NCBI RefSeq assembly: GCF_037201915.1
Contig: NZ_CP147505.1
Span: 2,666,001 to 2,730,000 of the forward strand
Source: Haloplanus sp. CK5-1
GTDB lineage: Archaea > Halobacteriota > Halobacteria > Halobacteriales > Haloferacaceae
Reading direction: 5' to 3'
DNA length: 64,000 bases
Shown here: positions 1 to 64,000 of the stretch, in pieces
How the letters are laid out: each line of letters begins with the position of its first letter
Numbering within the stretch: position 1 is the first letter of the stretch
The notes under the pieces: model-generated
Told to the model about the DNA's origin: nothing
Database searches by the model: none
Seen by the model: only the letters and a program-made list of their open reading frames with translations
Position numbers and translations under genes: made by a program

Positions 1-2326
1 AGTTGTAGGAGACGGTGTCGCCCCGACCGAGCACGTAGGTCAGGTAGACGGCGCTGAGGGCGTCCATTTCGTCGCTGAGGGTCTGGATACGCTCTTCCAT
101 CAGCTGCTCGTCGACGATGTCGCGGATCGTCCCCACTGCGTCGTCGACCGACATCTCGCTCTCCTCGTGGGTGACGTTCGGGAAGTGACGGGAGTACACT
201 TCGAGGCACTTGCCCATCGTCACGGCGAAGATGTCCCCTTGCGTGAGCCGCGAGCCGCTCTCTTCGAGGCGATTGATTTCCTCCTCGGCGCGGAAGTAGA
301 TCTCGTCTTCCAGCGAGCGCCAACTGACCGTTTCGGGGTCTTCCGCTCGCTTCCGACACACCACAATCATGTCGTACTCGATGTTGGCCTTCTCATGAAT
401 ATGGGTCGAGCCACGCATCTCCCCGCGGATGGGGTACAGGGAGGTGACGTAGAATCCTGCGTTGAGCACCGACTTGAGTACCGAACTCCAACCTTCCGTG
501 TCCTTATGATGGAACGTGAAGGCCATGATTCCATCATCCTTCAGCTTGTCGTGGGACTCCGAGAAGACGTTCGTCAGGGTCTCGATGAAATGGCCCTCGT
601 CTCGGAACGTCTCCACGTTGTCCTCTCCCTTACGATCGACGACCGCCTCGCTCGCCTTCGGTGTGAGTTCAGCGGTGAAGTGGTCGTACTCCTCTTCGAG
701 CACCTGCTTGAGCCAGACGTAGTAGAAGTCCGCCACTTCCGCGTACATGACGTTGTCAAAGTACGGTGGGTCAGTGACAACGGCGTCCACGCTCTCGTCC
801 TCGACCGGGAGGTACTCTGAGGTCCCACAGCGGAGGTGGATATTGTAGGTCGCGTCTTCTAGACCTTCGACGGGGTCGCCGATGCGGTCGGGGTCGTCAG
901 TCACGAAGCCTTCTATCTTCCCGACGCCGTCGCGCTGTTTTGTCTCACCGTTTTCGACGTACTTCTCGTAGGGGTTCTGGCAGAATTCCTTGCCTGCTCT
1001 CATCTTGTCGAATTCACCGGAGAATGTTCCTCGCCCATACTCTGTCCCCCAGACGTTATTCTCAACGGGGGTGTGGCGAGCGGTAATCGTGTGCCGCTTA
1101 TAGATCCCAGTGAGCTTATTATATGGCTTATCGTACTCGCAGAACATATTATTGTACGCCAGAGAGCTTGAAAACGCCAATAAGAGGAGTTCCTTGATGT
1201 TTTGATCTTCTATATTGTCGATCTCGCTGAGAATTTTTGAGAGACCGAGTAGCTGTCGAGTGTTAAACATCTGATCGTACCGCTCGTAGCCGTGCTTCCG
1301 AGCGAAGTCAGACGTACCGACGTACCGCTCTGTTTCAGGGATTGGTAGCTCTGATCGCTTTTCTTCAAATTCCGACTCTGCTTCCGCAAACAGTTCTCGG
1401 TCGAACTCCGTCGCAGGTTTGTATCCCTTCTCGTCCGTCTCAGGACAGTAGTATTCGACGGCGTAGAGCGACTCCTCGGGCTTACCGAATCGCTCGACGC
1501 TCTCGATGATCGACATCTCGGGATGCTCGTCACAGTGCGGGCAGGTGTAGTTCTTCCGCGTGACGTGCCCCGCGTCTTTCGGGACGTACTCACAGGAACA
1601 CTCGGGGCAAGTCGTCTCACTACGATAATCGTCCGTCTCGAAGATGTGCCAGCAGTCGGGACAGATAACGTTGTAGTGGTCGTCCTTCGATGACCGAGCA
1701 TTCGAGAGCCGATAGTCCTTGAACAGGGGCACGTTCTCCCCACAGTTCCGACACGGCAACTCCTTCACCCAGAAGTAGTACATCGCGTCGGCGTGCTCGT
1801 CACAGTGCGGACACTCCGTTCGATAGTAGTCCTGAATCTCCTCGCCGACGCTCGCTTCGAGTTCCTCGAACGCGGCGTCGAGTTCGTCTAGTTCGACCGG
1901 CTCGACTTCCTTCTTGACGACGAACCACGCGACGGGGTTCAGTTCGCTCCCGATGGCGTTACACCCCAAGCGGAGCGACTCGACGATGCTCGTCCCGCCG
2001 CCCATGAACGGATCGAGCACGGTTTTCCCGTCGAAGTCGACATCTTCGAGGTAGTATTCCCAGAGCGCGTCAGGGTTGTCCCAGTCGATCTCCGGAAGCC
2101 CGTTCTCCTCTTGGAACGTCGACTGTCGCTCGCCACGGACGGACATCTCCCCGTCGGCGAGAGAGTAGAGTAGCATCGTCCGGAAGACCGAGCCGAGCCG
2201 TCGCGCCCACCACTTGTGCATGGTGTAGACGGGACGGTAGTACCGCTTGGCGTGGGCTTCTTTCTCCGCGATCTCGTTTACCTGATCGATGGGGAACGAG
2301 ATCTCGATCGGGCGTCGATCCGTCAT
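1..2326 (-). CDS. DUF1156-type zinc-ribbon DNA methyltransferase (C-terminus beyond window)
   Basis: Predicted amino-methyltransferase that marks host DNA in a defence or modification module. The 775 residues present hold motif I DPFMGGGT (about residues 105-112), then several CxxC pairs forming zinc ribbons (about residues 172-265, for example CPHC, CRNC, CPDC, CPEC), then catalytic motif IV DPPY at 519-522. Motif order I-IV with inserted zinc ribbons is the layout of the COG1743/DUF1156 adenine-specific methylase family (family assignment from memory). The start is the ATG at 2326, which overlaps the PglZ-like stop by 4 nt (ATGA), so it is the third gene of the operon and translationally coupled. 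No target-recognition domain can be named. The stop codon and any later genes lie outside the window. Confidence 0.88.
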   Translation of the reverse strand, partial: MTDRRPIEISFPIDQVNEIAEKEAHAKRYYRPVYTMHKWWARRLGSVFRTMLLYSLADGEMSVRGERQSTFQEENGLPEIDWDNPDALWEYYLEDVDFDGKTVLDPFMGGGTSIVESLRLGCNAIGSELNPVAWFVVKKEVEPVELDELDAAFEELEASVGEEIQDYYRTECPHCDEHADAMYYFWVKELPCRNCGENVPLFKDYRLSNARSSKDDHYNVICPDCWHIFETDDYRSETTCPECSCEYVPKDAGHVTRKNYTCPHCDEHPEMSIIESVERFGKPEESLYAVEYYCPETDEKGYKPATEFDRELFAEAESEFEEKRSELPIPETERYVGTSDFARKHGYERYDQMFNTRQLLGLSKILSEIDNIEDQNIKELLLLAFSSSLAYNNMFCEYDKPYNKLTGIYKRHTITARHTPVENNVWGTEYGRGTFSGEFDKMRAGKEFCQNPYEKYVENGETKQRDGVGKIEGFVTDDPDRIGDPVEGLEDATYNIHLRCGTSEYLPVEDESVDAVVTDPPYFDNVMYAEVADFYYVWLKQVLEEEYDHFTAELTPKASEAVVDRKGEDNVETFRDEGHFIETLTNVFSESHDKLKDDGIMAFTFHHKDTEGWSSVLKSVLNAGFYVTSLYPIRGEMRGSTHIHEKANIEYDMIVVCRKRAEDPETVSWRSLEDEIYFRAEEEINRLEESGSRLTQGDIFAVTMGKCLEVYSRHFPNVTHEESEMSVDDAVGTIRDIVDEQLMEERIQTLSDEMDALSAVYLTYVLGRGDTVSYN

Positions 2327-3222
2327 CGCTGAACCTCCAGACGAGGGGTAAGGCATTCCATGAGACTCAGACCACCGTGTTGATAGACGCTGTATTTCCC
2401 GCGAACCGGCCAAGTGTACCGACCGACCGGCATATAGTAACCGTCCGCCTCGACCGCCAGCCGATCCTCGACGAGGTCGTCCGCGTCAGCCTCGTCGACG
2501 CTGATGAATCGCTGACCGCCGAACGTGTCTCGAAGTCTGTTCTTCTCGTGCTCGCTAATGGCGAAGGAGTATCCCGACTCCTCCCGCACGTAGCCGTGAT
2601 CCGCCCCGACGACGATCCGATCCGCGTCGAGTTGGTCGAGGATCGACCGGAACACGTAGAGGGAGTCGTCGTAGGCGTCCTCGACCGACGATAGCTCGGT
2701 CTTCCCCTCCTGAATGTTCTCCAGCAGGGCGTCGGGGTATCGGCTCCAGACGAACCGTTCGTCGCCCGACAGCGAGGGATCGAGGTCTCGAACCGTCGCG
2801 GAGGGGTACTCCCGTTCGAGATCCGAACACCCGACACGGTTCTTGTACGGTGTCGTCTCCGAGGGAACCGTCGCATACGAGTAACTCACGTCCACGTCGT
2901 ACCCATCCGCTTCCAGCGCCGAGGCAAACAGTGCAGCCTCGCGGACGCTCATCGCGTCCATGACGAGGAACGCACCGTCGTCGGGAACTTCGATCGACGC
3001 CTCGTTGACACAGCGCCACGGGAGTACCTCGCTGTAAAACTCCCAGTAGATGTCGACGAGCGTCCGCTCCAATTCAACCGATGCCCACTCTCGGTCGTGG
3101 TCGTAGTGCTCGCTTGGACCTTCAGACGGCGGCCACCAGATGTCCCACAGGACCTCCCAAACGACATCTACGGGATCGTCCGCCTCGACTAGCGACTCCA
3201 GTCGCTCACTCGTCAGCGTCAC
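2323..3222 (-). CDS. Compact PglZ-like alkaline-phosphatase-superfamily protein
   Basis: A 299-residue protein that I assign to the PglZ fold from motifs. Asp89 sits in a strand-turn context (LVMDAMSVREA), Asp208-His209-Gly210 follow a hydrophobic strand (IVVGADHG), and the C-terminus has an HGG-x-S-x-x-E arrangement (His282, Glu289) followed by Pro. These match the metal-binding D, DHG and HGG..E..P signatures of PglZ and alkaline phosphatases. BREX and Pgl PglZ proteins are usually about 800 residues, so this is a minimal version with about 80 N-terminal residues of unknown function. It starts 17 nt inside the end of the ATPase gene and its stop overlaps the methylase start, so the three act as one operon. 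Its substrate is unknown. The fold is inferred, not shown. Confidence 0.72.
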   Translation of the reverse strand: MTLTSERLESLVEADDPVDVVWEVLWDIWWPPSEGPSEHYDHDREWASVELERTLVDIYWEFYSEVLPWRCVNEASIEVPDDGAFLVMDAMSVREAALFASALEADGYDVDVSYSYATVPSETTPYKNRVGCSDLEREYPSATVRDLDPSLSGDERFVWSRYPDALLENIQEGKTELSSVEDAYDDSLYVFRSILDQLDADRIVVGADHGYVREESGYSFAISEHEKNRLRDTFGGQRFISVDEADADDLVEDRLAVEADGYYMPVGRYTWPVRGKYSVYQHGGLSLMECLTPRLEVQR

Positions 3223-5704
3223 GCTCGATCACCACCGTTGCCTCGATCTTCTCGCCGTCCGGAAGTCCGTCGATGAGGTCGATGAGTTCCGACTTCGAGA
3301 GGGCGTCGACATCGTAGGACAGTCGGACGTGCGTGGCAGTGTCGGTCGTCTCGTTGATTCTCGATTCGGCGGTGCTCTTGAGCACCCGTGCCGAGTTCCC
3401 TTCGAGAGAGACTTCGACGGTTTCGGTCGACCGCTCCGTCCCGGTGGATTCGGTCTCGTCGTCTCCGTTCGAATCATCCTCGATTTTGTCGTCCGTTTCA
3501 TCATCTCCTCCCCAGTCGGTAATGCCTCCTCCCGAGTCGTCACCCCCTGTTTCGTCTTCGTCATCATCGGACTCTTCGCTGAATACCGACTCCGGGAGCT
3601 TGTCGGGATGTCGAATCGTCATCTCGTCCTCGATTTCCGTGGGATACTGACCGAGATCGCCGACGTAGAAGTTGGCTCGATTGCCTTCGAGTACGATATC
3701 GCCCTTCCGCTGGAGTTCGCTCACGGCGGAGTAGAACACACCTTCGTCGAGAAGGACAGGGAGGCGACGGAACTGGAGGAAGTCGTTGAGAAGTGATCCG
3801 ACGCGAATACCACCCTCGTTCTCCCTGACGCGGGCAACGATTTCCTCCCCGACGTAGGTCGTGTCCTTCCCAATCCGTTCCTTGACCGCTTCGATGTCGG
3901 GATCGACCGTGATTCGACGGAGCCGGAGATCACCGTCCGGGGTACTACTCCACTTGACCCACTTCCCGTAGCGATCCTCCAATTCTTTCCGGAGCTGTCG
4001 GTACTCGTCGCGGATCAGCGGCTCAAGCTCACCCTGCTCGTCTTCGACCTTGCCGCGAAGATTCTCCGCTCCAAACACCCGCGCCGCCTTACTGACGATG
4101 TCGTCGTCTTCGAGGACGCTTTGTTTCGGCGTGATGAACTGGACGGTGTTCTGATACCGTCGCTCCTCGAAGAACGCACTCAGTTCCGACGTGAGTGTCC
4201 CGTTGGAGATGTTCTCCAGCGTCACCACGAACGTCTGCTTGCTCTCGTCCGGTACGTCGTCGTAGCCGTAGACGTAGACACTGCCGTCGAACACCTCGTC
4301 TCGGACAACGTCCACGAGCTTCTCGACGGCCCGATCACGGTTCTCTTCGAGGATGCGCTCCTGCTCGCGGGTGATCAGCGCGGTCAGCTTCGGGTCTTCG
4401 GTGATGAAGTAGCTCCCGTCCTGTTTGTCGAGGTAGTGAGCCGTGCCGTAGAGTCCCTCTAGCGTCATGTGGAGGCGGTCGACGGTCGTCTCGTCGGGCT
4501 TGAACGTTCCCAGAAGGCACTGGGTCGTCGAAGCCATCTGGGATCGATCGTCGAGCGTGTAGAGGAGGATCACCTGAAGCAGGTCGACTCCGTGCTCGGT
4601 TTCTCCAAGCTCCTCTTTGTCCGAGGTGAATCGGTCGAACAGCGTTCGGTTGATCCCCCGGAACGCCCGCGGGTTGACATCCGAGGTGACGACGAGATCC
4701 GTCTCGTCGTGTACCTGACGGACGGTGTCGGCGAGGACGTTCATCACGCCCCGGACGTTCTGGCGTTCGCGGGCTGCCTCGTAGATACTGTCGAGCAGGT
4801 CGAGCAACTCCGGATGGAAGGGATAGGTCTCGACCATCCGATTCTCGTAGCGTTTCGGCTCGTCGATCTCGATCGGGAACTCGTAGCTGTCGACGTACTG
4901 CTCCACGACCGATCGAACCGTGCTCTCGTCGATGTCGTCCGGCGTCCCCTCGAACAGCCGGTGGATGATGATCCGTTCGCGGTCGCCCGTGGCGTTCAGA
5001 TCTTCGGCGTGCGGATTCGTTCGGTCGAGGATCTCCTTCAGCCGGTCGCTCCTGTCGAGGAGCGTGATGAAAGCGAAGAGATCCCCGTTCGGATCGTTGG
5101 CGACTTCGAGAAGGTTCTGGAGGAAGAAGCGATTGCGTTCGAGCAGATCTCTGTCGGCCTCCTCGGAGAACGATTCCCACCACGACTCGATTTCGTCGAA
5201 GAACACACCGAAGGTGCCGTTCTCGGCCAACTTCTCGACGTGATCGGTCGTGGGATACCGATCGATCTCCTCCAATACGTCCTCTCGCCCCGCACTACGA
5301 TAGATCGGCTCCCAGATCAGATCCGCATCGGTCTCGCTCGTCGAGACGATGGCGGCATCGGAGTCCGTCGGGAGGTCGATCGGGATGTCCCACTCGTCGG
5401 CCCACGATTGGGCGACAGTTGGGTGATTGAACATATGGTAGAGCACGAGTAGCCCGTGGGACTTACCGGAGCCATACGGTCCGGTAAGCATGATTCCGCC
5501 CTGACTGTCTCGCCCGTTGAGCTTGTCGGCGACTCGATCGAAGATGTTCCGGAGGGCGTTCGAGGGGTACGTAGCAGTGAGCAAGCGATTCGGATCGTTC
5601 TCAAGTCGCTCGTCATCGCCAGTGACCTTGTGGGCTTGGAGGACCCCTTGGAATCGTCCTTCGAGGACTTCGTCGCGGGGAGTGAGAAGTTCGGAGATTT
5701 GCAT
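3206..5704 (-). CDS. DUF499-type AAA+ ATPase of a BREX-like module
   Basis: An 832-residue P-loop ATPase and first gene of the operon. Walker A is GPYGSGKS (residues 75-82) and Walker B is FFDEIE (about 168-173). The long helical middle resembles the DUF499/COG1483 family, whose role in Pgl and BREX-type loci parallels PglY/BrxC (family knowledge). A winged-helix-like stretch lies around residues 640-690. A very acidic low-complexity linker (about 735-780) leads to a small C-terminal domain. I chose ATG 5704 (MQISELLTPRDE) over upstream in-frame starts because promoter-like AT-rich sequence lies just above it. It probably powers DNA translocation or complex remodelling together with the PglZ-like and methylase partners. 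Confidence 0.85.
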   Translation of the reverse strand: MQISELLTPRDEVLEGRFQGVLQAHKVTGDDERLENDPNRLLTATYPSNALRNIFDRVADKLNGRDSQGGIMLTGPYGSGKSHGLLVLYHMFNHPTVAQSWADEWDIPIDLPTDSDAAIVSTSETDADLIWEPIYRSAGREDVLEEIDRYPTTDHVEKLAENGTFGVFFDEIESWWESFSEEADRDLLERNRFFLQNLLEVANDPNGDLFAFITLLDRSDRLKEILDRTNPHAEDLNATGDRERIIIHRLFEGTPDDIDESTVRSVVEQYVDSYEFPIEIDEPKRYENRMVETYPFHPELLDLLDSIYEAARERQNVRGVMNVLADTVRQVHDETDLVVTSDVNPRAFRGINRTLFDRFTSDKEELGETEHGVDLLQVILLYTLDDRSQMASTTQCLLGTFKPDETTVDRLHMTLEGLYGTAHYLDKQDGSYFITEDPKLTALITREQERILEENRDRAVEKLVDVVRDEVFDGSVYVYGYDDVPDESKQTFVVTLENISNGTLTSELSAFFEERRYQNTVQFITPKQSVLEDDDIVSKAARVFGAENLRGKVEDEQGELEPLIRDEYRQLRKELEDRYGKWVKWSSTPDGDLRLRRITVDPDIEAVKERIGKDTTYVGEEIVARVRENEGGIRVGSLLNDFLQFRRLPVLLDEGVFYSAVSELQRKGDIVLEGNRANFYVGDLGQYPTEIEDEMTIRHPDKLPESVFSEESDDDEDETGGDDSGGGITDWGGDDETDDKIEDDSNGDDETESTGTERSTETVEVSLEGNSARVLKSTAESRINETTDTATHVRLSYDVDALSKSELIDLIDGLPDGEKIEATVVIERDADE

Positions 5705-5723
5705 GGGAGTGTATGCTTGGTCT

Positions 5724-5750
5724 GTCGATAAGAGCGAGGGTGAATAATAG
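5724..5750 (-). promoter_or_regulatory. Probable promoter of the BREX-like operon
   Basis: Two AT-rich TATA-like stretches lie 20-46 nt above the chosen ATG at 5704 (minus-strand CTTATCGA and CTATTATTC). Either could place the transcript start at or just before the ATG, as is usual for leaderless haloarchaeal mRNAs. I cannot decide between them. Confidence 0.35.
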
Positions 5751-5805
5751 GTGGGGTTGGCTTCGAAGGGGAAGATTGACCCTCTGAGGTTAGATTGACA
5801 CATTA

Positions 5806-5823
5806 CGTCTGAGCCTTCAGACG
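5806..5823. repeat. Palindrome CGTCTGA-GCCT-TCAGACG
   Basis: A perfect 7-bp inverted repeat with a 4-bp spacer, lying between the divergent operon start (5704) and the small gene at 5915. Related palindromes and half-sites occur at 8157, 8207-8225, 8311, 11188-11206, 11243 and 11270-11289, always in the island. It may be an operator or a recombination site; the sequence alone does not say. Confidence 0.6.
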
Positions 5824-5882
5824 CGTATTCGACCGCCCGTACCGGGTTTCAGTTTGTCATGGGTGTCGAAGTGAACCACGAG

Positions 5883-5891
5883 TGATATAAA
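5883..5891 (+). promoter_or_regulatory. TATA box for the 48-residue gene
   Basis: The sequence TGATATAAATTG is centred about 28 nt before the ATG at 5915. This is the spacing expected of an archaeal TATA element driving a leaderless mRNA. Confidence 0.5.
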
Positions 5892-5914
5892 TTGAGTCAT
5901 ACCCAAAGGGACGT

Positions 5915-6061
5915 ATGGGTAACCCAGACGGATACACGACGATACGTGCCCATCGAGACGCTCGCAACGAGGCTCGTAAGACGAAGAAACGACTCAATCT
6001 GTCGTGGAACCAGTTTCTCCGACAGGCAGCGGACGAGCTAGACTCCGATAGTAACGATTAG
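5915..6061 (+). CDS. Small basic protein of 48 residues, unknown function
   Basis: The ORF runs from ATG 5915 to TAG 6059-6061. The protein is rich in Arg and Lys in its middle (RNEARKTKKRLNLSWNQFLRQ) and ends acidic. The segment NLSWNQFLRQAADEL looks like the second helix of a ribbon-helix-helix or antitoxin-type DNA-binding protein, but it is too short to assign. A good TATA box 28 nt upstream supports expression. It lies between the defence operon (divergent) and the helicase-like gene (74 nt downstream, same strand), so it could be a regulator of either. That role is inference only. Confidence 0.6.
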   Translation: MGNPDGYTTIRAHRDARNEARKTKKRLNLSWNQFLRQAADELDSDSND

Positions 6062-6135
6062 TTAGACAACAAATGCCGGGGATCACCAGTCCCCGACGAG
6101 ACGCAGCCGCCTGAACCCAAGACTGGCAAACTGCG

Positions 6136-8115
6136 ATGGCAACTACGAACCCAACACCCAAAGCTTCGGCGAATAGCTCGATCGACACGCTGGAAGATGT
6201 CCGTAATCGAGTCGTTTCTACAATCGAGGATGCACTCGATAAGCAGAGTCCGAGTTTAATTGATGCACTACCTGCAACTGGGAAGAGTCGCGGCCTTGTT
6301 GAGGCTATCAACCGAACAGGCGAACAGGTAGTTATCTTCACCCAGCGGGGTCGGAAAGAGCAGTATGATCAGTATAAAAAGTGGTGTCGTGACTTCGGGC
6401 TTACCTGTAAAACGTTGCCAGCAGTTGATGAGCTATGCCCGACGTTCGGTGAAAACCACGGCGACACTCAACAGCCAATACACGCCCTCCGGAACGCCGG
6501 TGCATCTCCCAGTCATATCCACGATCGGTTAGACCTTCCCTGTCAGGAATCGGGACCGTGTCCATACGAGAAAGCAATCGACTTCGACCCTGACAACTAC
6601 GATGTCCTTGTTGGTCATCCAAAGCACGCCTATGTTGAGGAATACGTCGAAAATCGGGTCCCAGTCTTCGACGAGTTCCCCGGAGACGCTTATATCACCG
6701 ATATTGAGGACACAGCTGATGTCGTGAGTACCTTCCTCCGAGATCGGGGACTGCTATTCGATGACTACGCGGACCTTCTACAGAATCGAGACAAGGAGTA
6801 TCTGCGGCGGATAGCACTCGACCAACTCACGCAGGTCTCACTGATTGACGAGCAATCTCTCTTCCGGAAGAATATCGAAAAGAGGCACAAACTTGCCGGT
6901 CTCTGTGTTCTAACGCTGCTCAAAGGCGAGGATCTCGGCAACGGATGGGAGTCAGCCATTCTTGGCGGAAACCGAGTTGGCGTGTTCAACCGTAATGAAG
7001 GCACTGTCCACATTCTCAATCCGCCGGGTCTTCCAGAACACGTCCTAGGTCTTGATGGCACACCCACGAAGCCGATGTGGGATTTGGCACTGGGGTTTTA
7101 CGACCGAAATCGACGACTGGACCATCAGCAAGTGCTTGACGAAACTGAGCGCCAACAGTACGTGACGGCCATCCAAAATCTACGGATAATCCCGACTACG
7201 ACCAACGTCCGCCCGTACTCTGGCGGGACTACAAAATCCGACCGAGATGCATCGTTACTCAACGAGGTTGAAAGACAGCACACCGGGACGAAGGGACTCA
7301 TCTCGTCTAGGCGCGGTCTTGATGATCTCAAGGAACAGGTAGGCGAGCTTGATGGATTGGAGACGGCATACTTTGGGAATCTAATCGGGTCGAATGAGCT
7401 TAATGACGTTGATGTTGGAGTCATCTTTGGATCTCCTCACTACGGGAACGATGTAATCAAAAAATGGACCGCTCTCGCCGGTGTTGCTGGGAAGTCAAAC
7501 GGTAAAAGTGGGCTCGACAAATCATACGGGGAGTTCGGTGACAAAATCCTTCAGCATATGCGTGAACATCGTGTACTGCAAGCTCTCTTCCGGTTTGCGA
7601 GACAGGGTGATGGAGCGACAGTGTACGTCGACACTATCGCCTTACCTGACTGGATTCCAGTTGTTTCGAACCCTGAAGAGACTACTATCGACACATGGTC
7701 GTCAGCCGAGCAAGATATCATCGGATCACTCAAACAACTTGAGGAAGCGAGGACAAAGAAGATTGCAGACGAAGCAGACCGTCATCCCCGGACGGTCAGA
7801 GCGGTTCTCGGAGACCTTCCAACCGATTTGATTTCGGAACGTCGTGCCGAAGATGGACGAGGTGGAGCGAAAGTCTGGATTGACAGCGGAATTGACTCCC
7901 GCAACCCATATGGACAGGTCAACCTCCCGGCTCCAAGGTCACCGACTCGTTTTTCGGAACAATCCCGTTGTAGGGAGTCTAAGGGAATTGTTCCGAAAAA
8001 ATCGTCTCGTCAGTTAAGAGTCCAGCGAGAAAGGAAGCAGCAGGCCGAGTTCCAGCGACGACGAGGTCGACAAATTCAGCAAATGCAGATGGAACGGTTG
8101 TACGGATCTGGTTGA
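6136..8115 (+). CDS. Helicase-like P-loop protein of a mobile element, unknown function
   Basis: A 659-residue protein. A P-loop-like LPATGKS is at residues 45-51, and a Walker-B-like VFDEFP at 177-182 resembles the DEAD/DEAH motif. Between them are Cys84, Cys91, Cys101, Cys136 and Cys142, which could hold zinc or an iron-sulfur cluster as in XPD/DinG helicases (inference). Near the C-terminus a helix-turn-helix-like stretch (KIADEADRHPRTVRAVL) is followed by a basic, Gln/Arg-rich tail. Base composition is clearly less GC-rich than the chromosome, which fits transfer. Plasmid or provirus replication helicase/primase is a plausible role, but I do not recognise the family. A long inverted repeat lies inside the 3' end of the gene. 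Confidence 0.75.
   Translation: MATTNPTPKASANSSIDTLEDVRNRVVSTIEDALDKQSPSLIDALPATGKSRGLVEAINRTGEQVVIFTQRGRKEQYDQYKKWCRDFGLTCKTLPAVDELCPTFGENHGDTQQPIHALRNAGASPSHIHDRLDLPCQESGPCPYEKAIDFDPDNYDVLVGHPKHAYVEEYVENRVPVFDEFPGDAYITDIEDTADVVSTFLRDRGLLFDDYADLLQNRDKEYLRRIALDQLTQVSLIDEQSLFRKNIEKRHKLAGLCVLTLLKGEDLGNGWESAILGGNRVGVFNRNEGTVHILNPPGLPEHVLGLDGTPTKPMWDLALGFYDRNRRLDHQQVLDETERQQYVTAIQNLRIIPTTTNVRPYSGGTTKSDRDASLLNEVERQHTGTKGLISSRRGLDDLKEQVGELDGLETAYFGNLIGSNELNDVDVGVIFGSPHYGNDVIKKWTALAGVAGKSNGKSGLDKSYGEFGDKILQHMREHRVLQALFRFARQGDGATVYVDTIALPDWIPVVSNPEETTIDTWSSAEQDIIGSLKQLEEARTKKIADEADRHPRTVRAVLGDLPTDLISERRAEDGRGGAKVWIDSGIDSRNPYGQVNLPAPRSPTRFSEQSRCRESKGIVPKKSSRQLRVQRERKQQAEFQRRRGRQIQQMQMERLYGSG
7950..8000. 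repeat. Long inverted repeat inside the helicase-like gene
   Basis: The left arm 7950-7966 (TTTTTCGGAACAATCCC) pairs with the right arm 7983-8000 (GGGAATTGTTCCGAAAAA) except for a single unpaired base. The loop is 16 nt. It is within codons near the protein C-terminus. This is far longer than expected by chance and could be a replication-origin element, a protein-binding site or a transcription-attenuating hairpin. Confidence 0.8.
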
Positions 8116-8326
8116 AGATTCAGATAAGGGGAACCTTGCGAGTTCGTTCCTAAATTCGTCTGAAGCTGTAAACGAGTCATCTTTTGCTCGGCACTACAGA
8201 GCGCGAACTCGCTGAAGGTTCAGACACAAAAGCCACATCAAGCCCGCTTCATGTCGTGTCACCCCTACACCTTCACAGGTTCCCATACTCAGAGTAGCAG
8301 TCTCTTTCTCCGTCTGAACCCTCATA
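8116..8326. other. Gap between helicase-like gene and IS630 element, with palindrome half-sites
   Basis: No gene is visible here. The stretch contains a degenerate copy (8111-8125), half-sites CGTCTGAA at 8157 and 8311, and the 19-bp copy at 8207-8225 of the island's palindromic repeat family. Confidence 0.5.
8207..8225 (+). repeat. Island repeat, copy ACTCGCTGAAGGTTCAGAC
   Basis: This 19-bp sequence is identical to 11188-11206, about 3 kb away. Its core CTGAAGGTTCAG is a near-palindrome of the same family as 5806-5823. Confidence 0.65.
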
Positions 8327-8349
8327 GTGTTTAGTTCGAATCTTTACCG
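8324..8349 (+). repeat. Left terminal inverted repeat of IS630-type element
   Basis: This 26-bp end begins ATAGTGTTTAG and finishes TTTACCG. It matches the reverse complement of 9422-9447 at both ends (7 + 3 + 7 identical bases and a divergent centre). The TA at 8325-8326 is the left target dinucleotide. Confidence 0.8.
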
Positions 8350-9444
8350 GTGAGATACGGCCAGATGTTCGGTTCGGTGATCGCGCTCAATCCTCGTGGA
8401 ATGCATTCTTTCAGCGTCGAGAGATCTGGCATAAGGCGATACTTGAACCACTCTTGCAATTGGTCCCAGCACCCTTCGACAGCGTTCAATTCGGGAAGTT
8501 TCGACGGGAAGTACCACACTTCGAGATCATCCCCTCGCACGCACGAGACCGAACTGTCTCCGACAGTTTCGGTCTCGCGCTCACCACTCACGTGCTCCCA
8601 CAGATCCCTCGCGTAGAAGTAACCCGCTCGATCCAGAAACACCACTAACTCCTCACCGAACTTGTCTTTCAGCGCTTCTAACAGCCGAATCCCGTGGTTC
8701 CGTGTGAGATTCTCTTCTGTCCAGCAGAAGAAGCTGTCACCGTCGTCGGTGACAGCGCCCAGCACCGTCACTGAATCCCACGCTGTTGCAACCTCTATTG
8801 TCGGGTTTGAGCCAATTGGGTAGAAGCCACGTCGCTGAACAGTTCCGACGTGCTTGGTGAACTGATCGACAACAACGACAGTTTTCTCGGTTAGTTCGGG
8901 CCGTTTTTTTCGACTGTCTCCTGAAACTCAGTTTTCTCTTCAGGGTCGGCTTCATGATGTTGAGGCCGTGCTGTCCGCAAGGACAGCCCGGCCTCTTTCA
9001 ACAAGTCATACGCGTAGGTTTCGTGGTATTCGACGCCGTATTCCTCTTTGGCGTGATGAAGCAAGAGTTTCGCTGACCACGCTTGCTGGTCGTATCCGAG
9101 TTCGGTCGGCGGCTGTTGCAACTGCTCGAACAGTCGCTCACGATCTTTGCCCTCGATTTTTGCTGGACCTCCTGGTCGAGGAGCGTCGTAAGGTGCCTGC
9201 TCGATCGGTTCTTCCTTGAACCGATCGAGCCAGTTGCGAATCGTTTTCTCGACAACACCGTGGCGGTCAGCCAGTGTATCCAGTTGATCGCCCTTCTTGC
9301 GCCCGATCGCCGCGAGAACACGTTCTCGCGGCTTCCCTTCGTCGATCTGGTCCTTGAGATCGTAGAGTTCTTCGAGCGTGATATCGTCAAGCCGACCCAT
9401 TACCAACGCCAGCGTCTCTATCGGTAAAACAGTTCCCTAGACAC
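8327..9444 (-). mobile_element. IS630-type insertion sequence, complete (1118 bp)
   Basis: A single transposase gene fills the element. Imperfect terminal inverted repeats (8324-8349 and 9422-9447) are flanked by TA on both sides (8325-8326 and 9445-9446), the target-site duplication of the IS630/Tc1/mariner group. The ends and the DDE residues are intact, so it may still be active. It was inserted in the gap between the helicase-like gene and the PadR-like regulator, next to a CGTCTGA half-site; the right flank begins TCAGAC. Confidence 0.88.
8331..9400 (-). CDS. IS630-type transposase, two frames joined by a likely -1 frameshift
   Basis: Frame A (9400 to 8891, 169 residues) is the N-terminal DNA-binding part with helix-turn-helix segments (DTLADRHGVVEKTIRNWL). 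Frame B (to 8331) carries the DDE catalytic core: first Asp in VVVVDQF, second in VVFLDRAGYF, and Glu in LPELNAVEGCW. The two frames meet at a run of seven A on the coding strand (8904-8910 on plus), read A-AAA-AAC in frame A; slipping back one base continues directly into frame B with CGG. This is a canonical slippery heptamer, and IS630 elements are known to use frameshifting. A simple homopolymer mutation is the alternative. ATG 9400 was preferred to an upstream TTG. Confidence 0.85.
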
Positions 9445-9447
9445 TAT
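9422..9447 (-). repeat. Right terminal inverted repeat of IS630-type element
   Basis: Reverse-complement partner of 8324-8349. It is followed by TA (9445-9446), completing the target duplication. Confidence 0.8.
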
Positions 9448-9579
9448 CAGACAAGCTTATCGGACTATCTACCGAAACCCGAAACTCTCGTTCAAGCTCT
9501 TCAAGAGACACTCGCGCAGAGGGCGGGAGCAATTTTCAGCCATTCATCGGGGGTGGGTAGTCGAACGAGAAGTAGTGTC

Positions 9580-9816
9580 TCAGTTCCGGTCGGTCAGAGC
9601 CTTCAATAGGTACTCGCCATTCTCCGTCAGTCCGTAGATCTTCTTGTCCTCGGAGTCATCGACGACCTCAATCATGCCCTCTTGACGCAGTTCCTTCAGG
9701 TGAGTGTAGATGTATCCATGAGAGAGGTCAAGGCGCTCCGCAAGGAGATACCCGTGCGCTTGCTCCTCGTCTAGCGCCTCCAAGATTCGAATCTTCGTCT
9801 CCGGCACCAGTCCCAT
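9580..9816 (-). CDS. PadR-like winged-helix transcriptional regulator
   Basis: A 78-residue DNA-binding protein. It has an N-terminal helix (PETKIRILEALDEEQAHGYLL), a helix-turn-helix (ERLDLSHGYIYTHLKELRQ) and a wing ending IYGLTENGEYLL, the usual PadR layout without the C-terminal dimer helix. I chose ATG 9816 (MGLVPETK) because an upstream in-frame extension has no PadR similarity. It is divergent from the small-gene operon starting at 9900, with a conserved 22-bp element (9871-9892) in the gap between them. That makes it a candidate regulator of that operon and perhaps of the protease-nuclease gene downstream (inference). Confidence 0.8.
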   Translation of the reverse strand: MGLVPETKIRILEALDEEQAHGYLLAERLDLSHGYIYTHLKELRQEGMIEVVDDSEDKKIYGLTENGEYLLKALTDRN

Positions 9817-9870
9817 CACAGAAATCTCTGACCGATGGGATGGAAAGCAATAGAACAGCTTTCTCTGAGG

Positions 9871-9892
9871 GGTCAGCGAAAACAAACAAGTA
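9871..9892 (+). promoter_or_regulatory. Shared 22-bp promoter element, copy 1
   Basis: Begins GGTCAGCGAAAAC and ends AACAAGTA. It is identical to 11325-11346 except for one base. It sits 29 nt before ATG 9900, in the divergent gap next to the PadR-like gene. The GAAAAC core resembles a BRE, so the element may combine a promoter with an operator. Confidence 0.6.
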
Positions 9893-9899
9893 GCTTAGA

Positions 9900-10379
9900 A
9901 TGAAATTAGCCGCTATGACTGATCTCTCTGTTCCTTCGGTCAAACGCTGGAAATACCACCACACAGTAGAGGAGGAGAATATCGACAAAGCCGTTGCACG
10001 GTTTAGGGTCCATGTCGAGAACACCATCGACGATCTACGTTCGGAGGAGGATGCAGGACCACCGTATCAGATAGAGGCAGACATCCTAGTTATGGAAGTA
10101 CCTGATTCAGAAGGTGAGAGTACGTTGCTTAGTTGGGGGAACCAGAAGGATCGATATTACGAAACAGAGTCAGGCGATAGAATGAGCAGTAATGAACTCG
10201 TCTATCGTCTTAAACAGGGCGAGGTAGAGGAACGAGACGGCGAAATATACGTTAATGGAGAGCAGGTAGTTCCTGTTGATGAGACAACTGAATGTAGCGG
10301 GCCAAATTTCGACGACCGGAAGGATGGGGACCAGAAAGGGGACATAGGGGAGGTGAACGAATATGACGGATCTGAGTGA
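9900..10379 (+). CDS. Acidic hypothetical protein, first gene of a small-gene operon
   Basis: A 159-residue protein with no family I recognise. The N-terminal part (VPSVKRWKYHHTVEEENIDKAV) looks helical, the centre has beta-like segments (YQIEADILVMEV), and the last 40 residues are acidic and low in complexity. ATG 9915 (MTDLSVPS) is an alternative start. The 3' end overlaps the next small gene by 17 nt, so the two are probably cotranscribed from the promoter element at 9871-9892. Confidence 0.6.
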   Translation: MKLAAMTDLSVPSVKRWKYHHTVEEENIDKAVARFRVHVENTIDDLRSEEDAGPPYQIEADILVMEVPDSEGESTLLSWGNQKDRYYETESGDRMSSNELVYRLKQGEVEERDGEIYVNGEQVVPVDETTECSGPNFDDRKDGDQKGDIGEVNEYDGSE

Positions 10380-10521
10380 TTTGAAAGAACAACTGACTCC
10401 CCGAGGACAAGAAATACTGGAGGAGACGATAGAACGGAAGGGCGAGGAATGGGTAGTGGAGAATAGAGATCTCATTCTGGCTCAAGCTAAGAAGGTGGGC
10501 CACCGAGCGGAGTAGAATAGG
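10363..10521 (+). CDS. Small helical hypothetical protein, 52 residues
   Basis: The ORF from ATG 10363 to TAG 10519-10521 overlaps the preceding gene by 17 nt. The protein is a single predicted amphipathic helical stretch (LKEQLTPRGQEILEETIERK, then WVVENRDLILAQAKKVG). It has no recognised domain. Overlap and strand suggest co-expression with the 159-residue protein, possibly as a complex. Confidence 0.5.
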
Positions 10522-10566
10522 AGACTCTCCAGTCAACGACCAGAACGGTAAGATGAGAAGATAATA

Positions 10567-10920
10567 ATGTCCGACTCAGAACCCAATTCCGCCGAGGCTG
10601 AGCGAAAAGACTCCGAATACTGGAATGTCGATCCCAACTGGGATACAATGGTGAGCAACCCCGAATACCGCGAAGCATTCAACGATGCTGAGCGGGAGGG
10701 ACACTCCACTGAAGAGTCGCACATTCTCGCCCACGTCGAAGTCTGGGACAAGAAGTCCGCCCTCGAAAAATTCGACGAGGGGACTGTCGAGGAACTGATC
10801 GACGACGAGGATGAAGGCAGCGGGATGATCCCGGATTCGAACGAGGGATTCCGTGGGGATACGAGTGGTAATCGGGATGGGGACGATGAGACAGGGAGCT
10901 ACACCCTCGACGACTTCTGA
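10567..10920 (+). CDS. Acidic hypothetical protein of the small-gene operon
   Basis: A 117-residue, very acidic protein. The central part (NPEYREAFNDAEREGHSTEESHILAHVEVWDKKSA, given here only in outline by its start and end) looks alpha-helical, and the C-terminal third is disordered and Gly/Asp-rich. It lies 45 nt after the 52-residue gene on the same strand. I do not recognise it. The high acidity is normal for a haloarchaeal cytoplasmic protein and gives no function. Confidence 0.55.
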   Translation: MSDSEPNSAEAERKDSEYWNVDPNWDTMVSNPEYREAFNDAEREGHSTEESHILAHVEVWDKKSALEKFDEGTVEELIDDEDEGSGMIPDSNEGFRGDTSGNRDGDDETGSYTLDDF

Positions 10921-11293
10921 GCGGGGAACGACGACCACAGTCGACGCTGGGATCGTCGACACCACCACAGGGGCGGATGAGAAAGGTTCGAGCGATCAAC
11001 TGGGGACACACACCTACGAGATTCCAATACCTGTTAGGGTCGTCTACAGGACTTTGCGTGACCTGAGAACGGATCTTGTCTCTTTAGTTGTGAAGACGGT
11101 CAGGACGGTGCGATCTATGAGGTTTCCTCGACTCTTCCGGAGGCTCGAAGAACAATTGTACGGACAGATCATCGAGATACGAGGAAGACTCGCTGAAGGT
11201 TCAGACGAAGCCTTGCCTGAGCACTGGAGTCCATCCACGATCCGTCTGAACGCTCGAACGAAAGTCAGTCCGTCTGAAGGTACAGACGGCTGA
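10886..11293 (+). CDS. Possible basic protein overlapping the previous gene
   Basis: An ORF of about 135 residues that overlaps the end of the 117-residue gene in another frame. Upstream starts at 10853 (GTG) and 10877 (ATG) also exist. The middle has a hydrophobic-basic stretch (IPVRVVYRTLRDLRTDLVSL) and helices rich in Arg. The last 40 codons run over three copies of the island's palindromic repeat, so the C-terminus may not be selected. I include it because codons 35-95 look protein-like, but it may be spurious. Confidence 0.35.
   Translation: MRQGATPSTTSERGTTTTVDAGIVDTTTGADEKGSSDQLGTHTYEIPIPVRVVYRTLRDLRTDLVSLVVKTVRTVRSMRFPRLFRRLEEQLYGQIIEIRGRLAEGSDEALPEHWSPSTIRLNARTKVSPSEGTDG
11188..11206 (+). 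repeat. Island repeat, second copy of ACTCGCTGAAGGTTCAGAC
   Basis: Identical over 19 bp to 8207-8225. It is followed by a half-site at 11243 and the perfect palindrome at 11270-11289. Confidence 0.65.
11270..11289. repeat. Palindrome CCGTCTG-AAGGTA-CAGACGG
   Basis: Perfect 7-bp arms with a 6-bp spacer, 35 bp before the promoter element of the HtpX-Mrr gene. Same family as 5806-5823. Confidence 0.65.
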
Positions 11294-11324
11294 TCTGATT
11301 CTCGTCCGAAGTGGGTTCTGTATG

Positions 11325-11346
11325 GGTCAGCGAAAACTAACAAGTA
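11325..11346 (+). promoter_or_regulatory. Shared 22-bp promoter element, copy 2
   Basis: Differs from 9871-9892 by one base. A TATA-like GAATAATATT (11351-11360) follows, about 24 nt before ATG 11384. This suggests that the HtpX-Mrr gene and the small-gene operon share a regulator. Confidence 0.6.
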
Positions 11347-11383
11347 ACGTGAATAATATTTGCGTCCCACGGGGGGATTGTCG

Positions 11384-12724
11384 ATGAGAGATCTCAGTTT
11401 GACGATCCGGATGGGCATCGCCAGTACCGTCTTGATGGGTGTGTACGCACTCATCGGACTGCTTCTGTTCGCAATCGGTGGCATATGGGTCGCTGTCGTG
11501 GGGCTTCCCCTGCTCGTAGTGCTCCAGTACCTCGTAACGGTTCAATTTCCCCTGTGGACAGAAGAGAGTAGACAAATCACACCTGACGATCACCCAGAGC
11601 TACACGAGCGAGCGGATCGGATCGCCGACGAGTTAGACATCCCGAAGCCCAAGATGTACCTGATCGAGAGCGACCGCTTGAATGCCTTCGCGCTAGGTCG
11701 GCGAGGAAGCGGGAAGGTGTTCCTCCACAGGGGTCTCGTTCAGCGAATGTCGCTTGACGAGTTAGAGCCGATCGTCGCTCATGAATTCGCTCATCTTCGG
11801 AATCGAGATTCAATCCTGATGGGTCTCGGGACTTCTGTCGTTACTCTCGTCTCATCCGGTCTGTTCATCATCTTCCTTCTCGCCTCGCTGGATTCCGAGC
11901 ACCCTTGGCTCGTCCGTCTCGTTGGTGGGGCCGTAAGCATCTGCGTTCACCTTTTCCTCCTCATCTTCGTCGGAATGGTGTCCCGTTACCGCGAGTACGT
12001 TGCCGACGAGGATGCCGTTCGAGTCACAGGGCGCTACGACGGGATGCGAAGTGCGCTGGAGAAGCTACGCTTGGAGAAACGACGTGTCGATGAGGTAGAT
12101 ATGAGCGCGAGCCGGAGCGCGATCAGCTTCGTCGACTTCTCAGGTGGGATAGCGAGTAGTCTACTCGCAACCCATCCCTCGATGGATAAGCGTATTTCTC
12201 GGATTGAACGGCTGGAGTCGGAAGCTGAAGAGATCCCTGACACCCAAGGAGTACCGAGCCAGCCAGACACTGAGACTACCGAAGAGGACTCACCAACGAC
12301 TACACTGGGTGAACTCCCCGACCAACAGTTACTGGCCACGCTCCAGTCGATGGACGAGTACGAGTTCGAACACCTCGTGGCCGAGCTATGGAACGAGATC
12401 GGATGGCGAACGTCGGTGACTACCGCATCGGTGGATCGAGGTATAGACGTGATCGCCGAGCAGGATTCACCTGTCCCACAGAAACAGATCATTCAGGCCA
12501 AGCGGTACAGTTCGGACAACCCCGTGAGCAGCAGCGAGGTTCAGCAGTATGCGGGTCTGTATGCTCAAGAGGATAATGTGGATGCAGTGATCGTCGTAAC
12601 GACCGGACGCTTCACCTCGAACGCATCGGAGGTCGCGGTAGACTCGAACGTCAAGCTCGTCGATGGGGAAGACCTGTGCAAACTGATTCGAGAGGTAGAT
12701 CGAGACTTCTCACTGGTTGACTGA
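11384..12724 (+). CDS. HtpX-type M48 membrane protease fused to an Mrr-type endonuclease domain
   Basis: A 446-residue fusion. Two N-terminal membrane helices (about 11-55) precede the zinc-protease motif HEFAH (133-137), another hydrophobic pair (about 150-200) and the third zinc ligand Glu204 in REYVAD; this is the HtpX layout. After a Ser/Thr/Glu-rich linker (285-305), residues 320-425 form a restriction-endonuclease-like domain: helix DEYEFEHLVAELW, catalytic Asp355 in GIDVIA and Gln371-Ala-Lys373 (QAKRY), the Mrr PD-(D/E)xK signature. Both active sites look intact. The C-terminal nuclease would face the cytoplasm if the topology is as in HtpX. Such a fusion fits stress or phage defence, which is inference. 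ATG 11384 follows a TATA-like box; a TTG 24 nt upstream is less likely. Confidence 0.87.
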   Translation: MRDLSLTIRMGIASTVLMGVYALIGLLLFAIGGIWVAVVGLPLLVVLQYLVTVQFPLWTEESRQITPDDHPELHERADRIADELDIPKPKMYLIESDRLNAFALGRRGSGKVFLHRGLVQRMSLDELEPIVAHEFAHLRNRDSILMGLGTSVVTLVSSGLFIIFLLASLDSEHPWLVRLVGGAVSICVHLFLLIFVGMVSRYREYVADEDAVRVTGRYDGMRSALEKLRLEKRRVDEVDMSASRSAISFVDFSGGIASSLLATHPSMDKRISRIERLESEAEEIPDTQGVPSQPDTETTEEDSPTTTLGELPDQQLLATLQSMDEYEFEHLVAELWNEIGWRTSVTTASVDRGIDVIAEQDSPVPQKQIIQAKRYSSDNPVSSSEVQQYAGLYAQEDNVDAVIVVTTGRFTSNASEVAVDSNVKLVDGEDLCKLIREVDRDFSLVD

Positions 12725-13103
12725 GAGGGGATACCGTCGTCACGTATTCGGTGGGGTATCATGGGCGTGTAGCACCGTCTCTGGCAACCGTTCGAGTAGG
12801 ATTGATGCGTCTCTCCGAAACATCTCGCATTCCTCCGAAGGTTCCCATAGGGCCGCTCATACCCGTCTTCCGAGACCCACAGGGCACTTTGTAGGTAACC
12901 TCGTCCACTGCACACGCATCGGGGACCGCTGAGGTGACAAAGCATATTGATCTGGCCCGTATGATTCAATACGAACGCCAGACGGAGCCGACCCCCGACT
13001 CGACGCGGGTTCGACTCTCGCTACGCGGTGACGCGGGAGTACATAAATGAAGACGGAATATCCCGATGCTGTCCGGTAAATCCTAATCGCTGTTGAGGAA
13101 AAC
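12725..13103. other. Junction between island and tRNA-Arg, no clear gene
   Basis: 379 nt between the HtpX-Mrr gene and the tRNA 3' end. I see no convincing gene apart from a 29-codon ORF (12961-13050). A stretch around 13006-13027 resembles the tRNA T-arm and acceptor in inverted orientation (about 19 of 24 bases), but this may be chance. Confidence 0.4.
12961..13050 (+). CDS. Possible 29-residue ORF
   Basis: ATG 12961 to TGA 13048-13050, with an AT-rich AAGCATATTG about 25 nt upstream that could act as a TATA box for a leaderless mRNA. The peptide (starts MIQYERQTEP, ends DAGVHK) has no family I know. It may be a remnant of a longer gene or simply chance. Confidence 0.2.
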   Translation: MIQYERQTEPTPDSTRVRLSLRGDAGVHK

Positions 13104-13175
13104 GGGCGTGGCGGGATTCGAACCCGCGGTCTAGAGGTTAGGAACCTCTCGCCCTGTCCGCTAGGCCACACGCCC
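13104..13175 (-). tRNA. tRNA-Arg (anticodon CCT)
   Basis: A full 72-nt cloverleaf can be drawn: acceptor GGGCGTG/CACGCCC, D stem GCCT/GGGC, anticodon stem AGAGG/CCTCT with loop TTCCTAA (anticodon CCT), variable AGACC, and T stem GCGGG/CCCGC with loop TTCGAAT. There is no intron and no encoded CCA. The 3' end faces the accessory region, as expected when an element has integrated at a tRNA gene. Confidence 0.95.
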
Positions 13176-13279
13176 TACCGCGAGCATAGCGGGGACGGTG
13201 ACAAAAATGTCGGTATCCTCGTCCGCGAGTTCGACGGCCACACCAGAGCTTATTCGTCGTTGGAACCCGATGATCGATC

Positions 13280-13696
13280 ATGGACAAACGTCCCACTGCG
13301 GCAGATCGACGACGACTCCTCGCACTGGTTGGAAGCGGACTCGCAACCGGACTGGCAGGCTGTTCCGGTGGTGGCGGCGGTGGTGACGGCGGCGACGGCG
13401 GTGATACCGCCACGGCGACGGCCACGCCGACGAGCGGTGGCGACGGCGGCGACGGCGGCGTGCCCAGCGAGTACGAGACGGCGACCAGTCTGGACGGCAC
13501 GGAGCGCGATCCGGAGGCCCTCTCCTCGCAGGACGCAGTGAACTACCAGGAAGAACCACAGGATGGCCAGCAGTGTTCGAACTGCCGGTTCTACATCGAG
13601 GATATGAACGACGACGGGATGGGCGCGTGTGCCATCGTCGCCGGCACCATCGATCCGGAAGGGTACTGCGTGAGTTACGCGGAGTACGAGGGATAG
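13280..13696 (+). CDS. HiPIP-like iron-sulfur Tat lipoprotein
   Basis: A 138-residue exported protein. The N-terminus has a twin-arginine signal (DRRRLLALVGSG) ending in a lipobox LAGC, so the mature protein is probably lipid-anchored outside the cell. A Gly/Asp/Thr linker follows. The C-terminal half holds four cysteines (QCSNCRFY, GACAIV, GYCVSY) in the spacing of high-potential iron-sulfur proteins, which carry one 4Fe-4S cluster and transfer electrons. It stands alone between the tRNA and the convergent Hsp20 gene. The HiPIP call rests on cysteine spacing and size. Confidence 0.85.
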   Translation: MDKRPTAADRRRLLALVGSGLATGLAGCSGGGGGGDGGDGGDTATATATPTSGGDGGDGGVPSEYETATSLDGTERDPEALSSQDAVNYQEEPQDGQQCSNCRFYIEDMNDDGMGACAIVAGTIDPEGYCVSYAEYEG

Positions 13697-13717
13697 CGGG
13701 CCGATCCGTCCGTCCCG

Positions 13718-14167
13718 TCAGTTCACGTCGATCCGAGTTCCCTCGGAGTCGGGGTCGGCTTTGGGCATCCGGACCGTGAGGATACCGTTGTCGTGGGTGG
13801 CGGTGATCTCGGCGGTGTCGACGGCGGTGGGAAGGGAGACCGATCGCGAAACCGACGAGTGGCGGCGCTCGCGGCGGACGAACTCGCCGTCCTGGGACTC
13901 CATATCGGTCTCCTCGTCGCGTTCGGCCGAGACGTGGAGCGTCCGGTCGTCGACGCGCACGTCGATGTCCGCCGTCTCGAATCCGGGTAAGTCCCCGGTC
14001 AGGACGAGTTCGTCACCCCTGTCTTCGAGGTCGATCCGAAGTCCGGCCGTCGTCGGGACCCCCGTCTCGACGGCGTCGGGATCCCACAACTCCGCCGCGT
14101 TCTCGAAGTTCTCCTGCATCTGCTCGAACAGTCGGTCGAGTTCGTCGAACGGAGTTCGTCGATCCAT
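13718..14167 (-). CDS. Hsp20/alpha-crystallin family small heat-shock protein
   Basis: A 149-residue ATP-independent chaperone that binds unfolding proteins as an oligomer. The N-terminal arm is MDRRTPFDELDRLFEQM. The alpha-crystallin domain spans about residues 42-140, with the typical LVLTGDLPGFETADIDV strand and the conserved GILTVRMPK near the end. ATG 14167 was chosen over upstream in-frame codons because it gives the standard Hsp20 start. The divergent winged-helix gene 80 nt away might regulate it, but nothing in the sequence shows that. Confidence 0.93.
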   Translation of the reverse strand: MDRRTPFDELDRLFEQMQENFENAAELWDPDAVETGVPTTAGLRIDLEDRGDELVLTGDLPGFETADIDVRVDDRTLHVSAERDEETDMESQDGEFVRRERRHSSVSRSVSLPTAVDTAEITATHDNGILTVRMPKADPDSEGTRIDVN

Positions 14168-14246
14168 GGTGTCACGTAGGGTCCACAGCGTCATAAGTCG
14201 GCGGGCGACCGACGAGGGTGGCGGTCCGTCGTCCCACGGTCGCGTC

Positions 14247-14630
14247 TCAGTCGCCTCGTCCACGGACACCGTCTCCGACCGCCCGCTTCGACACCGTGAG
14301 TTCGAATCCGCCGTCCGTACCGGTCGAGACCACCACGTCGTCGACTGCACGGAGGTACTCGCTCGCGTGTTTGCCGTCGGGACAGAGTCGCGTTCGCTCG
14401 GCGAGCAGTCCAGCCTCGGTCAGGGCGTCGAGTTTCCGGTACGTCGTCGAGAGGGGAAGGTCACACGCCGAGGAGAGTTCCCTCGCGGACAGGGCTTCCT
14501 CGCTGGCGGCAGCGAGGACCGCCCGGCAGTCGTCGTCCTGCAGGGCGTCGAGAACCGTCTGTATCTCGGGTTCGTCGTCGACGGTCGTTTCGTCGGTCGG
14601 GCGCTCGTTCTGTGGAGTGGCGACGGCCAT
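14247..14630 (-). CDS. ArsR-like winged-helix transcriptional regulator
   Basis: A 127-residue haloarchaeal regulator. A disordered acidic N-terminus is followed by a winged helix (about 25-95): VLDALQDDDCRAVLAA, then ELSSACDLPLSTTYRKLDAL as helix-turn-helix, then the wing. The C-terminal beta strands (DDVVVSTG, GFELTVS) are typical of the haloarchaeal subgroup. AT-rich TATA-like sequence (GGTATTTTATAC, about 14690) lies upstream between it and the divergent gene at 14777. The ligand and targets are unknown. Confidence 0.82.
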   Translation of the reverse strand: MAVATPQNERPTDETTVDDEPEIQTVLDALQDDDCRAVLAAASEEALSARELSSACDLPLSTTYRKLDALTEAGLLAERTRLCPDGKHASEYLRAVDDVVVSTGTDGGFELTVSKRAVGDGVRGRGD

Positions 14631-14776
14631 CGGTGATCACACGTATCCACACCCGCAACCCTCACCAGCATACACCCTCTATATCAGGGGTATTTTATAC
14701 ACCTCCTCGGCTTCGACCGCTGGGAGGGTCCAATAGATAGCCAGGCTTAGGACCATCCGCGTCGAAGGGGGATGCC

Positions 14777-15442
14777 ATGAGTTCCGGGATTCGGGTCGAA
14801 CTGAAGGTCGACGCTGACGGAACGTGTCCCGTCACGCAGGCGGTGGCGGGCACCGACTCCGCTACCGCCTCCGTGTCGCGGAGCATCGACCCGGGGCGAA
14901 CCGGATCGGTCACCGAGGAGTTCATGCTCGAAGACTCGGCCGAGGGTGTGGATCCGACGTTCGACGACGTCGACGAGGAGGTGGAGGCCGTGTTCACCTA
15001 CGGATCGAAGACGGTCTACCGGTTCAGCCGCGACCTGGGGCTTGGCTGTCCGTGCGAGTGCGTCGAGGAGTTCGGCTGCCCCGTCGTCGACGTCCACACG
15101 CGCGACGGCGTCCTCTATCTCGTCTTCCACGCCGCCGACATGGGCGAGTTACAGGAGATCATCGTGACGCTCCGGGAGCAGTATCCGACCGTCGATATCC
15201 GGCGACTCCTTCGATCCACCGGCGACCAAGGAGATCACGACCTCGTGTTCGTCGACCGAGGGGCCCTCACCGAGCGACAGCGGGAAGTGCTGGAGCGCGC
15301 CCACAAGATGGGGTATTTCGACCACCCGAAGGGGGCGAACGCGGGCGACGTGGCCGACACACTAGACATCTCGGGGACGACGTTCACCGAACACCTGGCT
15401 GCCGCCCAGACCAAGTTGCTGGACGCGATCCTCGAAGGCTGA
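14777..15442 (+). CDS. Bat-type HTH_10 regulator with a cysteine cluster
   Basis: A 221-residue DNA-binding regulator. The C-terminal HTH_10 domain (about 165-220: LTERQREVLERAHKMGYFDHP, then ADTLDISGTTFTEHLAAAQTK, quoted in parts) is that of bacterio-opsin activator proteins. The N-terminal region has a conserved GCPCECVEEFGCP cluster (about 96-108) that could bind a metal or sense redox state (inference). It starts with ATG 14777 soon after a short AT-rich promoter region shared with the divergent ArsR-like gene, and ends 2 nt from the convergent PPOX-type gene. Confidence 0.88.
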   Translation: MSSGIRVELKVDADGTCPVTQAVAGTDSATASVSRSIDPGRTGSVTEEFMLEDSAEGVDPTFDDVDEEVEAVFTYGSKTVYRFSRDLGLGCPCECVEEFGCPVVDVHTRDGVLYLVFHAADMGELQEIIVTLREQYPTVDIRRLLRSTGDQGDHDLVFVDRGALTERQREVLERAHKMGYFDHPKGANAGDVADTLDISGTTFTEHLAAAQTKLLDAILEG

Positions 15443-15443
15443 G

Positions 15444-15896
15444 TCAGGTCCCGCCGTCGACTTCGATCCGTCGACCGGTCAGTTCCGCCGGATCGAGTTC
15501 GTACAGGTCGACGTCGAGGTCCTCCGTGGGTGCGTCCCAGGCCTCGAACAGCGGTCGTTTGGCCGTGCCGTATCGCTCGACGTGTTCGGGTGTGAGGTCG
15601 GCTCTGGGGACCGCTTCGAGTCGCCCGGTCGCGACGACGCTCCAGTAGGTCGTCTCCCCCTCCTCGTAGACGACGAACCGGACGCGTGGCGATCCGGAGA
15701 GAAACGGTTCCCGCTCGCTGCCGGGGGTGGAGACGAGTCGCATGCAGAACCCCCCGCTGTCGGCGTCGTAGCCGTACGAAATCGGGACCGCGTAGGGCTC
15801 GTCCTCGCGGGCCAGCGCGAGGACGCCCGTCTCGTGACGCCCCAAGACCGCGTCGATCTCGGCGTCGGTCAGCACGGCCTGTTGCTCGACGGTCAT
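15444..15896 (-). CDS. Pyridoxamine 5'-phosphate oxidase family flavoprotein
   Basis: A 150-residue split-barrel protein expected to bind FMN. The N-terminal part (LGRHETGVLALAREDEPYAVPISYGYD, in outline) and the strands VRFVVYEEGETTYWSVVATGRLE are typical of the haloarchaeal PPOX-like family (HugZ/FMN-binding split barrel). True PNPOx activity cannot be claimed; family members also reduce heme-related or F420-like substrates. It is a single gene, convergent with the Bat-type regulator. Confidence 0.85.
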   Translation of the reverse strand: MTVEQQAVLTDAEIDAVLGRHETGVLALAREDEPYAVPISYGYDADSGGFCMRLVSTPGSEREPFLSGSPRVRFVVYEEGETTYWSVVATGRLEAVPRADLTPEHVERYGTAKRPLFEAWDAPTEDLDVDLYELDPAELTGRRIEVDGGT

Positions 15897-15953
15897 GGGT
15901 ATGTCTCCGGGAGCGGCGGGATGACTCTTTATATCTTCCGCGAATCGGCGGCA

Positions 15954-16103
15954 TCAGCCGTCGGAACGGAACGCGTTCGGCGAGAGCGCGGACCCACAGA
16001 CGACACACCCGTGGTCGAGGAGCGCCTCCCGCATCGGCGCGTTCACGGCCATGGACTCGCCGCACTCGGGACAGTGAAAGGTGAACTCGGCTCCCCTGTT
16101 CAT
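15954..16103 (-). CDS. Small CPxCG zinc-ribbon protein, 49 residues
   Basis: ATG 16103 to TGA 15954-15956. The protein carries CPECG (residues 11-15) and CVVCG (about 34-38), a two-knuckle zinc ribbon of the haloarchaeal micro-protein group. The rest is one amphipathic helix. These proteins are often regulators or protein-interaction partners. The exact role is unknown. It lies between the PPOX-like gene and the ZIP transporter, all on the minus strand. Confidence 0.78.
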   Translation of the reverse strand: MNRGAEFTFHCPECGESMAVNAPMREALLDHGCVVCGSALSPNAFRSDG

Positions 16104-16176
16104 CGTGTATCGAGGTAGGAGCGCCGCCGTCATATGAACCCCCGTCCTTTCCAGACGGCTGGGAACACCGGCCGCG

Positions 16177-17001
16177 TCAGGCGAGGGCGATGTCGAGATA
16201 GAGCATCACGATCACCCCGAAGATCGTTCCGAGGGTGGCGATGCGCTCGTGGCCACCCGTGTGTGTCTCAGGGACGATTTCGTCGCTGATGACGAACAGC
16301 ATGGCTCCGGCAGCGAAGCCCATGGCGTACGGCAGCAGGAACGACACCGTTCCGACGGCGTAGGCACCGATGACGGCAATCGGGATCTCGACGACGCCCG
16401 AGCGGACCCCGGCGAAGACGGCGTAGGCCCGGCGGTCCAACCCCGCGTTGATCGCCGCTACCGACACGGCGAGTCCCTCGGGGATGTTCTGGATGCCGAT
16501 GGCGAACATCAGGGGAATCGCCGTCTCGAGGTCGCCGCTCCCGAAGCCCACCCCGACCGCGAGTCCCTCGGGGATGTTGTGGAGGGTAATCGCCAGGACG
16601 AACAGGACGACGCCGGCGAACCGCGAGTCGTCGACCGACGGGTCGCGGCGAGGGTCGGCGGCGTCGGAACGTCGCTGCCCGGTCACGAGATAGTGGGCGT
16701 GGGGCACCAGCACGTCGGAGCGATCCAGAAACAGCGCGCCGAGTCCGACGCCGACGAGGACGGGGAGCGGGTTACCACCCGAGTACACCTCGATCCCGGG
16801 GATGATCAGGCTGGTGAAACTCGCCGCGAGCATCACGCCCGCGGCGAAGCCGAGCGCCCCGTCGAGGGCACGCTCCGACGGGTTCCGCCAGACGAACACC
16901 AGCGACGCGCCGAACAGGTTGAGCGTCGCGATGACCAGTCCCCCCACGAGACCGTGGACGACCGGATCGGTACCGAACAGCCGCGTGAACGTCTCGATCA
17001 C
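16177..17001 (-). CDS. ZIP family divalent metal transporter
   Basis: A 274-residue integral membrane protein with about eight helices that imports zinc or a related divalent metal. The two metal-site helices carry the hallmark ITLHNIPEGLAVG and the related IGIQNIPEGLAVS. The cytoplasmic loop between helices 3 and 4 (about 105-127) is charged but not very His-rich. It resembles the GufA/ZupT-type subgroup. It is monocistronic, with about 100 nt of intergenic sequence on each side. Confidence 0.92.
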   Translation of the reverse strand: MIETFTRLFGTDPVVHGLVGGLVIATLNLFGASLVFVWRNPSERALDGALGFAAGVMLAASFTSLIIPGIEVYSGGNPLPVLVGVGLGALFLDRSDVLVPHAHYLVTGQRRSDAADPRRDPSVDDSRFAGVVLFVLAITLHNIPEGLAVGVGFGSGDLETAIPLMFAIGIQNIPEGLAVSVAAINAGLDRRAYAVFAGVRSGVVEIPIAVIGAYAVGTVSFLLPYAMGFAAGAMLFVISDEIVPETHTGGHERIATLGTIFGVIVMLYLDIALA

Positions 17002-17098
17002 GGGAGTGCTCCCGTCCCGGTGAGCGCCATCGTGTTCGCCGGTTCACACTCCGAACGCTTGAACCTACCTCCGTCTGCGAACCCGCCCCCGGTGATCG

Positions 17099-18601
17099 TC
17101 AGTCACTGCTCAGTCGCTGCACCGTCTCGTCGATCCGTGCGACGCGTGCCGCCTGTTCCTCGTTGGTCGCTGCGACGTGTGCGACCTCGTCGGCGACGCG
17201 GTCGGCCTGCTCGACCAGTTGATCGATCATCCCGGCTATCTCCTCCGTCGAGGCAGCCTGATCGTTCGTCGCCGCCGAGACCTCTCGAATCCCCCGGGAG
17301 GCGTCGGCGACGGCGTCCGCGATATCCTGTAGGTTCTCCATGGCCGCCTCGATTCGTTCCATCCCCCGATCGACCTCCCGGGTCGTCTCTTCGAGGCTGT
17401 CCACCGTCGCCGCCGTCTCCGATTTGATATCGTCGACCATCTCTTCGATCTCCCCGGCGCGTTCTTGGGACTGCTCCGCCAGCCCCTTCACCTCGTCGGC
17501 GACGACCGCGAACCCCTCACCGGCCTCGCCCGCCCGCGCCGCCTCGATGGAGGCGTTCAGTGCCAGCAGGTTGGTCCGGTCGGCGATTCCGTCGATCACT
17601 TCGACGATTTCGTCGATCTCGTCGATCCGTTCCTCTAGCCGGTCGACATCGGCGGCCGCTTCGTGTGTGGTAGCGCTCACTTGCTCCATCGTCTCGATGG
17701 ACTCGGTCGCCGCCTCGCGGCCGTCGGCCGCCAACTCCTCGGCGCGGGCGCTGGTTTCGGAGACCTCGTCCGCAGTGGAGGCGATCTCCTCTACCGTCGC
17801 GCTCATGTTCGACACCTCGCTCGACACCTCCGACATGGAGTCGGCTTGGTCGTCGGCGATCTCGCTGATCGACCCCGCACTCGCGGCGACGGACTCGGTG
17901 GAGTCGCGCAGTTCGGCGACCGGATCGGCGAGGTCGCGCTCCACGTCCTCGATCAGACGCTCGCGCTCGTCGATGGTGTCCGCAAGTTGTTGGTTGTACG
18001 AGTGGATGTAAGTGTCCGCGACCACCTGCATGTCGAGGTTGATGATCCGAAGGACTGCGAGAATGTCGGCCAACCCCTCGTCGAGTTCCGATCGAACGGT
18101 ACTCTCGACGTCCTCCCCGTCCAGTTGGTCGATCAGACGGTCACCCATCCGCTCGACCAACAACGGCATGATGAGGTCGTAGTAGACGCCGTACTGGCCG
18201 ATGTACTGTTTCATCGGCATCTCCAGCAGATCGTGGAGTTTCCCGATCCGGGCTCTGTTCCCGAAGTAGTCCAGTCCGTACTCCCCACCGGCGAGCGTGA
18301 CCAGATAGGCCGACTGCGTCCGTTTCAACTGCTCGACGCTCTTCTCGGAGCGATCGAGCACCGCCTGCGTCTCGGCGCGTCCGGTGAGGTTGTCGTAGAA
18401 CTCCTCCGCGATCCGATCGGCTTGACGTTCGAACAGCGGCTGTAGGTCGGCGAGCCGCGTCGCGTCCGTCTCGTCGAAGCCGACGAACTCCTTTCGCCAC
18501 TCGATCTCCGACTCGTCCAGGCCACAGTCGTCCATGAGCGAGTCGATCGACACCTGTTCGTTCAGATTCCCACGGCCGAACGTCCCCTCGAAATCCTGCA
18601 T
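17099..18601 (-). CDS. hemAT: HemAT-type globin-coupled aerotaxis transducer
   Basis: A 500-residue soluble oxygen sensor that signals to CheA for aerotaxis. Residues about 30-190 form a protoglobin-type heme domain, with the likely proximal ligand His123 in [14 protein letters not shown]. After a short linker the methyl-accepting domain (about 225-490) is a long coiled coil, and the conserved hairpin tip reads [20 protein letters not shown]. There are no membrane segments. Length and order match known haloarchaeal HemAT. It is a single gene, and no chemotaxis genes are nearby. Confidence 0.93.
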
Positions 18602-18684
18602 TGACCCGTGGTCGAGGGGTCATCCGCATAAAACTGTCTTCGAGTTCCAGCCGGCGATAATTGGACGTACGGTGTCCCTGTCAC

Positions 18685-19560
18685 TCACTCGTCGTCGGGA
18701 TGCCCGACCGTCAACACCGGTACGCTCGACGTCCTGACGAGGCGCTCGGTCACGCTCCCGAGGACGCACCGATCGAGTCCCGACCGGCCGTAGGTGCCGA
18801 CGACGACGAGGTCGATCCCGCGGTCCTCGACGTGGTCCCGGGTCACCCCAGCTATCGACGCTCCGAACGCCACCTCCGTCGAGACGTCCGTCACGCCGGC
18901 GTCCGTCGCTGCCGTCTCCGCGTCGTCGAGAATCGCGGTCGCGCTCTCCTCCAGTGCCGACAGCCGAACGTCCGCGCGGACGTCGATATCGGGGACCGTC
19001 GTCTCGACGGCGGACAGAAGGTGGAGCGTCGCTCCGGACGTCGTCGCCACGTCCGCACCCAGCGAGAGTGCCGCTCCGGCCGGAGCGCTCCCGTCGGTCG
19101 GAACCAAAACGCGACGGTACGGGTAGCGCGTGCGCTCGTCGTCGGGACGAACGGTCAACACGGGCACGCCAGACCGTCTCAGGACGCGTTCGGTCGTACT
19201 TCCGAGGAGGAACTCGTCCAGCCCCTGCCGGCCGCGCGTAGCCATGACCACTAGGTCGACCCCGTAGGTGTCGGCGTACTCGACGATGGTCCGGTAGGGG
19301 TCTCCCTGGAGGACGTCCGTGACGATGGGGACGCCACGCCCCGTCGCGCGTTCCGTCGCGTCCCGGACGATCCGGGCACCCTCCCGTTCGAGGACGTCGA
19401 CGACCCGGCCGCGAACCGGCGTGACGCTGTCCCGTGCCGTATCCGCGACGTTGAGGAGGTGAACGGTCGCGTCGTGGGTGGCCGCCAGTTCGAGGGCGTG
19501 ATCGACGGCGGCGGTGGCCCCGTCGCCCCCGTCGGTCGGGACGAGGAGTGTGTCGAACAC
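18685..19560 (-). CDS. Tandem UspA-domain universal stress protein
   Basis: A 291-residue protein with two UspA domains (about 1-140 and 148-290). Each has the N-terminal LVPTDG strand and a C-terminal nucleotide-binding G-x2-G-x9-G-S/T pattern (ATRGRQGLDEFLLGSTTERV and GTYGRSGLDRCVLGSVTERL), so ATP binding is likely in both. GTG 19560 was chosen because it gives the canonical start (FDTLLVPTDGG); the longer upstream reading lacks similarity. It is expected to aid stress survival, with partners unknown. Confidence 0.9.
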   Translation of the reverse strand: MFDTLLVPTDGGDGATAAVDHALELAATHDATVHLLNVADTARDSVTPVRGRVVDVLEREGARIVRDATERATGRGVPIVTDVLQGDPYRTIVEYADTYGVDLVVMATRGRQGLDEFLLGSTTERVLRRSGVPVLTVRPDDERTRYPYRRVLVPTDGSAPAGAALSLGADVATTSGATLHLLSAVETTVPDIDVRADVRLSALEESATAILDDAETAATDAGVTDVSTEVAFGASIAGVTRDHVEDRGIDLVVVGTYGRSGLDRCVLGSVTERLVRTSSVPVLTVGHPDDE

Positions 19561-19726
19561 GCCTCGTCGTTCGGGACGCTCGGTGAAAACGGTGGGTGAC
19601 GACGACGGACCGTCCGACCGCGAGTCGAGGCGTTCACGGCCGCGGCGGGACCGGACTCGTGTTCGTGGGATCCGATCCCGAGACCCGGTAAGAGTTAACA
19701 AGGAACAGCCCCAGCTGGAAAGTAGT

Positions 19727-19882
19727 ATGCCAACGACACCCGATCCCGCACCGTGCGACAGAGACGAACACCTGTTCGAGTGCCGGAGCTGCGGGAAACG
19801 GCTCTGCAGTAGCGACGCGCCGCCGTCGTGCCCGGACTGTGACGGTGTCCTGCAGAACCTGAGTCAGCCTCGCCCCCAGTAG
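19727..19882 (+). CDS. Small zinc-ribbon (rubrerythrin-like domain) protein
   Basis: A 51-residue protein from ATG 19727. It contains CRSCGKRLC and CPDC, a rubredoxin-like zinc knuckle common in haloarchaeal small proteins annotated as rubrerythrin-like. It is divergent from the UspA gene. The region just before the ATG (GAGTTAACAAGG) may hold its promoter. Function unknown. Confidence 0.78.
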   Translation: MPTTPDPAPCDRDEHLFECRSCGKRLCSSDAPPSCPDCDGVLQNLSQPRPQ

Positions 19883-20034
19883 CACGGCGCCGACACCCAC
19901 CGGAGCGTCGCAGTCCCGCAGTTCGATCCCTCGTTCTCGTGTCTCCGAGAGCACGATTAACTCGAATAATAAAAAATATAGACGCCGGTGAAACCCAGGG
20001 GGGTTGAGGACGTGTGCTACCGTCGCAATCGCGT

Positions 20035-20361
20035 ATGGACGGCCGTCACCAGTCGGTAGACCTCGACGTGCAGCTTCGGACGTTGAGCGCCGCCGAACGC
20101 CGCGAGGTGCTTCACACCCTCTCGGCGGCGGACGCCGACGCGGGGACGACGGTCGACATCGGGCGGTTCGTGGACGCCTCCGACGCCGACCCACTCCTCT
20201 CGATGCACCACATCCACCTCCCGAAACTGGAGGAAACGGGGCTCGTCCGGGTCGATCGGGACTCGAACCGGGTCCGGCGAGGGCCGGAATCCGACGACAT
20301 CGAACCGCTGCTCAGGCTCATCGACGACCACGCGGACGAACTGCCGGTCGACTGGCCGTAG
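20035..20361 (+). CDS. Haloarchaeal winged-helix protein (DUF7344-like)
   Basis: A 108-residue regulator-like protein. The segment TLSAAERREVLHTLSAAD begins a helical core, and MHHIHLPKLEETGLVRVDRD is the recognition helix and wing found in haloarchaeal DUF7344 proteins. ATG 20035 was preferred to a TTG upstream. An AT-rich run (about 19966-19980, AATAATAAAAAATATAG) lies upstream as a probable promoter. The target is unknown. Confidence 0.8.
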   Translation: MDGRHQSVDLDVQLRTLSAAERREVLHTLSAADADAGTTVDIGRFVDASDADPLLSMHHIHLPKLEETGLVRVDRDSNRVRRGPESDDIEPLLRLIDDHADELPVDWP

Positions 20362-20406
20362 GGCGTGGTGTCGCGACGGTCGCGAGACGCGTACGCTACC
20401 GCCGAG

Positions 20407-20802
20407 TCAACACTCCGAACGCCCGGTGTCGACGACGATCTCGTCCTCGTCGACGGTCACGTGACACCCGTAGTGAGCGAAGGAGACGACGCCGCGACGT
20501 CGGGCGCCACCCGTCGTCGTGGGGGCGAACAGCGCCGCAAGCGCGTCGGGATCGACCGTTTCGTAGAGCGGGTCGATGTCGTGTGTCGGCACCCCCGTCG
20601 CGTCGGCGATGGCAACCACGACTGCCGCACCCAGCGATCCGTCCGTCGACGCGTCGTACGGCGTCCGGTGTACCGATCCGTCGGTCTCCGATGCGTCTGT
20701 CTCCGGTGTGTCGGCCCCCGAAACCCGGTGTGGCGAGTCTCCGCGAATCGTCGACTCGTCGTTCCCGGCTCCGGCCGCACTCCCGGGTTCGTTCTCCGTC
20801 AT
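20407..20802 (-). CDS. HalOD1 output-domain protein
   Basis: A 131-residue protein. The last 80 residues match the HalOD1 domain (VVVAIADATGVPTHDIDPLY, then FAHYGCHVTV and DEIVVDT), which is found alone or fused to sensor modules in haloarchaea and is thought to be a signalling output domain. The N-terminal 50 residues are disordered and acidic. ATG 20802 gives the usual start. It is convergent with the winged-helix gene at 20035-20361. Its role is unknown. Confidence 0.85.
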   Translation of the reverse strand: MTENEPGSAAGAGNDESTIRGDSPHRVSGADTPETDASETDGSVHRTPYDASTDGSLGAAVVVAIADATGVPTHDIDPLYETVDPDALAALFAPTTTGGARRRGVVSFAHYGCHVTVDEDEIVVDTGRSEC

Positions 20803-21062
20803 CGGTCTCTCTACGGACACGACGCCTGTCGGTCGCAAAGCGTTTTCGATCGACACGATTCGAGTCTTCGGGCCCGTCACGGGACTGTCACGGACGACTC
20901 GTCCAACGACCGACCGCGACGGAGGTGGACCTCGAGTGCTCGTGTGGCTCTCGACCGCACGAGAACGGAGGCCCGCCGACGCGACCGTCCGACCTCGGCT
21001 CGCTCCGGAGCGAGCAGTCCCGAAGCGGAATCCTTACGCCCGCACCGGCGCGAACCAGCGGT

Positions 21063-22016
21063 ATGGCCGAAGCCGAGGAAGCGACGGACGGCGCGGCGCT
21101 CGTCGCCGACGACGTGCGCAAGCGATACGGGGACGTCGTCGCCCTCGACGGCGTCTCGCTGTCGATCCGGAAGGGTGAGGTGTTCGGACTGGTCGGCCCG
21201 AACGGCGCGGGCAAGACGACGCTCGTCCGGGCGCTCACGGGGACGACGGGCTGCGATGGCGACGTTCGCGTCCTCGGTGCGGCGCCGGAGGCGGTCGCGT
21301 CCCACCGTGTCGGACTGCTTCCACAGTCGTTCCACCCTGCCGACCGTCTCACCGCACGCGAACTGATCGCGTACTACGCCGGCCTCTACGACGAGGCGCG
21401 GGACGTCGACGCCGTCCTCGCCGACGTCGGCCTCGCCGACGACGCCGACACGTGGTACGAGAACCTCTCCGGCGGTCAGCGCCGCCGGGCCTGCGTCGGC
21501 ACGGCGCTCGTCAACGACCCCGACGCCCTCTTCCTCGACGAGCCGACGACGGGCATCGACCCCGCGGGTCGACGCGCGCTGTGGTCGCTGATCGACGACC
21601 TGGCCGCCGGCGGCACCACCGTCCTCCTCACGAGTCACTCGATGACGGAGGTCGAACGCCTCGCCGATCGGGTCGGCCTGCTCCGAGCGGGGAGCCTCGT
21701 CGCAGTCGGTACACCCGGATCGCTGATCGCCGAACACGCGGGTGACAGCCACCTGATCGTAGATCCCGGACGCGGCGTCGGTCGCGCGACCGTCGCGGAC
21801 GCCCTCGACCGGCCGGTCGAGGAACGCGACGGCCGTCTGGTCGTCCGCGACGTCGCACTCGCAGACGTGGGACGGGTCGTCGGCGACCTGGAGGCCGCCG
21901 GCGTCGACGTCGAGTCGTTCACCTGGGCCGAGCCGAACCTAGAGGAGGTCTACCTCCGACTGACCGGCGAGTCGATCGACGCTGGCGGCGGGCGCACGAC
22001 CGGAGGGCGGCCGTGA
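21063..22016 (+). CDS. ABC transporter ATP-binding protein
   Basis: A 317-residue ATPase that powers the membrane partner encoded next. It has Walker A GPNGAGKT (about 45-52), signature LSGGQ, Walker B ALFLDEPTTGID and a switch His in LLTSHSMTEVE. The C-terminal 80 residues are the usual extension of ABC-2 exporter (CcmA/NatA-like) ATPases. Its stop codon overlaps the permease GTG by 4 nt, so the two are coupled. The exported substrate is unknown; drugs or polysaccharides are typical for the class. Confidence 0.93.
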   Translation: MAEAEEATDGAALVADDVRKRYGDVVALDGVSLSIRKGEVFGLVGPNGAGKTTLVRALTGTTGCDGDVRVLGAAPEAVASHRVGLLPQSFHPADRLTARELIAYYAGLYDEARDVDAVLADVGLADDADTWYENLSGGQRRRACVGTALVNDPDALFLDEPTTGIDPAGRRALWSLIDDLAAGGTTVLLTSHSMTEVERLADRVGLLRAGSLVAVGTPGSLIAEHAGDSHLIVDPGRGVGRATVADALDRPVEERDGRLVVRDVALADVGRVVGDLEAAGVDVESFTWAEPNLEEVYLRLTGESIDAGGGRTTGGRP

Positions 22017-22765
22017 GCCGTCGTCGACGGATCGCGGCCACGTTCGTCGCCGCACTCGACTCCTTCGTCCGCCGCAAGACCGCCGTCTTCTTCACGTTTT
22101 TCTTTCCGGTCTTGCTGATACTGATATTCGGTGCGCTGGTGGGGACGCGCCCGACCGGCGGGGGCCTGTTCGCCCGCGATCCGGCGTACTACATCCCCGG
22201 CTACCTCGCGGTCGTGGTGGTGTTCACGCCCCTCTCGCGGGTCGGGAGCACCATCGCCCGCCACCGCGACGGCAACCGCTTCGAGAAACTGGCGACGACG
22301 CCGCTCCGACGGTGGGAGTGGCTGGCCGCCCACACGCTGGTCAACGTCGCCATCATCGGTCTCGCTGGCGCGCTCCTGTTCGTGTTGGTCCTGGCCGTGA
22401 CCGGCGCGTCGGTGGTCGTCGGCGCGAACCTCCTCACCCTCGCCCCGCTCGTCGTCGGCGGCGTCGCGTTGTTCTGCGGACTGGGTGCGATCATCGGTCG
22501 GATCGCCGACTCGCAGGACGGCGTCATCGCCGCCAGCAACTCCGTCGCGCTCCCCGTGTGGGTGCTCTCCGAGACGTTCGTCCCGCCGTCGATGCTGCCG
22601 GTGTGGTTCCGTCCCGTGACGGCGCTGTCGCCGTTGACGTACTTCTCTCGAGGGGTTCGGGCCGCGGCCGCCGGCGAGTCAGCCGCCGTGCCGCTCGCGG
22701 TCCTCGTCGCCCTCGCGGTCGGGTTCTTCGTCGTCGGGGCCGTCGCCGTCCCCACGACCGAGTGA
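22013..22765 (+). CDS. ABC-2 type transporter permease
   Basis: A 250-residue membrane protein with six hydrophobic helices. It starts with GTG 22013, overlapping the ATPase stop. The pattern of a first helix (TAVFFTFFFPVLLILIFGAL, in the N-terminal 45 residues), an external loop and a late helix after VLSETFVPPSMLP is that of ABC-2 exporters. Its 3' end overlaps the convergent bPH2-domain gene by 87 nt. Substrate unknown. Confidence 0.9.
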   Translation: MSRRRRIAATFVAALDSFVRRKTAVFFTFFFPVLLILIFGALVGTRPTGGGLFARDPAYYIPGYLAVVVVFTPLSRVGSTIARHRDGNRFEKLATTPLRRWEWLAAHTLVNVAIIGLAGALLFVLVLAVTGASVVVGANLLTLAPLVVGGVALFCGLGAIIGRIADSQDGVIAASNSVALPVWVLSETFVPPSMLPVWFRPVTALSPLTYFSRGVRAAAAGESAAVPLAVLVALAVGFFVVGAVAVPTTE

Positions 22766-24385
22766 TCGGCTCCGCGTCGGGGGTCGGTCGTCGTCTCCGG
22801 TCCCATCGCCTTCCGACACCGACGGTCCGGTCCCCGCGTTCGCGTCGAGGCCGGCGTGGCCCGGGTTCGGGGTGGGGGCCGAATCCCCCTCCGTCTCGAT
22901 CCACCCGCGGCGGGCCGCGAGTGCCCGCCGGAGTCGAGTCGGGAGCGTCGCCCGCAGTTCTTCGGCCGTCGCGTCGTCGACGTCGACCGCAGCGGCGTCG
23001 GCCCCGATCAAGGAGAGTGACCCTGCGGTGTCCGCGGTGACGGTCGCCAACCCCCAGCGCCGCTGGAACACCGTCCGCGAGTCGATCACCGTCTGGATAC
23101 GGTAGTAGGGGACGACCGTCGTCCGCCGGCGGAGGAAGCCGTTCCGGGTGAGGAAGTGGTCGTCGCCGATCCAGTAGCCGCGGTGGTGCCACTTGAGGTG
23201 GGCGGCGACGGGCACGAGGACCGACAGCGCCGCGGGACCGTACCACGGGAGCGACTGCGTCGAGAGCAGGTCGATCCCGTAGAGGACGGCGACGGCGACG
23301 CCCAGGCCGACGAGATAGCGAACCGCGTAGCGCCGCCGGACCCGCTTGGGCGGTCGATCGAAGGTCGGGACACCGACGCCCTCGATCCGCTCTGCGAGTT
23401 CGGTGACACGGTCGCGTGCCGCGAGGGGGACGGCGGCCTCGGACCCTCCCTCGCCGCTGCCGGGGGCGTACCCCGCCGTCTCGATCCGGAGCGATGCGAA
23501 GCCGAACCGTCGCTTCAGCGGGTTGTCGACGACCGTCAGCGTCTGCACCTTGTCGAGGGGGATCGACCCGTCGTACCGGCGCAACAGGCCGCGTTCGTAC
23601 TGCAGTTCGTCGCCGACGCGAGTCAGTCGGAAGCCGTAGTAGTTGAGGACCGCGATCGTCGCGCCGGCGAGCCACGACACCAGCACCACGGCGACGGCGA
23701 GGGCGACGACGCCCGCGGCGAGACGGGTCGTCCGCGCACCGTCGGGGAGCAGCGACGACACCGCCGGGAGGCCGCCCGAGACGATCACGAACAAGAACCC
23801 CGGAATCCGGAAGTCGAAGGAGAACGCGCCGACGATGGCGAGTTCCCGTCCCGTCAGGGCGAACAACTCTTCGGTGTCGGCATCCGCCTTGGCTCCGGTC
23901 TCGGTTTCGGATTCGGCGTCCTCTTGCGTCGACGCGCCGTCGCCCCGCTCGCGTTTCAGTCGACCGATCTCCGTCTGGAGGCGTTTGGCCTCCGGGAACT
24001 CGACGAAGCGGAGCGACGCCTCCGTCTCGCTCCCGCCGGCCGTCTCGAAGTCGACGGCGGCGATGCCGAGGAGTCGCTGGACGACGTTTCGGCGGATGTC
24101 GACGTTCTGGACCCGTCGGATCGGTATCTCGCGGTTCCGACGGGAGAGGACGCCGGAGCGGATGTCGAGCGTCTCGCGCCCGAGCGCGTACTCGAACCGA
24201 CGGTAGTAGGCCACCTCGTAGCCGAAGAGGACGGCCAGCGCCGCGCCGGCGAGACCGACCCCCGCGAGCGCGCCGATCCGCCCGAACGCGGCCGACGCCC
24301 CGGAGTAGAGCAAGAGCACGGTGAAGACGATGCTCCCACCGCGTGCGACGGTACGGTAGGGGACCGAGAGCGGGGAGAGCTTCAT
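22679..24385 (-). CDS. Membrane protein with three bacterial-PH (bPH2/YdbT-like) domains
   Basis: A 568-residue protein, paired with the smaller bPH2 protein as in the YdbS-YdbT pairs of bacteria. N-terminal helices (residues 1-60) precede PH-like segments at about 65-145, 235-310 and 385-460, each with a pattern of a strand, then an R-x-x-x-x-IP turn and IQ or VQ (REIPIRRVQNVD, GSIPLDKVQTLT, TVVPYYRIQTVI). Transmembrane helices lie between them. The C-terminal 80 residues are acidic and run into the 3' end of the opposite ABC permease gene, so that tail may be dispensable. Its start overlaps the smaller gene stop by 4 nt. Confidence 0.85.
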   Translation of the reverse strand: MKLSPLSVPYRTVARGGSIVFTVLLLYSGASAAFGRIGALAGVGLAGAALAVLFGYEVAYYRRFEYALGRETLDIRSGVLSRRNREIPIRRVQNVDIRRNVVQRLLGIAAVDFETAGGSETEASLRFVEFPEAKRLQTEIGRLKRERGDGASTQEDAESETETGAKADADTEELFALTGRELAIVGAFSFDFRIPGFLFVIVSGGLPAVSSLLPDGARTTRLAAGVVALAVAVVLVSWLAGATIAVLNYYGFRLTRVGDELQYERGLLRRYDGSIPLDKVQTLTVVDNPLKRRFGFASLRIETAGYAPGSGEGGSEAAVPLAARDRVTELAERIEGVGVPTFDRPPKRVRRRYAVRYLVGLGVAVAVLYGIDLLSTQSLPWYGPAALSVLVPVAAHLKWHHRGYWIGDDHFLTRNGFLRRRTTVVPYYRIQTVIDSRTVFQRRWGLATVTADTAGSLSLIGADAAAVDVDDATAEELRATLPTRLRRALAARRGWIETEGDSAPTPNPGHAGLDANAGTGPSVSEGDGTGDDDRPPTRSRSLGRGDGDGPDDEEPDREGDEDRERHGG

Positions 24386-24879
24386 ACCGCGTCGTCGCCC
24401 TCGGCGCGGATCGCGAGTCGCTTGAGTCGCTCGCGGAGGTCGTCGGCACCCGTGGGCGTCAGCCCGGGGACCATCACGTCGGCCCCGCGGGAACCGGCGG
24501 TGTAGACGACGGTGTTCGCGAGTCCCAGGAGTCGTTCCAGCGGGCCGCGCGAGGAGTCGACGTGCTGGATGCGGACGAACGGAACGACCGTCCGGACCCG
24601 AGTGAACACGCCGCGTTCGAGGTAGAGGGCGTCGTCGCGCACCTCGTAGCGCCAGATCCGGTACCGCGCCGCCGCGAGACCGACACCGATCAGGAGGACG
24701 ACGACGAAGACGGCCGGCGCCGCCCACACGGGCAGATCGACGAGAAAGCGGTCGGCGGCCAGCGCGATCCCACCGACGATGGCGGCGAAGACCGCTGCCT
24801 GACCGGCCCAGACGACGCGGATCCGCGGGTGGAGGCGGTTCATTTCGCGCCACCCCGACGACGGCAGGACATACTCCAC
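24382..24879 (-). CDS. Small bPH2-domain (YdbS-like) membrane protein
   Basis: A protein of about 165 residues. Two transmembrane helices (around FAAIVGGIALAADRF and VFVVVLLIGVGLAAARYRI) are followed by one PH-like domain with RVRTVVPFVRIQHVDSSRG. Together with the downstream 568-residue protein it forms a YdbS/YdbT-type pair in the membrane. The start is uncertain: GTG 24879 lies where a leaderless transcript from the TATA-like ACATATTTG (about 24899-24906) would begin; ATG 24843 and TTG 24900 are alternatives. Confidence 0.83.
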   Translation of the reverse strand: MEYVLPSSGWREMNRLHPRIRVVWAGQAAVFAAIVGGIALAADRFLVDLPVWAAPAVFVVVLLIGVGLAAARYRIWRYEVRDDALYLERGVFTRVRTVVPFVRIQHVDSSRGPLERLLGLANTVVYTAGSRGADVMVPGLTPTGADDLRERLKRLAIRAEGDDAV

Positions 24880-24916
24880 CGGTTCCGGACGGCGACTCAA
24901 ATATGTGCTGGGTACC

Positions 24917-26023
24917 TCACAGCGCGTCGAGTAACGCGTCCACGTCCGAGGCGGTGTTGAAGACGTGGACCGACGCCCGGACCGCCTCGGGGTTCGGGAG
25001 CGACCGGACGTGAACCCCCTCGTCGGCGAGGCGGTCGACCAACCCCTCGGGGTCGTCGGCCGCGAACGTGACCAGTCCCGACTCGTACTCGCGGGGGCTC
25101 AGGAGCCGATCGCCCAGTCCGGCTTTCAGCCGGTCGGTCAGGCGCTCGATCCGGTCGGTGATCGTCCCGTGGCCGATGGCTTCGATGGTGTCCATCGCCT
25201 CGATCAGTCCGCGATACGGGGCCGGCGACGTGGTGCCGACCTCGAACCGGCGCGCGCCGGCCGCGAGTTCGAGGTCCTCCTCGTCGGCCCCCGCGTCGGC
25301 AACGCTCCGGTAACTCGCGACGCCGGGCGTCAGTCGGTCGGCCACGTCGCGGTCGACGTGTAGGAAGCCCGCGCCCCACGGCCCGAGCAGCCACTTGTGG
25401 CCCGCGCCGGCCACGAAGTCCGCGTTCCACTCCCCGACGTCCACGGGCACCTGTCCCGGCGACTGGACGCCGTCGACCAGGACGAGCGTGTCGTGGTCGT
25501 GGGCAATCTCGACGATCCGCTGGATCGGAAGTTGGGTGCCGTAGTTCCAGGTGATCGAGTTACAACACAGGAGGCGCGCGTCCGCCGCGGCGTCGGCGAG
25601 GGCGTCGAGGTTGAGCCGCCCGGCCTCGGTGTCGAGGACGCGCACCTCGACGCCCTGCTCCCGGAGGTTCCACCACGGGACGACCCCCGCGGAGTGTTCG
25701 AGATCGGTCCGCACGACGACGTCGCCGGGCGACCAGTCGATTGCGGCGGCGACGCGGGCGATGCCGTCGGCGGTGCTCTCGGTGAGAGCGATCTCGTCCG
25801 GGTCGGCACCGACGAAGTCGGCGGCGCGTGCCCGCGCCTCGTCGAAGGTGTCGAATGCGGCGGGGTAGGCCCCCTCCGCGACCGGCGCGACGTACTCGTG
25901 GTGTTCGAGGAAGTCGCTCGTCGCCTCGACGACGTTCCGCGGGGCCGGCCCCGACGCGCCGGTATTGAAGTAGACGCCGCGCTCGCAGGCCGGGATCGCC
26001 GCCCTGAGGTCCGCTGGATCCAT
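24917..26023 (-). CDS. Class V aminotransferase (cysteine desulfurase/isopenicillin-N-epimerase-like)
   Basis: A 368-residue PLP enzyme. The Schiff-base Lys is in VAGAGHKWLLGPWG, the PLP-stacking region is in TESTADGIARVAAA, and the Asp-x-x-Gln motif is in VLVDGVQSPGQVPVD. The N-terminus PACERGVYFNTGASGP is typical of class V enzymes. There is no obvious active-site Cys loop of IscS/SufS, so true cysteine desulfurase activity is uncertain. ATG 26023 was preferred to upstream starts. Single gene. Confidence 0.88.
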   Translation of the reverse strand: MDPADLRAAIPACERGVYFNTGASGPAPRNVVEATSDFLEHHEYVAPVAEGAYPAAFDTFDEARARAADFVGADPDEIALTESTADGIARVAAAIDWSPGDVVVRTDLEHSAGVVPWWNLREQGVEVRVLDTEAGRLNLDALADAAADARLLCCNSITWNYGTQLPIQRIVEIAHDHDTLVLVDGVQSPGQVPVDVGEWNADFVAGAGHKWLLGPWGAGFLHVDRDVADRLTPGVASYRSVADAGADEEDLELAAGARRFEVGTTSPAPYRGLIEAMDTIEAIGHGTITDRIERLTDRLKAGLGDRLLSPREYESGLVTFAADDPEGLVDRLADEGVHVRSLPNPEAVRASVHVFNTASDVDALLDAL

Positions 26024-26165
26024 ACCCTCTCTCGGGGTGGCGGCCACCTCAACGTTTCCCGTCTCGGTGTGCCGACTCCCGCCGCAGACTCCGGCGCCAG
26101 CGATCGGTCAAACGTCGCTTTGTGCCTTGGGAGGTATTTTGCGGGCTCCCGACGTGGAGTCGGAC

Positions 26166-27068
26166 ATGGAACGACGACGACTGACCCTGGTACTGCTCGC
26201 GGCGCTGGTACTACTCGCCGGGTGCAACGGTGCGGGGAGCGCCGGCGGTGGTGGCGACGCGGGCTACGCGGAGACGGCAGTAGAGGCCCAAGCGGAGCCA
26301 CGAGCCGCGGATTCTGGCGGGAGCGGGGGCGGCGGTGACGGCGGCGACGGCGGCAACGCGGGTGACACCGACGCCGACGCGTCCGGACGATCGATCATCC
26401 GCACCGGCGAGGTGCGAATCCGGGTCGAGGACTACGAGGCTTCGGAGTCGAACCTGACGGCAGTCGCCGAGGAGCGTGGCGGCTACGTCAGCGACTCCGC
26501 GAAACGGATCCGCGAGCGCGACGGCGAGGACTGGACGACCGGTCGGGTCGTCCTCCGGGTACCCGCCGAGGACTTCTCCGAGTCGATGACCGCCGTCGAG
26601 AGCGAGGGGACGGTCCTCGAGTCGCGGACGTCGAGCGAGGACGTGACCGATCAGGTGGTCGATCTCGAGGCGCGTCTCGAGAACCTCCGCGCCGAACGCG
26701 ACCGCTTGCGGACGCTGTACGACCGCGCCAACGACACCGAGGACGTGATCGCCATCGAGCGTCGCCTCTCGGAGGTTCAGACGGAGATCGAACGGACCGA
26801 GGCCCGCCTCCAGAACATCCAGCGACGGGTCGCCTACGCCACCATCACGGTCGAACTGGTCGAACCCCGCCCCGACCGCCCGGCGCCCGATCAGTGGTAC
26901 GACACGCCCGTGGTGGGCGCCTTCCTCGAATCGGTCGAGGGCGTCGGCATCCTCCTCCGGGCGATGGTCGTCGGCGCGGCGTACGCCGCGCCCTACCTGC
27001 TCGTCTTCCTGACGCCGTTCGCGGTCGTTGCGGCACTCCTCTACCGTTTCCGTGACCGACTGACGTAG
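26166..27068 (+). CDS. DUF4349-type membrane-anchored lipoprotein
   Basis: A 300-residue exported protein. The signal peptide ends with lipobox LLAGC (about residues 16-20), and a Gly/Asp-rich linker follows. The DUF4349 domain starts at about residue 75 (RTGEVRIRVEDYEASESNL) and includes a coiled coil (LEARLENLRAERDRLRTLYD). One transmembrane helix lies near the C-terminus (about 270-292). The family's function is unknown, with a cell-surface role likely. Confidence 0.87.
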   Translation: MERRRLTLVLLAALVLLAGCNGAGSAGGGGDAGYAETAVEAQAEPRAADSGGSGGGGDGGDGGNAGDTDADASGRSIIRTGEVRIRVEDYEASESNLTAVAEERGGYVSDSAKRIRERDGEDWTTGRVVLRVPAEDFSESMTAVESEGTVLESRTSSEDVTDQVVDLEARLENLRAERDRLRTLYDRANDTEDVIAIERRLSEVQTEIERTEARLQNIQRRVAYATITVELVEPRPDRPAPDQWYDTPVVGAFLESVEGVGILLRAMVVGAAYAAPYLLVFLTPFAVVAALLYRFRDRLT

Positions 27069-27108
27069 TCGGGAGCAGGGTTTTGACTGCCCCGTCCCAA
27101 CGGCGGGT

Positions 27109-28428
27109 ATGACTCGGCTCTCGTCGCCGCTGCGTGTCGGCGGCGTGACGATCCCGAACCGGCTCTACCGCGCCCCGCTGCTGGAGTGTGCGGGCAACGG
27201 CGACGACGCGGTCGACCGTCTGATCGACGCCCTCGAACCCGCGGCGGCCGCCGGCGCGGGACTGGTCTGCCAGGGGGCGACGATCGTCCGCGGCGACGGT
27301 GGCTGTGCGGCCCCGGGCATGACGCGAGTCCACGACCCGGAGTTCGTCGCCCGACTCGGACGCCTGACCGACCGCATCCACGACCACGACGCGACCGTCG
27401 CGATCCAACTCGAACACGGCGGTCTCCGGAGCATGGAGACGTGGCACGCCGGCTACCGCGCCGACAACCCCGACCTCCGGCAACCCGCCGTCTCGCGACC
27501 CCCGTGGCCCCTCCGCCTGCTCGACCGACTGGGCTTCCTGTCGTACGACCCACAGGTCCTCTCCACTAAGGAGGTGTACGACTTGGCAGAGGAGTTCGGC
27601 CGCGCCGCCGGCCACGCCGCCGACGTCGGCTACGATCTGATCCACGTCGCCGGGGCGAACATGGGCATCGTTCACCAGTTCCTCTCGCCGTTCTACAACC
27701 GCCGGGACGACGAGTTCGGCGACGGCGTCCGGTTCCTGGAGGCGATCCACGACGCCGTTCGCGACCACGCGGGCGACGTGCCGCTGGTGACGAAGGTGCC
27801 CGCCGAGACGGCGGCCCCGCCGGTGATCCGTCGCCATCTCGACCGCTCGGACGCCGTCGAGGTCTGTCGACGCCTCGACGACGTCGGCTACGACGCCCTC
27901 GTGCCCGTCTCCGGGTCGGTGTTCTGGGACATGAGTATCGTGCGCGGATCGTTTCCCGCCCGGGCGTGGCGCGACGCGGCGTTTCGCGAGGGGTACGACG
28001 AGGCCTTCGGCGGCCGCCTCCGTGCCGGCCTCGTCGCCCTCGCCAACCGGGTCGAGTCGTGGGCGTACGACTTCGACCCCGCGTGGAACGCCGACCTCTG
28101 TCGGGCCGTCCGCGACGCCGTCTCCGTCCCCGTCTGGTGTGAGGGCGGGATTCGAGAACGGCCGCGCATCGACCGACTACTCGGCGACGCCTGCGACATG
28201 GTGGGGATGGCTCGGCCGTTCTACGCCGAACCCGAACTGCCCGCACGACTGCTCGCGAACGCCGAGGCCAGCGCAGTCTGTGACTCCTGTAACAACTGCA
28301 CCGTGCCGCAGGTGACCGGTGCGCCGGGCGTCTGCCGGACGCCAGCGGTGGTCGAGCAAGCGGGACGACTCCGGCGACGGGGGGCTTACGCGACGGGGGG
28401 CGAGTCCGAGTCGGGATCGGAGGGGTAG
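27109..28428 (+). CDS. NADH:flavin oxidoreductase (old yellow enzyme family)
   Basis: A 439-residue TIM-barrel flavoenzyme. The N-terminus (PLRVGGVTIPNRLYRAPL) is the FMN-binding start of the family, the barrel contains VAIQLEHGG and DLIHVAGANMG, and the substrate loop has QFLSPFYNRRDDEFG. The C-terminal part ends with a CDSCNNCTVP cysteine cluster, unlike the classical 4Fe-4S site of 2,4-dienoyl-CoA reductase but reminiscent of it. Reaction unknown; ene-reduction of an unsaturated carbonyl compound is typical. The 3' end overlaps the convergent helicase by 43 nt. Confidence 0.88.
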   Translation: MTRLSSPLRVGGVTIPNRLYRAPLLECAGNGDDAVDRLIDALEPAAAAGAGLVCQGATIVRGDGGCAAPGMTRVHDPEFVARLGRLTDRIHDHDATVAIQLEHGGLRSMETWHAGYRADNPDLRQPAVSRPPWPLRLLDRLGFLSYDPQVLSTKEVYDLAEEFGRAAGHAADVGYDLIHVAGANMGIVHQFLSPFYNRRDDEFGDGVRFLEAIHDAVRDHAGDVPLVTKVPAETAAPPVIRRHLDRSDAVEVCRRLDDVGYDALVPVSGSVFWDMSIVRGSFPARAWRDAAFREGYDEAFGGRLRAGLVALANRVESWAYDFDPAWNADLCRAVRDAVSVPVWCEGGIRERPRIDRLLGDACDMVGMARPFYAEPELPARLLANAEASAVCDSCNNCTVPQVTGAPGVCRTPAVVEQAGRLRRRGAYATGGESESGSEG

Positions 28429-30323
28429 AGTCCCTCCTTGCACGCCCGGAACGGGAGGGCGGCGTCCGCGCCGACGGCCGCCGAGATGGCGTCGGCCGCG
28501 CCGAGCAACCAGTCGGCGCGCTCGATTCGGGACTCCAGGTCGCCCGGCCCGATCCGGAACCGATCGACCAGTTCCTCGGCGGTCGCGCCTTCGATCCACT
28601 CGTGGAGGACCCGTGCCGTCTTGACCGCGGTCAGCCACTCCTCGAAGTCCTCGGCCTCGTTCATCCCGGTCGTGAACTCGTCGGCGTGGGTCCGTGCGAA
28701 CCGGTACATGTCCGCACGCTCCCGGTTGCCGAGGTACGTGTCCTGCATGTCGGGAGTGTCACAGACGATTTCCAGCGCCGTCAGCGCCGTCGACGTGTCC
28801 ATCTCCGCGGCCGTCCGGATCCCGGCGACGATCCGTGCGCCCGTCTCGGGGGTGACGTACTGGCGCGAGACGCGCCCCCCGAGGTCGGTCGCGGCGAGGT
28901 CGTCGCCGTCGACGATCATCCCCATCTCGACGAGGTCGGCCACCGCCGTGTCGACGACACCGCCCAACTCCCCGGTCGGCGTCCCGTAGGCGAAAAACGT
29001 CGCGTCGAGGACGTCGAGGACGCCCTCGCGGGAGGCGGCGAAGTCGGAGGCGACGATCGAGAGGACGTGCGTCCGGAGCGCGTTCCGGTCGGCGAGGCGT
29101 GACTCCACGCGCTCCGGGCCGGCCTCGACGTACCGCTCCCGAAGGTCGTCCCGAGAGGCATCGTCGCCGACCAACACCGCCTCGCCGTAGGGGTCGAGGT
29201 GGGGGCGACCCGCCCGGCCACACATCTGGTGGACCTCCAGCGTCGGTAACCACTCCATCCCCGACCCGGTGTAGCGCTGCTGGTCGCGGATCACGACCCG
29301 CCGCGCGGGGACGTTGACGCCCGCCGCGAGCGTCGGGGTGGCACAGATCACCCGCAGATCCCGGTCGCGGAAGGCCCGTTCGACGGCGATCCGGTGGTCG
29401 CTCCGCAGGCCGGCGTGGTGGAAGGCGACGCCGCCGTCGGCGCAGTCGGCGAGGCGACGCCCCGTCTCCGTGCCGTCGAGGCCGCGGATGTCGGCGGCCA
29501 CCTCGGGCGACGAGCCGAGACCCGCGGCCGCGAGGCGGTCGGCCAGCGACTCCGCCTCGGTGCGCGACCGGACGAACGCGAGCGCCTGCCCGCCGTCGTC
29601 GAGGGCTTCGGTCACGAGCGCCTCGGTCGCGTCGGTCGCGTCCTCGGGGTCGCCCGAGACGTCCATCGAACGCTCCGTGCCGTCGTCGAAGGCGACCGAC
29701 CCGTCGGCGTAGACGCCGGTTCGGAGGTCGACTGGCCGCCAGTCGCTCTCGACGAGTGCGGCGTCCAGCCAGCCCGCGATGTCCTCTGGGTTGGCGACCG
29801 TCGCCGAGAGTGCGACGACGCCGACCCCGGGGGCGCGCCGCTGGAGGGTCGCGAGCGTCACCTCCAACGTGGGCCCCCGGTCCTCGCTGCCGACGAGGTG
29901 GACCTCGTCGACGACGACACAGGCGAGGTCGGCGATCCAGTCGGCCCCGTTGCGGATCGCCGAGTCCACTTTCTCGCTCGTGGCGACGACGACGTCGGCG
30001 TCGCCGAGGTCCTCGTCGGTCGAATCGAAGTCGCCGGTCGAGATGGCGACGTCGGCCCCCGGGAGGTCGGAGAAGGTCTCGTACTTCTCGCGGGCGAGCG
30101 CTCGGAGCGGGACGATGTAGAGGCCGGGGCCGTCAGCGGTGAGCATCGCCAGCGAGGCGACGAACGTCTTGCCGCTGGCGGTGGGGACGGCGGCGACGAG
30201 GCGACGACCGTCGGTGACACCGGCCTCGACGGCCGCGGCCTGTGGCGGGTAGAGTTCGTCGATCCCCCGCGACTCGAAGTGGTCGACCATCGCGGGCGAC
30301 AGGGGGAGGTCCCGGACTCGCAT
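28386..30323 (-). CDS. Hel308/Ski2-like DNA helicase
   Basis: A 645-residue superfamily 2 helicase. It has Q-motif-like YPPQAAAVEAGV, Walker A PTASGKT (motif I), DEVH (motif II), SAT (motif III), ATPTLAAGVN and QMCGRAGRP (motifs V and VI). A winged-helix and ratchet-type region follows (WIEGATAEELVDRFRIGPGD), as in Hel308, which helps restart replication forks. The C-terminal helix-hairpin domain of full Hel308 is short or missing (usual length about 700-800). ATG 30323 (MRVRDLPLS) was chosen; ATG 30344 would add 7 residues. Confidence 0.88.
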   Translation of the reverse strand: MRVRDLPLSPAMVDHFESRGIDELYPPQAAAVEAGVTDGRRLVAAVPTASGKTFVASLAMLTADGPGLYIVPLRALAREKYETFSDLPGADVAISTGDFDSTDEDLGDADVVVATSEKVDSAIRNGADWIADLACVVVDEVHLVGSEDRGPTLEVTLATLQRRAPGVGVVALSATVANPEDIAGWLDAALVESDWRPVDLRTGVYADGSVAFDDGTERSMDVSGDPEDATDATEALVTEALDDGGQALAFVRSRTEAESLADRLAAAGLGSSPEVAADIRGLDGTETGRRLADCADGGVAFHHAGLRSDHRIAVERAFRDRDLRVICATPTLAAGVNVPARRVVIRDQQRYTGSGMEWLPTLEVHQMCGRAGRPHLDPYGEAVLVGDDASRDDLRERYVEAGPERVESRLADRNALRTHVLSIVASDFAASREGVLDVLDATFFAYGTPTGELGGVVDTAVADLVEMGMIVDGDDLAATDLGGRVSRQYVTPETGARIVAGIRTAAEMDTSTALTALEIVCDTPDMQDTYLGNRERADMYRFARTHADEFTTGMNEAEDFEEWLTAVKTARVLHEWIEGATAEELVDRFRIGPGDLESRIERADWLLGAADAISAAVGADAALPFRACKEGLYPSDPDSDSPPVA

Positions 30324-30378
30324 CACGGTACCGTGGGCGGCCATCGCACCTAAACCCACGGCCGGACCCCGGACGATC

Positions 30379-31530
30379 CTACAGGTAACCGCCCTCGGCG
30401 AGGCGCTCGACACCCTCGCGGAGGCGCTCCTTGCTCGCGGCGTAGGAGAGACGGGCGTAGCCGGGCGTGCCGAACGCGCTCCCGGGGACGGTGGCGACGT
30501 GTGCCTCCTCGATGGCACCCTCGCACCACGCCTGATCGTCTTGGTCGACGGGCAACATCATGTAGAACGCACCGTCGCCGACGGGGACATCGATGCCGTG
30601 GTCGGCGAACAGGTCGACGAGCATGTCGCGGCGCTCGCGGAAGGCGTCTCGCATCTCGACGACGGCGTCGTCCGTGTTCTCCAACGCCTCGATCCCGGCG
30701 TGTTGGACGAAGTTGACCGCACACGAGACGGAGTGGGACTGGATCTTGCCGGCCTGGGAGACGAAGTCGTCGGGCGCACGGAAGTAGCCCAGCCGCCACC
30801 CGGTCATCGCGTACGCCTTCGAGAAGCCGTTGACCGTGAGCGTCCGGTCGGCCATCCCGTCGAAGGAGGCGAGGCTCGTCGGGTCGACACCGTAGGTGAT
30901 GTCCTCGTACATCTCGTCGGCGACGACCGTCACGTCGTGGTCGACGGCGAGGTCGCGGACTCCCTCGAGGGCGGCATCGGAGTAGACGGCCCCCGTCGGG
31001 TTCGACGGCGAGTTGACCACCAGCAGTTCGGTGTCGTCGCTCACCGTCGCCGCGAGGTCGTCGAGTGCGGGTTCGAGTTGGAAGTCGTACGGCGAGAGGT
31101 CGACCCGCGAGAGGTCGGCGCCGGCCATCTTCGCCTGTGCCTCGTAGGAGACCCACGCGGGGTCGAGCAACACCACTTCGTCCCCGTCGTCGATCAGCGT
31201 GTGGAAGATTTCGTACAGCGCCTGCTTGCCGCCGGGCGTGACGATCACGTTCTCCGCCTCCGCCGGAACGCCACCCTCGCGGAGGTCGGCCGCGATTGCC
31301 TCTCGGAGTGCCGGGATGCCGTTCGAGGACGTGTAGGTCGTGTGGCCGGCGTCGAGGGCCGCCTTGCCCGCCTCGACGATGTTCTCGGGCGTGTCGAAGT
31401 CGGGTTCGCCGACCGAGAGGTCGACCACGTCGACGCCGTCCGCCTCGAGTTCGTTTGCGAGGTTGCTGATCGCGAGGGTCGCACTCGGCTCGACGCGCTC
31501 GACCCGCGACGCGAAGTCGAAGTCCGTCAT
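30379..31530 (-). CDS. Class I/II aminotransferase (aspartate aminotransferase-like)
   Basis: A 383-residue PLP enzyme. It begins MTDFDFASRVERVEPSA, has NPSNPTG-like NSPSNPTGAVY, the Asp-x-x-Tyr of DEMYEDI, and the catalytic Lys in NGFSKAYAMTGWRLG. This is the Iγ type that transfers an amino group from aspartate or aromatic amino acids. ATG 31530 overlaps the ribH stop by 4 nt, so the two genes are coupled. It could also supply the missing aminotransferase (DapC) step of the lysine pathway encoded at 41-47 kb, which is speculation. Confidence 0.9.
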   Translation of the reverse strand: MTDFDFASRVERVEPSATLAISNLANELEADGVDVVDLSVGEPDFDTPENIVEAGKAALDAGHTTYTSSNGIPALREAIAADLREGGVPAEAENVIVTPGGKQALYEIFHTLIDDGDEVVLLDPAWVSYEAQAKMAGADLSRVDLSPYDFQLEPALDDLAATVSDDTELLVVNSPSNPTGAVYSDAALEGVRDLAVDHDVTVVADEMYEDITYGVDPTSLASFDGMADRTLTVNGFSKAYAMTGWRLGYFRAPDDFVSQAGKIQSHSVSCAVNFVQHAGIEALENTDDAVVEMRDAFRERRDMLVDLFADHGIDVPVGDGAFYMMLPVDQDDQAWCEGAIEEAHVATVPGSAFGTPGYARLSYAASKERLREGVERLAEGGYL

Positions 31531-31931
31531 GGTAACGTGCGTACCATCTCGACGGCCGCGTTTACCGCTTCCGCTCCTTTCTCGACGCGCTCCCGGGCTT
31601 CGGCCCCGCTCATACCCGGCCCGCTCACGCCGAACGTGACCGGCGTGTCCCGGTCGATGCTCACGTCGGTCAGCGCCCGAGCGGTCGCGTCGCCGATCAC
31701 GCGGTCGTGGTCCGTATCGCCGGTGACGATGGCACCGATCACGGCCACGGCGTCGATATCCTCTCGACGAGCGAGGCGGTCGGCCGCAAGCGGCGCGTCG
31801 TACGTCCCCGGCACCGACACCGTCTCCGCGATGTCGGCGTCGGCCTCCCGGGCCGCCTCCCTGGCCGCCTCCGTCATCGGTTCGGTGACCGACGCGTTGT
31901 ACTGCGCGGCCACCAACCCCAGTGTAACCAT
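31527..31931 (-). CDS. ribH: 6,7-dimethyl-8-ribityllumazine synthase
   Basis: A 134-residue enzyme of riboflavin synthesis that condenses the ribityl-uracil amine with the 4-carbon phosphate. The motifs AAQYNASVTEPM (N-terminal), VSVPGTYDAPLAAD, GAIVTGDTDHDRVIGD and FGVSGPGMS match archaeal lumazine synthases; the GDT-x-H-D catalytic loop is present. It starts with ATG 31931 and is coupled to the following aminotransferase. Other rib genes are not in the window. Confidence 0.93.
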   Translation of the reverse strand: MVTLGLVAAQYNASVTEPMTEAAREAAREADADIAETVSVPGTYDAPLAADRLARREDIDAVAVIGAIVTGDTDHDRVIGDATARALTDVSIDRDTPVTFGVSGPGMSGAEARERVEKGAEAVNAAVEMVRTLP

Positions 31932-32023
31932 ATCGGGCGTCTCGGACCGGGGTGGCAAAGGCCTTGCTCTCGGCACCGTCGAAACCAAAAGGGTTGTTAC
32001 CGCAGAGCGGACAGGAGAGAGCG

Positions 32024-33826
32024 ATGCCCGCCCAGGGTCGTTCCCGTGGCGCCCGTGCGCTCCTCGCCGTCACCGCCGTCGCTCTCGCCGTCCGAATCGT
32101 CGGCCTCGGCACCCGTATCTTCCACTGGGACGAGGGTCGCGTCGGCTACTGGATCCTCCGCTACCACGAGACCGGCGAGTTCGCCTACCGACCCATCGTC
32201 CACGGCCCCTTCCTCTTCGTCGTCAACGACTGGGTGTTCTCGGTTCCCTTCCTCGGGGCCTCCGACTTCAGCGCCCGCCTGATCGTCGCCGTCGTCGGCG
32301 GCCTGCTCCCCCTGTCGGCGTGGCTCCTCCGTGACCACCTCGACGACCTCGAAGTCGTCGCGCTCGGCCTCGTCCTCGCGGCCAACCCGTTGCTCGTCTA
32401 CTACTCGCGGTTCATGCGAAACGACGTGCTCGTCGCCGCGTTCGCGTTCGGCGCGTTCGCGCTGTTCGTCCGCGCCGTAGACCGGGGGGACGCCCGCCTC
32501 GTCTACCCCGCCGCCGCCGTCCTCGGACTCGCGTTCACGACCAAGGAGAACGCCGTCGTCTACCTGCTGTGTTTCCTCGGTGCCGGGGCGCTACTGGTCG
32601 ACCACCGCCTGTTCAGGGCCGCCCGCGCCGACCGATCGGTCCGGACGCTCGTGACCCGCGAGTGGCGAACCGCCGTCGCCTACCGCCTCTCGGGGTGGGG
32701 TGGCTCCGTCCGCCGCGGACTCGGCCTCGCCGCCCTCCACACCGTCGGCGGAGTCGTCGCCTTCCTCGCCGTCGTCGTCTTCTTCTACGCCCCACGGCCC
32801 GACCTCTGGGTTGCGCTCGGCGACCCCGCCCGTCTCCCGGGCGTCGTCGAGGCGGCGACGGTCGGCTCCTGGGAGTCGTTCTACGACCTCTGGGTGGCGG
32901 GGAGCCACCAGAGCCACGACTACCTCCCCTTCCTCTACGACTATCTCGAGACGCTGCTGTACGGCGCGCCGTTCGCCCTCGCGTTCGCCGCCGTCGGCTT
33001 CGTCGCCGACGGCTACGGCTCGGACCGGGGCTCGAGAGCGCTCGTCGCCGCCGCGGCCTACTGGGGTGCGGTGAGCGTCGTCGGCTACCCCATCGCGACC
33101 GACATCCGCGCACCGTGGGCGGCGGTCCACACCGTCGTCCCCCTCGCCGTGCCGGCCGGAGTCGGCGTGGCGGCGCTCGCCCGGTGCGTCCGGCGGGCCG
33201 TCGTCGAAACCGAGGACGCCGACGCCGAGGGGGAGAGCGGGGGACTCACCCGCCCGACGGCCCCGTCGTGGACGCTCCCGACCCTCCTCGCGGCGCTGTT
33301 GCTGTCGGCCGCGGCCGTCGGCGTCGTCGGCGCGAACGTCACGTACACCGACAGCACCTCCGACGACGAGGCGGGGGAGGTGCTCCAGTGGGCCCAACCC
33401 GAGAACGAGATGAAAGAAACACTCGAACTCGTCCGCGGCGTCTCCCGAGTCGACGACGGCACGGACGTGCTGTTCGTCGGCACCCACCCGCCGAGCAACC
33501 CGAGCGACGTGCGCTTCTACGTCGAAGACGAGTCGTCGCTCGACCAGCCACGTCCCGGCGGCCCGTCGTGGCACTCGCGGCTTCCTCTGCCGTGGTATCT
33601 CGAACGCTACGGTGCGACCGTCGAGAGCACGCCCCCCGACCAAACATCGCTCGGCTCGGATCCCCCGCCGGTCGTGATCGCCGCGGGGTGGGACGAGGAC
33701 CGCGTCGCCCGACAGTTGTCGGGGTACGAGCGTCACCGCCACGACTTCCGACTCTGGAACGACGAAATCGTGATCTTCGTCGACGAGGCGGCGCTGGCGA
33801 CGGCCCGGGACCGGGGGTACGTGTAG
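32024..33826 (+). CDS. Agl23-like GT-C family membrane protein (TIGR03663 type)
   Basis: A 600-residue polytopic protein with about 12 helices. The first external loop has the acidic signature FHWDEGRVGYWILRYHETG, followed by an AYRPIVHGPF motif, as in the flippase-activity-associated Agl23 family linked to protein N-glycosylation (family knowledge). The C-terminal region is soluble and outside the membrane. A second homologue is at 57544-59250. The next gene downstream encodes a secreted arylsulfotransferase-like protein 69 nt away, suggesting a shared surface-glycan role. Confidence 0.85.
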   Translation: MPAQGRSRGARALLAVTAVALAVRIVGLGTRIFHWDEGRVGYWILRYHETGEFAYRPIVHGPFLFVVNDWVFSVPFLGASDFSARLIVAVVGGLLPLSAWLLRDHLDDLEVVALGLVLAANPLLVYYSRFMRNDVLVAAFAFGAFALFVRAVDRGDARLVYPAAAVLGLAFTTKENAVVYLLCFLGAGALLVDHRLFRAARADRSVRTLVTREWRTAVAYRLSGWGGSVRRGLGLAALHTVGGVVAFLAVVVFFYAPRPDLWVALGDPARLPGVVEAATVGSWESFYDLWVAGSHQSHDYLPFLYDYLETLLYGAPFALAFAAVGFVADGYGSDRGSRALVAAAAYWGAVSVVGYPIATDIRAPWAAVHTVVPLAVPAGVGVAALARCVRRAVVETEDADAEGESGGLTRPTAPSWTLPTLLAALLLSAAAVGVVGANVTYTDSTSDDEAGEVLQWAQPENEMKETLELVRGVSRVDDGTDVLFVGTHPPSNPSDVRFYVEDESSLDQPRPGGPSWHSRLPLPWYLERYGATVESTPPDQTSLGSDPPPVVIAAGWDEDRVARQLSGYERHRHDFRLWNDEIVIFVDEAALATARDRGYV

Positions 33827-33895
33827 CGTGACTCCGTCACCCCGCCCCGGTGTCGAACCGTAAGCCATTCCCCCGGACCTCCCTCAGCGAGACGC

Positions 33896-35287
33896 GTGAG
33901 CCGCCCCCGAGTCACTCGACCGACGCTTCTTCGACTCGCCGTCCTGGCGGTGGTGTGTGTGCTCCTCCTCCCCTCGGCAGCCTCGGCGTTGACCTACGAC
34001 CCCGCGGAGGACACGAACCTCGAACCCGGGACGATCGAGCGCCCAGCCGACGGCTCGACGGTCATCAGTGCACAGGGGTACACGTTCCGTGGGAACACGA
34101 ACCCCAAGAAGCCCGCACGCCTCGTCTCCGTCGGTCCGGAGGGTGACCTCGACTGGACGCACGACGACACCGTCGGTGGCGACGCGTGGTTCTTCGAGGT
34201 CGATCCCATGCCCAACGGGAACCTGCTCGTCTCCTCGCCACGAGCGGGCGACACGGTTATCTTCGAGTTCGACCCCGGCACGGAGGAACGCGTCTGGCAG
34301 GAGCGCTTCGACATGACGGACACGCACGGCGTCGCCTCCCTCGGCGACGACCGCATCGCCATCGCGAACATGCGAGCGTGGAACGAGTCGACCGGCGTCA
34401 GCGAGGACCGGATCGTCGTCTACGACCGCTCGACCGGGGAGGTCACCTGGGAGTGGAAGTTCAAGAACCACTACCCCGCGGGCACCGACGGCGGGTACAG
34501 CGCCGACTGGACCCACGTCAACGACGTCGAACCGATCGGCGACGACCGCCTCCTGCTGTCGCCGCGCAACTTCGATCAGGCCATCGTCGTCGACATGGAG
34601 AGCAAGGAGATCGTCGAGCGTCTCGGGAGCGACGACGACTACGACGTGTTGCGCGAACAGCACAGCCCCGACTGGCTCGAGAGCGAGAACGGGACGCCGA
34701 CCATCCTCGTCGCCGACAGCGAGAACGACCGCGTCGTGGAGTACGCCAAGGAGGACGGGGAGTGGGTCCGGACGTGGGAGGTGGGTTCGGAGTCGCTCAA
34801 CTGGCCCCGGGACGCCGACCGCCTCCCGAACGGCAACACGCTGATCACGGACACGCTCAACCACCGCGTGATGGAGGTGACGCCGACGGGCGAGGTGGTC
34901 TGGGAGTACTACGCGACGTGGGGGCCGTACGACGCCGAGCGCCCGGTCCACGGCGACGACTCCAACGGGCCGACGATCCGCGACATGAACGCGAGTGGGA
35001 GTTACGCCATCACCGGGAGCGCGAACCTCACCACGGGAACGGAGGGATCATTCGTCGCGGGCGGCCTGCGCACGACGTTCGAGGGGACGCCCGTGGAGGG
35101 AGTGGCCGACGAGGTGGCGACCCGGTGGGCACACGTGCTGCCGTGGCTCCGCCCCGTCTGGATGTCCGAGTCGGACGTCGTCGCGGCTATCGGCGCGCTC
35201 CTGGTCGTCTTGGGTTGGACTGGGGAAGAACTGCTCGTGCGGCGACGACGGATCGGGAGCCACGTTCGGCGACTCGCGGATCGCTGA
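33896..35287 (+). CDS. Arylsulfotransferase-like exported beta-propeller protein
   Basis: A 463-residue protein. It has an N-terminal signal or anchor helix (LRLAVLAVVCVLLLPSAASA), then a six-bladed-propeller-like body with repeats ending in a D-x-N or N-H pattern such as NGNTLITDTLNHRVMEV, and a C-terminal transmembrane helix (VVAAIGALLVVLGWT) followed by a basic tail. This matches the haloarchaeal arylsulfotransferase (ASST) family, but catalytic His residues cannot be verified. GTG 33896 is the start. It is probably cotranscribed with the Agl23-like gene. Confidence 0.82.
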   Translation: MSRPRVTRPTLLRLAVLAVVCVLLLPSAASALTYDPAEDTNLEPGTIERPADGSTVISAQGYTFRGNTNPKKPARLVSVGPEGDLDWTHDDTVGGDAWFFEVDPMPNGNLLVSSPRAGDTVIFEFDPGTEERVWQERFDMTDTHGVASLGDDRIAIANMRAWNESTGVSEDRIVVYDRSTGEVTWEWKFKNHYPAGTDGGYSADWTHVNDVEPIGDDRLLLSPRNFDQAIVVDMESKEIVERLGSDDDYDVLREQHSPDWLESENGTPTILVADSENDRVVEYAKEDGEWVRTWEVGSESLNWPRDADRLPNGNTLITDTLNHRVMEVTPTGEVVWEYYATWGPYDAERPVHGDDSNGPTIRDMNASGSYAITGSANLTTGTEGSFVAGGLRTTFEGTPVEGVADEVATRWAHVLPWLRPVWMSESDVVAAIGALLVVLGWTGEELLVRRRRIGSHVRRLADR

Positions 35288-35363
35288 GGGCCACGCAGCC
35301 CCGGGGTATGGTGACGCTACCACGACCCGTGAGACTAAAACCCTCCCCGCACGGAATCGAGTC

Positions 35364-37817
35364 ATGGACTATCACGCCGCTGCGGACTTTCTCTCCGACC
35401 TCCGCCGGTTCGCAGTCGAACCGGGGACGGAGTCGGTTCGGGATCTGTTGACGCGCCTCGACGACCCACAGGCGGGCGTCACGTTCGTCCAAGTCGCCGG
35501 CTCGAACGGCAAGGGAAGCACGGCGCGTATGACCGAGTCGATCCTGCGCGAGGCCGGGTACCGAGTCGGGCTCTACACGTCGCCACACTTCGACGACGTC
35601 CGCGAGCGGATCGGGGTCGACGGTCGGAAGATACCCGAATCGGCAGTCGTCGAGTTCGTCGACCAGGTACGCCCGTTCCTCGTCGATCGGGCGGTCGAGG
35701 GGGAACCCCTCACTTCCTTCGAGACGCTCACCGCGATGGCTCTCTGGCACTTCGGCCGTTCGGACGTGGACGTGGCGGTGCTGGAAGTCGGGATGGGCGG
35801 CCGCCTCGACGCGACGAGCGTCGTCGATCCCGTCGCCGCGGCGGTGACGGCGGTGAGCCTCGAACACACCGAGGTCCTTGGCGAGTCGATCGACGACATC
35901 GCCGCCGAACAGGTGACGGTCGCACCCGACGACGCGCCGTTGGTGACGGGCTCGGCGGGCGAGGCACGCGACGCCGTCCGCCGGCACGCGCCCGACACCG
36001 TCGCCGTCGGGACCGCTGCCGAATCACCGGACGTGACCGTCCGCTACGACGGCCTCGTCAACCACACCGAGGCGGCGGTGGGGATCGCCGGCGACGACTG
36101 GGGGATCGAGACACGGGTTCCGATGCCTGGATCGTATCAGGCCCGGAACGCCGGCGTTGCGGCCGCACTCGCCCGGCAGGTGGGCGACGTCGTCGAGGGG
36201 AGCGTGACCGAGGCGCACCTCGCCCGCGGCATCAGGAGCGCCCACTGGCCCGGGCGGTTCGAGGTGATGGAGCGCGAGCCGCTGGTCGTCCTCGACGGCG
36301 CACACAACCCCGGCGCGTGTGCGGCAGTCGCCGAGACGCTCGGCGAGTACGACTACGACGACCTCCACCTCGTCTTCGGGTCGATGCACGACAAGGACCA
36401 CCAGTGGATGGTCGACGAACTGCCGTCGCCGTCGTCGGTGTGGGCCTGCGCGCCGGCCCACGAGCGGGCGGCCGATCCCGCGGTGCTCGCCACTGCCTTC
36501 GAAGCCGGCGGGACCGCCGACGCGACCGCCGCACCCACGGTGTCGGCGGCGCTTTCCCGTGCCCGCGAGGCGGCCGCTCCCGACGACTGTATCCTCGTCG
36601 TGGGGTCGCTGTTCGCCGTCGGCGAGGCGCGGCGGACGTGGTCCCGGCTCGCCGTTCCCCGGGAGGTCGACACCGTCGACGACGCGCGGACGACCCTCGA
36701 CCGCTCGAACTCCGACGCGGACGCTACGGTCGCCGAGGACAGTGTCCACCGGGTCGCGACCGTCCGCCTCGACCGCCGGGAGGCGCGAGCGATCGACCGC
36801 GCCGCCGGGCGGGCCGGCGCGACGGCGGTGACTGCCGACTACCGGACCGGGCGCGAACTCCGGCCGGCGGTGCTCTCGGGGACGCGGACCGAACTCCGAT
36901 CCCTCCTCGCCGCGGTCGGCGACGAGTACGGCGGCGTCGCCGACCGCCTGCGTGAGGCCGTCGGTCTCGGGGCCGACACACCGACCCACGGCTACCCGTG
37001 GGAGGAACGCCCGTCGGTGATGGGTATCCTGAACGTGACGCCGGACAGTTTCCACGACGGCGGTGACTACTTCGATCCGACGGCTGCGGTCGATCGCGCC
37101 GAGGCGATGGTCGAGGCGGGTGCGGACGTGATCGACGTGGGCGGCGAGAGCACGCGCCCCGGAGCCGACCCGGTGTCGGCCGCCGAGGAGATAGAGCGCG
37201 TCCGCCCGGTGATCGACGCCCTGTCCGACCTCGACGCCCTCGTCTCCATCGACACCCGCAAGGCCGAGGTGGCGCGGGCCGCCCTCGACGCCGGAGCCGA
37301 CGTCCTCAACGACGTGACTGGGCTCGCCGACCCGGAGATGCGCTTTCTCGCCGCCGAGTACGACGTGCCGGTCGTCGTGATGCACAGCATCGACGCGCCG
37401 GTCGTCCCCGACAAGACCGTCGCCTACGACGACGTGGTGTCGGACGTGATCGACGAACTCGCCGAACGGGTGGCGCTCGCCGAACGTGCCGGCCTCGACC
37501 GAGAGAAGGTGATCGTCGACCCCGGCCTCGGCTTCGGCAAGGAACCGGTCGAGGAGTTCGAACTCCTCGACCGCCTCGGCGAGTTCCGGGCGCTCGGCTG
37601 TCCGGTCTTGGTCGGCCACTCCCACAAGTCCATGTTCGGCTACCTCGGGCAGGGTGCGGACGAGCGCCTGCCGGCTACCGTCGCGACGACGGCGCTCGCC
37701 GTCGACCGGGGGGCCGACCTCGTCAGGGTCCACGACGTGCCCGAGAACGTCGCCGCGGTCCGAGCGGCCGTCGCGACGGCCGACGCCGAGTCGACGCCCG
37801 AGGACTGGCGGGCGTGA
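35364..37817 (+). CDS. folCP: FolC-FolP fusion: folylpolyglutamate/dihydrofolate synthase plus dihydropteroate synthase
   Basis: An 817-residue bifunctional folate enzyme, as known in haloarchaea. Residues 1 to about 430 are the Mur-ligase-type FolC half: P-loop QVAGSNGKGSTA, ALWHFGRSDVDVAVLEVGMG and LVVLDGAHNPGA. A linker of about 110 residues follows, unrelated to either. From about 545 the DHPS barrel begins with VMGILNVTPDSFHDGGDYF and ends with GHSHKSMFG and TTALAVDRGADLVRVHD. It performs the consecutive steps joining pterin with p-aminobenzoate and then glutamate. ATG 35364; the gene is followed by the NRDE gene after 30 nt. Confidence 0.93.
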   Translation: MDYHAAADFLSDLRRFAVEPGTESVRDLLTRLDDPQAGVTFVQVAGSNGKGSTARMTESILREAGYRVGLYTSPHFDDVRERIGVDGRKIPESAVVEFVDQVRPFLVDRAVEGEPLTSFETLTAMALWHFGRSDVDVAVLEVGMGGRLDATSVVDPVAAAVTAVSLEHTEVLGESIDDIAAEQVTVAPDDAPLVTGSAGEARDAVRRHAPDTVAVGTAAESPDVTVRYDGLVNHTEAAVGIAGDDWGIETRVPMPGSYQARNAGVAAALARQVGDVVEGSVTEAHLARGIRSAHWPGRFEVMEREPLVVLDGAHNPGACAAVAETLGEYDYDDLHLVFGSMHDKDHQWMVDELPSPSSVWACAPAHERAADPAVLATAFEAGGTADATAAPTVSAALSRAREAAAPDDCILVVGSLFAVGEARRTWSRLAVPREVDTVDDARTTLDRSNSDADATVAEDSVHRVATVRLDRREARAIDRAAGRAGATAVTADYRTGRELRPAVLSGTRTELRSLLAAVGDEYGGVADRLREAVGLGADTPTHGYPWEERPSVMGILNVTPDSFHDGGDYFDPTAAVDRAEAMVEAGADVIDVGGESTRPGADPVSAAEEIERVRPVIDALSDLDALVSIDTRKAEVARAALDAGADVLNDVTGLADPEMRFLAAEYDVPVVVMHSIDAPVVPDKTVAYDDVVSDVIDELAERVALAERAGLDREKVIVDPGLGFGKEPVEEFELLDRLGEFRALGCPVLVGHSHKSMFGYLGQGADERLPATVATTALAVDRGADLVRVHDVPENVAAVRAAVATADAESTPEDWRA

Positions 37818-37847
37818 TTTAACACGCCGGCTCACCTACCCGACGCC

Positions 37848-38618
37848 GTGTGCACGCTCACGCTCGCCTGGCAGGTGTTTGCGGACGCGCCGGTCGTCGT
37901 CGCAGCCAACCGCGACGAGCGATCCGACCGAGCCTCGGAGCCACCGTGCCGGACCGGGTCGGATCCGGCGGTCGTCGCCCCCCGTGACGCCGAGGCCGGC
38001 GGCACGTGGATCGGACACAACGACGCCGGACTGTTCGTCGGGATCACCAACCGCCCGACAGAGGGGACCCCCGCCGAGCGATCCCGGGGGTTGCTAGTCG
38101 ACGACGCCCTCCGAGAGTTCGACGCGCGGGCGGCCGCCGAACTCGTCGAACGCGCCGTCGACGCCGACGCCTACGACGGGTTCAACCTCGTCGTCGCCGA
38201 CGGCGAGAGCGCGTTCCTGTTCGAGTGGGACGGCGACTTCCGGCGGACGCGACTCGGCCCGGGCGTCCACGTCGTCGTCAACAACGGGGCGGCCCTCGGC
38301 GGCGGCGGGCACGTCGCCGACGCGTTCGTCGTACCGGAGGGCCCCGCCGCCGAGTGTGCGACCGAACGCGCGGACGACGCTCGCGCGGTCCGGGCGGCGC
38401 TGACACCCGAACCCGGCGAGGCGTCGGCGGCGTGGCTCGACCGGGCCGGGGACGTCCTCGCCGACCACGACGTCGGCGTCTGCATCCACGCCGAGGGCTA
38501 CGGCACGCGGTCGTCGTCCCTCCTCCGCCTCGGCAAGACACCCGAGTATCTGTTCGCCGACGGACCGCCCTGCGAGACGCCGTACCGTCCGGTCGACGCG
38601 GGTGAAGGTCAAGTTTAA
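37848..38618 (+). CDS. NRDE/TANGO2 family protein
   Basis: A 256-residue protein beginning MCTLTLAWQ (GTG start). It has the N-terminal Cys of Ntn-hydrolase-like TANGO2 proteins and the family motif VAANRDERSDRAS, followed by GGTWIGHNDAGLFVGITNRP. The catalytic role is not established for the family. It lies 30 nt after folCP on the same strand and is probably cotranscribed. Confidence 0.85.
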   Translation: MCTLTLAWQVFADAPVVVAANRDERSDRASEPPCRTGSDPAVVAPRDAEAGGTWIGHNDAGLFVGITNRPTEGTPAERSRGLLVDDALREFDARAAAELVERAVDADAYDGFNLVVADGESAFLFEWDGDFRRTRLGPGVHVVVNNGAALGGGGHVADAFVVPEGPAAECATERADDARAVRAALTPEPGEASAAWLDRAGDVLADHDVGVCIHAEGYGTRSSSLLRLGKTPEYLFADGPPCETPYRPVDAGEGQV

Positions 38619-38675
38619 ACACGTCCCGGCGATTTGTCCGGGTATGTTCCGGACCGACGGTACGGAGGTGCGTCG

Positions 38676-39026
38676 ATGAGCGCGAGCGATACGGCGGACC
38701 TCTCGGCCGACGAACGTGCGGCGCTTGATCTCGTCCTCGAGACGCGGGGGATCCACCAGAGCGATCTGTGGAAGGAACTCGACATCTCCTCGCGGAAAGG
38801 GAGTCGGATCGCCGAATCGCTCGTCGAGAGCGGCCTCATTCGGCGCGAGGAGACCGTCTACCAGGGACACAACACCTACTACCTGATGCCGACGGTCGAG
38901 GACCTCGATTTCGCGATGCTGATGGCCGGCGACATGCTCTCACCGTTCATCGGCGAGGAGGAAGTCGACCCCCGGAGCGACGCCTTCTCGCAGTGGCTGA
39001 TGAACCTCGCGTACGAGGAGTACTGA
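38676..39026 (+). CDS. Winged-helix (MarR-like) transcriptional regulator
   Basis: A 116-residue protein with a winged helix at about 12-70: DERAALDLVLETRGIHQSDL, LDISSRKGSRIAESLVESG and the wing GLIRREETVYQGHNTYYL. The C-terminal part looks alpha-helical. ATG 38676 is preceded by a good Shine-Dalgarno GGAGGTG (38664-38670), unusual in haloarchaea, and a TATA-like GTTTAAAC (38613-38620) gives a leadered transcript. Target unknown. Confidence 0.85.
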   Translation: MSASDTADLSADERAALDLVLETRGIHQSDLWKELDISSRKGSRIAESLVESGLIRREETVYQGHNTYYLMPTVEDLDFAMLMAGDMLSPFIGEEEVDPRSDAFSQWLMNLAYEEY

Positions 39027-39100
39027 ACACACGGTAGTCGGGTCTGGTCGTCGGACCGAACGGAGAAGGTGAGGGAGGATAGTCCGCGGGACCGAGGCCG

Positions 39101-39859
39101 TTACTCGTCGTCGTCCGCGTCCTCCTCGCTCGGGAGGAGGTCGAAGTCGTCGAGGTGTGCCTCGATCTCGTCGTTGTCGAGTTCGTGGAACGCACCCGAC
39201 TCGGTGGTGATGCTTGCCACGTCGACGCCGGACGGTTCGAGCGTCCCCTCGTCCGCGGAGGCGAGTGCCCGGAGCGCGAGGGCGATGCCGCCGTCGAGGT
39301 CCAGGTTGTCGCCGTAGTTCTCCTCGAGGTACTCCTGGAGGTCACCACGGTTCGCACCGATGGAGACGGCCTTCCACTCGTAGGGCGTCCCCGAGGGGTC
39401 GGTCTCGTAGAGGCGCGGTTCGCCGTCCTCGATGCCGCCGACGAGGAGGGCGACGCCGAAGGGGCGGGCACCGCCGACCTGCGTGTACTGCTGGATGTGG
39501 TCGGTGACCTCCTTGGTGAGCGCTTCGATTCCGATGGGCTCGCTGTACCGGAGGCGGTTGACCTGTGCCTGCCGGCGAGCGAAGTCGATGAGCTGTCGCG
39601 CGTCTGCGACGTGCCCGGCGCTCGCGATACCGGCGTGGTCGTCGGCCTTGTGGATCTTCTCGACGCTCGTCGGCTCCATCAGCGGCGACCGGGAGCGCTT
39701 GTCCGCCGCCAGTACCACGCCCTCCTCGGTTCGGACGCCGATGCTCGCTGTTCCTCGCTTGACGGCCTCTCGTGCGTATTCGACCTGGTAGAGGCGGCCA
39801 TCGGGCGAGAAGATGGTTATCCCGCGGTCGTATGCCTGTTGTTGGGCTTGTCCCTGCAT
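39101..39859 (-). CDS. psmA: 20S proteasome alpha subunit
   Basis: A 252-residue structural subunit of the proteasome outer ring that controls substrate entry. The family start YDRGITIFSPDGRLYQVEYA is exact, and GTASIGVRTEEGVVLAADKRS and the HAGIASAGHVADARQL block follow. The C-terminal acidic tail (about 235-252) is haloarchaeal. Its beta partner is not in the window. A possible TATA (minus-strand GTATTTAGG, about 40010) lies 150 nt upstream, so the mRNA may have a leader. Confidence 0.96.
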   Translation of the reverse strand: MQGQAQQQAYDRGITIFSPDGRLYQVEYAREAVKRGTASIGVRTEEGVVLAADKRSRSPLMEPTSVEKIHKADDHAGIASAGHVADARQLIDFARRQAQVNRLRYSEPIGIEALTKEVTDHIQQYTQVGGARPFGVALLVGGIEDGEPRLYETDPSGTPYEWKAVSIGANRGDLQEYLEENYGDNLDLDGGIALALRALASADEGTLEPSGVDVASITTESGAFHELDNDEIEAHLDDFDLLPSEEDADDDE

Positions 39860-40079
39860 TGTATCACGTTGACTCTGACTCGAAATCGAGTGCGGCCGTC
39901 TCCGGGTCTCGGTCGGTGTGACGTCTGCTCCGGTCGCGGATCGCCGATCCGACGGTCACTCCCGAACACGACGCGTCTCTCGGTCGCTACTCCGGCCCGG
40001 GCTCCTAAATACCTTTCTTACTCGGGCCCTATCGCTCGATACTTCCGGACGCGTCGACGCTCCGGCGGTCGCGACCCCG

Positions 40080-40439
40080 TCATCGCTCCCCGCTCAGGAA
40101 CGCTTCACACCCTCGAACGGTCCCCGACACGCCGCGGACCCACAGGCCGACCGGGTCCTCGTCGACGGCGTCCACGCAAGCGAGCGCCGCCCGCCCGGAC
40201 GACACCTCGCCGTGGCGGGCGCGGACGACCGCCTCACCGTGCCCCGTCTCGCCGTCGAACCGGTAGCGCAACACCCGGAGGTCGGCGTCCGCGCTCCCGG
40301 CGTCGCCCAACAGGTTGCCAGCGGCGTACCACACCGCCCGCTGGAACGCCCGCCGCGGGACGTCGACGCCGGATGGCGTCTCCAGTTCGACGGCGAGATA
40401 CCGCCAGCGCGGGCGGAGATGCTTCGGCAGGTGTTTCAT
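40080..40439 (-). CDS. rnp2: Ribonuclease P protein component 2 (Pop5)
   Basis: A 119-residue RNase P protein that helps process tRNA 5' ends. The start MKHLPKHLRPRWRYLAVELE and the segment FQRAVWYAAGNLLGDAG match archaeal Pop5. It is coupled to the Rpp30 gene by a 4-nt overlap (start 40439, Rpp30 stop 40436-40438). Its partner proteins form the complex with Rpp30 on the RNA. Confidence 0.92.
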   Translation of the reverse strand: MKHLPKHLRPRWRYLAVELETPSGVDVPRRAFQRAVWYAAGNLLGDAGSADADLRVLRYRFDGETGHGEAVVRARHGEVSSGRAALACVDAVDEDPVGLWVRGVSGTVRGCEAFLSGER

Positions 40440-41140
40440 CCGCTACCCCCGCTCCCGTCGCCGTCGTACCGTCCCCGTTCGACGCCGGGTTCCACGAACG
40501 ACTCGGACCGTCGGTGCCGATTTCGAGCCGCGAGATCACCCCACTCCCCGAGGCCCGCCCGGATCGTATCGGGGTCGAACCCAACCGCCTCGCCGACGGC
40601 GACGAGTTCCCGCGGCGCGCGCACTTGGAGGCGCGACGCCGCGTTCGCGCTGACGACGAACGGCGCGTCCGCGTCGGCGACGAGTTCGCGGAGTTTGCGC
40701 AGGTCCCGCAGCGCCCGCACCCGCCGCCCGCCGGTCGCCCGGAGGACTGGTCCGAGGTCGAACTCGATGCGGACGCCGTGGGTCGCCGCCGCGTTCGCGA
40801 GGACGTGGTTCACGTCGCCGTCGTCGGCCATCGGGCGGGTGAGCACGTCGACCCGGTCGCTCTCGACTGCGAAGCGATTGAGGCGGTCGGTGCCGCCACG
40901 CACACAGAGGATCGTGTGGTCGGGGCGGCGCCCGCCGACCGCGCCGCTCGCGTGTTCGGGGTCGGACGCCACGATCTCGACGGCGTCGACGACGTCGATA
41001 CCCGTCGCCTCGCGGAGCGCCGCGTGATCGGGTGTGGCGTCCCGTGCCCGGAGGACGACCCCCTCGTAGCCCATCCGGGCCGTGGTTGCGACGAGGCGCT
41101 CTCCTCCCTCATCGCCGTCGACGTGGACCGCCTCGTACAT
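40436..41140 (-). CDS. rnp3: Ribonuclease P protein component 3 (Rpp30)
   Basis: A 234-residue TIM-barrel-like RNase P protein. It begins MYEAVHVDGDEG and has VVLRARDATPDH, the strand VDAVEIVASDPEHA and VNHVLANAAATHGVRIEFDL, as in archaeal Rpp30. It works with Pop5 in the RNase P holoenzyme. ATG 41140 was chosen over longer in-frame starts without similarity. First gene of the rnp3-rnp2 pair, upstream of psmA. Confidence 0.92.
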   Translation of the reverse strand: MYEAVHVDGDEGGERLVATTARMGYEGVVLRARDATPDHAALREATGIDVVDAVEIVASDPEHASGAVGGRRPDHTILCVRGGTDRLNRFAVESDRVDVLTRPMADDGDVNHVLANAAATHGVRIEFDLGPVLRATGGRRVRALRDLRKLRELVADADAPFVVSANAASRLQVRAPRELVAVGEAVGFDPDTIRAGLGEWGDLAARNRHRRSESFVEPGVERGRYDGDGSGGSG

Positions 41141-41262
41141 GGGCGGACCGATGGGGCCCGGGCGCTTGGGGGTTGCGCTTCGTACGGATTGTTGTAAGTC
41201 ATTACGCATGAGTGGACGGACTGCCTCGGCGACTCGCCGGTGAACAGTCACGACAAACTGTA

Positions 41263-42393
41263 TCAGTACAGCGCCGCCAGTCCGTCGGTCAGCGCCGTCG
41301 CCGCCCGCCGCACGTCCTCGATCCGGACGTACTCCCTGTCGGCGTGGGCGACGGGTCCCGTCTCGTCGGCGAGGACGCCGGGGCCGAAGACGACCGTCGG
41401 CGCTGGCGTGAAGTAGGAGGCCTCGGTCGCGGCACCGAAGGGGCGGACGGTCCCACCCTCGCCGTCGGTGACACGGTCGGCCGCAGCCGCGAGCGTCCGG
41501 ACGATCGGTTCGTCGGCGTTGGTCGCGAACGCCTCGAAGAAGGGCGTCGGGCGCTCGGTCAGGTCGAAGGAGACGCCGACCGTGTCGGGTGTGGCGTCGT
41601 CGACGGCCGCCTCAAGGTCGGCCCGGAATCCCTCGGCCGACTCCGGGGGGACGCTCCGGCGGTCGACGGTGATCGCACAGTCGGCGGGCACCTGGTTCGT
41701 CGCCTCGCCCCCCTCGACGACCGTCGGGGTGAGCGTCGCCGGGCCGAGGTCGGGGTGGGGCTCGCGGTCCGCGTCGAAGGTTCGGACCGCGCCGAGTGCG
41801 CCCTCCGCCGCGGCGACGGCGTTGGCTCCCGCCTCCGGTTCGGCGGCGTGGGCGTTGCGCCCGGAGAGGGTGATCGTCCCCTCGAACCGGCCCTTCGCGG
41901 CCGTGCAGACGTCCAGCCCGGTCGGTTCGCCGACCACGTACGCGTCGGCGGCCCCCCGAGGCGCCTCGCCATCGACGCCCGGCAAGACCGAGAGGTCGAG
42001 CGCCGCCGCACCCGTCGAGTACACCTCCTCGTCGGGCGTGACGGCGAGGGTCAGTCGCCCCCCTCCAGGGTTGACCGCGAGAAACGCCGACAGGATCGCC
42101 GCGAGCGGCCCCTTGGCGTCACAGGAGCCACGGCCGTGGATCGGCCCCTCCTCGTTGTCGCGGCGGTACGGGACGTGTGGCGACACGGTGTCGATGTGGG
42201 TGTTCAGGACGATGTGTGGCGATCCAAACCCCCGCGTGGCGAGCGTGTTGCCCGCGTCGTCGACGAGGGGGTCGATTCCGTTCTCGCGGAGCGTCTCGAC
42301 GAGGAACTCGCGCATCTCGCCCACGTCCTCGTGTGACTCGATCCGGACGGCGGTATCGAGGAAGGCGATGGGATCGAACTCGTCGTCGGTCAC
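41263..42393 (-). CDS. dapE: Succinyl-diaminopimelate desuccinylase (M20 family)
   Basis: A 376-residue di-zinc amidohydrolase for the desuccinylation step of lysine synthesis. Metal-site motifs are visible: IVLNTHIDTV (His, Asp), HGRGSCDAKGPLAA, TPDEEVYS, GEPTGLD and AAHAAEP-like NAHAAEPEA. GTG 42393 overlaps the dapF stop by 4 nt. It is the last gene of the lysine operon. It could act on acetyl-lysine or acetyl-ornithine instead, since M20 members are hard to separate by sequence, but the operon decides in favour of dapE. Confidence 0.88.
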   Translation of the reverse strand: MTDDEFDPIAFLDTAVRIESHEDVGEMREFLVETLRENGIDPLVDDAGNTLATRGFGSPHIVLNTHIDTVSPHVPYRRDNEEGPIHGRGSCDAKGPLAAILSAFLAVNPGGGRLTLAVTPDEEVYSTGAAALDLSVLPGVDGEAPRGAADAYVVGEPTGLDVCTAAKGRFEGTITLSGRNAHAAEPEAGANAVAAAEGALGAVRTFDADREPHPDLGPATLTPTVVEGGEATNQVPADCAITVDRRSVPPESAEGFRADLEAAVDDATPDTVGVSFDLTERPTPFFEAFATNADEPIVRTLAAAADRVTDGEGGTVRPFGAATEASYFTPAPTVVFGPGVLADETGPVAHADREYVRIEDVRRAATALTDGLAALY

Positions 42394-43271
42394 GCCACGT
42401 CCTCCACGTCGACGTCGAACTCGCGTTCGACCGGCCCGGTCAGGGTCGCAGGGCCGTCGTCCGGGACGACGATCACGAGGTCGCCCCCCGGCGGCGACAC
42501 CCGAACCGGCCCGTCGGTCTCCAGGCGGCCGGTGCGCTTCGCGGCGGCGACAAGCGCGACGGCACCGGTGCCACAGGCCAGCGTCTCGCCCTCGACGCCG
42601 CGTTCGAAGGTCCGCTGGCGGAACGCCGCCGGTGCGCCGGGCGCGCCCTCGCGGGCGTCGTCGTCGATTTCGACCCGCGAGGCGAGCGTGACGTTCGCTC
42701 CCTCGGGGAAGATGGTCGCGTGACGCACCGGCGGCGCGACCGCATCGAGGTCGACCTCGTCCACGTCGTCGACGAACGCGACGGCGTGGGGGACGCCCGT
42801 GTTCAGAGCGGTGACTGTCAGCCCCTCGATTGGCGTGTCGATCAGCGGCCCGCCGGCGTCGTGAGCCAGCGGGACGTCCGCGGGGTCGAACGAGGGTCGT
42901 CCCATCTCGACGGTGACGCCCTCGCTCCGGACGACGGCGTGGCGGTCGCCCGCCGGCGTCCCGATCACGACCTCCCGTTCGCCGGTCTCGCGGGCCGCCC
43001 ACGTCGCGGCGACGCGCGCGCCGTTGCCACACATCGCCGCGACCGAGCCGTCGGGTTGGACGAGCGTCATCGTCACCCGAACGGGCGAGGCGGTCGGATC
43101 GAGGTCCAGAAAGAGGACGCCGTCGGCGCCCGTCCGCTCGCCGCCCACGCCCGTCTCGCGGTCGCAGTGGGTCGCCGCGAACGCCGCGCGGTCCGTCACC
43201 GGCGCGTCCGCCGGTACGACGAGGAAGTCGTTCTCCGTCCCGTGGAACTTCTCCGCCCGGATGGTCATCAT
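42390..43271 (-). CDS. dapF: Diaminopimelate epimerase
   Basis: A 293-residue cofactor-free epimerase converting LL- to meso-diaminopimelate. The two catalytic cysteines are in MCGNGAR (residues about 79-85) and LACGTGAVAL (about 230-239). The N-terminal AEKFHGTENDFLVV is typical. Its start overlaps the lysA stop and its stop the dapE start, so it is translationally coupled in the lysine operon. Confidence 0.95.
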   Translation of the reverse strand: MMTIRAEKFHGTENDFLVVPADAPVTDRAAFAATHCDRETGVGGERTGADGVLFLDLDPTASPVRVTMTLVQPDGSVAAMCGNGARVAATWAARETGEREVVIGTPAGDRHAVVRSEGVTVEMGRPSFDPADVPLAHDAGGPLIDTPIEGLTVTALNTGVPHAVAFVDDVDEVDLDAVAPPVRHATIFPEGANVTLASRVEIDDDAREGAPGAPAAFRQRTFERGVEGETLACGTGAVALVAAAKRTGRLETDGPVRVSPPGGDLVIVVPDDGPATLTGPVEREFDVDVEDVA

Positions 43272-44563
43272 CGGTCGCCCTCCAGTGCGGTGAGCGCGTC
43301 GAGCGACTCGCGTTCGCGGGCGAGCCGTGCGGTTCCGCCCTCCAGCACGACTTCCGCCGGACGGGGGCGAGAGTTGTACGTACTCGCCATCTCGTAGCCG
43401 TACGCGCCGGCGTTGCCGAGGGCGAGCAGGTCGCCGCGTTCGGGGGTCGGGAGCGGTCGCTCCTCGCAGAACAGATCCGCCGTCTCGCAGACGGGGCCGG
43501 CGACGGTGACCGGGAGCTCCGCCCGGCCGTCGGCTGCGAGGTTCCGGATGGCGTGGTAGGCGTCGTACATCGCCGGGCGCAACAGGGTCGTCATGCCGGC
43601 GTCGACACCGGCGACGACCCCGCTCTCGTCCCCGCCGCCCTCCTTCACCGTGTTCACTCGCGTCAGGAGGACGCCCGCGTCGGCGACGACGTAGCGGCCG
43701 GGTTCGACGGCGAGGACGGCGTCAACCTCGCCAAGCGCCTCGCGGGTGGCGTCGGCGACGGCCGCGATGTCCAGGGGCGGTTCGGCCTCGCGGTAGGGGA
43801 CGCCGAAGCCGCCGCCGACGTCGACGAACTCCAGGTCGCCCACCTCGCGGGCGAGTTCGCCCATCCGCGCGACGAGTTCGCGGTGGGCGTCCAGGTCGTC
43901 GCCGGAGATGCCGCTCCCGGCGTGGGCGTGGATGCCGACCACGTCGAAGTCGGCACGGGCGTCGGCCAGAAGCCCGGGGACGCGGTCGTACGGGACGCCG
44001 AACTTGGCGTGGCCGCCGGTCGTCACCTTCTCGTGGTGGCCGGCCCCGACGCCGGGGTTCACTCGGACCGCGAGTCGGCCGTCGAAGCCACGGGAACGGA
44101 GGCGGTCGAGCGTGTCGGCCGCGCCGGCGACGACGGTCAGGTCGGCCCCGTCACGCCAGCGGTCGAGGACGATATCGAGGTCCCCACTCGGCGGGTTGAC
44201 AGCCGTGTACTGCACCTCGCGCCCCTCGAAACCGGCGTCGAGGGCGCGAACCACCTCGCCGGCGGAGGCACACTCGGCACCGAGGCCGGCCTCTCGGACC
44301 GTCCGGAGGACGGCCCGACCGGTGTGGGCCTTGACGGCGTAGCGTACGTCCGCGTCGCCGTCCTCGTCACCCGCGTCGAACGCCCGACGCAGACGAATCG
44401 CGTTCTCCCGCACTCGGTCGAGGTCGGTGACGTACAGCGGTGTGCCGTGTTCGGCCGCCAGCCCCCGCAAGTCGGGGGCCGTCCAGTCGGCGAGGCGTCG
44501 TACGGCGGGACCCGTCGGCCCGTCCGTGGCGTCCGCAGCGTCGCCGACCGCCTCCTCGCTCAT
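43268..44563 (-). CDS. lysA: Diaminopimelate decarboxylase
   Basis: A 431-residue PLP enzyme for the last step of lysine synthesis. The PLP Lys is in VRYAVKAHTG (about residue 84), and HAHAGSGIS, FVDVGGGFG, EPGRYVVADAG and CETADLFCEERPL complete the fold type III active site. ATG 44563 overlaps the dapD stop by 4 nt. It is in the middle of the operon, before dapF. Confidence 0.95.
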   Translation of the reverse strand: MSEEAVGDAADATDGPTGPAVRRLADWTAPDLRGLAAEHGTPLYVTDLDRVRENAIRLRRAFDAGDEDGDADVRYAVKAHTGRAVLRTVREAGLGAECASAGEVVRALDAGFEGREVQYTAVNPPSGDLDIVLDRWRDGADLTVVAGAADTLDRLRSRGFDGRLAVRVNPGVGAGHHEKVTTGGHAKFGVPYDRVPGLLADARADFDVVGIHAHAGSGISGDDLDAHRELVARMGELAREVGDLEFVDVGGGFGVPYREAEPPLDIAAVADATREALGEVDAVLAVEPGRYVVADAGVLLTRVNTVKEGGGDESGVVAGVDAGMTTLLRPAMYDAYHAIRNLAADGRAELPVTVAGPVCETADLFCEERPLPTPERGDLLALGNAGAYGYEMASTYNSRPRPAEVVLEGGTARLARERESLDALTALEGDR

Positions 44564-45393
44564 TCCCGGAGCGCCTCCTCCCGCCTCGTGGCATCCCGCG
44601 TCTCGGCCTCGATGTCCATCGCGACGACGGCGGGCTTGTACGCTCCGCCCGCGAACAGGTCGTGGTCGCCGATGGAGGACTCCACCATCCGGGTGAACGC
44701 CCGGCGCTCGGGCGGCAGACGGCCGTAGACGACTTCCTCCTCGACGAGGTCGTAGACGGGGATGCGCGGCGAGAGGAGCGTGTTCTCGCCGACGACGGTG
44801 TTCTCGCCGACGACGAACCCGGAGGTGACCCGGCACCCCGCTCCGAGCGAGGCGCCGTCCTCGACGATCACCGGCGCGTCCTCGACGGGTTCGAGGACGC
44901 CGCCGATCAGCGTGTTCGCGCCGAGTTTGACGCCCTCGCCGATCTGAGCACAGGAGCCGACGGTGTCACAGGAGTCGACCAGCGTCCCGTCGCCGACGTG
45001 TGCGCCGACGTTGACGAAGGAGGGGCTCATCATGATGCAGTCGCTCCCGAGGTACGCCCCGCGTCGGATCGTCGTGCCGTCGGGCGTGTTTCGGGTGCCG
45101 CGCTCCCCGAGGTCGGTCGTCTCCCGCAGGGGGAGGACGTCGTGGTAGTCGACGCCGCCGTACCCGCGGGCCTCGGTCGGCCGGAGGCCGAAGTTGAGCA
45201 GGATGCCACGCTTGACCCACTCGTTGACCTCCCACTCCCCGCCGCGCTTCTCGGCGGCGCGAACCTCGCCCGCCTCGAGGGCGTCGAGGAAGGCGTCGAG
45301 GGTCGCACGGTCGTCGTCGGTCGCCGTCTCGGCGTCGACGGCGTCGTCGTCGTAGCGGTGCCACAGGTCGGATACGTCGGATTGGAGCGTCAT
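44560..45393 (-). CDS. dapD: Tetrahydrodipicolinate N-succinyltransferase
   Basis: A 277-residue left-handed beta-helix enzyme that adds succinate to tetrahydrodipicolinate. The hexapeptide repeats (residues about 100-215: GAYLGSDCIMMSPSFVNVGA, GDGTLVDSC, GEGVKLGANTLIGG, GENTVVGENTLL) and the N-terminal helical domain are typical. It lies between dapB and lysA with 4-nt overlaps at both ends. Its presence shows that the succinylase variant of the lysine pathway is used. Confidence 0.94.
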   Translation of the reverse strand: MTLQSDVSDLWHRYDDDAVDAETATDDDRATLDAFLDALEAGEVRAAEKRGGEWEVNEWVKRGILLNFGLRPTEARGYGGVDYHDVLPLRETTDLGERGTRNTPDGTTIRRGAYLGSDCIMMSPSFVNVGAHVGDGTLVDSCDTVGSCAQIGEGVKLGANTLIGGVLEPVEDAPVIVEDGASLGAGCRVTSGFVVGENTVVGENTLLSPRIPVYDLVEEEVVYGRLPPERRAFTRMVESSIGDHDLFAGGAYKPAVVAMDIEAETRDATRREEALRE

Positions 45394-46178
45394 AGCATGT
45401 CCTCGAAGTCGTACGCGCCGGCCGGTCGGCCGGTCAGCCACTCGGCAGCGTCGAGCGCACCCTCGGCGAAGACGCCGCGGGACTCGGCGCGGTGCGTGAG
45501 CGTCAGCACCTCGTGGTTCCCCGCAAGTAGTAGTTCGTGTTCCCCGGTCACGTCGCCGGCCCGGCGGGCGTGGACCCCCACCTCGCCGTCCTCGCGGGGC
45601 TGTTCGCCCTTGCGGCCGTGGACGCGGTCGCTCCCGTCGGACTCCGTCCGACTCCCCGAGGAGCGTGGCTCCTCGCGCACCTCGTCCACGTCGTCCAGAA
45701 TCGTCAGCGCGGTGCCCGAGGGGGCGTCCCGCTTGCGGTTGTGGTGGGTCTCGGTGAGTTCGACGTCGTACGCCGGCACCGCGGCGACGGCCTCGCGGAT
45801 CGCTCGCCGGAGCGCCGCCACGCCGCGAGCGAAGTTGGCCGCGCGGAGGACGGGCGTCGACTCGGCGGCGGCCGCGACGCGGTCGAGTTGCGCATCGGAG
45901 AAGCCCGTGGTGCCGACGACGGCCGCGACGCCCGCCTCGGCGCAGGCCTCGACGTAGCGCACGCTCGGGTCGGGGACGGTGAAGTCGACCAGGACGTCCG
46001 GGTCGCGTTCGTCCAGTAGACGGGGCAGGTCGGCCTCGTCCTCGACGTCGTACCCTTCGACCGAGTCGACTGGCGAGCGGTTGACCGCGAGGGCGACTTC
46101 GACCCCGTCGCGGTCGCTCGCCGCCGCGAGCACCTCCCGGCCCATGTGGCCGCCGGCACCGGTGACCGCGAGACGCAT
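45390..46178 (-). CDS. dapB: 4-hydroxy-tetrahydrodipicolinate reductase
   Basis: A 262-residue NAD(P)H enzyme. The nucleotide site is VTGAGGHMGREVL, VDFTVPD and VGTTGFSDAQLD, the catalytic loop ETHHNRKRDAPSGTA is complete, and GDVTGEHELLLAG follows. Start ATG 46178 overlaps the dapA stop by one base. Between SGTA and the next conserved block is an in-frame insertion with the sequence [15 protein letters not shown], encoded by two perfect hairpins (45636-45674); it is described separately. The catalytic residues are intact, so the enzyme should be active. Confidence 0.94.
   Translation of the reverse strand: MRLAVTGAGGHMGREVLAAASDRDGVEVALAVNRSPVDSVEGYDVEDEADLPRLLDERDPDVLVDFTVPDPSVRYVEACAEAGVAAVVGTTGFSDAQLDRVAAAAESTPVLRAANFARGVAALRRAIREAVAAVPAYDVELTETHHNRKRDAPSGTALTILDDVDEVREEPRSSGSRTESDGSDRVHGRKGEQPREDGEVGVHARRAGDVTGEHELLLAGNHEVLTLTHRAESRGVFAEGALDAAEWLTGRPAGAYDFEDML
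45636..45674 (-). repeat. Double-hairpin insertion element in dapB
   Basis: Two perfect hairpins with 7-bp stems and 3-nt loops lie side by side: GTCGGAC-TCC-GTCCGAC (45636-45652) and GAGGAGC-GTG-GCTCCTC (45658-45674). Read on the coding strand they give [13 protein letters not shown]. The same order and the octapeptide SSGSRTES recur at 58192-58225. Confidence 0.7.
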
Positions 46179-47080
46179 CACCCGTCGACCTCCAGCGGTT
46201 CGAGGTCCGCGAGGACGGCTTCGAGGTCGGCGCGGTACTCCTCCGAGAGGCGGGTGAGCGGCGAGCGGACGTTGCCCGGCCCGTAGCCGCGGATGGCCAT
46301 CGCCTCGTTGACCGGGATGGGGTTGGTCTCCCAGAACAGCGCGCGCATCAGCGGACCGAGGTCGTGGTGGACCTCCCGGGCGCGTTCGTAGTCGTCGTCG
46401 AGCGCCGAGTGGACCATCTCGACGGTCCGCTCGGGTTCGATATTGGCGACGACGCTGATGGTGCCCCGGCCGCCGACCGAGAGAGTCGGCAGGATGAGGC
46501 CGTCGTCGCCGGCGAGGACGGCGAACTCCTCGTCTCGGGTGCGCTCGACGACTTCGGAGACCTGCGCGAGGTCGCCACTCGCGGCCTTGTACCCCCGGAT
46601 GTTGGGGTGGGCGGCCAGTTCGACCGCCGTGTCGACCTCGATGTTCCGGCCGGTTCGCCCGGGGACGTTGTAGACGATCTGGGGCACGTCCACCTCGTCG
46701 GCGATGGTCCGGTAGTGGTCGTACATTCCCGCCGGTTCGGGCTTGTTGTAGTACGGCGAGATGAGGAGGAGGGCGTCGGCCCCGGCGTCCGCGGAGCGAC
46801 GGGAGAGCGAGAGCGCTTCGCGGGTGTTGTTCGACCCGGATCCGGCGATGACGGGCACGCGGTCGCCGACGGCGTCGATGACCGCTTCGACTACCTCGAT
46901 GTGTTCGTCGTGGGAGAGGGTCGCGCTCTCGCCGGTGGAGCCGACGGGGACGAGGCCGTCGACGCCGGCGTCGGCGAGACGTCGGGCGTCGGTCCGGAGC
47001 GTCTGGAAGTCGATACTGCCGTCCTCGTGGAACGGCGTCGTCATGGCGGGGTAGACCCCGCGGAACTCGGATAGCGTCAT
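46178..47080 (-). CDS. dapA: 4-hydroxy-tetrahydrodipicolinate synthase
   Basis: A 300-residue class I aldolase-type enzyme that condenses pyruvate with aspartate semialdehyde and starts the lysine branch. The Schiff-base Lys is in RGYKAASGDL (about residue 163) and the Tyr in QIVYNVPGRTG; the loop VPVGSTGESATLSHDEH is complete. First gene of the dapA-dapB-dapD-lysA-dapF-dapE operon; ATG 47080. Confidence 0.95.
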   Translation of the reverse strand: MTLSEFRGVYPAMTTPFHEDGSIDFQTLRTDARRLADAGVDGLVPVGSTGESATLSHDEHIEVVEAVIDAVGDRVPVIAGSGSNNTREALSLSRRSADAGADALLLISPYYNKPEPAGMYDHYRTIADEVDVPQIVYNVPGRTGRNIEVDTAVELAAHPNIRGYKAASGDLAQVSEVVERTRDEEFAVLAGDDGLILPTLSVGGRGTISVVANIEPERTVEMVHSALDDDYERAREVHHDLGPLMRALFWETNPIPVNEAMAIRGYGPGNVRSPLTRLSEEYRADLEAVLADLEPLEVDG

Positions 47081-47323
47081 TTGCTTTGGATGGGGTGGCT
47101 GCGCTGTTAGTCGTGTCGGAACTGGGCCGGCCGGAGAGCGCCCGGGACGGGGTCGCTACGCCCGCCGCGAGCGAGGCTACCGGCCGCGTTTCTTCAGGAG
47201 AGTCACGAGGCCACGCGCCGCTGGCGAACCGTCGGCGACGACCGGGACGCGAGGCCGGATCACAGTACCAAACGGACGGTGAACGGATTTATACTTTGTG
47301 TCCGAGCGAGCTCCCGCCACCAA
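47081..47323. other. Intergenic region upstream of dapA
   Basis: A 243-nt region without a visible gene. It should hold the lysine-operon promoter on the minus strand. A TATA-like GGATTTATACTTTG (about 47286-47299) lies in it, but its orientation and partner are unclear. Confidence 0.35.
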
Positions 47324-47581
47324 CTACTCGTCGCCGTCGGACTGCCCCGGTTCCCCCACCGCCTCGACCGGCAAGACGTCCCCGAGTTCGGACTGCAGTT
47401 CGTCCGGGCCGTGGAAGGCGTCGCTCCCCATCTCCGAGACCAGTTCGCCCAAGTTCGCCTCGCTGTCGGCGAAGGTCACCGTCACGTCGACCAGTTCGGC
47501 CGCGGCGTCGTCCCGAGTGACCGGAAATTCGAGCCGCTCGAACGTCGACTCGACCCGGCTCAGTTTCACGCGTTCGCCCAT
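47324..47581 (-). CDS. Haloarchaeal DUF5789-type small protein
   Basis: An 85-residue protein starting MGERVKLSRVESTFERLEFP (ATG 47581). It has an alternating helix-strand pattern (RDDAAAELVDVTVTFADSE) and a C-terminal acidic tail, as in the DUF5789 family (from memory). No function is known. It is located between dapA and the enoyl-CoA hydratase gene, on the minus strand. Confidence 0.72.
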   Translation of the reverse strand: MGERVKLSRVESTFERLEFPVTRDDAAAELVDVTVTFADSEANLGELVSEMGSDAFHGPDELQSELGDVLPVEAVGEPGQSDGDE

Positions 47582-47659
47582 ACCCCGGGGTTCGACCTCG
47601 GGACACTTAGTGGTGAGCACACGCCGCCGTTCGGGGCGGCACCGCGTCGGCGGCCCCGA

Positions 47660-48433
47660 CTACTCGAACTCCGGATCGCGCTTCTCGACGAACGCCGCCA
47701 TCCCCTCGCGCTGGTCGTGCGTACCGAACAGGCCGCTCCACGCCCGCCGCTCGACGGTCATCGCGCCCTCGCCGCCGGCCTCGTGGTAGGCGTTGAGCGC
47801 CTCCTTGGCGGCGTAGAGGGCGTGGCGCGGCTTGGCCGCGAGTTCGGCCGCCATCTCGTCGACGTGGTCGTACAGGTCGTCGTGCGCGACCACCTCCCCG
47901 ATCAGTCCCCGCTCGTAGGCGTCGGACGCGTCGAGTCGGTCACCGAAGAAGATCAGTCGCCGCGCCGTCTCGTCGGAGACGAGCCGCTGGAGGAGTTGCG
48001 TACCGCCCCACCCCGGGATGATGCCGAGGTCGATCTCCGTCTGTCCGATGACGGCCCGCTCGCTCGCCACGCGGAGGTCGCAGGCGAGCGCGAACTCACA
48101 GCCGCCGCCGAAGGCGTAGCCGTTGATGGCAGCGATGGTGACGCCGGGGAACTCCCGGAGGTCGCGGACGACTCCCTGTCCCCGCTCGGCGTAGGCGAGT
48201 GCCTCCGGCGTCGAGAACTCTTTCATGTAGTCGATGTCCGCGCCCGCGATGAAGGCGTCGTCGCCGGCCCCGGTGAGAACCAGGACACGCGCCGCTTCGC
48301 TCTCGGCCTCGGCGATGGCCGACTCGATTTCTCCCAGCGTTTCGGTGTTCATGGCGTTCAGCGCGTCGGGTCGGTCGACGGTCAGCCGGGCGACGCCGCC
48401 GTCGACATCGAGGGTGACGGTGTTCCAAGACAC
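47660..48433 (-). CDS. Enoyl-CoA hydratase/isomerase family protein
   Basis: A 257-residue crotonase-fold enzyme. It has the oxyanion-hole GADIDYMKEF and AAINGYAFGGGCEFALACD, and the catalytic-Glu regions EIDLGIIPGWGG. It should hydrate a short or medium enoyl-CoA in fatty-acid oxidation. GTG 48433 was chosen because homologues start near SWNTVTLDVDGG; longer reading into the divergent gap has no similarity. Confidence 0.88.
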   Translation of the reverse strand: MSWNTVTLDVDGGVARLTVDRPDALNAMNTETLGEIESAIAEAESEAARVLVLTGAGDDAFIAGADIDYMKEFSTPEALAYAERGQGVVRDLREFPGVTIAAINGYAFGGGCEFALACDLRVASERAVIGQTEIDLGIIPGWGGTQLLQRLVSDETARRLIFFGDRLDASDAYERGLIGEVVAHDDLYDHVDEMAAELAAKPRHALYAAKEALNAYHEAGGEGAMTVERRAWSGLFGTHDQREGMAAFVEKRDPEFE

Positions 48434-48530
48434 GCCCGAGTCGACGGGAGCCAAGAGGTTAATCGTTCGGGGTCTGCGGGTCCGTCGGCGAACGGAACAC
48501 GCATATGGGCGTCGCCCGAACCGCACGGCG

Positions 48531-49022
48531 ATGACACTGTCGGAGGAGGAACGCGACCGGCTGGCGGACATCGTCCGCCTCCAGCCGACGAAGAACAACG
48601 AACTACAGGAACGGTGGGGACTCGAGGGTGGGAGCGAGGTCCACTCGTACCTCGAGGACCACCTCGGCGACTACTACTACCGCAACGAGAACAGCTACAT
48701 CTGCGCGACGCCGGAGGCGGCCGACCTCGTCGACGTCGAACCGGGCGTCGAAGGCGACGATGACGGCGTGCAGGTGATCCGCGTCCCGGAGCTCGAAGCG
48801 CAGGTGTTCGAGGTCGTCGCCGGGCCCGACGACCGCTCCGAGAGCGTCGTGAGCGTCCTCCAGAGCGTCCGGGATGCGTTCGACACCGACCCCGGCGTGG
48901 ACGCAGTCCGGGAGGCGCTGGGCAACCTCCGGCGCAAGGGTGTCGTCGAAACCGTCTACCGAACCGTCCCGACCTACAAACTCGCGGTCGACCGCGAGGG
49001 CGTCGCGGTCGAGGTCGTCTGA
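48531..49022 (+). CDS. DUF5797-type haloarchaeal protein
   Basis: A 163-residue protein. The N-terminal half (EEERDRLADIVRLQPTKNNE, then LQERWGLEGGSEVHSYLEDHL) resembles a winged helix, and the C-terminal half contains AVREALGNLRRKGVVETVYRT. It belongs to a haloarchaeal conserved family annotated DUF5797 (from memory). It is divergent from the enoyl-CoA hydratase gene. Possibly a regulator, unproven. Confidence 0.77.
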   Translation: MTLSEEERDRLADIVRLQPTKNNELQERWGLEGGSEVHSYLEDHLGDYYYRNENSYICATPEAADLVDVEPGVEGDDDGVQVIRVPELEAQVFEVVAGPDDRSESVVSVLQSVRDAFDTDPGVDAVREALGNLRRKGVVETVYRTVPTYKLAVDREGVAVEVV

Positions 49023-49029
49023 CCGTCCG

Positions 49030-50031
49030 TCACTCCCCGTTTAGCCCGCGCTGCCGTCGCCGTCGCCGGGCCAGAAGCCGTTGGATTCCCTTACCCGGCC
49101 CACCCTCGATCGGCCACCCGCGGGTCCGCCACGCGGGGGGTTCGGGTTCGAACCCCGGACAGGACCCGGCACACTCCACGGCGGTCTGGTGGCACTTCTT
49201 CTCGGCACACCACGGGACGAACGCCCCAGCCCGCTCGCGGAGTTCGAACCACCGGCAGTCGGGGCGCATCGTCCCGACGTACGACCGCCAACCCGACCCG
49301 TAGGCCCGCTCGGCGAGTTCCAGTCGTTTGTCGGCCCGGTCGTCCGGCGGCGACGACGCCTCGGCGTCGGGATCCAGCGTCGCGGGGTGCCACGCGACCC
49401 GCGAGTCGACGCCGTCGCCGTCGAACTCGAGGGCGAGGACGCCGGCCTCGACGGGCAGGTCCTCCAAGAGAGCGGGTTCGGCCGTCTCGCCCGTGGCGGC
49501 GGTGGCGACCCACACCTCGTCGGCGAGTGCGGTCGAGACGTCGTGGTCGAGTTGGTCGGCGAGCGCCCGCGCCGCACTCGCCGAGAGGTCGGGCTTGTTC
49601 TCGACGGCGACGAGGCGACACACCCAGTCGGGGTAGGACGCGACCCGCCGGATCTGGATGCGGTTGCCGTCCCGTCGGGTGTCGACGACGCCGCGCGCGT
49701 CGGCGCGGTGGACCGCGGCGCGGACGTACCGCCACGGGTAGCCGGGGTCGGGGAGCGCGTCGCGGTACCACGCCCAGTCGGCGGGGGCGTTGCGGACGAC
49801 GTGGAGCAGATCCGAATCGAGCGTCCGCTCGCCGAAGGCCGCGCGGGCGGCGAGGCCCTCGGGGTCGGCCTCAACGACGACGGTGTCCCAGCGGCGGTTC
49901 CGGGTGCCGAGTTGGCGGGCGACGACCGGGACGGCCTCGGTCTCGCGGTCGGGCGGCCACACGCGTTCGGCCCACCGGCAGGTGACGAGTTCGAAGCCGA
50001 ACTCGGCGTCGCCGGGCGCGCCGTCGATCAC
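49030..50031 (-). CDS. DUF5787-type haloarchaeal protein
   Basis: A 333-residue protein. The N-terminus VIDGAPGDAEFGFELVTC (GTG 50031) and KPDLSASAARALADQLDHDV match a haloarchaeal conserved family annotated DUF5787 (from memory). The central part has features of a PD-(D/E)xK-like fold (VAVENKPDLS), and there are C-terminal cysteines (WCAEKKCHQTAVECAGSCPG), perhaps a zinc or iron-sulfur site. The function is unknown. It lies 31 nt after the NUDIX gene on the same strand. Confidence 0.78.
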   Translation of the reverse strand: MIDGAPGDAEFGFELVTCRWAERVWPPDRETEAVPVVARQLGTRNRRWDTVVVEADPEGLAARAAFGERTLDSDLLHVVRNAPADWAWYRDALPDPGYPWRYVRAAVHRADARGVVDTRRDGNRIQIRRVASYPDWVCRLVAVENKPDLSASAARALADQLDHDVSTALADEVWVATAATGETAEPALLEDLPVEAGVLALEFDGDGVDSRVAWHPATLDPDAEASSPPDDRADKRLELAERAYGSGWRSYVGTMRPDCRWFELRERAGAFVPWCAEKKCHQTAVECAGSCPGFEPEPPAWRTRGWPIEGGPGKGIQRLLARRRRRQRGLNGE

Positions 50032-50062
50032 GGCCGGTCGACGGCGTCGTGGGGCGGCATCG

Positions 50063-50524
50063 TCACCCGATGTACGTCCGTTCGCCCGCCTCCGTCTCGG
50101 GGTCGACGAGTTCGTCCAAGTAGTCGTGGGCGTCCTCGAGTATCTCCCGCGGGCCGTCCTGTGTGATCGTGTTGATCGCTTGGTCGTAGTCCCGCCACTG
50201 TAGGTCGCGGTGCTCGGTCGAGAGCTCCGCACTCGCCTCGAACGAGCGGGCGATGAACAGGTGGACCGTCTTGTGGATGGTGTTGCCGCCGGCCTCGAAC
50301 ACGTAGTCGTACTCCTCGCGGAAGCCGTCGATGAGCCGGAAATCCTCGATCCCGGCCTCCTCGGTGACTTCTCTGATCGCTGTCTGCTGAAGCTCCTCGT
50401 CACCCTCGACCCCGCCCTTGGGGAACTCCCAGTCGCCGGGACGGCTCTTCAGGAGGAGATACTCCCGTTCACCGCGGGTGTCGCGAAAGAGGATGGCTCC
50501 AGCACTGGTCGCTTCGACCGTCAT
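50063..50524 (-). CDS. NUDIX hydrolase (bis(5'-nucleosyl)-tetraphosphatase type)
   Basis: A 153-residue pyrophosphohydrolase. The NUDIX box GGVEGDEELQQTAIREVTEE is complete (residues about 37-58, ending EEAGI), and the N-terminus AGAILFRDTRGEREYLLLKS with DWEFPKGG is typical of the Ap4A hydrolase subgroup. It would remove diadenosine polyphosphates or other nucleotide damage products. Start ATG 50524. Confidence 0.92.
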   Translation of the reverse strand: MTVEATSAGAILFRDTRGEREYLLLKSRPGDWEFPKGGVEGDEELQQTAIREVTEEAGIEDFRLIDGFREEYDYVFEAGGNTIHKTVHLFIARSFEASAELSTEHRDLQWRDYDQAINTITQDGPREILEDAHDYLDELVDPETEAGERTYIG

Positions 50525-50622
50525 TACCGGCCATATACGGTCACGGGTTAATAGAATATCGGACGGGGACGAGCCCGGACGGGTGCGCTTTTGACCTTCG
50601 AGCGCGCACCGGTGTAGTAACG

Positions 50623-50955
50623 ATGGCCTTCGTGACCAAACTCAGCTTTCAAAGTGGGGATCGAGAGGTACTCGAATCGCTCGTCACCGACCTCAAGCGG
50701 ATGGTCGAGCGCAAGGGCGCGGAGTGTAAGGGCCCTCACTCGGCACCGCCCGAACACCTCACCGTCCCGCAGTATCGAACCCTCCAGCCCGGCGATCAGT
50801 ACCCCTCGTGGGAGTACACGTCCTACTCGCGGCGGCTGGAGATCCACGGCAACGACGAGGTGGCTCGACGGATCGGCCACATGGAGTTTCCCGAGAGCGT
50901 CCACGTCGAGATCGAAGTCGATCGAAAGAAACCGCTCGGCCACCGAAACGGCTAG
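50623..50955 (+). CDS. S10-like (uS10/mL48 family) protein
   Basis: A 110-residue protein resembling ribosomal protein uS10: AFVTKLSFQSGDREVLESLV, LKRMVERKGAECKGPHSAPP, and PSWEYTSYSRRLEIHG. Because the standard archaeal rpsJ sits in the EF-1alpha operon, this isolated copy is likely the haloarchaeal uS10-like paralogue, not the ribosomal one. Role unknown, perhaps ribosome- or RNA-related. Confidence 0.78.
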   Translation: MAFVTKLSFQSGDREVLESLVTDLKRMVERKGAECKGPHSAPPEHLTVPQYRTLQPGDQYPSWEYTSYSRRLEIHGNDEVARRIGHMEFPESVHVEIEVDRKKPLGHRNG

Positions 50956-51218
50956 AACGCGCTCTCGCCCACCTTCGCTACGAACGTCGCTTCACCGGTG
51001 GCGTCGCCGTCGTCGAACTCGGTGATCCGGATGCGACACTGCGTGTCGACGTACTCCGGGTCGGCGTCCGGCACCCGGATGATCGTGTCGCCGACTCGGG
51101 CGACGACGGTACCGTTCTCCACGCCGGTCAGGAACACCTCTATCTCGTCGTCGACGTCGAACGACGGCCGACTGGTGCGGAACGACCAGCCCCGCAGATA
51201 CTTGCCGAGGAGGCTCAT
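50952..51218 (-). CDS. Small TRAM-like protein
   Basis: An 88-residue protein. The beta-rich stretch (VDDEIEVFLTGVENGTVVAR, then VGDTIIRVPDA and RIRITEFDDGDATGEATFVA) resembles the RNA-binding TRAM barrel of haloarchaeal proteins. It overlaps the NhaC stop by 4 nt and the S10-like stop (convergent) by 4 nt. It may be an RNA chaperone, but that is only inferred from the fold. Confidence 0.7.
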   Translation of the reverse strand: MSLLGKYLRGWSFRTSRPSFDVDDEIEVFLTGVENGTVVARVGDTIIRVPDADPEYVDTQCRIRITEFDDGDATGEATFVAKVGESAF

Positions 51219-52783
51219 ACGCGCGCCACCTCCTCGGCCCCCCGGTCGGAGGTGTACTCCCGCCCGAACCCGGTCAGCGCCGCGAGGACGAACACGCCGA
51301 CGAGGAACCACCCGTGGAAGACGAACGGCACCACCTCGACGGGATTGACGACCATCGACTGGGTGAACCAGTCGTACTCTCCGGGGAGTCCCTGGATGAC
51401 CGTGTAGCCGACGAGGACGCCGCCCGACCACGGGAAGATGTAGCCGAGCGCCGACGTGTTCGCGTCGAGGATGTTCGCCCGCCGGTAGCCGTTGATGTTG
51501 AACCGCTCCCCGAGGCGAGCGATGTACGGCGAGATGGCGATTTCGGCCGCGGTGTTGATCGTAATCATCGCGTTGACGAGGGCCGTCCCGAACACCATCG
51601 TCAGTTCGGTCCGGCGGACGCCCGTCGCGACCGAGCGGAAGAACCACTCCTGGATGGCCGCGAACCCGCCGCCGCGGATCATGATCTGTGCGCCCGCGAC
51701 GATGAGGAGCGTGAGGACGATCAGCGGGAAGAAGCCCTGCGCGCCGGCGTAGAGACTGCCACCGACGCCCGTCTCGGCCGGCTCGACCAGCGTGACGAAC
51801 GGCAGCACCGACAGCGACTGGGCGATGCCGAGGTTCTGTGGGGCTTGGAAGACGATCATGTCGGCCACCGAGGCCAGTCCGAGAACGAGGTTCATCACGA
51901 ACGCGACGATGATCCCCCACGAGATGGCCTCGACGATGTGGCGGCCTGCGACCGCCGTCCCGATCACCGCGAGCATCGACAGGAGGTGGACGAGACCACC
52001 GGGTTCGCTGTTCTCGATGAAGATGGTCCGGGCCTCCGCCGGCACGTCGAGGCCGGCCATCGCCCCGCCGGCGACGACGAAGGCCACGACCGCGAGCACC
52101 GCAGCGACGATGGCGTACTTGAACCGGGAGGCGACGACGCCCCCGATGTCGGCGTTCTGGGTCACCGCCGAGACGATGGTCGTGTCGCTCACCGGCGCGA
52201 GGTTGTCGCCGAACACCGCCCCCGAGAGGATCGCACCGAACAGCAGGACGGGGTTGGCCCCGAGCAGGATCCCCGCGGGGAAAAACAGCGTCGTCATGGC
52301 GACGGTCGTGCCGTAGCCGGTGCCGATGCCCGTCGCCAACAGTCCGGAGAGGAGGAAGGTGAGTACGGGAAACAGCGCGGCTCCGATCTCTGCGGCGTTG
52401 GCCGCCCAGACGAGACCGCCGACGAACCCGCCAACTTGGATCGTCTCGGCGAACATGCCGGCCCAGAGCCACGCGACGACCGCCGTCGCGGCCACCCGGC
52501 GGGTCATCCCCTCGAAGATGGTGTTCGCGTAGAACTTCCAGTCGCCCTTCGCGAACAGCATGCCGAGGATGAGTGCGATCAGCATGCCGGCGACCAGTCC
52601 CGTGGTATCACCGATCCGCAACAGCCCACTCTGGACGATAGCCCAGACGATGAAGAAGGCGATTGGGAACGCGCTCATCCACCGCCCGCCGTAGAACTCG
52701 ATTCGACGGCCCGATTCCGCCTCGCGACCTTCGTTGATCTGTTCCATTACGTCCGAATCGGTCGTGTCGTTTCTATCTGACAT
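51215..52783 (-). CDS. nhaC: NhaC family Na+/H+ antiporter
   Basis: A 522-residue integral membrane protein with about 12 helices that exchanges sodium for protons, as suits a salt-loving cell. The helices carry conserved NhaC patterns such as GTGYGTTVAMTTLFFPAGI and GAVFGDNLAPVSDTTIVSAV, and TAAEIAISPYIARLGERF. The N-terminal 40 residues are acidic and cytoplasmic. It is cotranscribed with the TRAM-like gene. NhaC family relatives can also exchange malate/lactate, so the exact substrate is not certain. Confidence 0.9.
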   Translation of the reverse strand: MSDRNDTTDSDVMEQINEGREAESGRRIEFYGGRWMSAFPIAFFIVWAIVQSGLLRIGDTTGLVAGMLIALILGMLFAKGDWKFYANTIFEGMTRRVAATAVVAWLWAGMFAETIQVGGFVGGLVWAANAAEIGAALFPVLTFLLSGLLATGIGTGYGTTVAMTTLFFPAGILLGANPVLLFGAILSGAVFGDNLAPVSDTTIVSAVTQNADIGGVVASRFKYAIVAAVLAVVAFVVAGGAMAGLDVPAEARTIFIENSEPGGLVHLLSMLAVIGTAVAGRHIVEAISWGIIVAFVMNLVLGLASVADMIVFQAPQNLGIAQSLSVLPFVTLVEPAETGVGGSLYAGAQGFFPLIVLTLLIVAGAQIMIRGGGFAAIQEWFFRSVATGVRRTELTMVFGTALVNAMITINTAAEIAISPYIARLGERFNINGYRRANILDANTSALGYIFPWSGGVLVGYTVIQGLPGEYDWFTQSMVVNPVEVVPFVFHGWFLVGVFVLAALTGFGREYTSDRGAEEVARV

Positions 52784-52934
52784 GGTTCGTCACCGATGGA
52801 TCCCATCTCCGGTTCGGTCGCTGTCCCTGCCGATCCGACAGGGGGTGGATTCGCGGGGGCGGTAAATAAAATGACCTGACGCGTGGCCGGCGCGACCGTC
52901 ACGACTTATGTGGGTGGCTCGCCTCCGCCCCGGC

Positions 52935-54227
52935 ATGAGCGCCCCGACTCCCGACTTCGAGGACCTCCGTGACCTCCGTCGCGACCTGCACCGACACCCC
53001 GAACCCGCGTGGCGGGAGTTCTACACCACCGCCCGTCTCGTCGACGAACTGGAGACGCGCCCGCTGGACGCGCTCCACGTCGGCCCGGAAGTCCTCGCCG
53101 GCGACCGGCGTGGCGTCCCCGACGACGCCGACCTGGAGGAGTGGGCACACCGCGCCGTCGAGGCCGGGGCACGCCAGGACGTCGTCGACCGACTCGACGG
53201 CGGCTACACCGGACTCGTCGCCGTCCTCCGGCGGGGAGAGGGGCCGACCGTCGGCCTCAGGGTCGACATCGATGCCCTGCCGATCACCGAGGCCGACGGC
53301 GACGACCACCACCCCGCCGCCGCGGGCTTTCGCTCCGAGAACGAGGGGTACATGCACGCCTGTGGCCACGACGCCCACGCGACCGTCGGAGTCGGCGTCC
53401 TCGACGCCGTCGCCGCGAGCGACTTCGAGGGGACGCTCAAGCTGTTCTTCCAGCCCAGCGAGGAGACCATCGCCGGCGGCGAACCGATGGCCGAGAGCGG
53501 GCACCTCGACGACGTCGACTACCTGCTCGCACTCCACGTCGGCCTCGACCACCCCACCGGCGAGGTGGTCGCCGGGATCGACGGATTCCTCGCGGTGAGT
53601 CATTTCCGGGCCGACTTTTCGGGCGCGTCCGCCCACGCCGGTGGTCACCCCGAACGGGGGCGTAACGCGGTCCAGGCGATGGCGGCCGCGGTCCAAAATC
53701 TCTACGCCGTCCCCCGCCACCACGAGGGGGCGACGCGGGTCAACGCCGGCCGCGTCGGTGGCGGTACCGCCTCGAACATCGTCCCCGAGGAGGCGTTCAT
53801 CGAGGGCGAGGTCCGGGGCGAGACGACCGAACTCATGGAGTACATGGACGACCACGCCGAGCGAGTCGTCCGGTCGGCCGCCGAGATGCACGACTGCGAG
53901 GTGGCGATCGAACGCGAGGGCCGGGCGCCCGGTGGGGAGAGCGACGACGCTCTCGCCGCGGTCGTCGGCCGTGTCGCCCGGTCGACACCCAGCGTCACCT
54001 CGACGCTCGACACCGACACGCTCGGTGGAAGCGAGGACGCCACGTACCTGATGGAACGGGTCCAGGATCGGGGCGGCCTCGCCACGTACGTCTGTGTCGG
54101 CACCGACCACCCCGGTGGCCACCACACGCCGACCTTCGACGTCGACGAGGAGACGATCCGGCTCGCCGTGGACGTGCTCGCCGGGACGACCCTCACTCTC
54201 GGCGACGACCCGGCTGCCGTGACGTAG
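52935..54227 (+). CDS. M20 family amidohydrolase/carboxypeptidase
   Basis: A 430-residue peptidase-like hydrolase. The metal-binding region contains VGLRVDIDALPITEADGDD and HACGHDAHATVGVGVLDAV, then FFQPSEETIAGGEPMAESG, typical of the aminoacylase/AbgB-type M20 subgroup. It probably releases amino acids from an N-acyl or amide conjugate. ATG 52935 was preferred to ATG 52908, as a TATA-like TTATG just upstream would give a leaderless start near it. Confidence 0.86.
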   Translation: MSAPTPDFEDLRDLRRDLHRHPEPAWREFYTTARLVDELETRPLDALHVGPEVLAGDRRGVPDDADLEEWAHRAVEAGARQDVVDRLDGGYTGLVAVLRRGEGPTVGLRVDIDALPITEADGDDHHPAAAGFRSENEGYMHACGHDAHATVGVGVLDAVAASDFEGTLKLFFQPSEETIAGGEPMAESGHLDDVDYLLALHVGLDHPTGEVVAGIDGFLAVSHFRADFSGASAHAGGHPERGRNAVQAMAAAVQNLYAVPRHHEGATRVNAGRVGGGTASNIVPEEAFIEGEVRGETTELMEYMDDHAERVVRSAAEMHDCEVAIEREGRAPGGESDDALAAVVGRVARSTPSVTSTLDTDTLGGSEDATYLMERVQDRGGLATYVCVGTDHPGGHHTPTFDVDEETIRLAVDVLAGTTLTLGDDPAAVT

Positions 54228-54305
54228 GTGTCAGATCGCGTCCCACGCTCGCTCCGCGTCGCATCCGCAGTAAGACTTTTCGGGTATGATTACGCAGATG
54301 ACACC

Positions 54306-54659
54306 ATGGCGGACGATGCCACGCAGATAACTGACCCCTCGGCGTTCCAGTCCAAGTCACTCGCGAAACAGGTCCTCTACTCGGTCCTCACGCTGTCCCT
54401 CTACTGGCTCTACTGGTTCCATACGGTCAACAAGCAACTCGACGCGGGGACGGACGCCGACATCGACCCCACCATACGCACGGTCGGATTGTTCGTCCCC
54501 GTCTACAACTTCGTCGTCATGTGGCGGACGAGCAACGACTGCGAGGCGGTGGCCGACGAGGACGGCATCCTCCTCTTTCTCCTCTGGCTGGTGTTCGTTC
54601 CCGCGTTCTGGTATCTGGTCCAGACCGGCATCAACGACGTCGCCGAGTCGACGGGCTGA
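54306..54659 (+). CDS. DUF4234-type membrane protein
   Basis: A 117-residue protein with three hydrophobic helices (VLYSVLTLSLYWLYWFHTV, LFVPVYNFVVMWRTS and LLFLLWLVFVPAFWYLVQT). The N-terminus is soluble and acidic. It matches the haloarchaeal DUF4234 family. ATG 54306 was chosen as it gives a compact N-terminus; an upstream start would include the end of the M20 gene region. Function unknown. Confidence 0.82.
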   Translation: MADDATQITDPSAFQSKSLAKQVLYSVLTLSLYWLYWFHTVNKQLDAGTDADIDPTIRTVGLFVPVYNFVVMWRTSNDCEAVADEDGILLFLLWLVFVPAFWYLVQTGINDVAESTG

Positions 54660-54662
54660 GGC

Positions 54663-56030
54663 CTAGTACTTCGGCTCCGCGCCCGTCGTCTCGTACACCC
54701 GCTCCATCACGTCGTCACGCTCGGCCTGCCACGCCGCCAGGTCGCCGGGGGCCGTGGGGTAGGAGTCGTACCGACCCATCAGTTCCTCCGAGAGCTTCTT
54801 CGTCCGGTAGAAATCGAGGATAGTTCCCCAGTAGCCGAAGCTCTTGACGGCGCTCTTGAGTTTCAGGGCGAGTCCCATTGAGGTCGACCCGGAGTAGAGC
54901 GCCTCCGCGAGTTTCTCGCCCGGCAGCGAGGCCAGGAGACCCATCAGGTCGTCGACGTCGACCGCCGTCGAGAGGACGTTGTACACGTCGAGGCCGGCGT
55001 ACCGCGCCCCGAAGTGATCCATGACGCGTTCGTTGTACTCCCACAGCGCCGCCTCGGTCGGGCCGCCGTCCGCGAGGGCGTCGACGATGGCGTCGGCGGC
55101 GTAGGTGCCGGCGTAGGCCGCGCCGGCGATACCACCTCCCGTCGTCGGGTTGACGTGGCCGGCGGCGTCACCGACGGCGACGAACCCCGGCGCGACCGCC
55201 GAGTCGTACGGTCGCCGGGTCGGGAGCGCCGCACCGAGTTTGTCCGTCACCTCCGCACCCCGGAACTCCGGCCGGTTCCGGAGGTCCTCGCGCAGGTCCC
55301 TGACGAGTTTCATCGGCTCCTCGGTCATCTGGAAGCCGAGACCGGCGTTGATCGTCGTACTCGTCCGCGGGAAGTACCAGAGGTAGCCCGCCGCCCGCTG
55401 GGTCGGCTTGAACACGAGGGCGTCGTCCCACTCGACTGCCTCGGGCACTTCGACGATCTCGCGGTAGGCCGAGCAGAACTGCGAGTACGAGACGTTGGTG
55501 TCGAAGGTGGCGTCCTCGAGGTCGGCCTTGTCCTGGAGGATGGAGAGCGCGCCGGCGGCGTCGACGGTCACGCGGGCCTCGTAGGTGACCGGATCCCCCT
55601 TCCGGACCCCGCGAACCCCGGTCACGCGGCCGTCCTCCTGCGTGACGTCCTGAACGACGGTGTCGTAGTGGAACTCGGCGCCCGCGTCGGCTGCGCCGTC
55701 GATCATGCGCCGCCCGAACTCCAGGCGGTCGATGACGGCGAGTTCGCCGGGCACGGGGATGTCGAGGACGGTGTCGTGGTCTGGGAGTTCGAACCGGCCG
55801 TGGTCGACGCCCGTGTTGGTGAACGAGGACCTGATCTCCGATTTTGGGATGGCGTCCGGGAACGCGTCGGCCCCTTTCAGGGCGTCGCCGCAGGCGATGT
55901 GGCCCGCCTCCGACTCGTCCTTTCGTTCGACGACGAGGACGTCGAGGCCGTCGCGGGCGGCCGACGCCGCGGCGTAACAGCCGGCGGTACCCGCGCCGAC
56001 GACGACGACGTCGCACTCGTGGGTGGTCAT
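54663..56030 (-). CDS. Geranylgeranyl reductase family flavoprotein
   Basis: A 455-residue FAD-dependent enzyme. The dinucleotide site is VVVVGAGTAGCYAAASAA, followed by the second FAD motif (GFVAVGDAAGHVNPTTGGG) and a middle part with RVTVDAAGALS. It is expected to reduce double bonds of isoprenoid chains of archaeal lipids. It is a member of the haloarchaeal GGR paralogue set, so it may act on another isoprenoid instead. Convergent with the DUF4234 gene. Confidence 0.87.
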   Translation of the reverse strand: MTTHECDVVVVGAGTAGCYAAASAARDGLDVLVVERKDESEAGHIACGDALKGADAFPDAIPKSEIRSSFTNTGVDHGRFELPDHDTVLDIPVPGELAVIDRLEFGRRMIDGAADAGAEFHYDTVVQDVTQEDGRVTGVRGVRKGDPVTYEARVTVDAAGALSILQDKADLEDATFDTNVSYSQFCSAYREIVEVPEAVEWDDALVFKPTQRAAGYLWYFPRTSTTINAGLGFQMTEEPMKLVRDLREDLRNRPEFRGAEVTDKLGAALPTRRPYDSAVAPGFVAVGDAAGHVNPTTGGGIAGAAYAGTYAADAIVDALADGGPTEAALWEYNERVMDHFGARYAGLDVYNVLSTAVDVDDLMGLLASLPGEKLAEALYSGSTSMGLALKLKSAVKSFGYWGTILDFYRTKKLSEELMGRYDSYPTAPGDLAAWQAERDDVMERVYETTGAEPKY

Positions 56031-56115
56031 TGGTACTGCGTCACTCCCGCGGCTGGAAAACTCTTCCTTCCCGTTCCGTCGCCACCGAGACGACGGGATT
56101 GGGTCGTCCCCGTCG

Positions 56116-57462
56116 CTACGCGGCCGCCTCGACCGCCCGCTCGATCCGCTCGCGTGCGGTCGCCACCAACTCGTCGACGGCCTCGCTCTCGGCGTACAGT
56201 CGGACGTAGGGTTCGGTCCCGCTGGGGCGAACGAGCAGCCACGACCCGTCCCGCCGTTCGAGTCGGATCCCGTGTGACCGGTCGACGGTCGCGTCCGGGA
56301 ACGCCTCGGGGAGCGTCGTCGCCAGTCGCTCCATCGCCGCCGACTTTCGGTCGTCCGGACACGCGACGCTGACCTTCCGGTACGGTCGCTCGATGACGGG
56401 TTCGCGCAGGGTATCCAACCCCTCGCTCGCGACGAAGCGAGCGATCACGGCAGCGCTGACCACGCCGTCGATCCACCCGCCGAAGGCGGGGTGGATGTGT
56501 TTCCAGGGTTCGGCCGCGAACGCGACCGTGCCACCCTCGGCCCGAACCCGGGCGACGCCCTCGTGGAGCGAGCCGAGCCCGACCCGCTCGACCCGCCCAC
56601 CCGCGGCGGCGACGCGGTCGTCGATCCGGGCCGAGGCGTTGGGCGTCGTCACCACGACCGGGTCGGCGGCGTCGCAGTCGCGGACGTACCGCTCGGCGAC
56701 GACGGCGAGTACCGTGTCTTCGTGGACCACCTCGCCGGCGCCGTCGACGATCACGATCCGGTCGGCGTCGCCGTCGTGGCCGATTCCGAAGGCCGCGTCG
56801 CCGTCGGCGACGAACCGCCGGAGGTCCGCCAGCGATTCGGGCGTCGGCTTGCTCCCCCGGCCGGGGAAGTGGCCGTCGACGTTTCCGTGGAGCGTGACGA
56901 CGCTCGCACCGAGTTCCCGCAGCACCGTCGGCGTCGCCAGCGCCGCCATCCCGTTCGCGCAGTCGACGACGATCTGCAGGCCGTCGAGAGGCGCGCCGTA
57001 CCCCCGCGCGTAGTCGACGACCGCCTCGCGGTAGGCGTCGAGGACCGGCGCGTCGCGCACGTCGCCCCACTCGTCCCAGTCGACCGGCGGCGATCCCTCG
57101 GCGACCCGGCGCTCGACCGCCCGCTCTGCCTCGCGGTCGAACTCGACGCCGTCGTCGAAGAGTTTGATGCCGTTGTCGTCGGGCGGGTTGTGCGAGGCGG
57201 TGAGCATCACTCCCCGCCGGCCGCGGGTGGCGAAAGCCAGTGCGGGCGTCGGGACGACGCCCACCCGCCGGACTGCGGCGCCGCCGGAGAGGGCTCCCGC
57301 CTCGACGGCCGACGCCAGGCCCTCGCCGGTCGTCCGCCCGTCGCGGCCGATCACCACCTCGTCGCCGTCGCGTGCGACCGCCCGCCCCACCGCCATCGCG
57401 AGTTCCGGTGTTACGTCCGTGACCGCACTCCCGCGGATGCCTGCCGTCCCGAAGAGGTCCAT
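56116..57462 (-). CDS. glmM: Phosphoglucosamine mutase / phosphomannomutase family
   Basis: A 448-residue alpha-D-phosphohexomutase. The active-site Ser90 is in MLTASHNPPDDNGIKL, the metal loop is GIGHDGDADRIVIVDG, and the sugar loop is FAAEPWKHIHPAFGG. The C-terminal RPSGTEPYVRLYAES is the phosphate-binding site. It converts glucosamine or mannose phosphates for surface glycans. The glmM assignment over phosphomannomutase is inferred from the motif set. Convergent direction to the Agl23-like gene downstream. Confidence 0.9.
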   Translation of the reverse strand: MDLFGTAGIRGSAVTDVTPELAMAVGRAVARDGDEVVIGRDGRTTGEGLASAVEAGALSGGAAVRRVGVVPTPALAFATRGRRGVMLTASHNPPDDNGIKLFDDGVEFDREAERAVERRVAEGSPPVDWDEWGDVRDAPVLDAYREAVVDYARGYGAPLDGLQIVVDCANGMAALATPTVLRELGASVVTLHGNVDGHFPGRGSKPTPESLADLRRFVADGDAAFGIGHDGDADRIVIVDGAGEVVHEDTVLAVVAERYVRDCDAADPVVVTTPNASARIDDRVAAAGGRVERVGLGSLHEGVARVRAEGGTVAFAAEPWKHIHPAFGGWIDGVVSAAVIARFVASEGLDTLREPVIERPYRKVSVACPDDRKSAAMERLATTLPEAFPDATVDRSHGIRLERRDGSWLLVRPSGTEPYVRLYAESEAVDELVATARERIERAVEAAA

Positions 57463-57543
57463 ACCGACCGTCCGTGAGCCACCGGTTTGTATCGGTCGGT
57501 GAGGGACCGAAAGGTTGACCGGGACCCCGGCGGATGGACCGGT

Positions 57544-59250
57544 ATGTCAGCGGCCGCCTCCGACGGTCCCGGGTCGTGGATCGACCGGGTCGTCGTCGCC
57601 GTCGTCGCCCTCTCCGTCGTCGCCCTCGCGGGCCGGGTCGTCGGCCTCGGCGCGCGTCCGTTTCACTGGGACGAGGCCCGCGTCGGCTACTGGACCCTCC
57701 GCTCGCTCGACACCGGCAGTCTCGCCTACCGTCCGGTCGCTGGCGGGCCGCTGCTCTACGTCGTCGACCGACTCGTCTTCGGGGCCGTCGGCGCGACCGA
57801 CGCCACCGCCCGCGCCGCCGTCGCCGTCGTCGGCGGCCTGTCGCCGCTCCTCGCGCTCCTCTTCCGCGGAGTGGACTCGGACTCGGGCTACCGCCTCGGC
57901 GACGCCGAGACGGTCGCGCTCGCGGCGTTGCTGGCCGCCAGTCCGGTCCTCCTCTACTATGCGCGCTTCCTCCGCGGCGACGTCCCTCTCGCCGTCTTCG
58001 GCCTCGTCGTCGTCGGCTGTGGTGTCCGACTGCTCGACGCCCCGGAGGACGCCGACCCCGCGGGCTATCGCTACCTCGGCGCGGCCGCCCTCGGCCTCGC
58101 CGTCGCTGCGTCGGGGTTCGTCGTCGGCTACATCCTCTGTTGGCTCGCCGCCGCCGGCCTCACCGTCGACCAACGACGGCTCGTCGGTGAGCAGAGTTCA
58201 TCTGGCTCCCGGACGGAGTCCGGGAACGTCGGCGAGGGCGGCGTCGCCCGCGAGCGCATTGGAAGCGTCCTCGTCCGGCTTCGTGGCCCGCCTAGGGCCG
58301 CGATGGGTGCACTCGCCGTCTTCCTCTCGGTCCACCTCTACTTCTACGCGCCGCGGACCGACGGCGGCATCAGCCCGACGCTGGGTGCGGTGGAGGCGGC
58401 CTTCGTCGGCGCGGCCCGCACGTTCTACGGCGTCCGCGTCGTCGGCCGACGACAGGGCGGCGAACACGAACTCCTGCCGTATCTGAGCGCCCACGCCGAG
58501 ACGCTACTGGCGGCGTCGGCCGTCGTCGTCGCCCTCGCCGCCGTCGGCTTCGCCGCAGATCGGTACAGCCGTGGCCCCACGCGGCCGGTCGTCGCCTTCC
58601 ACGCCTACTGGGCTGGCGCGTCGCTGCTGGTCTTCCCGGTCATCACCGAGGAGAGCGCGGCGTGGCTCACCGTCCACACCGTCGCGCCGGCGCTGGTTCC
58701 CGCGGCCGCGGGGGTCGGACTGCTCGTCCGCTACGCCGCCCGCGCGCTGGACCGCGACGACGCCGTCGGCGTCGCAGTCGCGGGATTGCTGGCGCTCGCC
58801 CTCGTCGGCGGGTTGGGCGTCGCCGTCGCGGACACGGCCTACGGACCGACGACGCCCGAGAATCCCCTCGTCCACCACGCCCAGCCCGCGGACGACCTCG
58901 ACCCCGTCCTCGCCGACGTGGCGGCCGCGAGCGATGGCAACGAGGGCGTCGACGTGTTGTTCTACGGGCGGACGTTCGTCACGGAAGCCGACGCCGACAC
59001 GGGCCGACCGCCGGTGAGTGACGCGTGGGGGAACCGGCTACCCCTGTCGTGGTACGTAGAGCGGGCGGGCACGGAGACAGCGGGGGTCCGCGACCCCGGA
59101 GAACTGTCGGCGCTCGACACCGTCCCGCCGGTGGTGATCGCACCGTCCGACCGGCGGGCGACGCTCGCCGAACGGCTGCCGGGCTACGAATCGAGTACGT
59201 ACCGACTGTCGCTGTGGAACCGAGAGGTCGTCGTGTTCGTCCGGCGCTAA
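57544..59250 (+). CDS. Second Agl23-like GT-C family membrane protein
   Basis: A 568-residue paralogue of the protein at 32024-33826. The motif [19 protein letters not shown] followed by [11 protein letters not shown] is conserved with that protein, and the polytopic layout is the same. A 12-residue insertion ([12 protein letters not shown]) sits in a loop near residue 217 and is encoded by a double-hairpin element (58192-58225). It ends 4 nt into the end of the convergent tfb gene. Likely linked to surface N-glycosylation by family. Confidence 0.84.
58192..58225 (+). repeat. Double-hairpin insertion element in the second Agl23-like gene
   Basis: A weak hairpin CAGA-GTTCA-TCTG (58192-58204) is followed by a perfect 8-bp hairpin TCCCGGAC-GGA-GTCCGGGA (58207-58225). 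Read in frame it encodes SSGSRTES, the same octapeptide as the element in dapB. Confidence 0.65.
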
Positions 59251-60200
59251 CGGAAGCCCATCGCTTCGATCTGTTCCTGATACCGATTCCGGATAGTGAC
59301 TTCGGTCACCTGGGCGACGTCGGCCACCTCGCGCTGGGTTTTCTTCTCGTTACAGAGCAGGGAGGCCGCGTAGATGGCCGCCGCCGCGAACCCGGTCGGC
59401 GACTTCCCGGAGAGGAGGCCCTGTTCGGCGGAGACGTCGATGATCTCGGTCGCTTTGGCCTGGACCTCCTCGCTGAGTTCGAGCGCCGAGGCGAAACGCG
59501 GGACGAACTGCTTCGGATCGACCGGCTTGAGTTCGAGACCGAGTTCCTGGGAGATGTAGCGGTAGGTCCGACCGATCTCCTTCTGTGGGACGCGGGAGAC
59601 TTCCGCCACCTCGTCGAGTGACCGGGGGATGCCCTCCTGCCGACAGGCGGCGTAGAGGGCGGCGGTGGCGACGCCCTCGATCGAGCGGCCGCGGATGAGG
59701 TCCTCGTTGAGCGCGCGCCGGTAGATCACCGAGGCGACCTCCCGCACCGACCGGGGGACGCCCAGCGCCGAGGCCATGCGGTCGATCTCGCTCAGCGCGA
59801 ACTGCAGGTTCCGCTCGCCCGCGTCCTTCGTCCGGATGCGCTCCTGCCACTTGCGCAGGCGGTGCATCTGGGAGCGCTTCTCCGAGGAGAGCGACCGCCC
59901 GTACGCGTCCTTGTCCTTCCAGTCGATGGTCGTCGTCAGCCCGCGGTCGTGCATCGTCTCCGTGATCGGTGCGCCGACGCGTGACTTGCTCTGGCGCTCC
60001 GAGTGGTTGAACGCCCGCCACTCCGGTCCGCGGTCGATCTGCCGTTCGTCGATCACTAGTCCGCAGTCGTCACAGACGAGTTCGCCCTGATCCGCGTCGG
60101 TGACGACGTTGTCCGAGTTGCATTCGGGACAGTCCACGGATTCGTCAGCGTCCTGTTCGGTTTCCTGGCTTCGCTGACGTTGGCGGCTAGGACGTTCCAT
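59247..60200 (-). CDS. tfb: Transcription initiation factor IIB (TFB)
   Basis: A 317-residue basal transcription factor that bridges TBP-bound promoters to RNA polymerase. The N-terminal zinc ribbon is at Cys24/Cys27 (CPEC) and Cys43/Cys46 (CDDC). The B-finger follows ([18 protein letters not shown]) and two cyclin-like repeats fill the rest (about 130-215 and 225-310). Haloarchaea have several tfb copies; which number this is cannot be told. A TATA box (60226-60231) lies about 26 nt upstream, so the mRNA should be leaderless. Confidence 0.94.
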
Positions 60201-60225
60201 TATAAGTGTCGTGGCGAACCTATTG

Positions 60226-60231
60226 TTTAAA
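60226..60231 (-). promoter_or_regulatory. TATA box of tfb
   Basis: TTTAAA in the context ATTGTTTAAATC, centred about 28 nt from the tfb ATG (60200), as for a leaderless archaeal promoter. Confidence 0.55.
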
Positions 60232-60316
60232 TCTTTTGCCGACTCGTCACGACTCGCGCCGACGGTACCGCGGCCGTCGGGACCGGAATCGGGCGCACTC
60301 CCTGTGGAGCGGTACA

Positions 60317-60411
60317 AAACTATAGTAGCGTTTGTAACTGTCCGCACACCTGATCGAACGCAGTCATGCGATCAGATGTGTGATGACTTACAAAGGCTAC
60401 TATATTAGTTT
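60317..60411. repeat. MITE-like inverted repeat of about 95 bp
   Basis: The left arm (60317-60356) begins AAACTATAGTAGC and ends CACACCTGATCG. The right arm (60369-60411), read as reverse complement, begins AAACTAATATAGTAGC and ends CACATCTGATCG, so both arms share about 30 of 40 bases. The loop is 12 nt. There is no ORF. It lies in the gap upstream of tfb and the small gene at 60514. Confidence 0.75.
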
Positions 60412-60513
60412 CGACATCCCGTCGCTGCGTGTTTCGTCCGTGGGGGTCGTCCCCGAGTTACTACGTGGGAAACAGTGAGATACGTTGAACTGTGTCGGCA
60501 CCCATCGACGACC

Positions 60514-60813
60514 ATGCCAATCTCCGATGTCGAGTGGGACGACGGTGCCCAGTCGGCCGGCTCTCCGGCAACACGAACTGCCTCCGTCGGCCGATACGGG
60601 GACGAGGGGGAGTTGACCGTCGCGTTCCTCCCGGACTCCGTCGACAACGTGGACGCGAAGATGGAACGCGTTCGTGGTAACGACGCCCACCCAGAGTCGC
60701 TCCGCCAAGTGCTGACCGAGCGTCGGGACGGACTGGTCGCCGAAGGCGTGGTCGCGGTGACGAGCGACGGGACGACGAACTACCGACTCGACACCGACGA
60801 AGCCCGGGAATGA
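60514..60813 (+). CDS. Hypothetical protein of 99 residues
   Basis: An ORF from ATG 60514. The protein (starts MPISDVEWDDGAQSAG) has no recognised family, and the C-terminal part (PESLRQVLTERRDGLVAEGV, then VTSDGTTNYRLD) resembles a winged-helix fragment. Its stop overlaps the start of the next gene by 4 nt (ATGA), so the two are coupled. It may be a regulatory or accessory protein of the propeller lipoprotein. Confidence 0.6.
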   Translation: MPISDVEWDDGAQSAGSPATRTASVGRYGDEGELTVAFLPDSVDNVDAKMERVRGNDAHPESLRQVLTERRDGLVAEGVVAVTSDGTTNYRLDTDEARE

Positions 60814-61931
60814 TGCCTCCGCGAGAGCCTCCCGATCGGCCGGACGCCGGATCCGGACGGACCGAATCTCGGTGTCCAGTTTCCCGCAGAACGGCCCTCC
60901 TGTCCCTCGGTATCTGCTTCGCCGGAATCGGTTCCGGGTGTCTCGGTGAGTCCGGACCCTCCTCCGATCGGATCCGCTGGCGCAGGAGTATTCGTGGGCG
61001 ACCACTCCTCGACGATGGGACGCTCTACGTCATGGATCGACTGACGCTCCACGCGCTGTCGCCGACCGACGGGAGTTCACGGTGGACGACCGAGTACAGC
61101 GAGAGCGACTTCGATCAGCGGCTCTGTCTCGACAGTGACATCGCCGTCGATGACCAACGAATCTACGTTCCCGGTTGCGACGGGCTCCGTGCCCTCCGGC
61201 GCTCGGACGGCACGCAGGCTTGGTTCGTCGGATCTCCACTCAGACAGGGTGTCGGCGTCGGCGACGGGCAGGTGTACGCGAACGCCGAGGATCTGCTCGC
61301 CATCGATGCCGACAGCGGTGACGTCGTCTGGCGGGCGGATACGGGCGGGGACCGTCTCACGACGCCGGCAGCGACGGCAAACGGCGTCGTCTTCACCAAC
61401 CGCGTCGACGGGATCGTTACGGCGTTCGACGTCGACGGCGAGCGACGGTGGCAGTACCGGACCGACACCGAGACGCGAAGCCCGACGACCGCGGACGACA
61501 CCGTCTACGTGGCCACGTCGACCGAACCGGGACGGACAGGGAAACTGTGTGCGCTGAACCGTGCGGACGGCTCCGTTCGATGGACGGTCGACACGCCGTC
61601 GCCGAAACGTGGAACGCGCCCGGTCGTCGACGGCGACGCGGTGTATCTCGGCTGTAGCGGGCGGGATCACGGGACGCTCCTCGCACTCGATCGCTCGGAC
61701 GGCTCCGAACGGTGGTCGTTCACGGACGAGAACAGCACCGTGTACGAACCCGCCGTGACTGCCGATATGGTGTATGCTGGATCGAACGACGACCACGTCT
61801 ACGCGTTCTCGCGGACCGGCGAGCACCAGTGGGAAATCGAGACGAACAGCGTCGTCGGGACGGTCGTTGCCGGGGAGAACCTCCTCTACGCGGCGAACAA
61901 CGAACGCGTTCTCGCCATCGAACGGTCGTGA
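60810..61931 (+). CDS. Tat-exported PQQ-like beta-propeller lipoprotein
   Basis: A 373-residue extracellular protein. The signal carries a twin-arginine (SRRTALLSLGIC) and a lipobox (GSGC), so it should be lipid-anchored. The rest is a series of PQQ-like repeats with the pattern A-x-D-x-x-x-G-x-x-x-W (for example LSPTDGSSRWTTEY, IDADSGDVVWRAD, LNRADGSVRWTVD, LDRSDGSERWSF) forming a propeller. Without cofactor-site residues it is more probably a scaffold (BamB-like) than a dehydrogenase. Confidence 0.85.
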   Translation: MMPPREPPDRPDAGSGRTESRCPVSRRTALLSLGICFAGIGSGCLGESGPSSDRIRWRRSIRGRPLLDDGTLYVMDRLTLHALSPTDGSSRWTTEYSESDFDQRLCLDSDIAVDDQRIYVPGCDGLRALRRSDGTQAWFVGSPLRQGVGVGDGQVYANAEDLLAIDADSGDVVWRADTGGDRLTTPAATANGVVFTNRVDGIVTAFDVDGERRWQYRTDTETRSPTTADDTVYVATSTEPGRTGKLCALNRADGSVRWTVDTPSPKRGTRPVVDGDAVYLGCSGRDHGTLLALDRSDGSERWSFTDENSTVYEPAVTADMVYAGSNDDHVYAFSRTGEHQWEIETNSVVGTVVAGENLLYAANNERVLAIERS

Positions 61932-62071
61932 GGTTCAGGTCGGCGAGCACTACCGTACGCCGGAACTAACTGGAGTGCGCAGTCAGGGACGTCGCCTCCA
62001 GCGTTCGCGTCTCGGTCGACTCGACTGACCCGTCGAGAACGGTGGAGGCTGCGACTCTCTTCGCCAACGGT

Positions 62072-62079
62072 CCCGGACG
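62072..62079 (+). repeat. Left 8-bp target duplication CCCGGACG of IS6-type element
   Basis: Identical to 62770-62777, directly flanking the element ends. Confidence 0.85.
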
Positions 62080-62769
62080 GGTCGCGTTAACTTTGGCGTG
62101 AGTTGTGCCGGACGGCGAGGGCTTTGAGCCACGATTCTGCTGTCTGCGGTTCGACATGGCTGAAACTAGTTGCGAACGATGAGGTTCGTCGTTCTATATC
62201 CCAAAAGACACGTTCGATGGCATTCCGATTCCCGTGTGAAATCATCTGGAATCGGTACCCGTCTTCGTCGAGGACGTTCACTAGATAATCGGCGTCATCG
62301 ACGAGAAATTCGACGCCATCTAGCCGATATCGTCGATGAAGTTCGGTCAGAAACCATCGCGTCGTCTGTTTCGTCGTCGCTGGAAACAGCCTGAACTGCA
62401 GGATTTCGTTTGTTTGGGGATCGACGGCACCGTACAGCCAGTAGTCGTCACCGTTGATGCGGATCACTTTCTCGTCGACCGCGAGTTGATCCGCACTCAC
62501 CGTCGAAACCGGCTGTAGCTCGGCCTTGTGCACCCAGTTGTGAACCGCGACGTGACTACGTTTGACTCCCAACTCATCGAGAAACTGACTTGCATCTCTT
62601 GTTGACATACCTGCGAGATGACACCGGATACCCACTTGAATCGCCCACTCGGGAGTCCGCTTTCGCTCCACAAACGACAAGTCGATCCACTCGATACACT
62701 TGCTGAGGCGTTCGGATTCTGCCATAGACACTCAGAAATCGAACGCCTCATCCTCTAACTTAACGCGAC
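62080..62769 (-). mobile_element. IS6-type insertion sequence (690 bp), recent insertion
   Basis: Terminal inverted repeats of about 14 bp start GGTCGCGTTAA at each end, and exact 8-bp direct repeats (CCCGGACG, 62072-62079 and 62770-62777) flank it. This matches IS6/IS26-type elements, which leave an 8-bp duplication. The transposase fills nearly the whole element. The unmutated duplication implies recent insertion. It sits upstream of the leucyl-tRNA synthetase gene. Confidence 0.92.
62087..62725 (-). CDS. IS6 family transposase
   Basis: A 212-residue DDE transposase. Catalytic residues are in LAVDEKVIRI (Asp), EFLVDDADYLV (Asp) and NAIERVFWDIERRT (Glu); the N-terminal helix-turn-helix is GMSTRDASQFLDELGVKRSH. 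It is the only gene of the IS6-type element, starts with ATG 62725 and is full-length for the group. Confidence 0.92.
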   Translation of the reverse strand: MAESERLSKCIEWIDLSFVERKRTPEWAIQVGIRCHLAGMSTRDASQFLDELGVKRSHVAVHNWVHKAELQPVSTVSADQLAVDEKVIRINGDDYWLYGAVDPQTNEILQFRLFPATTKQTTRWFLTELHRRYRLDGVEFLVDDADYLVNVLDEDGYRFQMISHGNRNAIERVFWDIERRTSSFATSFSHVEPQTAESWLKALAVRHNSRQS

Positions 62770-62777
62770 CCCCGGAC
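62770..62777 (+). repeat. Right 8-bp target duplication CCCGGACG of IS6-type element
   Basis: Identical to 62072-62079. Confidence 0.85.
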
Positions 62778-62883
62778 GTCGGCGAGACGGCGGGTGGCTC
62801 CTCACCGTGTCTCGGTGGAGTCGGGAGTGGCTTCGGCGTCAGTTGCGAACCGACAGGAGAGGGGTGTGAGCGGGCTCAGCCGA

Positions 62884-62894
62884 ACTTTTTTATC
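62884..62894 (+). promoter_or_regulatory. Likely TATA region of the leucyl-tRNA synthetase gene
   Basis: ACTTTTTTATC lies 79-89 nt before ATG 62973. It would give a leader of about 55 nt. Confidence 0.35.
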
Positions 62895-62972
62895 ATTTGC
62901 AAGTAAGAGCCACGGTGCGAACATCGCGGGACACTCGGGACTCACCGACATCACAGGATCCGACGGACAACA

Positions 62973-64000
62973 ATGAACGAAGGGAAACACTGGCAGGAAA
63001 CGTGGCGGGACGAAGAGTTGTTCGAACTGGACGATTCGGCGACCGACCCGACGTACATCCTCGGGATGTTCCCGTTCACGACAGGCGAGTTACACATCGG
63101 ACACGTCCGGAACTACACTATCACGGACACGTTCGCCCGGTTCAAACGAATGCGAGGCGAGGACGTCCTGCACCCGATGGGGTGGGACGCGTTCGGCTTG
63201 CCGACCGAGAACGCGGCCCAGAAGAACGGAATCGACCCGGAGATCTGGACGAATCAGTCGGTCAACCGGATGCGAAACCAGATGGAGAACCTGGGTTTCA
63301 GCTACGACTGGTCGCGTGAGATACGGACCTCCGACCCAGGATACTACCGGTGGACACAGTGGTTGTTCAAACGGTTCTACGAGGCGGGCCTGGTGGAGCG
63401 CAAACACGGGCGGGTCAACTGGTGTCCCAGTGACGAAACCGTTCTGGCGAACGCGGAGGTCCAAGACGGTGCCTGCTGGCGGTGTGGAACGACCGTGGAG
63501 ACCCGCGAACTCACGCAGTGGTTCTTCACGATCACCGACTACGCGGACGAACTGCTCGACGGACTGGACGAGTTATCGGGGTGGCCGTCACAGGTCAAGG
63601 AACGCCAGCGGAACTGGATCGGGCGGCGTGAGGGGACGAAAGTCACCTTCGAACTGGCCGAGGGTGGCTCAGTCGACGTGTTCACCAAACGGCTGGACCG
63701 CATCCACGGCGCGACGTACCTCGCCCTCGCCCCACACCACGACCGCAGTCTCGAACTCGCAACCGACGATTCCGCGGTAGCCAAGTACATCTCCTCGACC
63801 GGCGACGACACCGACCGCGGCGTCGACGGTGTCCGTACCGACGCGACGGCCATCCACCCGGTCACTGGTGAGGAGTTGCCGGTCTACGTCTCCGAGTACG
63901 TTCTCGAGGACTTGGGTACCGGCGCAGTGATCGGGATTCCCGCTCACGACGAACGGGACTTCGAGTTCGCACGGGCACACGACATCGAGTCCCGCCGCGT
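62973..64000 (+). CDS. leuS: Leucyl-tRNA synthetase, bacterial type (5' part)
   Basis: 342 residues are visible; the gene continues past the window. The class I signature HIGH is at 41-44 ([19 protein letters not shown]), followed by [17 protein letters not shown], the bacterial-type LeuRS arrangement that haloarchaea also use. Cysteines in NWCPSDE and CWRCG form the zinc site, and the CP1 editing region begins near residue 200. The N-terminus ([20 protein letters not shown]) and several substitutions (HIGH for the usual HMGH, FPFTTG for FPYTSG) differ from the usual haloarchaeal LeuRS as I remember it, so this could be a divergent second copy. Confidence 0.9.

Follow-up and report, generated by a model that had tools for sequence, protein, structure and literature searches.

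The window (the whole stretch of 64,000 nucleotides analysed, from contig NZ_CP147505.1 of Haloplanus sp. CK5-1) contains a gene that joins an M48 zinc metalloprotease and an Mrr-type nuclease in one frame. Both halves of the product look functional, and the protein probably serves, anchored in the membrane, to attack invading DNA. The gene closes a 17.1-kb integrated element and is followed by tRNA-Arg(CCT). The features of the element and of the fusion gene are listed in Table 1.

Table 1 Features of the element and of the fusion gene, in window coordinates
Feature	Position	Strand	Evidence or remark
DUF1156 N6/N4 DNA methylase, extending leftward beyond the window	1..2326	-	Pfam N6_N4_Mtase E 1.8e-16, DUF1156 E 2e-6
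PglZ-like protein, 299 aa	2323..3222	-	PADLOC PglZ E 1.6e-7; Pfam PglZ below cut-off
DUF499/HmaC-like AAA+ ATPase, 865 aa	3206..5803	-	PADLOC HmaC E 2.4e-23; Pfam DUF499 E 3.6e-11
659-aa element protein	6136..8115	+	No family match; relative in the G391 element
PadR-family winged-helix regulator, 79 aa from ATG	9580..9819	-	Pfam PF03551 E 8.7e-9
Second copy of the shared motif, between PadR (-) and a 159-aa gene (+)	9870..9892	+	Kept in the G391 and G173 elements
Two palindromic GTCTGAANNTTCAGAC-type sites upstream of the fusion (11191, 11272)	11191..11287		Two further sites, at 5807 and 8210
Shared 22-23-bp motif before the fusion gene	11324..11346	+	Found genome-wide at two places when up to 3 mismatches are allowed
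M48-Mrr fusion gene, 446 aa	11384..12724	+	Open frame; G391 has a second copy (90% identity)
N-terminal two-helix membrane hairpin, residues ~4-59	11384..11560	+	Hydropathy; AF2 helices H4-32, H34-59
M48 metalloprotease domain, residues 69-276; HEFAH 133-137, Glu204; further membrane helices ~143-203	11588..12211	+	Pfam PF01435 E 1.8e-30; Foldseek to Ste24p/ZMPSTE24/HtpX
Linker, residues 281-318	12224..12337	+	45% identical in G391 vs 92-98% for the flanking domains; low pLDDT around 294-302
Mrr_cat PD-(D/E)xK nuclease domain, residues 320-435; E329, D355, Q371, K373	12341..12688	+	Pfam PF04471 E 1.5e-27; alignment
Right att, 28-bp exact repeat over the tRNA-Arg(CCT) 3' end	13097..13124		Other copy left of the window at G000:C1:2661957-2661984

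Domain architecture and catalytic residues

The frame is open throughout from ATG to TGA. Upstream extension is possible to a TTG at 11360, and the ATG at 11384 is the likelier start because an AT-rich TATA-like stretch (AATAATATTT, 11352-11361) and a G-run (11371-11376) were seen before it on inspection of the sequence. The initial annotation had described an HtpX-type protease fused to an Mrr-type nuclease domain, and the two-domain architecture was confirmed by Pfam, where Peptidase_M48 (106.6 bits, cut-off 20.3) and Mrr_cat (96.4 bits, cut-off 21) both scored far above threshold. The residue numbers given there were also correct, and both active sites are complete. The zinc site is H133-E134-F-A-H137 with E204 as third ligand, and the nuclease site includes D355, Q371 and K373. 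When haloarchaeal homologues were aligned, H133, E134, H137, E204 and D208 were invariant in 44 of 44 M48 proteins, and E329, D351, D355, Q371, K373 and Y375 in all 36 Mrr domains. Hydropathy gave four membrane segments (the hairpin 4-59, then 143-172 and 174-203). The protein thus combines an HtpX-type zinc site (HExxH...E in a membrane protein) with the Mrr_cat domain and intact catalytic residues of an Mrr type IV enzyme.

The N-terminal winged-helix DNA-recognition domain of Mrr was not found in the fusion, in which M48, M56 and nuclease families alone matched Pfam at E up to 1. Since no other DNA-recognition domain was found either, the earlier proposal that the nuclease cuts modified DNA is weakened. 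No sensor domain was identified in the fusion.

An AF2 model was built with 44 M48 rows alone. In most of the M48 part its pLDDT is about 80-97; as a consequence of this choice of rows, the Mrr half is weak (24-41 at 341-370). When the model was compared with the PDB using Foldseek, it matched Ste24p (E 5e-6), ZMPSTE24 and the HtpX domain, as well as two restriction enzymes, MspJI and AspBHI (prob 0.99-1.00, E 0.03-0.14). Because model confidence is lower in the Mrr part, the Mrr identification rests on Pfam and the alignment.

Conservation and distribution

A second copy of the fusion (446 aa, 90% identical) was found in another species of the genus (genome G391), which rules out a frameshift or misassembly artefact. 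Loss of catalytic residues among homologues was named in the initial annotation as a refutation of its reading; the G391 fusion retains every one of them. In the comparison of the two genes (Nei-Gojobori, NG86), dN/dS was.051/.325 for the whole gene,.036/.424 (about 0.085) for the M48 domain and.011/.215 (about 0.05) for the Mrr domain, which is among the best-conserved parts. The linker (residues 281-318) gave a dN of.41 and a dS of.47 with 45% amino acid identity. Given the low ratios in both domains against.41/.47 in the linker, the domains appear to be under strong purifying selection with both activities kept, and the linker appears close to neutral and freely drifting. This is the pattern one would expect for two working domains on a flexible tether.

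Homologues with both domains were counted in 2 of the 12 genomes examined in the genus and in 2 of the 170 examined in the family to which the window belongs. In two further large haloarchaeal families the count was zero (0/146 and 0/125, 271 genomes, at E 1e-70); these searches had no internal positive, although fusions already known reach about 1e-290. Samples of the class (391 genomes) and of the phylum (345 genomes) gave the window's own copy as the sole fusion. No match covering 80% of the query was present among 72,556 plasmid and 50,697 phage records, and two scans of viral contigs returned no relatives. A scan of genome contigs, which covers bacterial chromosomes and reaches close relatives only, returned 25 relatives, every match being confined to the M48 part. 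By these counts the fusion is rare in haloarchaea. The elements that carry the two known fusions are homologous, which points to one event of fusion.

Proposed role

Our preferred reading, held tentatively, is that the fusion is a cargo defence effector of the tRNA-integrated element, namely a membrane-anchored Mrr-type nuclease with an HtpX-like M48 anchor and proteolytic control. The four membrane helices would hold both catalytic domains in the cytoplasm, a topology suggested by the HtpX/Ste24 precedent, in which the catalytic domain faces the cytoplasm (PMC9263693), and by the need for access to DNA. This would keep the nuclease at the membrane, the entry site of foreign DNA. As a conjectured trigger, infection or damage to the envelope might activate the M48 site, and this site might cleave in cis or in trans, with the fast-drifting linker as the obvious cis site. 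E. coli HtpX cleaves itself. Cleavage would free or unmask the nuclease, and DNA would be cut. The element's PadR regulator probably controls the fusion gene through a shared motif (see below).

The defence role is one that we infer. The initial annotation had raised the sensing of phage entry as one option, and a link to virus defence gains some support because the element carries BREX/Hma-like genes. The nearest non-fused M48 relative (in genome G082) also lies amid defence-type genes. Points against the preferred reading are that neither a sensor nor a DNA-recognition domain was identified, that the two fusions go back to one event, and that the Mrr and M48 neighbours in G082 are not an obligate pair. 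We consider it possible, with less conviction, that the protein is a protease-gated restriction enzyme, in which the M48 half would respond to infection or foreign DNA by cutting itself (or PadR) and so turn on the fused nuclease.

If true, protease gating would mean that an immune effector which cuts DNA is controlled by proteolysis inside a single polypeptide. With both activities in one polypeptide, the role of the protease in defence would be directly testable by two point mutants. The fusion would also show the cellular placement of a restriction nuclease and how host DNA is spared.

The Mrr half

The Mrr half has many haloarchaeal relatives, mostly 40-60% identical. Because 17 of the 29 haloarchaeal proteins of this Mrr subfamily (L061, L102, L103, L105-L107, L110-L117, L119, L120, L124) carry predicted membrane segments, membrane tethering of Mrr appears to be a recurrent theme, in which the protease anchor would be the new part. 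The PADLOC candidate PDC-S02 also matches the fusion, mainly through the Mrr part. In those of these proteins that were inspected, the Mrr domain is N-terminal to plain TM segments and there is no protease. Membrane-tethered Mrr nucleases seem common in haloarchaea, and some of the proteins with membrane segments also have zinc ribbons. Mrr type IV endonucleases such as Haloferax Mrr (HVO_0682), which restricts GATC-methylated DNA (PMC7776575, PMC6471742), have the Mrr_cat fold and the D/QxK site in common with the fusion, whereas the fusion carries a membrane protease in place of the N-terminal recognition domain.

The 17 relatives with membrane segments and without a protease would agree with an M48 half that is a mere anchor, its proteolysis vestigial or unrelated, so that the fusion is a membrane-tethered Mrr like the others with no proteolytic switch. 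However, neither fusion has lost an M48 ligand or the catalytic Glu, and the M48 domain is constrained (dN/dS 0.085); a mere anchor would need neither. We regard this explanation as unlikely.

The integrative element and its cargo

The two att copies lie 17,140 bp apart, and the left one adjoins a tyrosine integrase. The GC content is 52-61% within the element and mostly 64-74% beyond it. Integrase, att repeats, tRNA target and composition shift are all those of an integrative element. Three BREX/Hma-like genes are present (DUF1156 methylase, PglZ-like, DUF499/HmaC-like), and among the element genes scanned no helicase or further BREX core gene was found, so the full BREX/Hma core set was not recovered. 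The element also contains IS remnants and several small genes. An IS630-like transposase at window 8331-9406 is split into a DDE_3 piece and a separate HTH_33/32 piece.

The three BREX/Hma-like genes and a gene for a 132-aa protein form a four-gene module (window 1-5803 and leftward), with a gene order conserved across several of the family's genomes (G173, G065, G424 and G113; L137-L140) at 46-92% identity. The module matches no complete known defence system and is a candidate BREX/Hma-like system.

The same element occupies the same tRNA in G391. In a third genome of the genus, G173, the element is also present at this tRNA, with att copies at both ends and closely similar genes (integrase 94%, PadR 92%, DUF499 90%). 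There, a DUF5677 gene (L137:3595-4677) occupies the slot beside the tRNA in place of the fusion. Since the sister element holds another gene in that slot, the fusion is exchangeable cargo on a defence-type element. The DUF5677 protein is possibly the product of another defence gene.

A place next to the att, where cargo is exchanged from element to element, would also suit a gene for element maintenance, that is, an addiction or anti-rival function that would kill or restrict cells losing the element or receiving a competitor, and would not act against viruses. No antitoxin-like partner was recognised, however, and the neighbouring genes are of restriction type, which makes such a function improbable.

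Shared motifs and regulation

When the genome (3.24 Mb) was searched at up to 3 mismatches, the motif GGTCAGCGAAAACNAACAAGTA occurred exactly twice, before PadR and before the fusion. Both copies are retained in G391, one with 3 changes, and G173, which has no fusion, retains the PadR copy alone. The palindrome GTCTGAANNTTCAGAC was found at four sites in the window (0.15 expected), all within the element and mostly intergenic, and two of the four fall in the 200 bp before the fusion. GTCTGAANNTTCAGAC is a likely operator of an element regulator. The presence of GGTCAGCGAAAACNAACAAGTA and GTCTGAANNTTCAGAC before the fusion suggests that it is controlled by regulators of the element through shared motifs, and PadR probably acts through GGTCAGCGAAAACNAACAAGTA.

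BlaR1 and BlaI are a pair of metalloprotease and winged-helix repressor. By analogy, the Mrr domain might be a DNA-sensing input and the protease the output, which, once foreign DNA is sensed, would cleave the PadR repressor and derepress the element genes and the fusion. The motif that the fusion and PadR promoters have in common, and that is found nowhere else in the genome, would suit such signalling. The model of the fusion also resembles BlaR1 (Foldseek prob 0.92-0.94), and the G082 relative matches Pfam M56/BlaR1 at E 3e-6, below cut-off. In the case of the fold, however, the similarity is weak (E 0.02); GGTCAGCGAAAACNAACAAGTA is not palindromic, unlike usual PadR sites; and the catalytic residues of Mrr are strictly conserved, although a mere sensor could do without them. 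BlaR1/MecR1 (M56) and the fusion are alike as membrane zinc proteases with remote fold similarity and a winged-helix regulator at hand, but they belong to different peptidase families, and BlaR1/MecR1 has an extracellular penicillin sensor where the fusion has a cytoplasmic nuclease. We consider signalling of this kind rather improbable.

The M48 half and its relatives

The M48 half has the HExxH + Glu zinc site and the 4-TM layout of HtpX/Ste24. It is not an HtpX orthologue, which weakens this part of the initial annotation. The best HtpX equivalog score in NCBIfam was 164 bits, about half of the 341-bit cut-off. A tree of 60 M48 proteins places the M48 half with the G082 protein (51% identical, SH-aLRT 99) and apart from the genome's own HtpX proteins; branches in this tree are long and the deep placement is unsure. 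Because of the score below cut-off and the separate clade, the fusion is best classified as other than an HtpX orthologue. The C-terminal nuclease and the location on a mobile element set it further apart from HtpX/Ste24.

A quality-control protease with the duty of HtpX that gained its nuclease domain by chance, with no joint role, would agree with a widespread HtpX-like domain and a rare fusion in two species, but it is improbable, as the genome already holds two other M48 proteins (HtpX-like; 29.6 and 32.7% identical to the M48 half) from which the fusion clade stands apart, and the Mrr domain is so well conserved.

A separate Mrr nuclease gene precedes the G082 M48 gene by 93 bp, and the two belong to a run of SNF2 helicase, CxxC protein, Mrr, M48, 807-aa HhH protein and DprA-like protein; the frames after this run were read by eye, without a family scan, as McrC/McrB. 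Near 55 other M48 loci, no Mrr gene was found in the 1.5-8 kb flanks examined (0/55). Six genomes with relatives of the G082 Mrr gene, most of them with the entire SNF2-CxxC-Mrr trio, have no adjoining M48. Thus, M48 and Mrr were rejected as a conserved two-gene pair: they are adjacent in G082, yet the pairing is not obligate. In view of these six genomes, the association in G082 could be one of defence-island proximity and is no proof of partnership.

Metallopeptidase genes beside restriction systems are already known, and haloarchaea often tether Mrr to the membrane. The RRDM island of E. coli (RptR-RMS-DarTG-M48) is a tested defence island with its own repressor, in which an M48-family metallopeptidase accompanies a type I restriction system (PMC12255303). 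There the M48 is a separate gene, and the likeness to the fusion is at the level of the M48 family. A literature search, which was not exhaustive, returned no paper describing a protease-Mrr fusion and no description of what metallopeptidases beside restriction systems do in defence.

The trio of SNF2 helicase, 675-aa CxxC protein and Mrr nuclease (L059:3997-8526; L086-L091) is conserved in haloarchaea. Its Mrr is present in 7 of 391 genomes; in G313, recovery of the CxxC protein was partial and no match to the helicase was obtained. This Mrr is similar to the ZorD C-terminus, and the trio looks like a split ZorD-type system. In the M48 searches, two matches with identical scores were obtained in the same genome (G425:C1:49305 and 2879563), which possibly reflect a duplicated stretch or a contig-end overlap.
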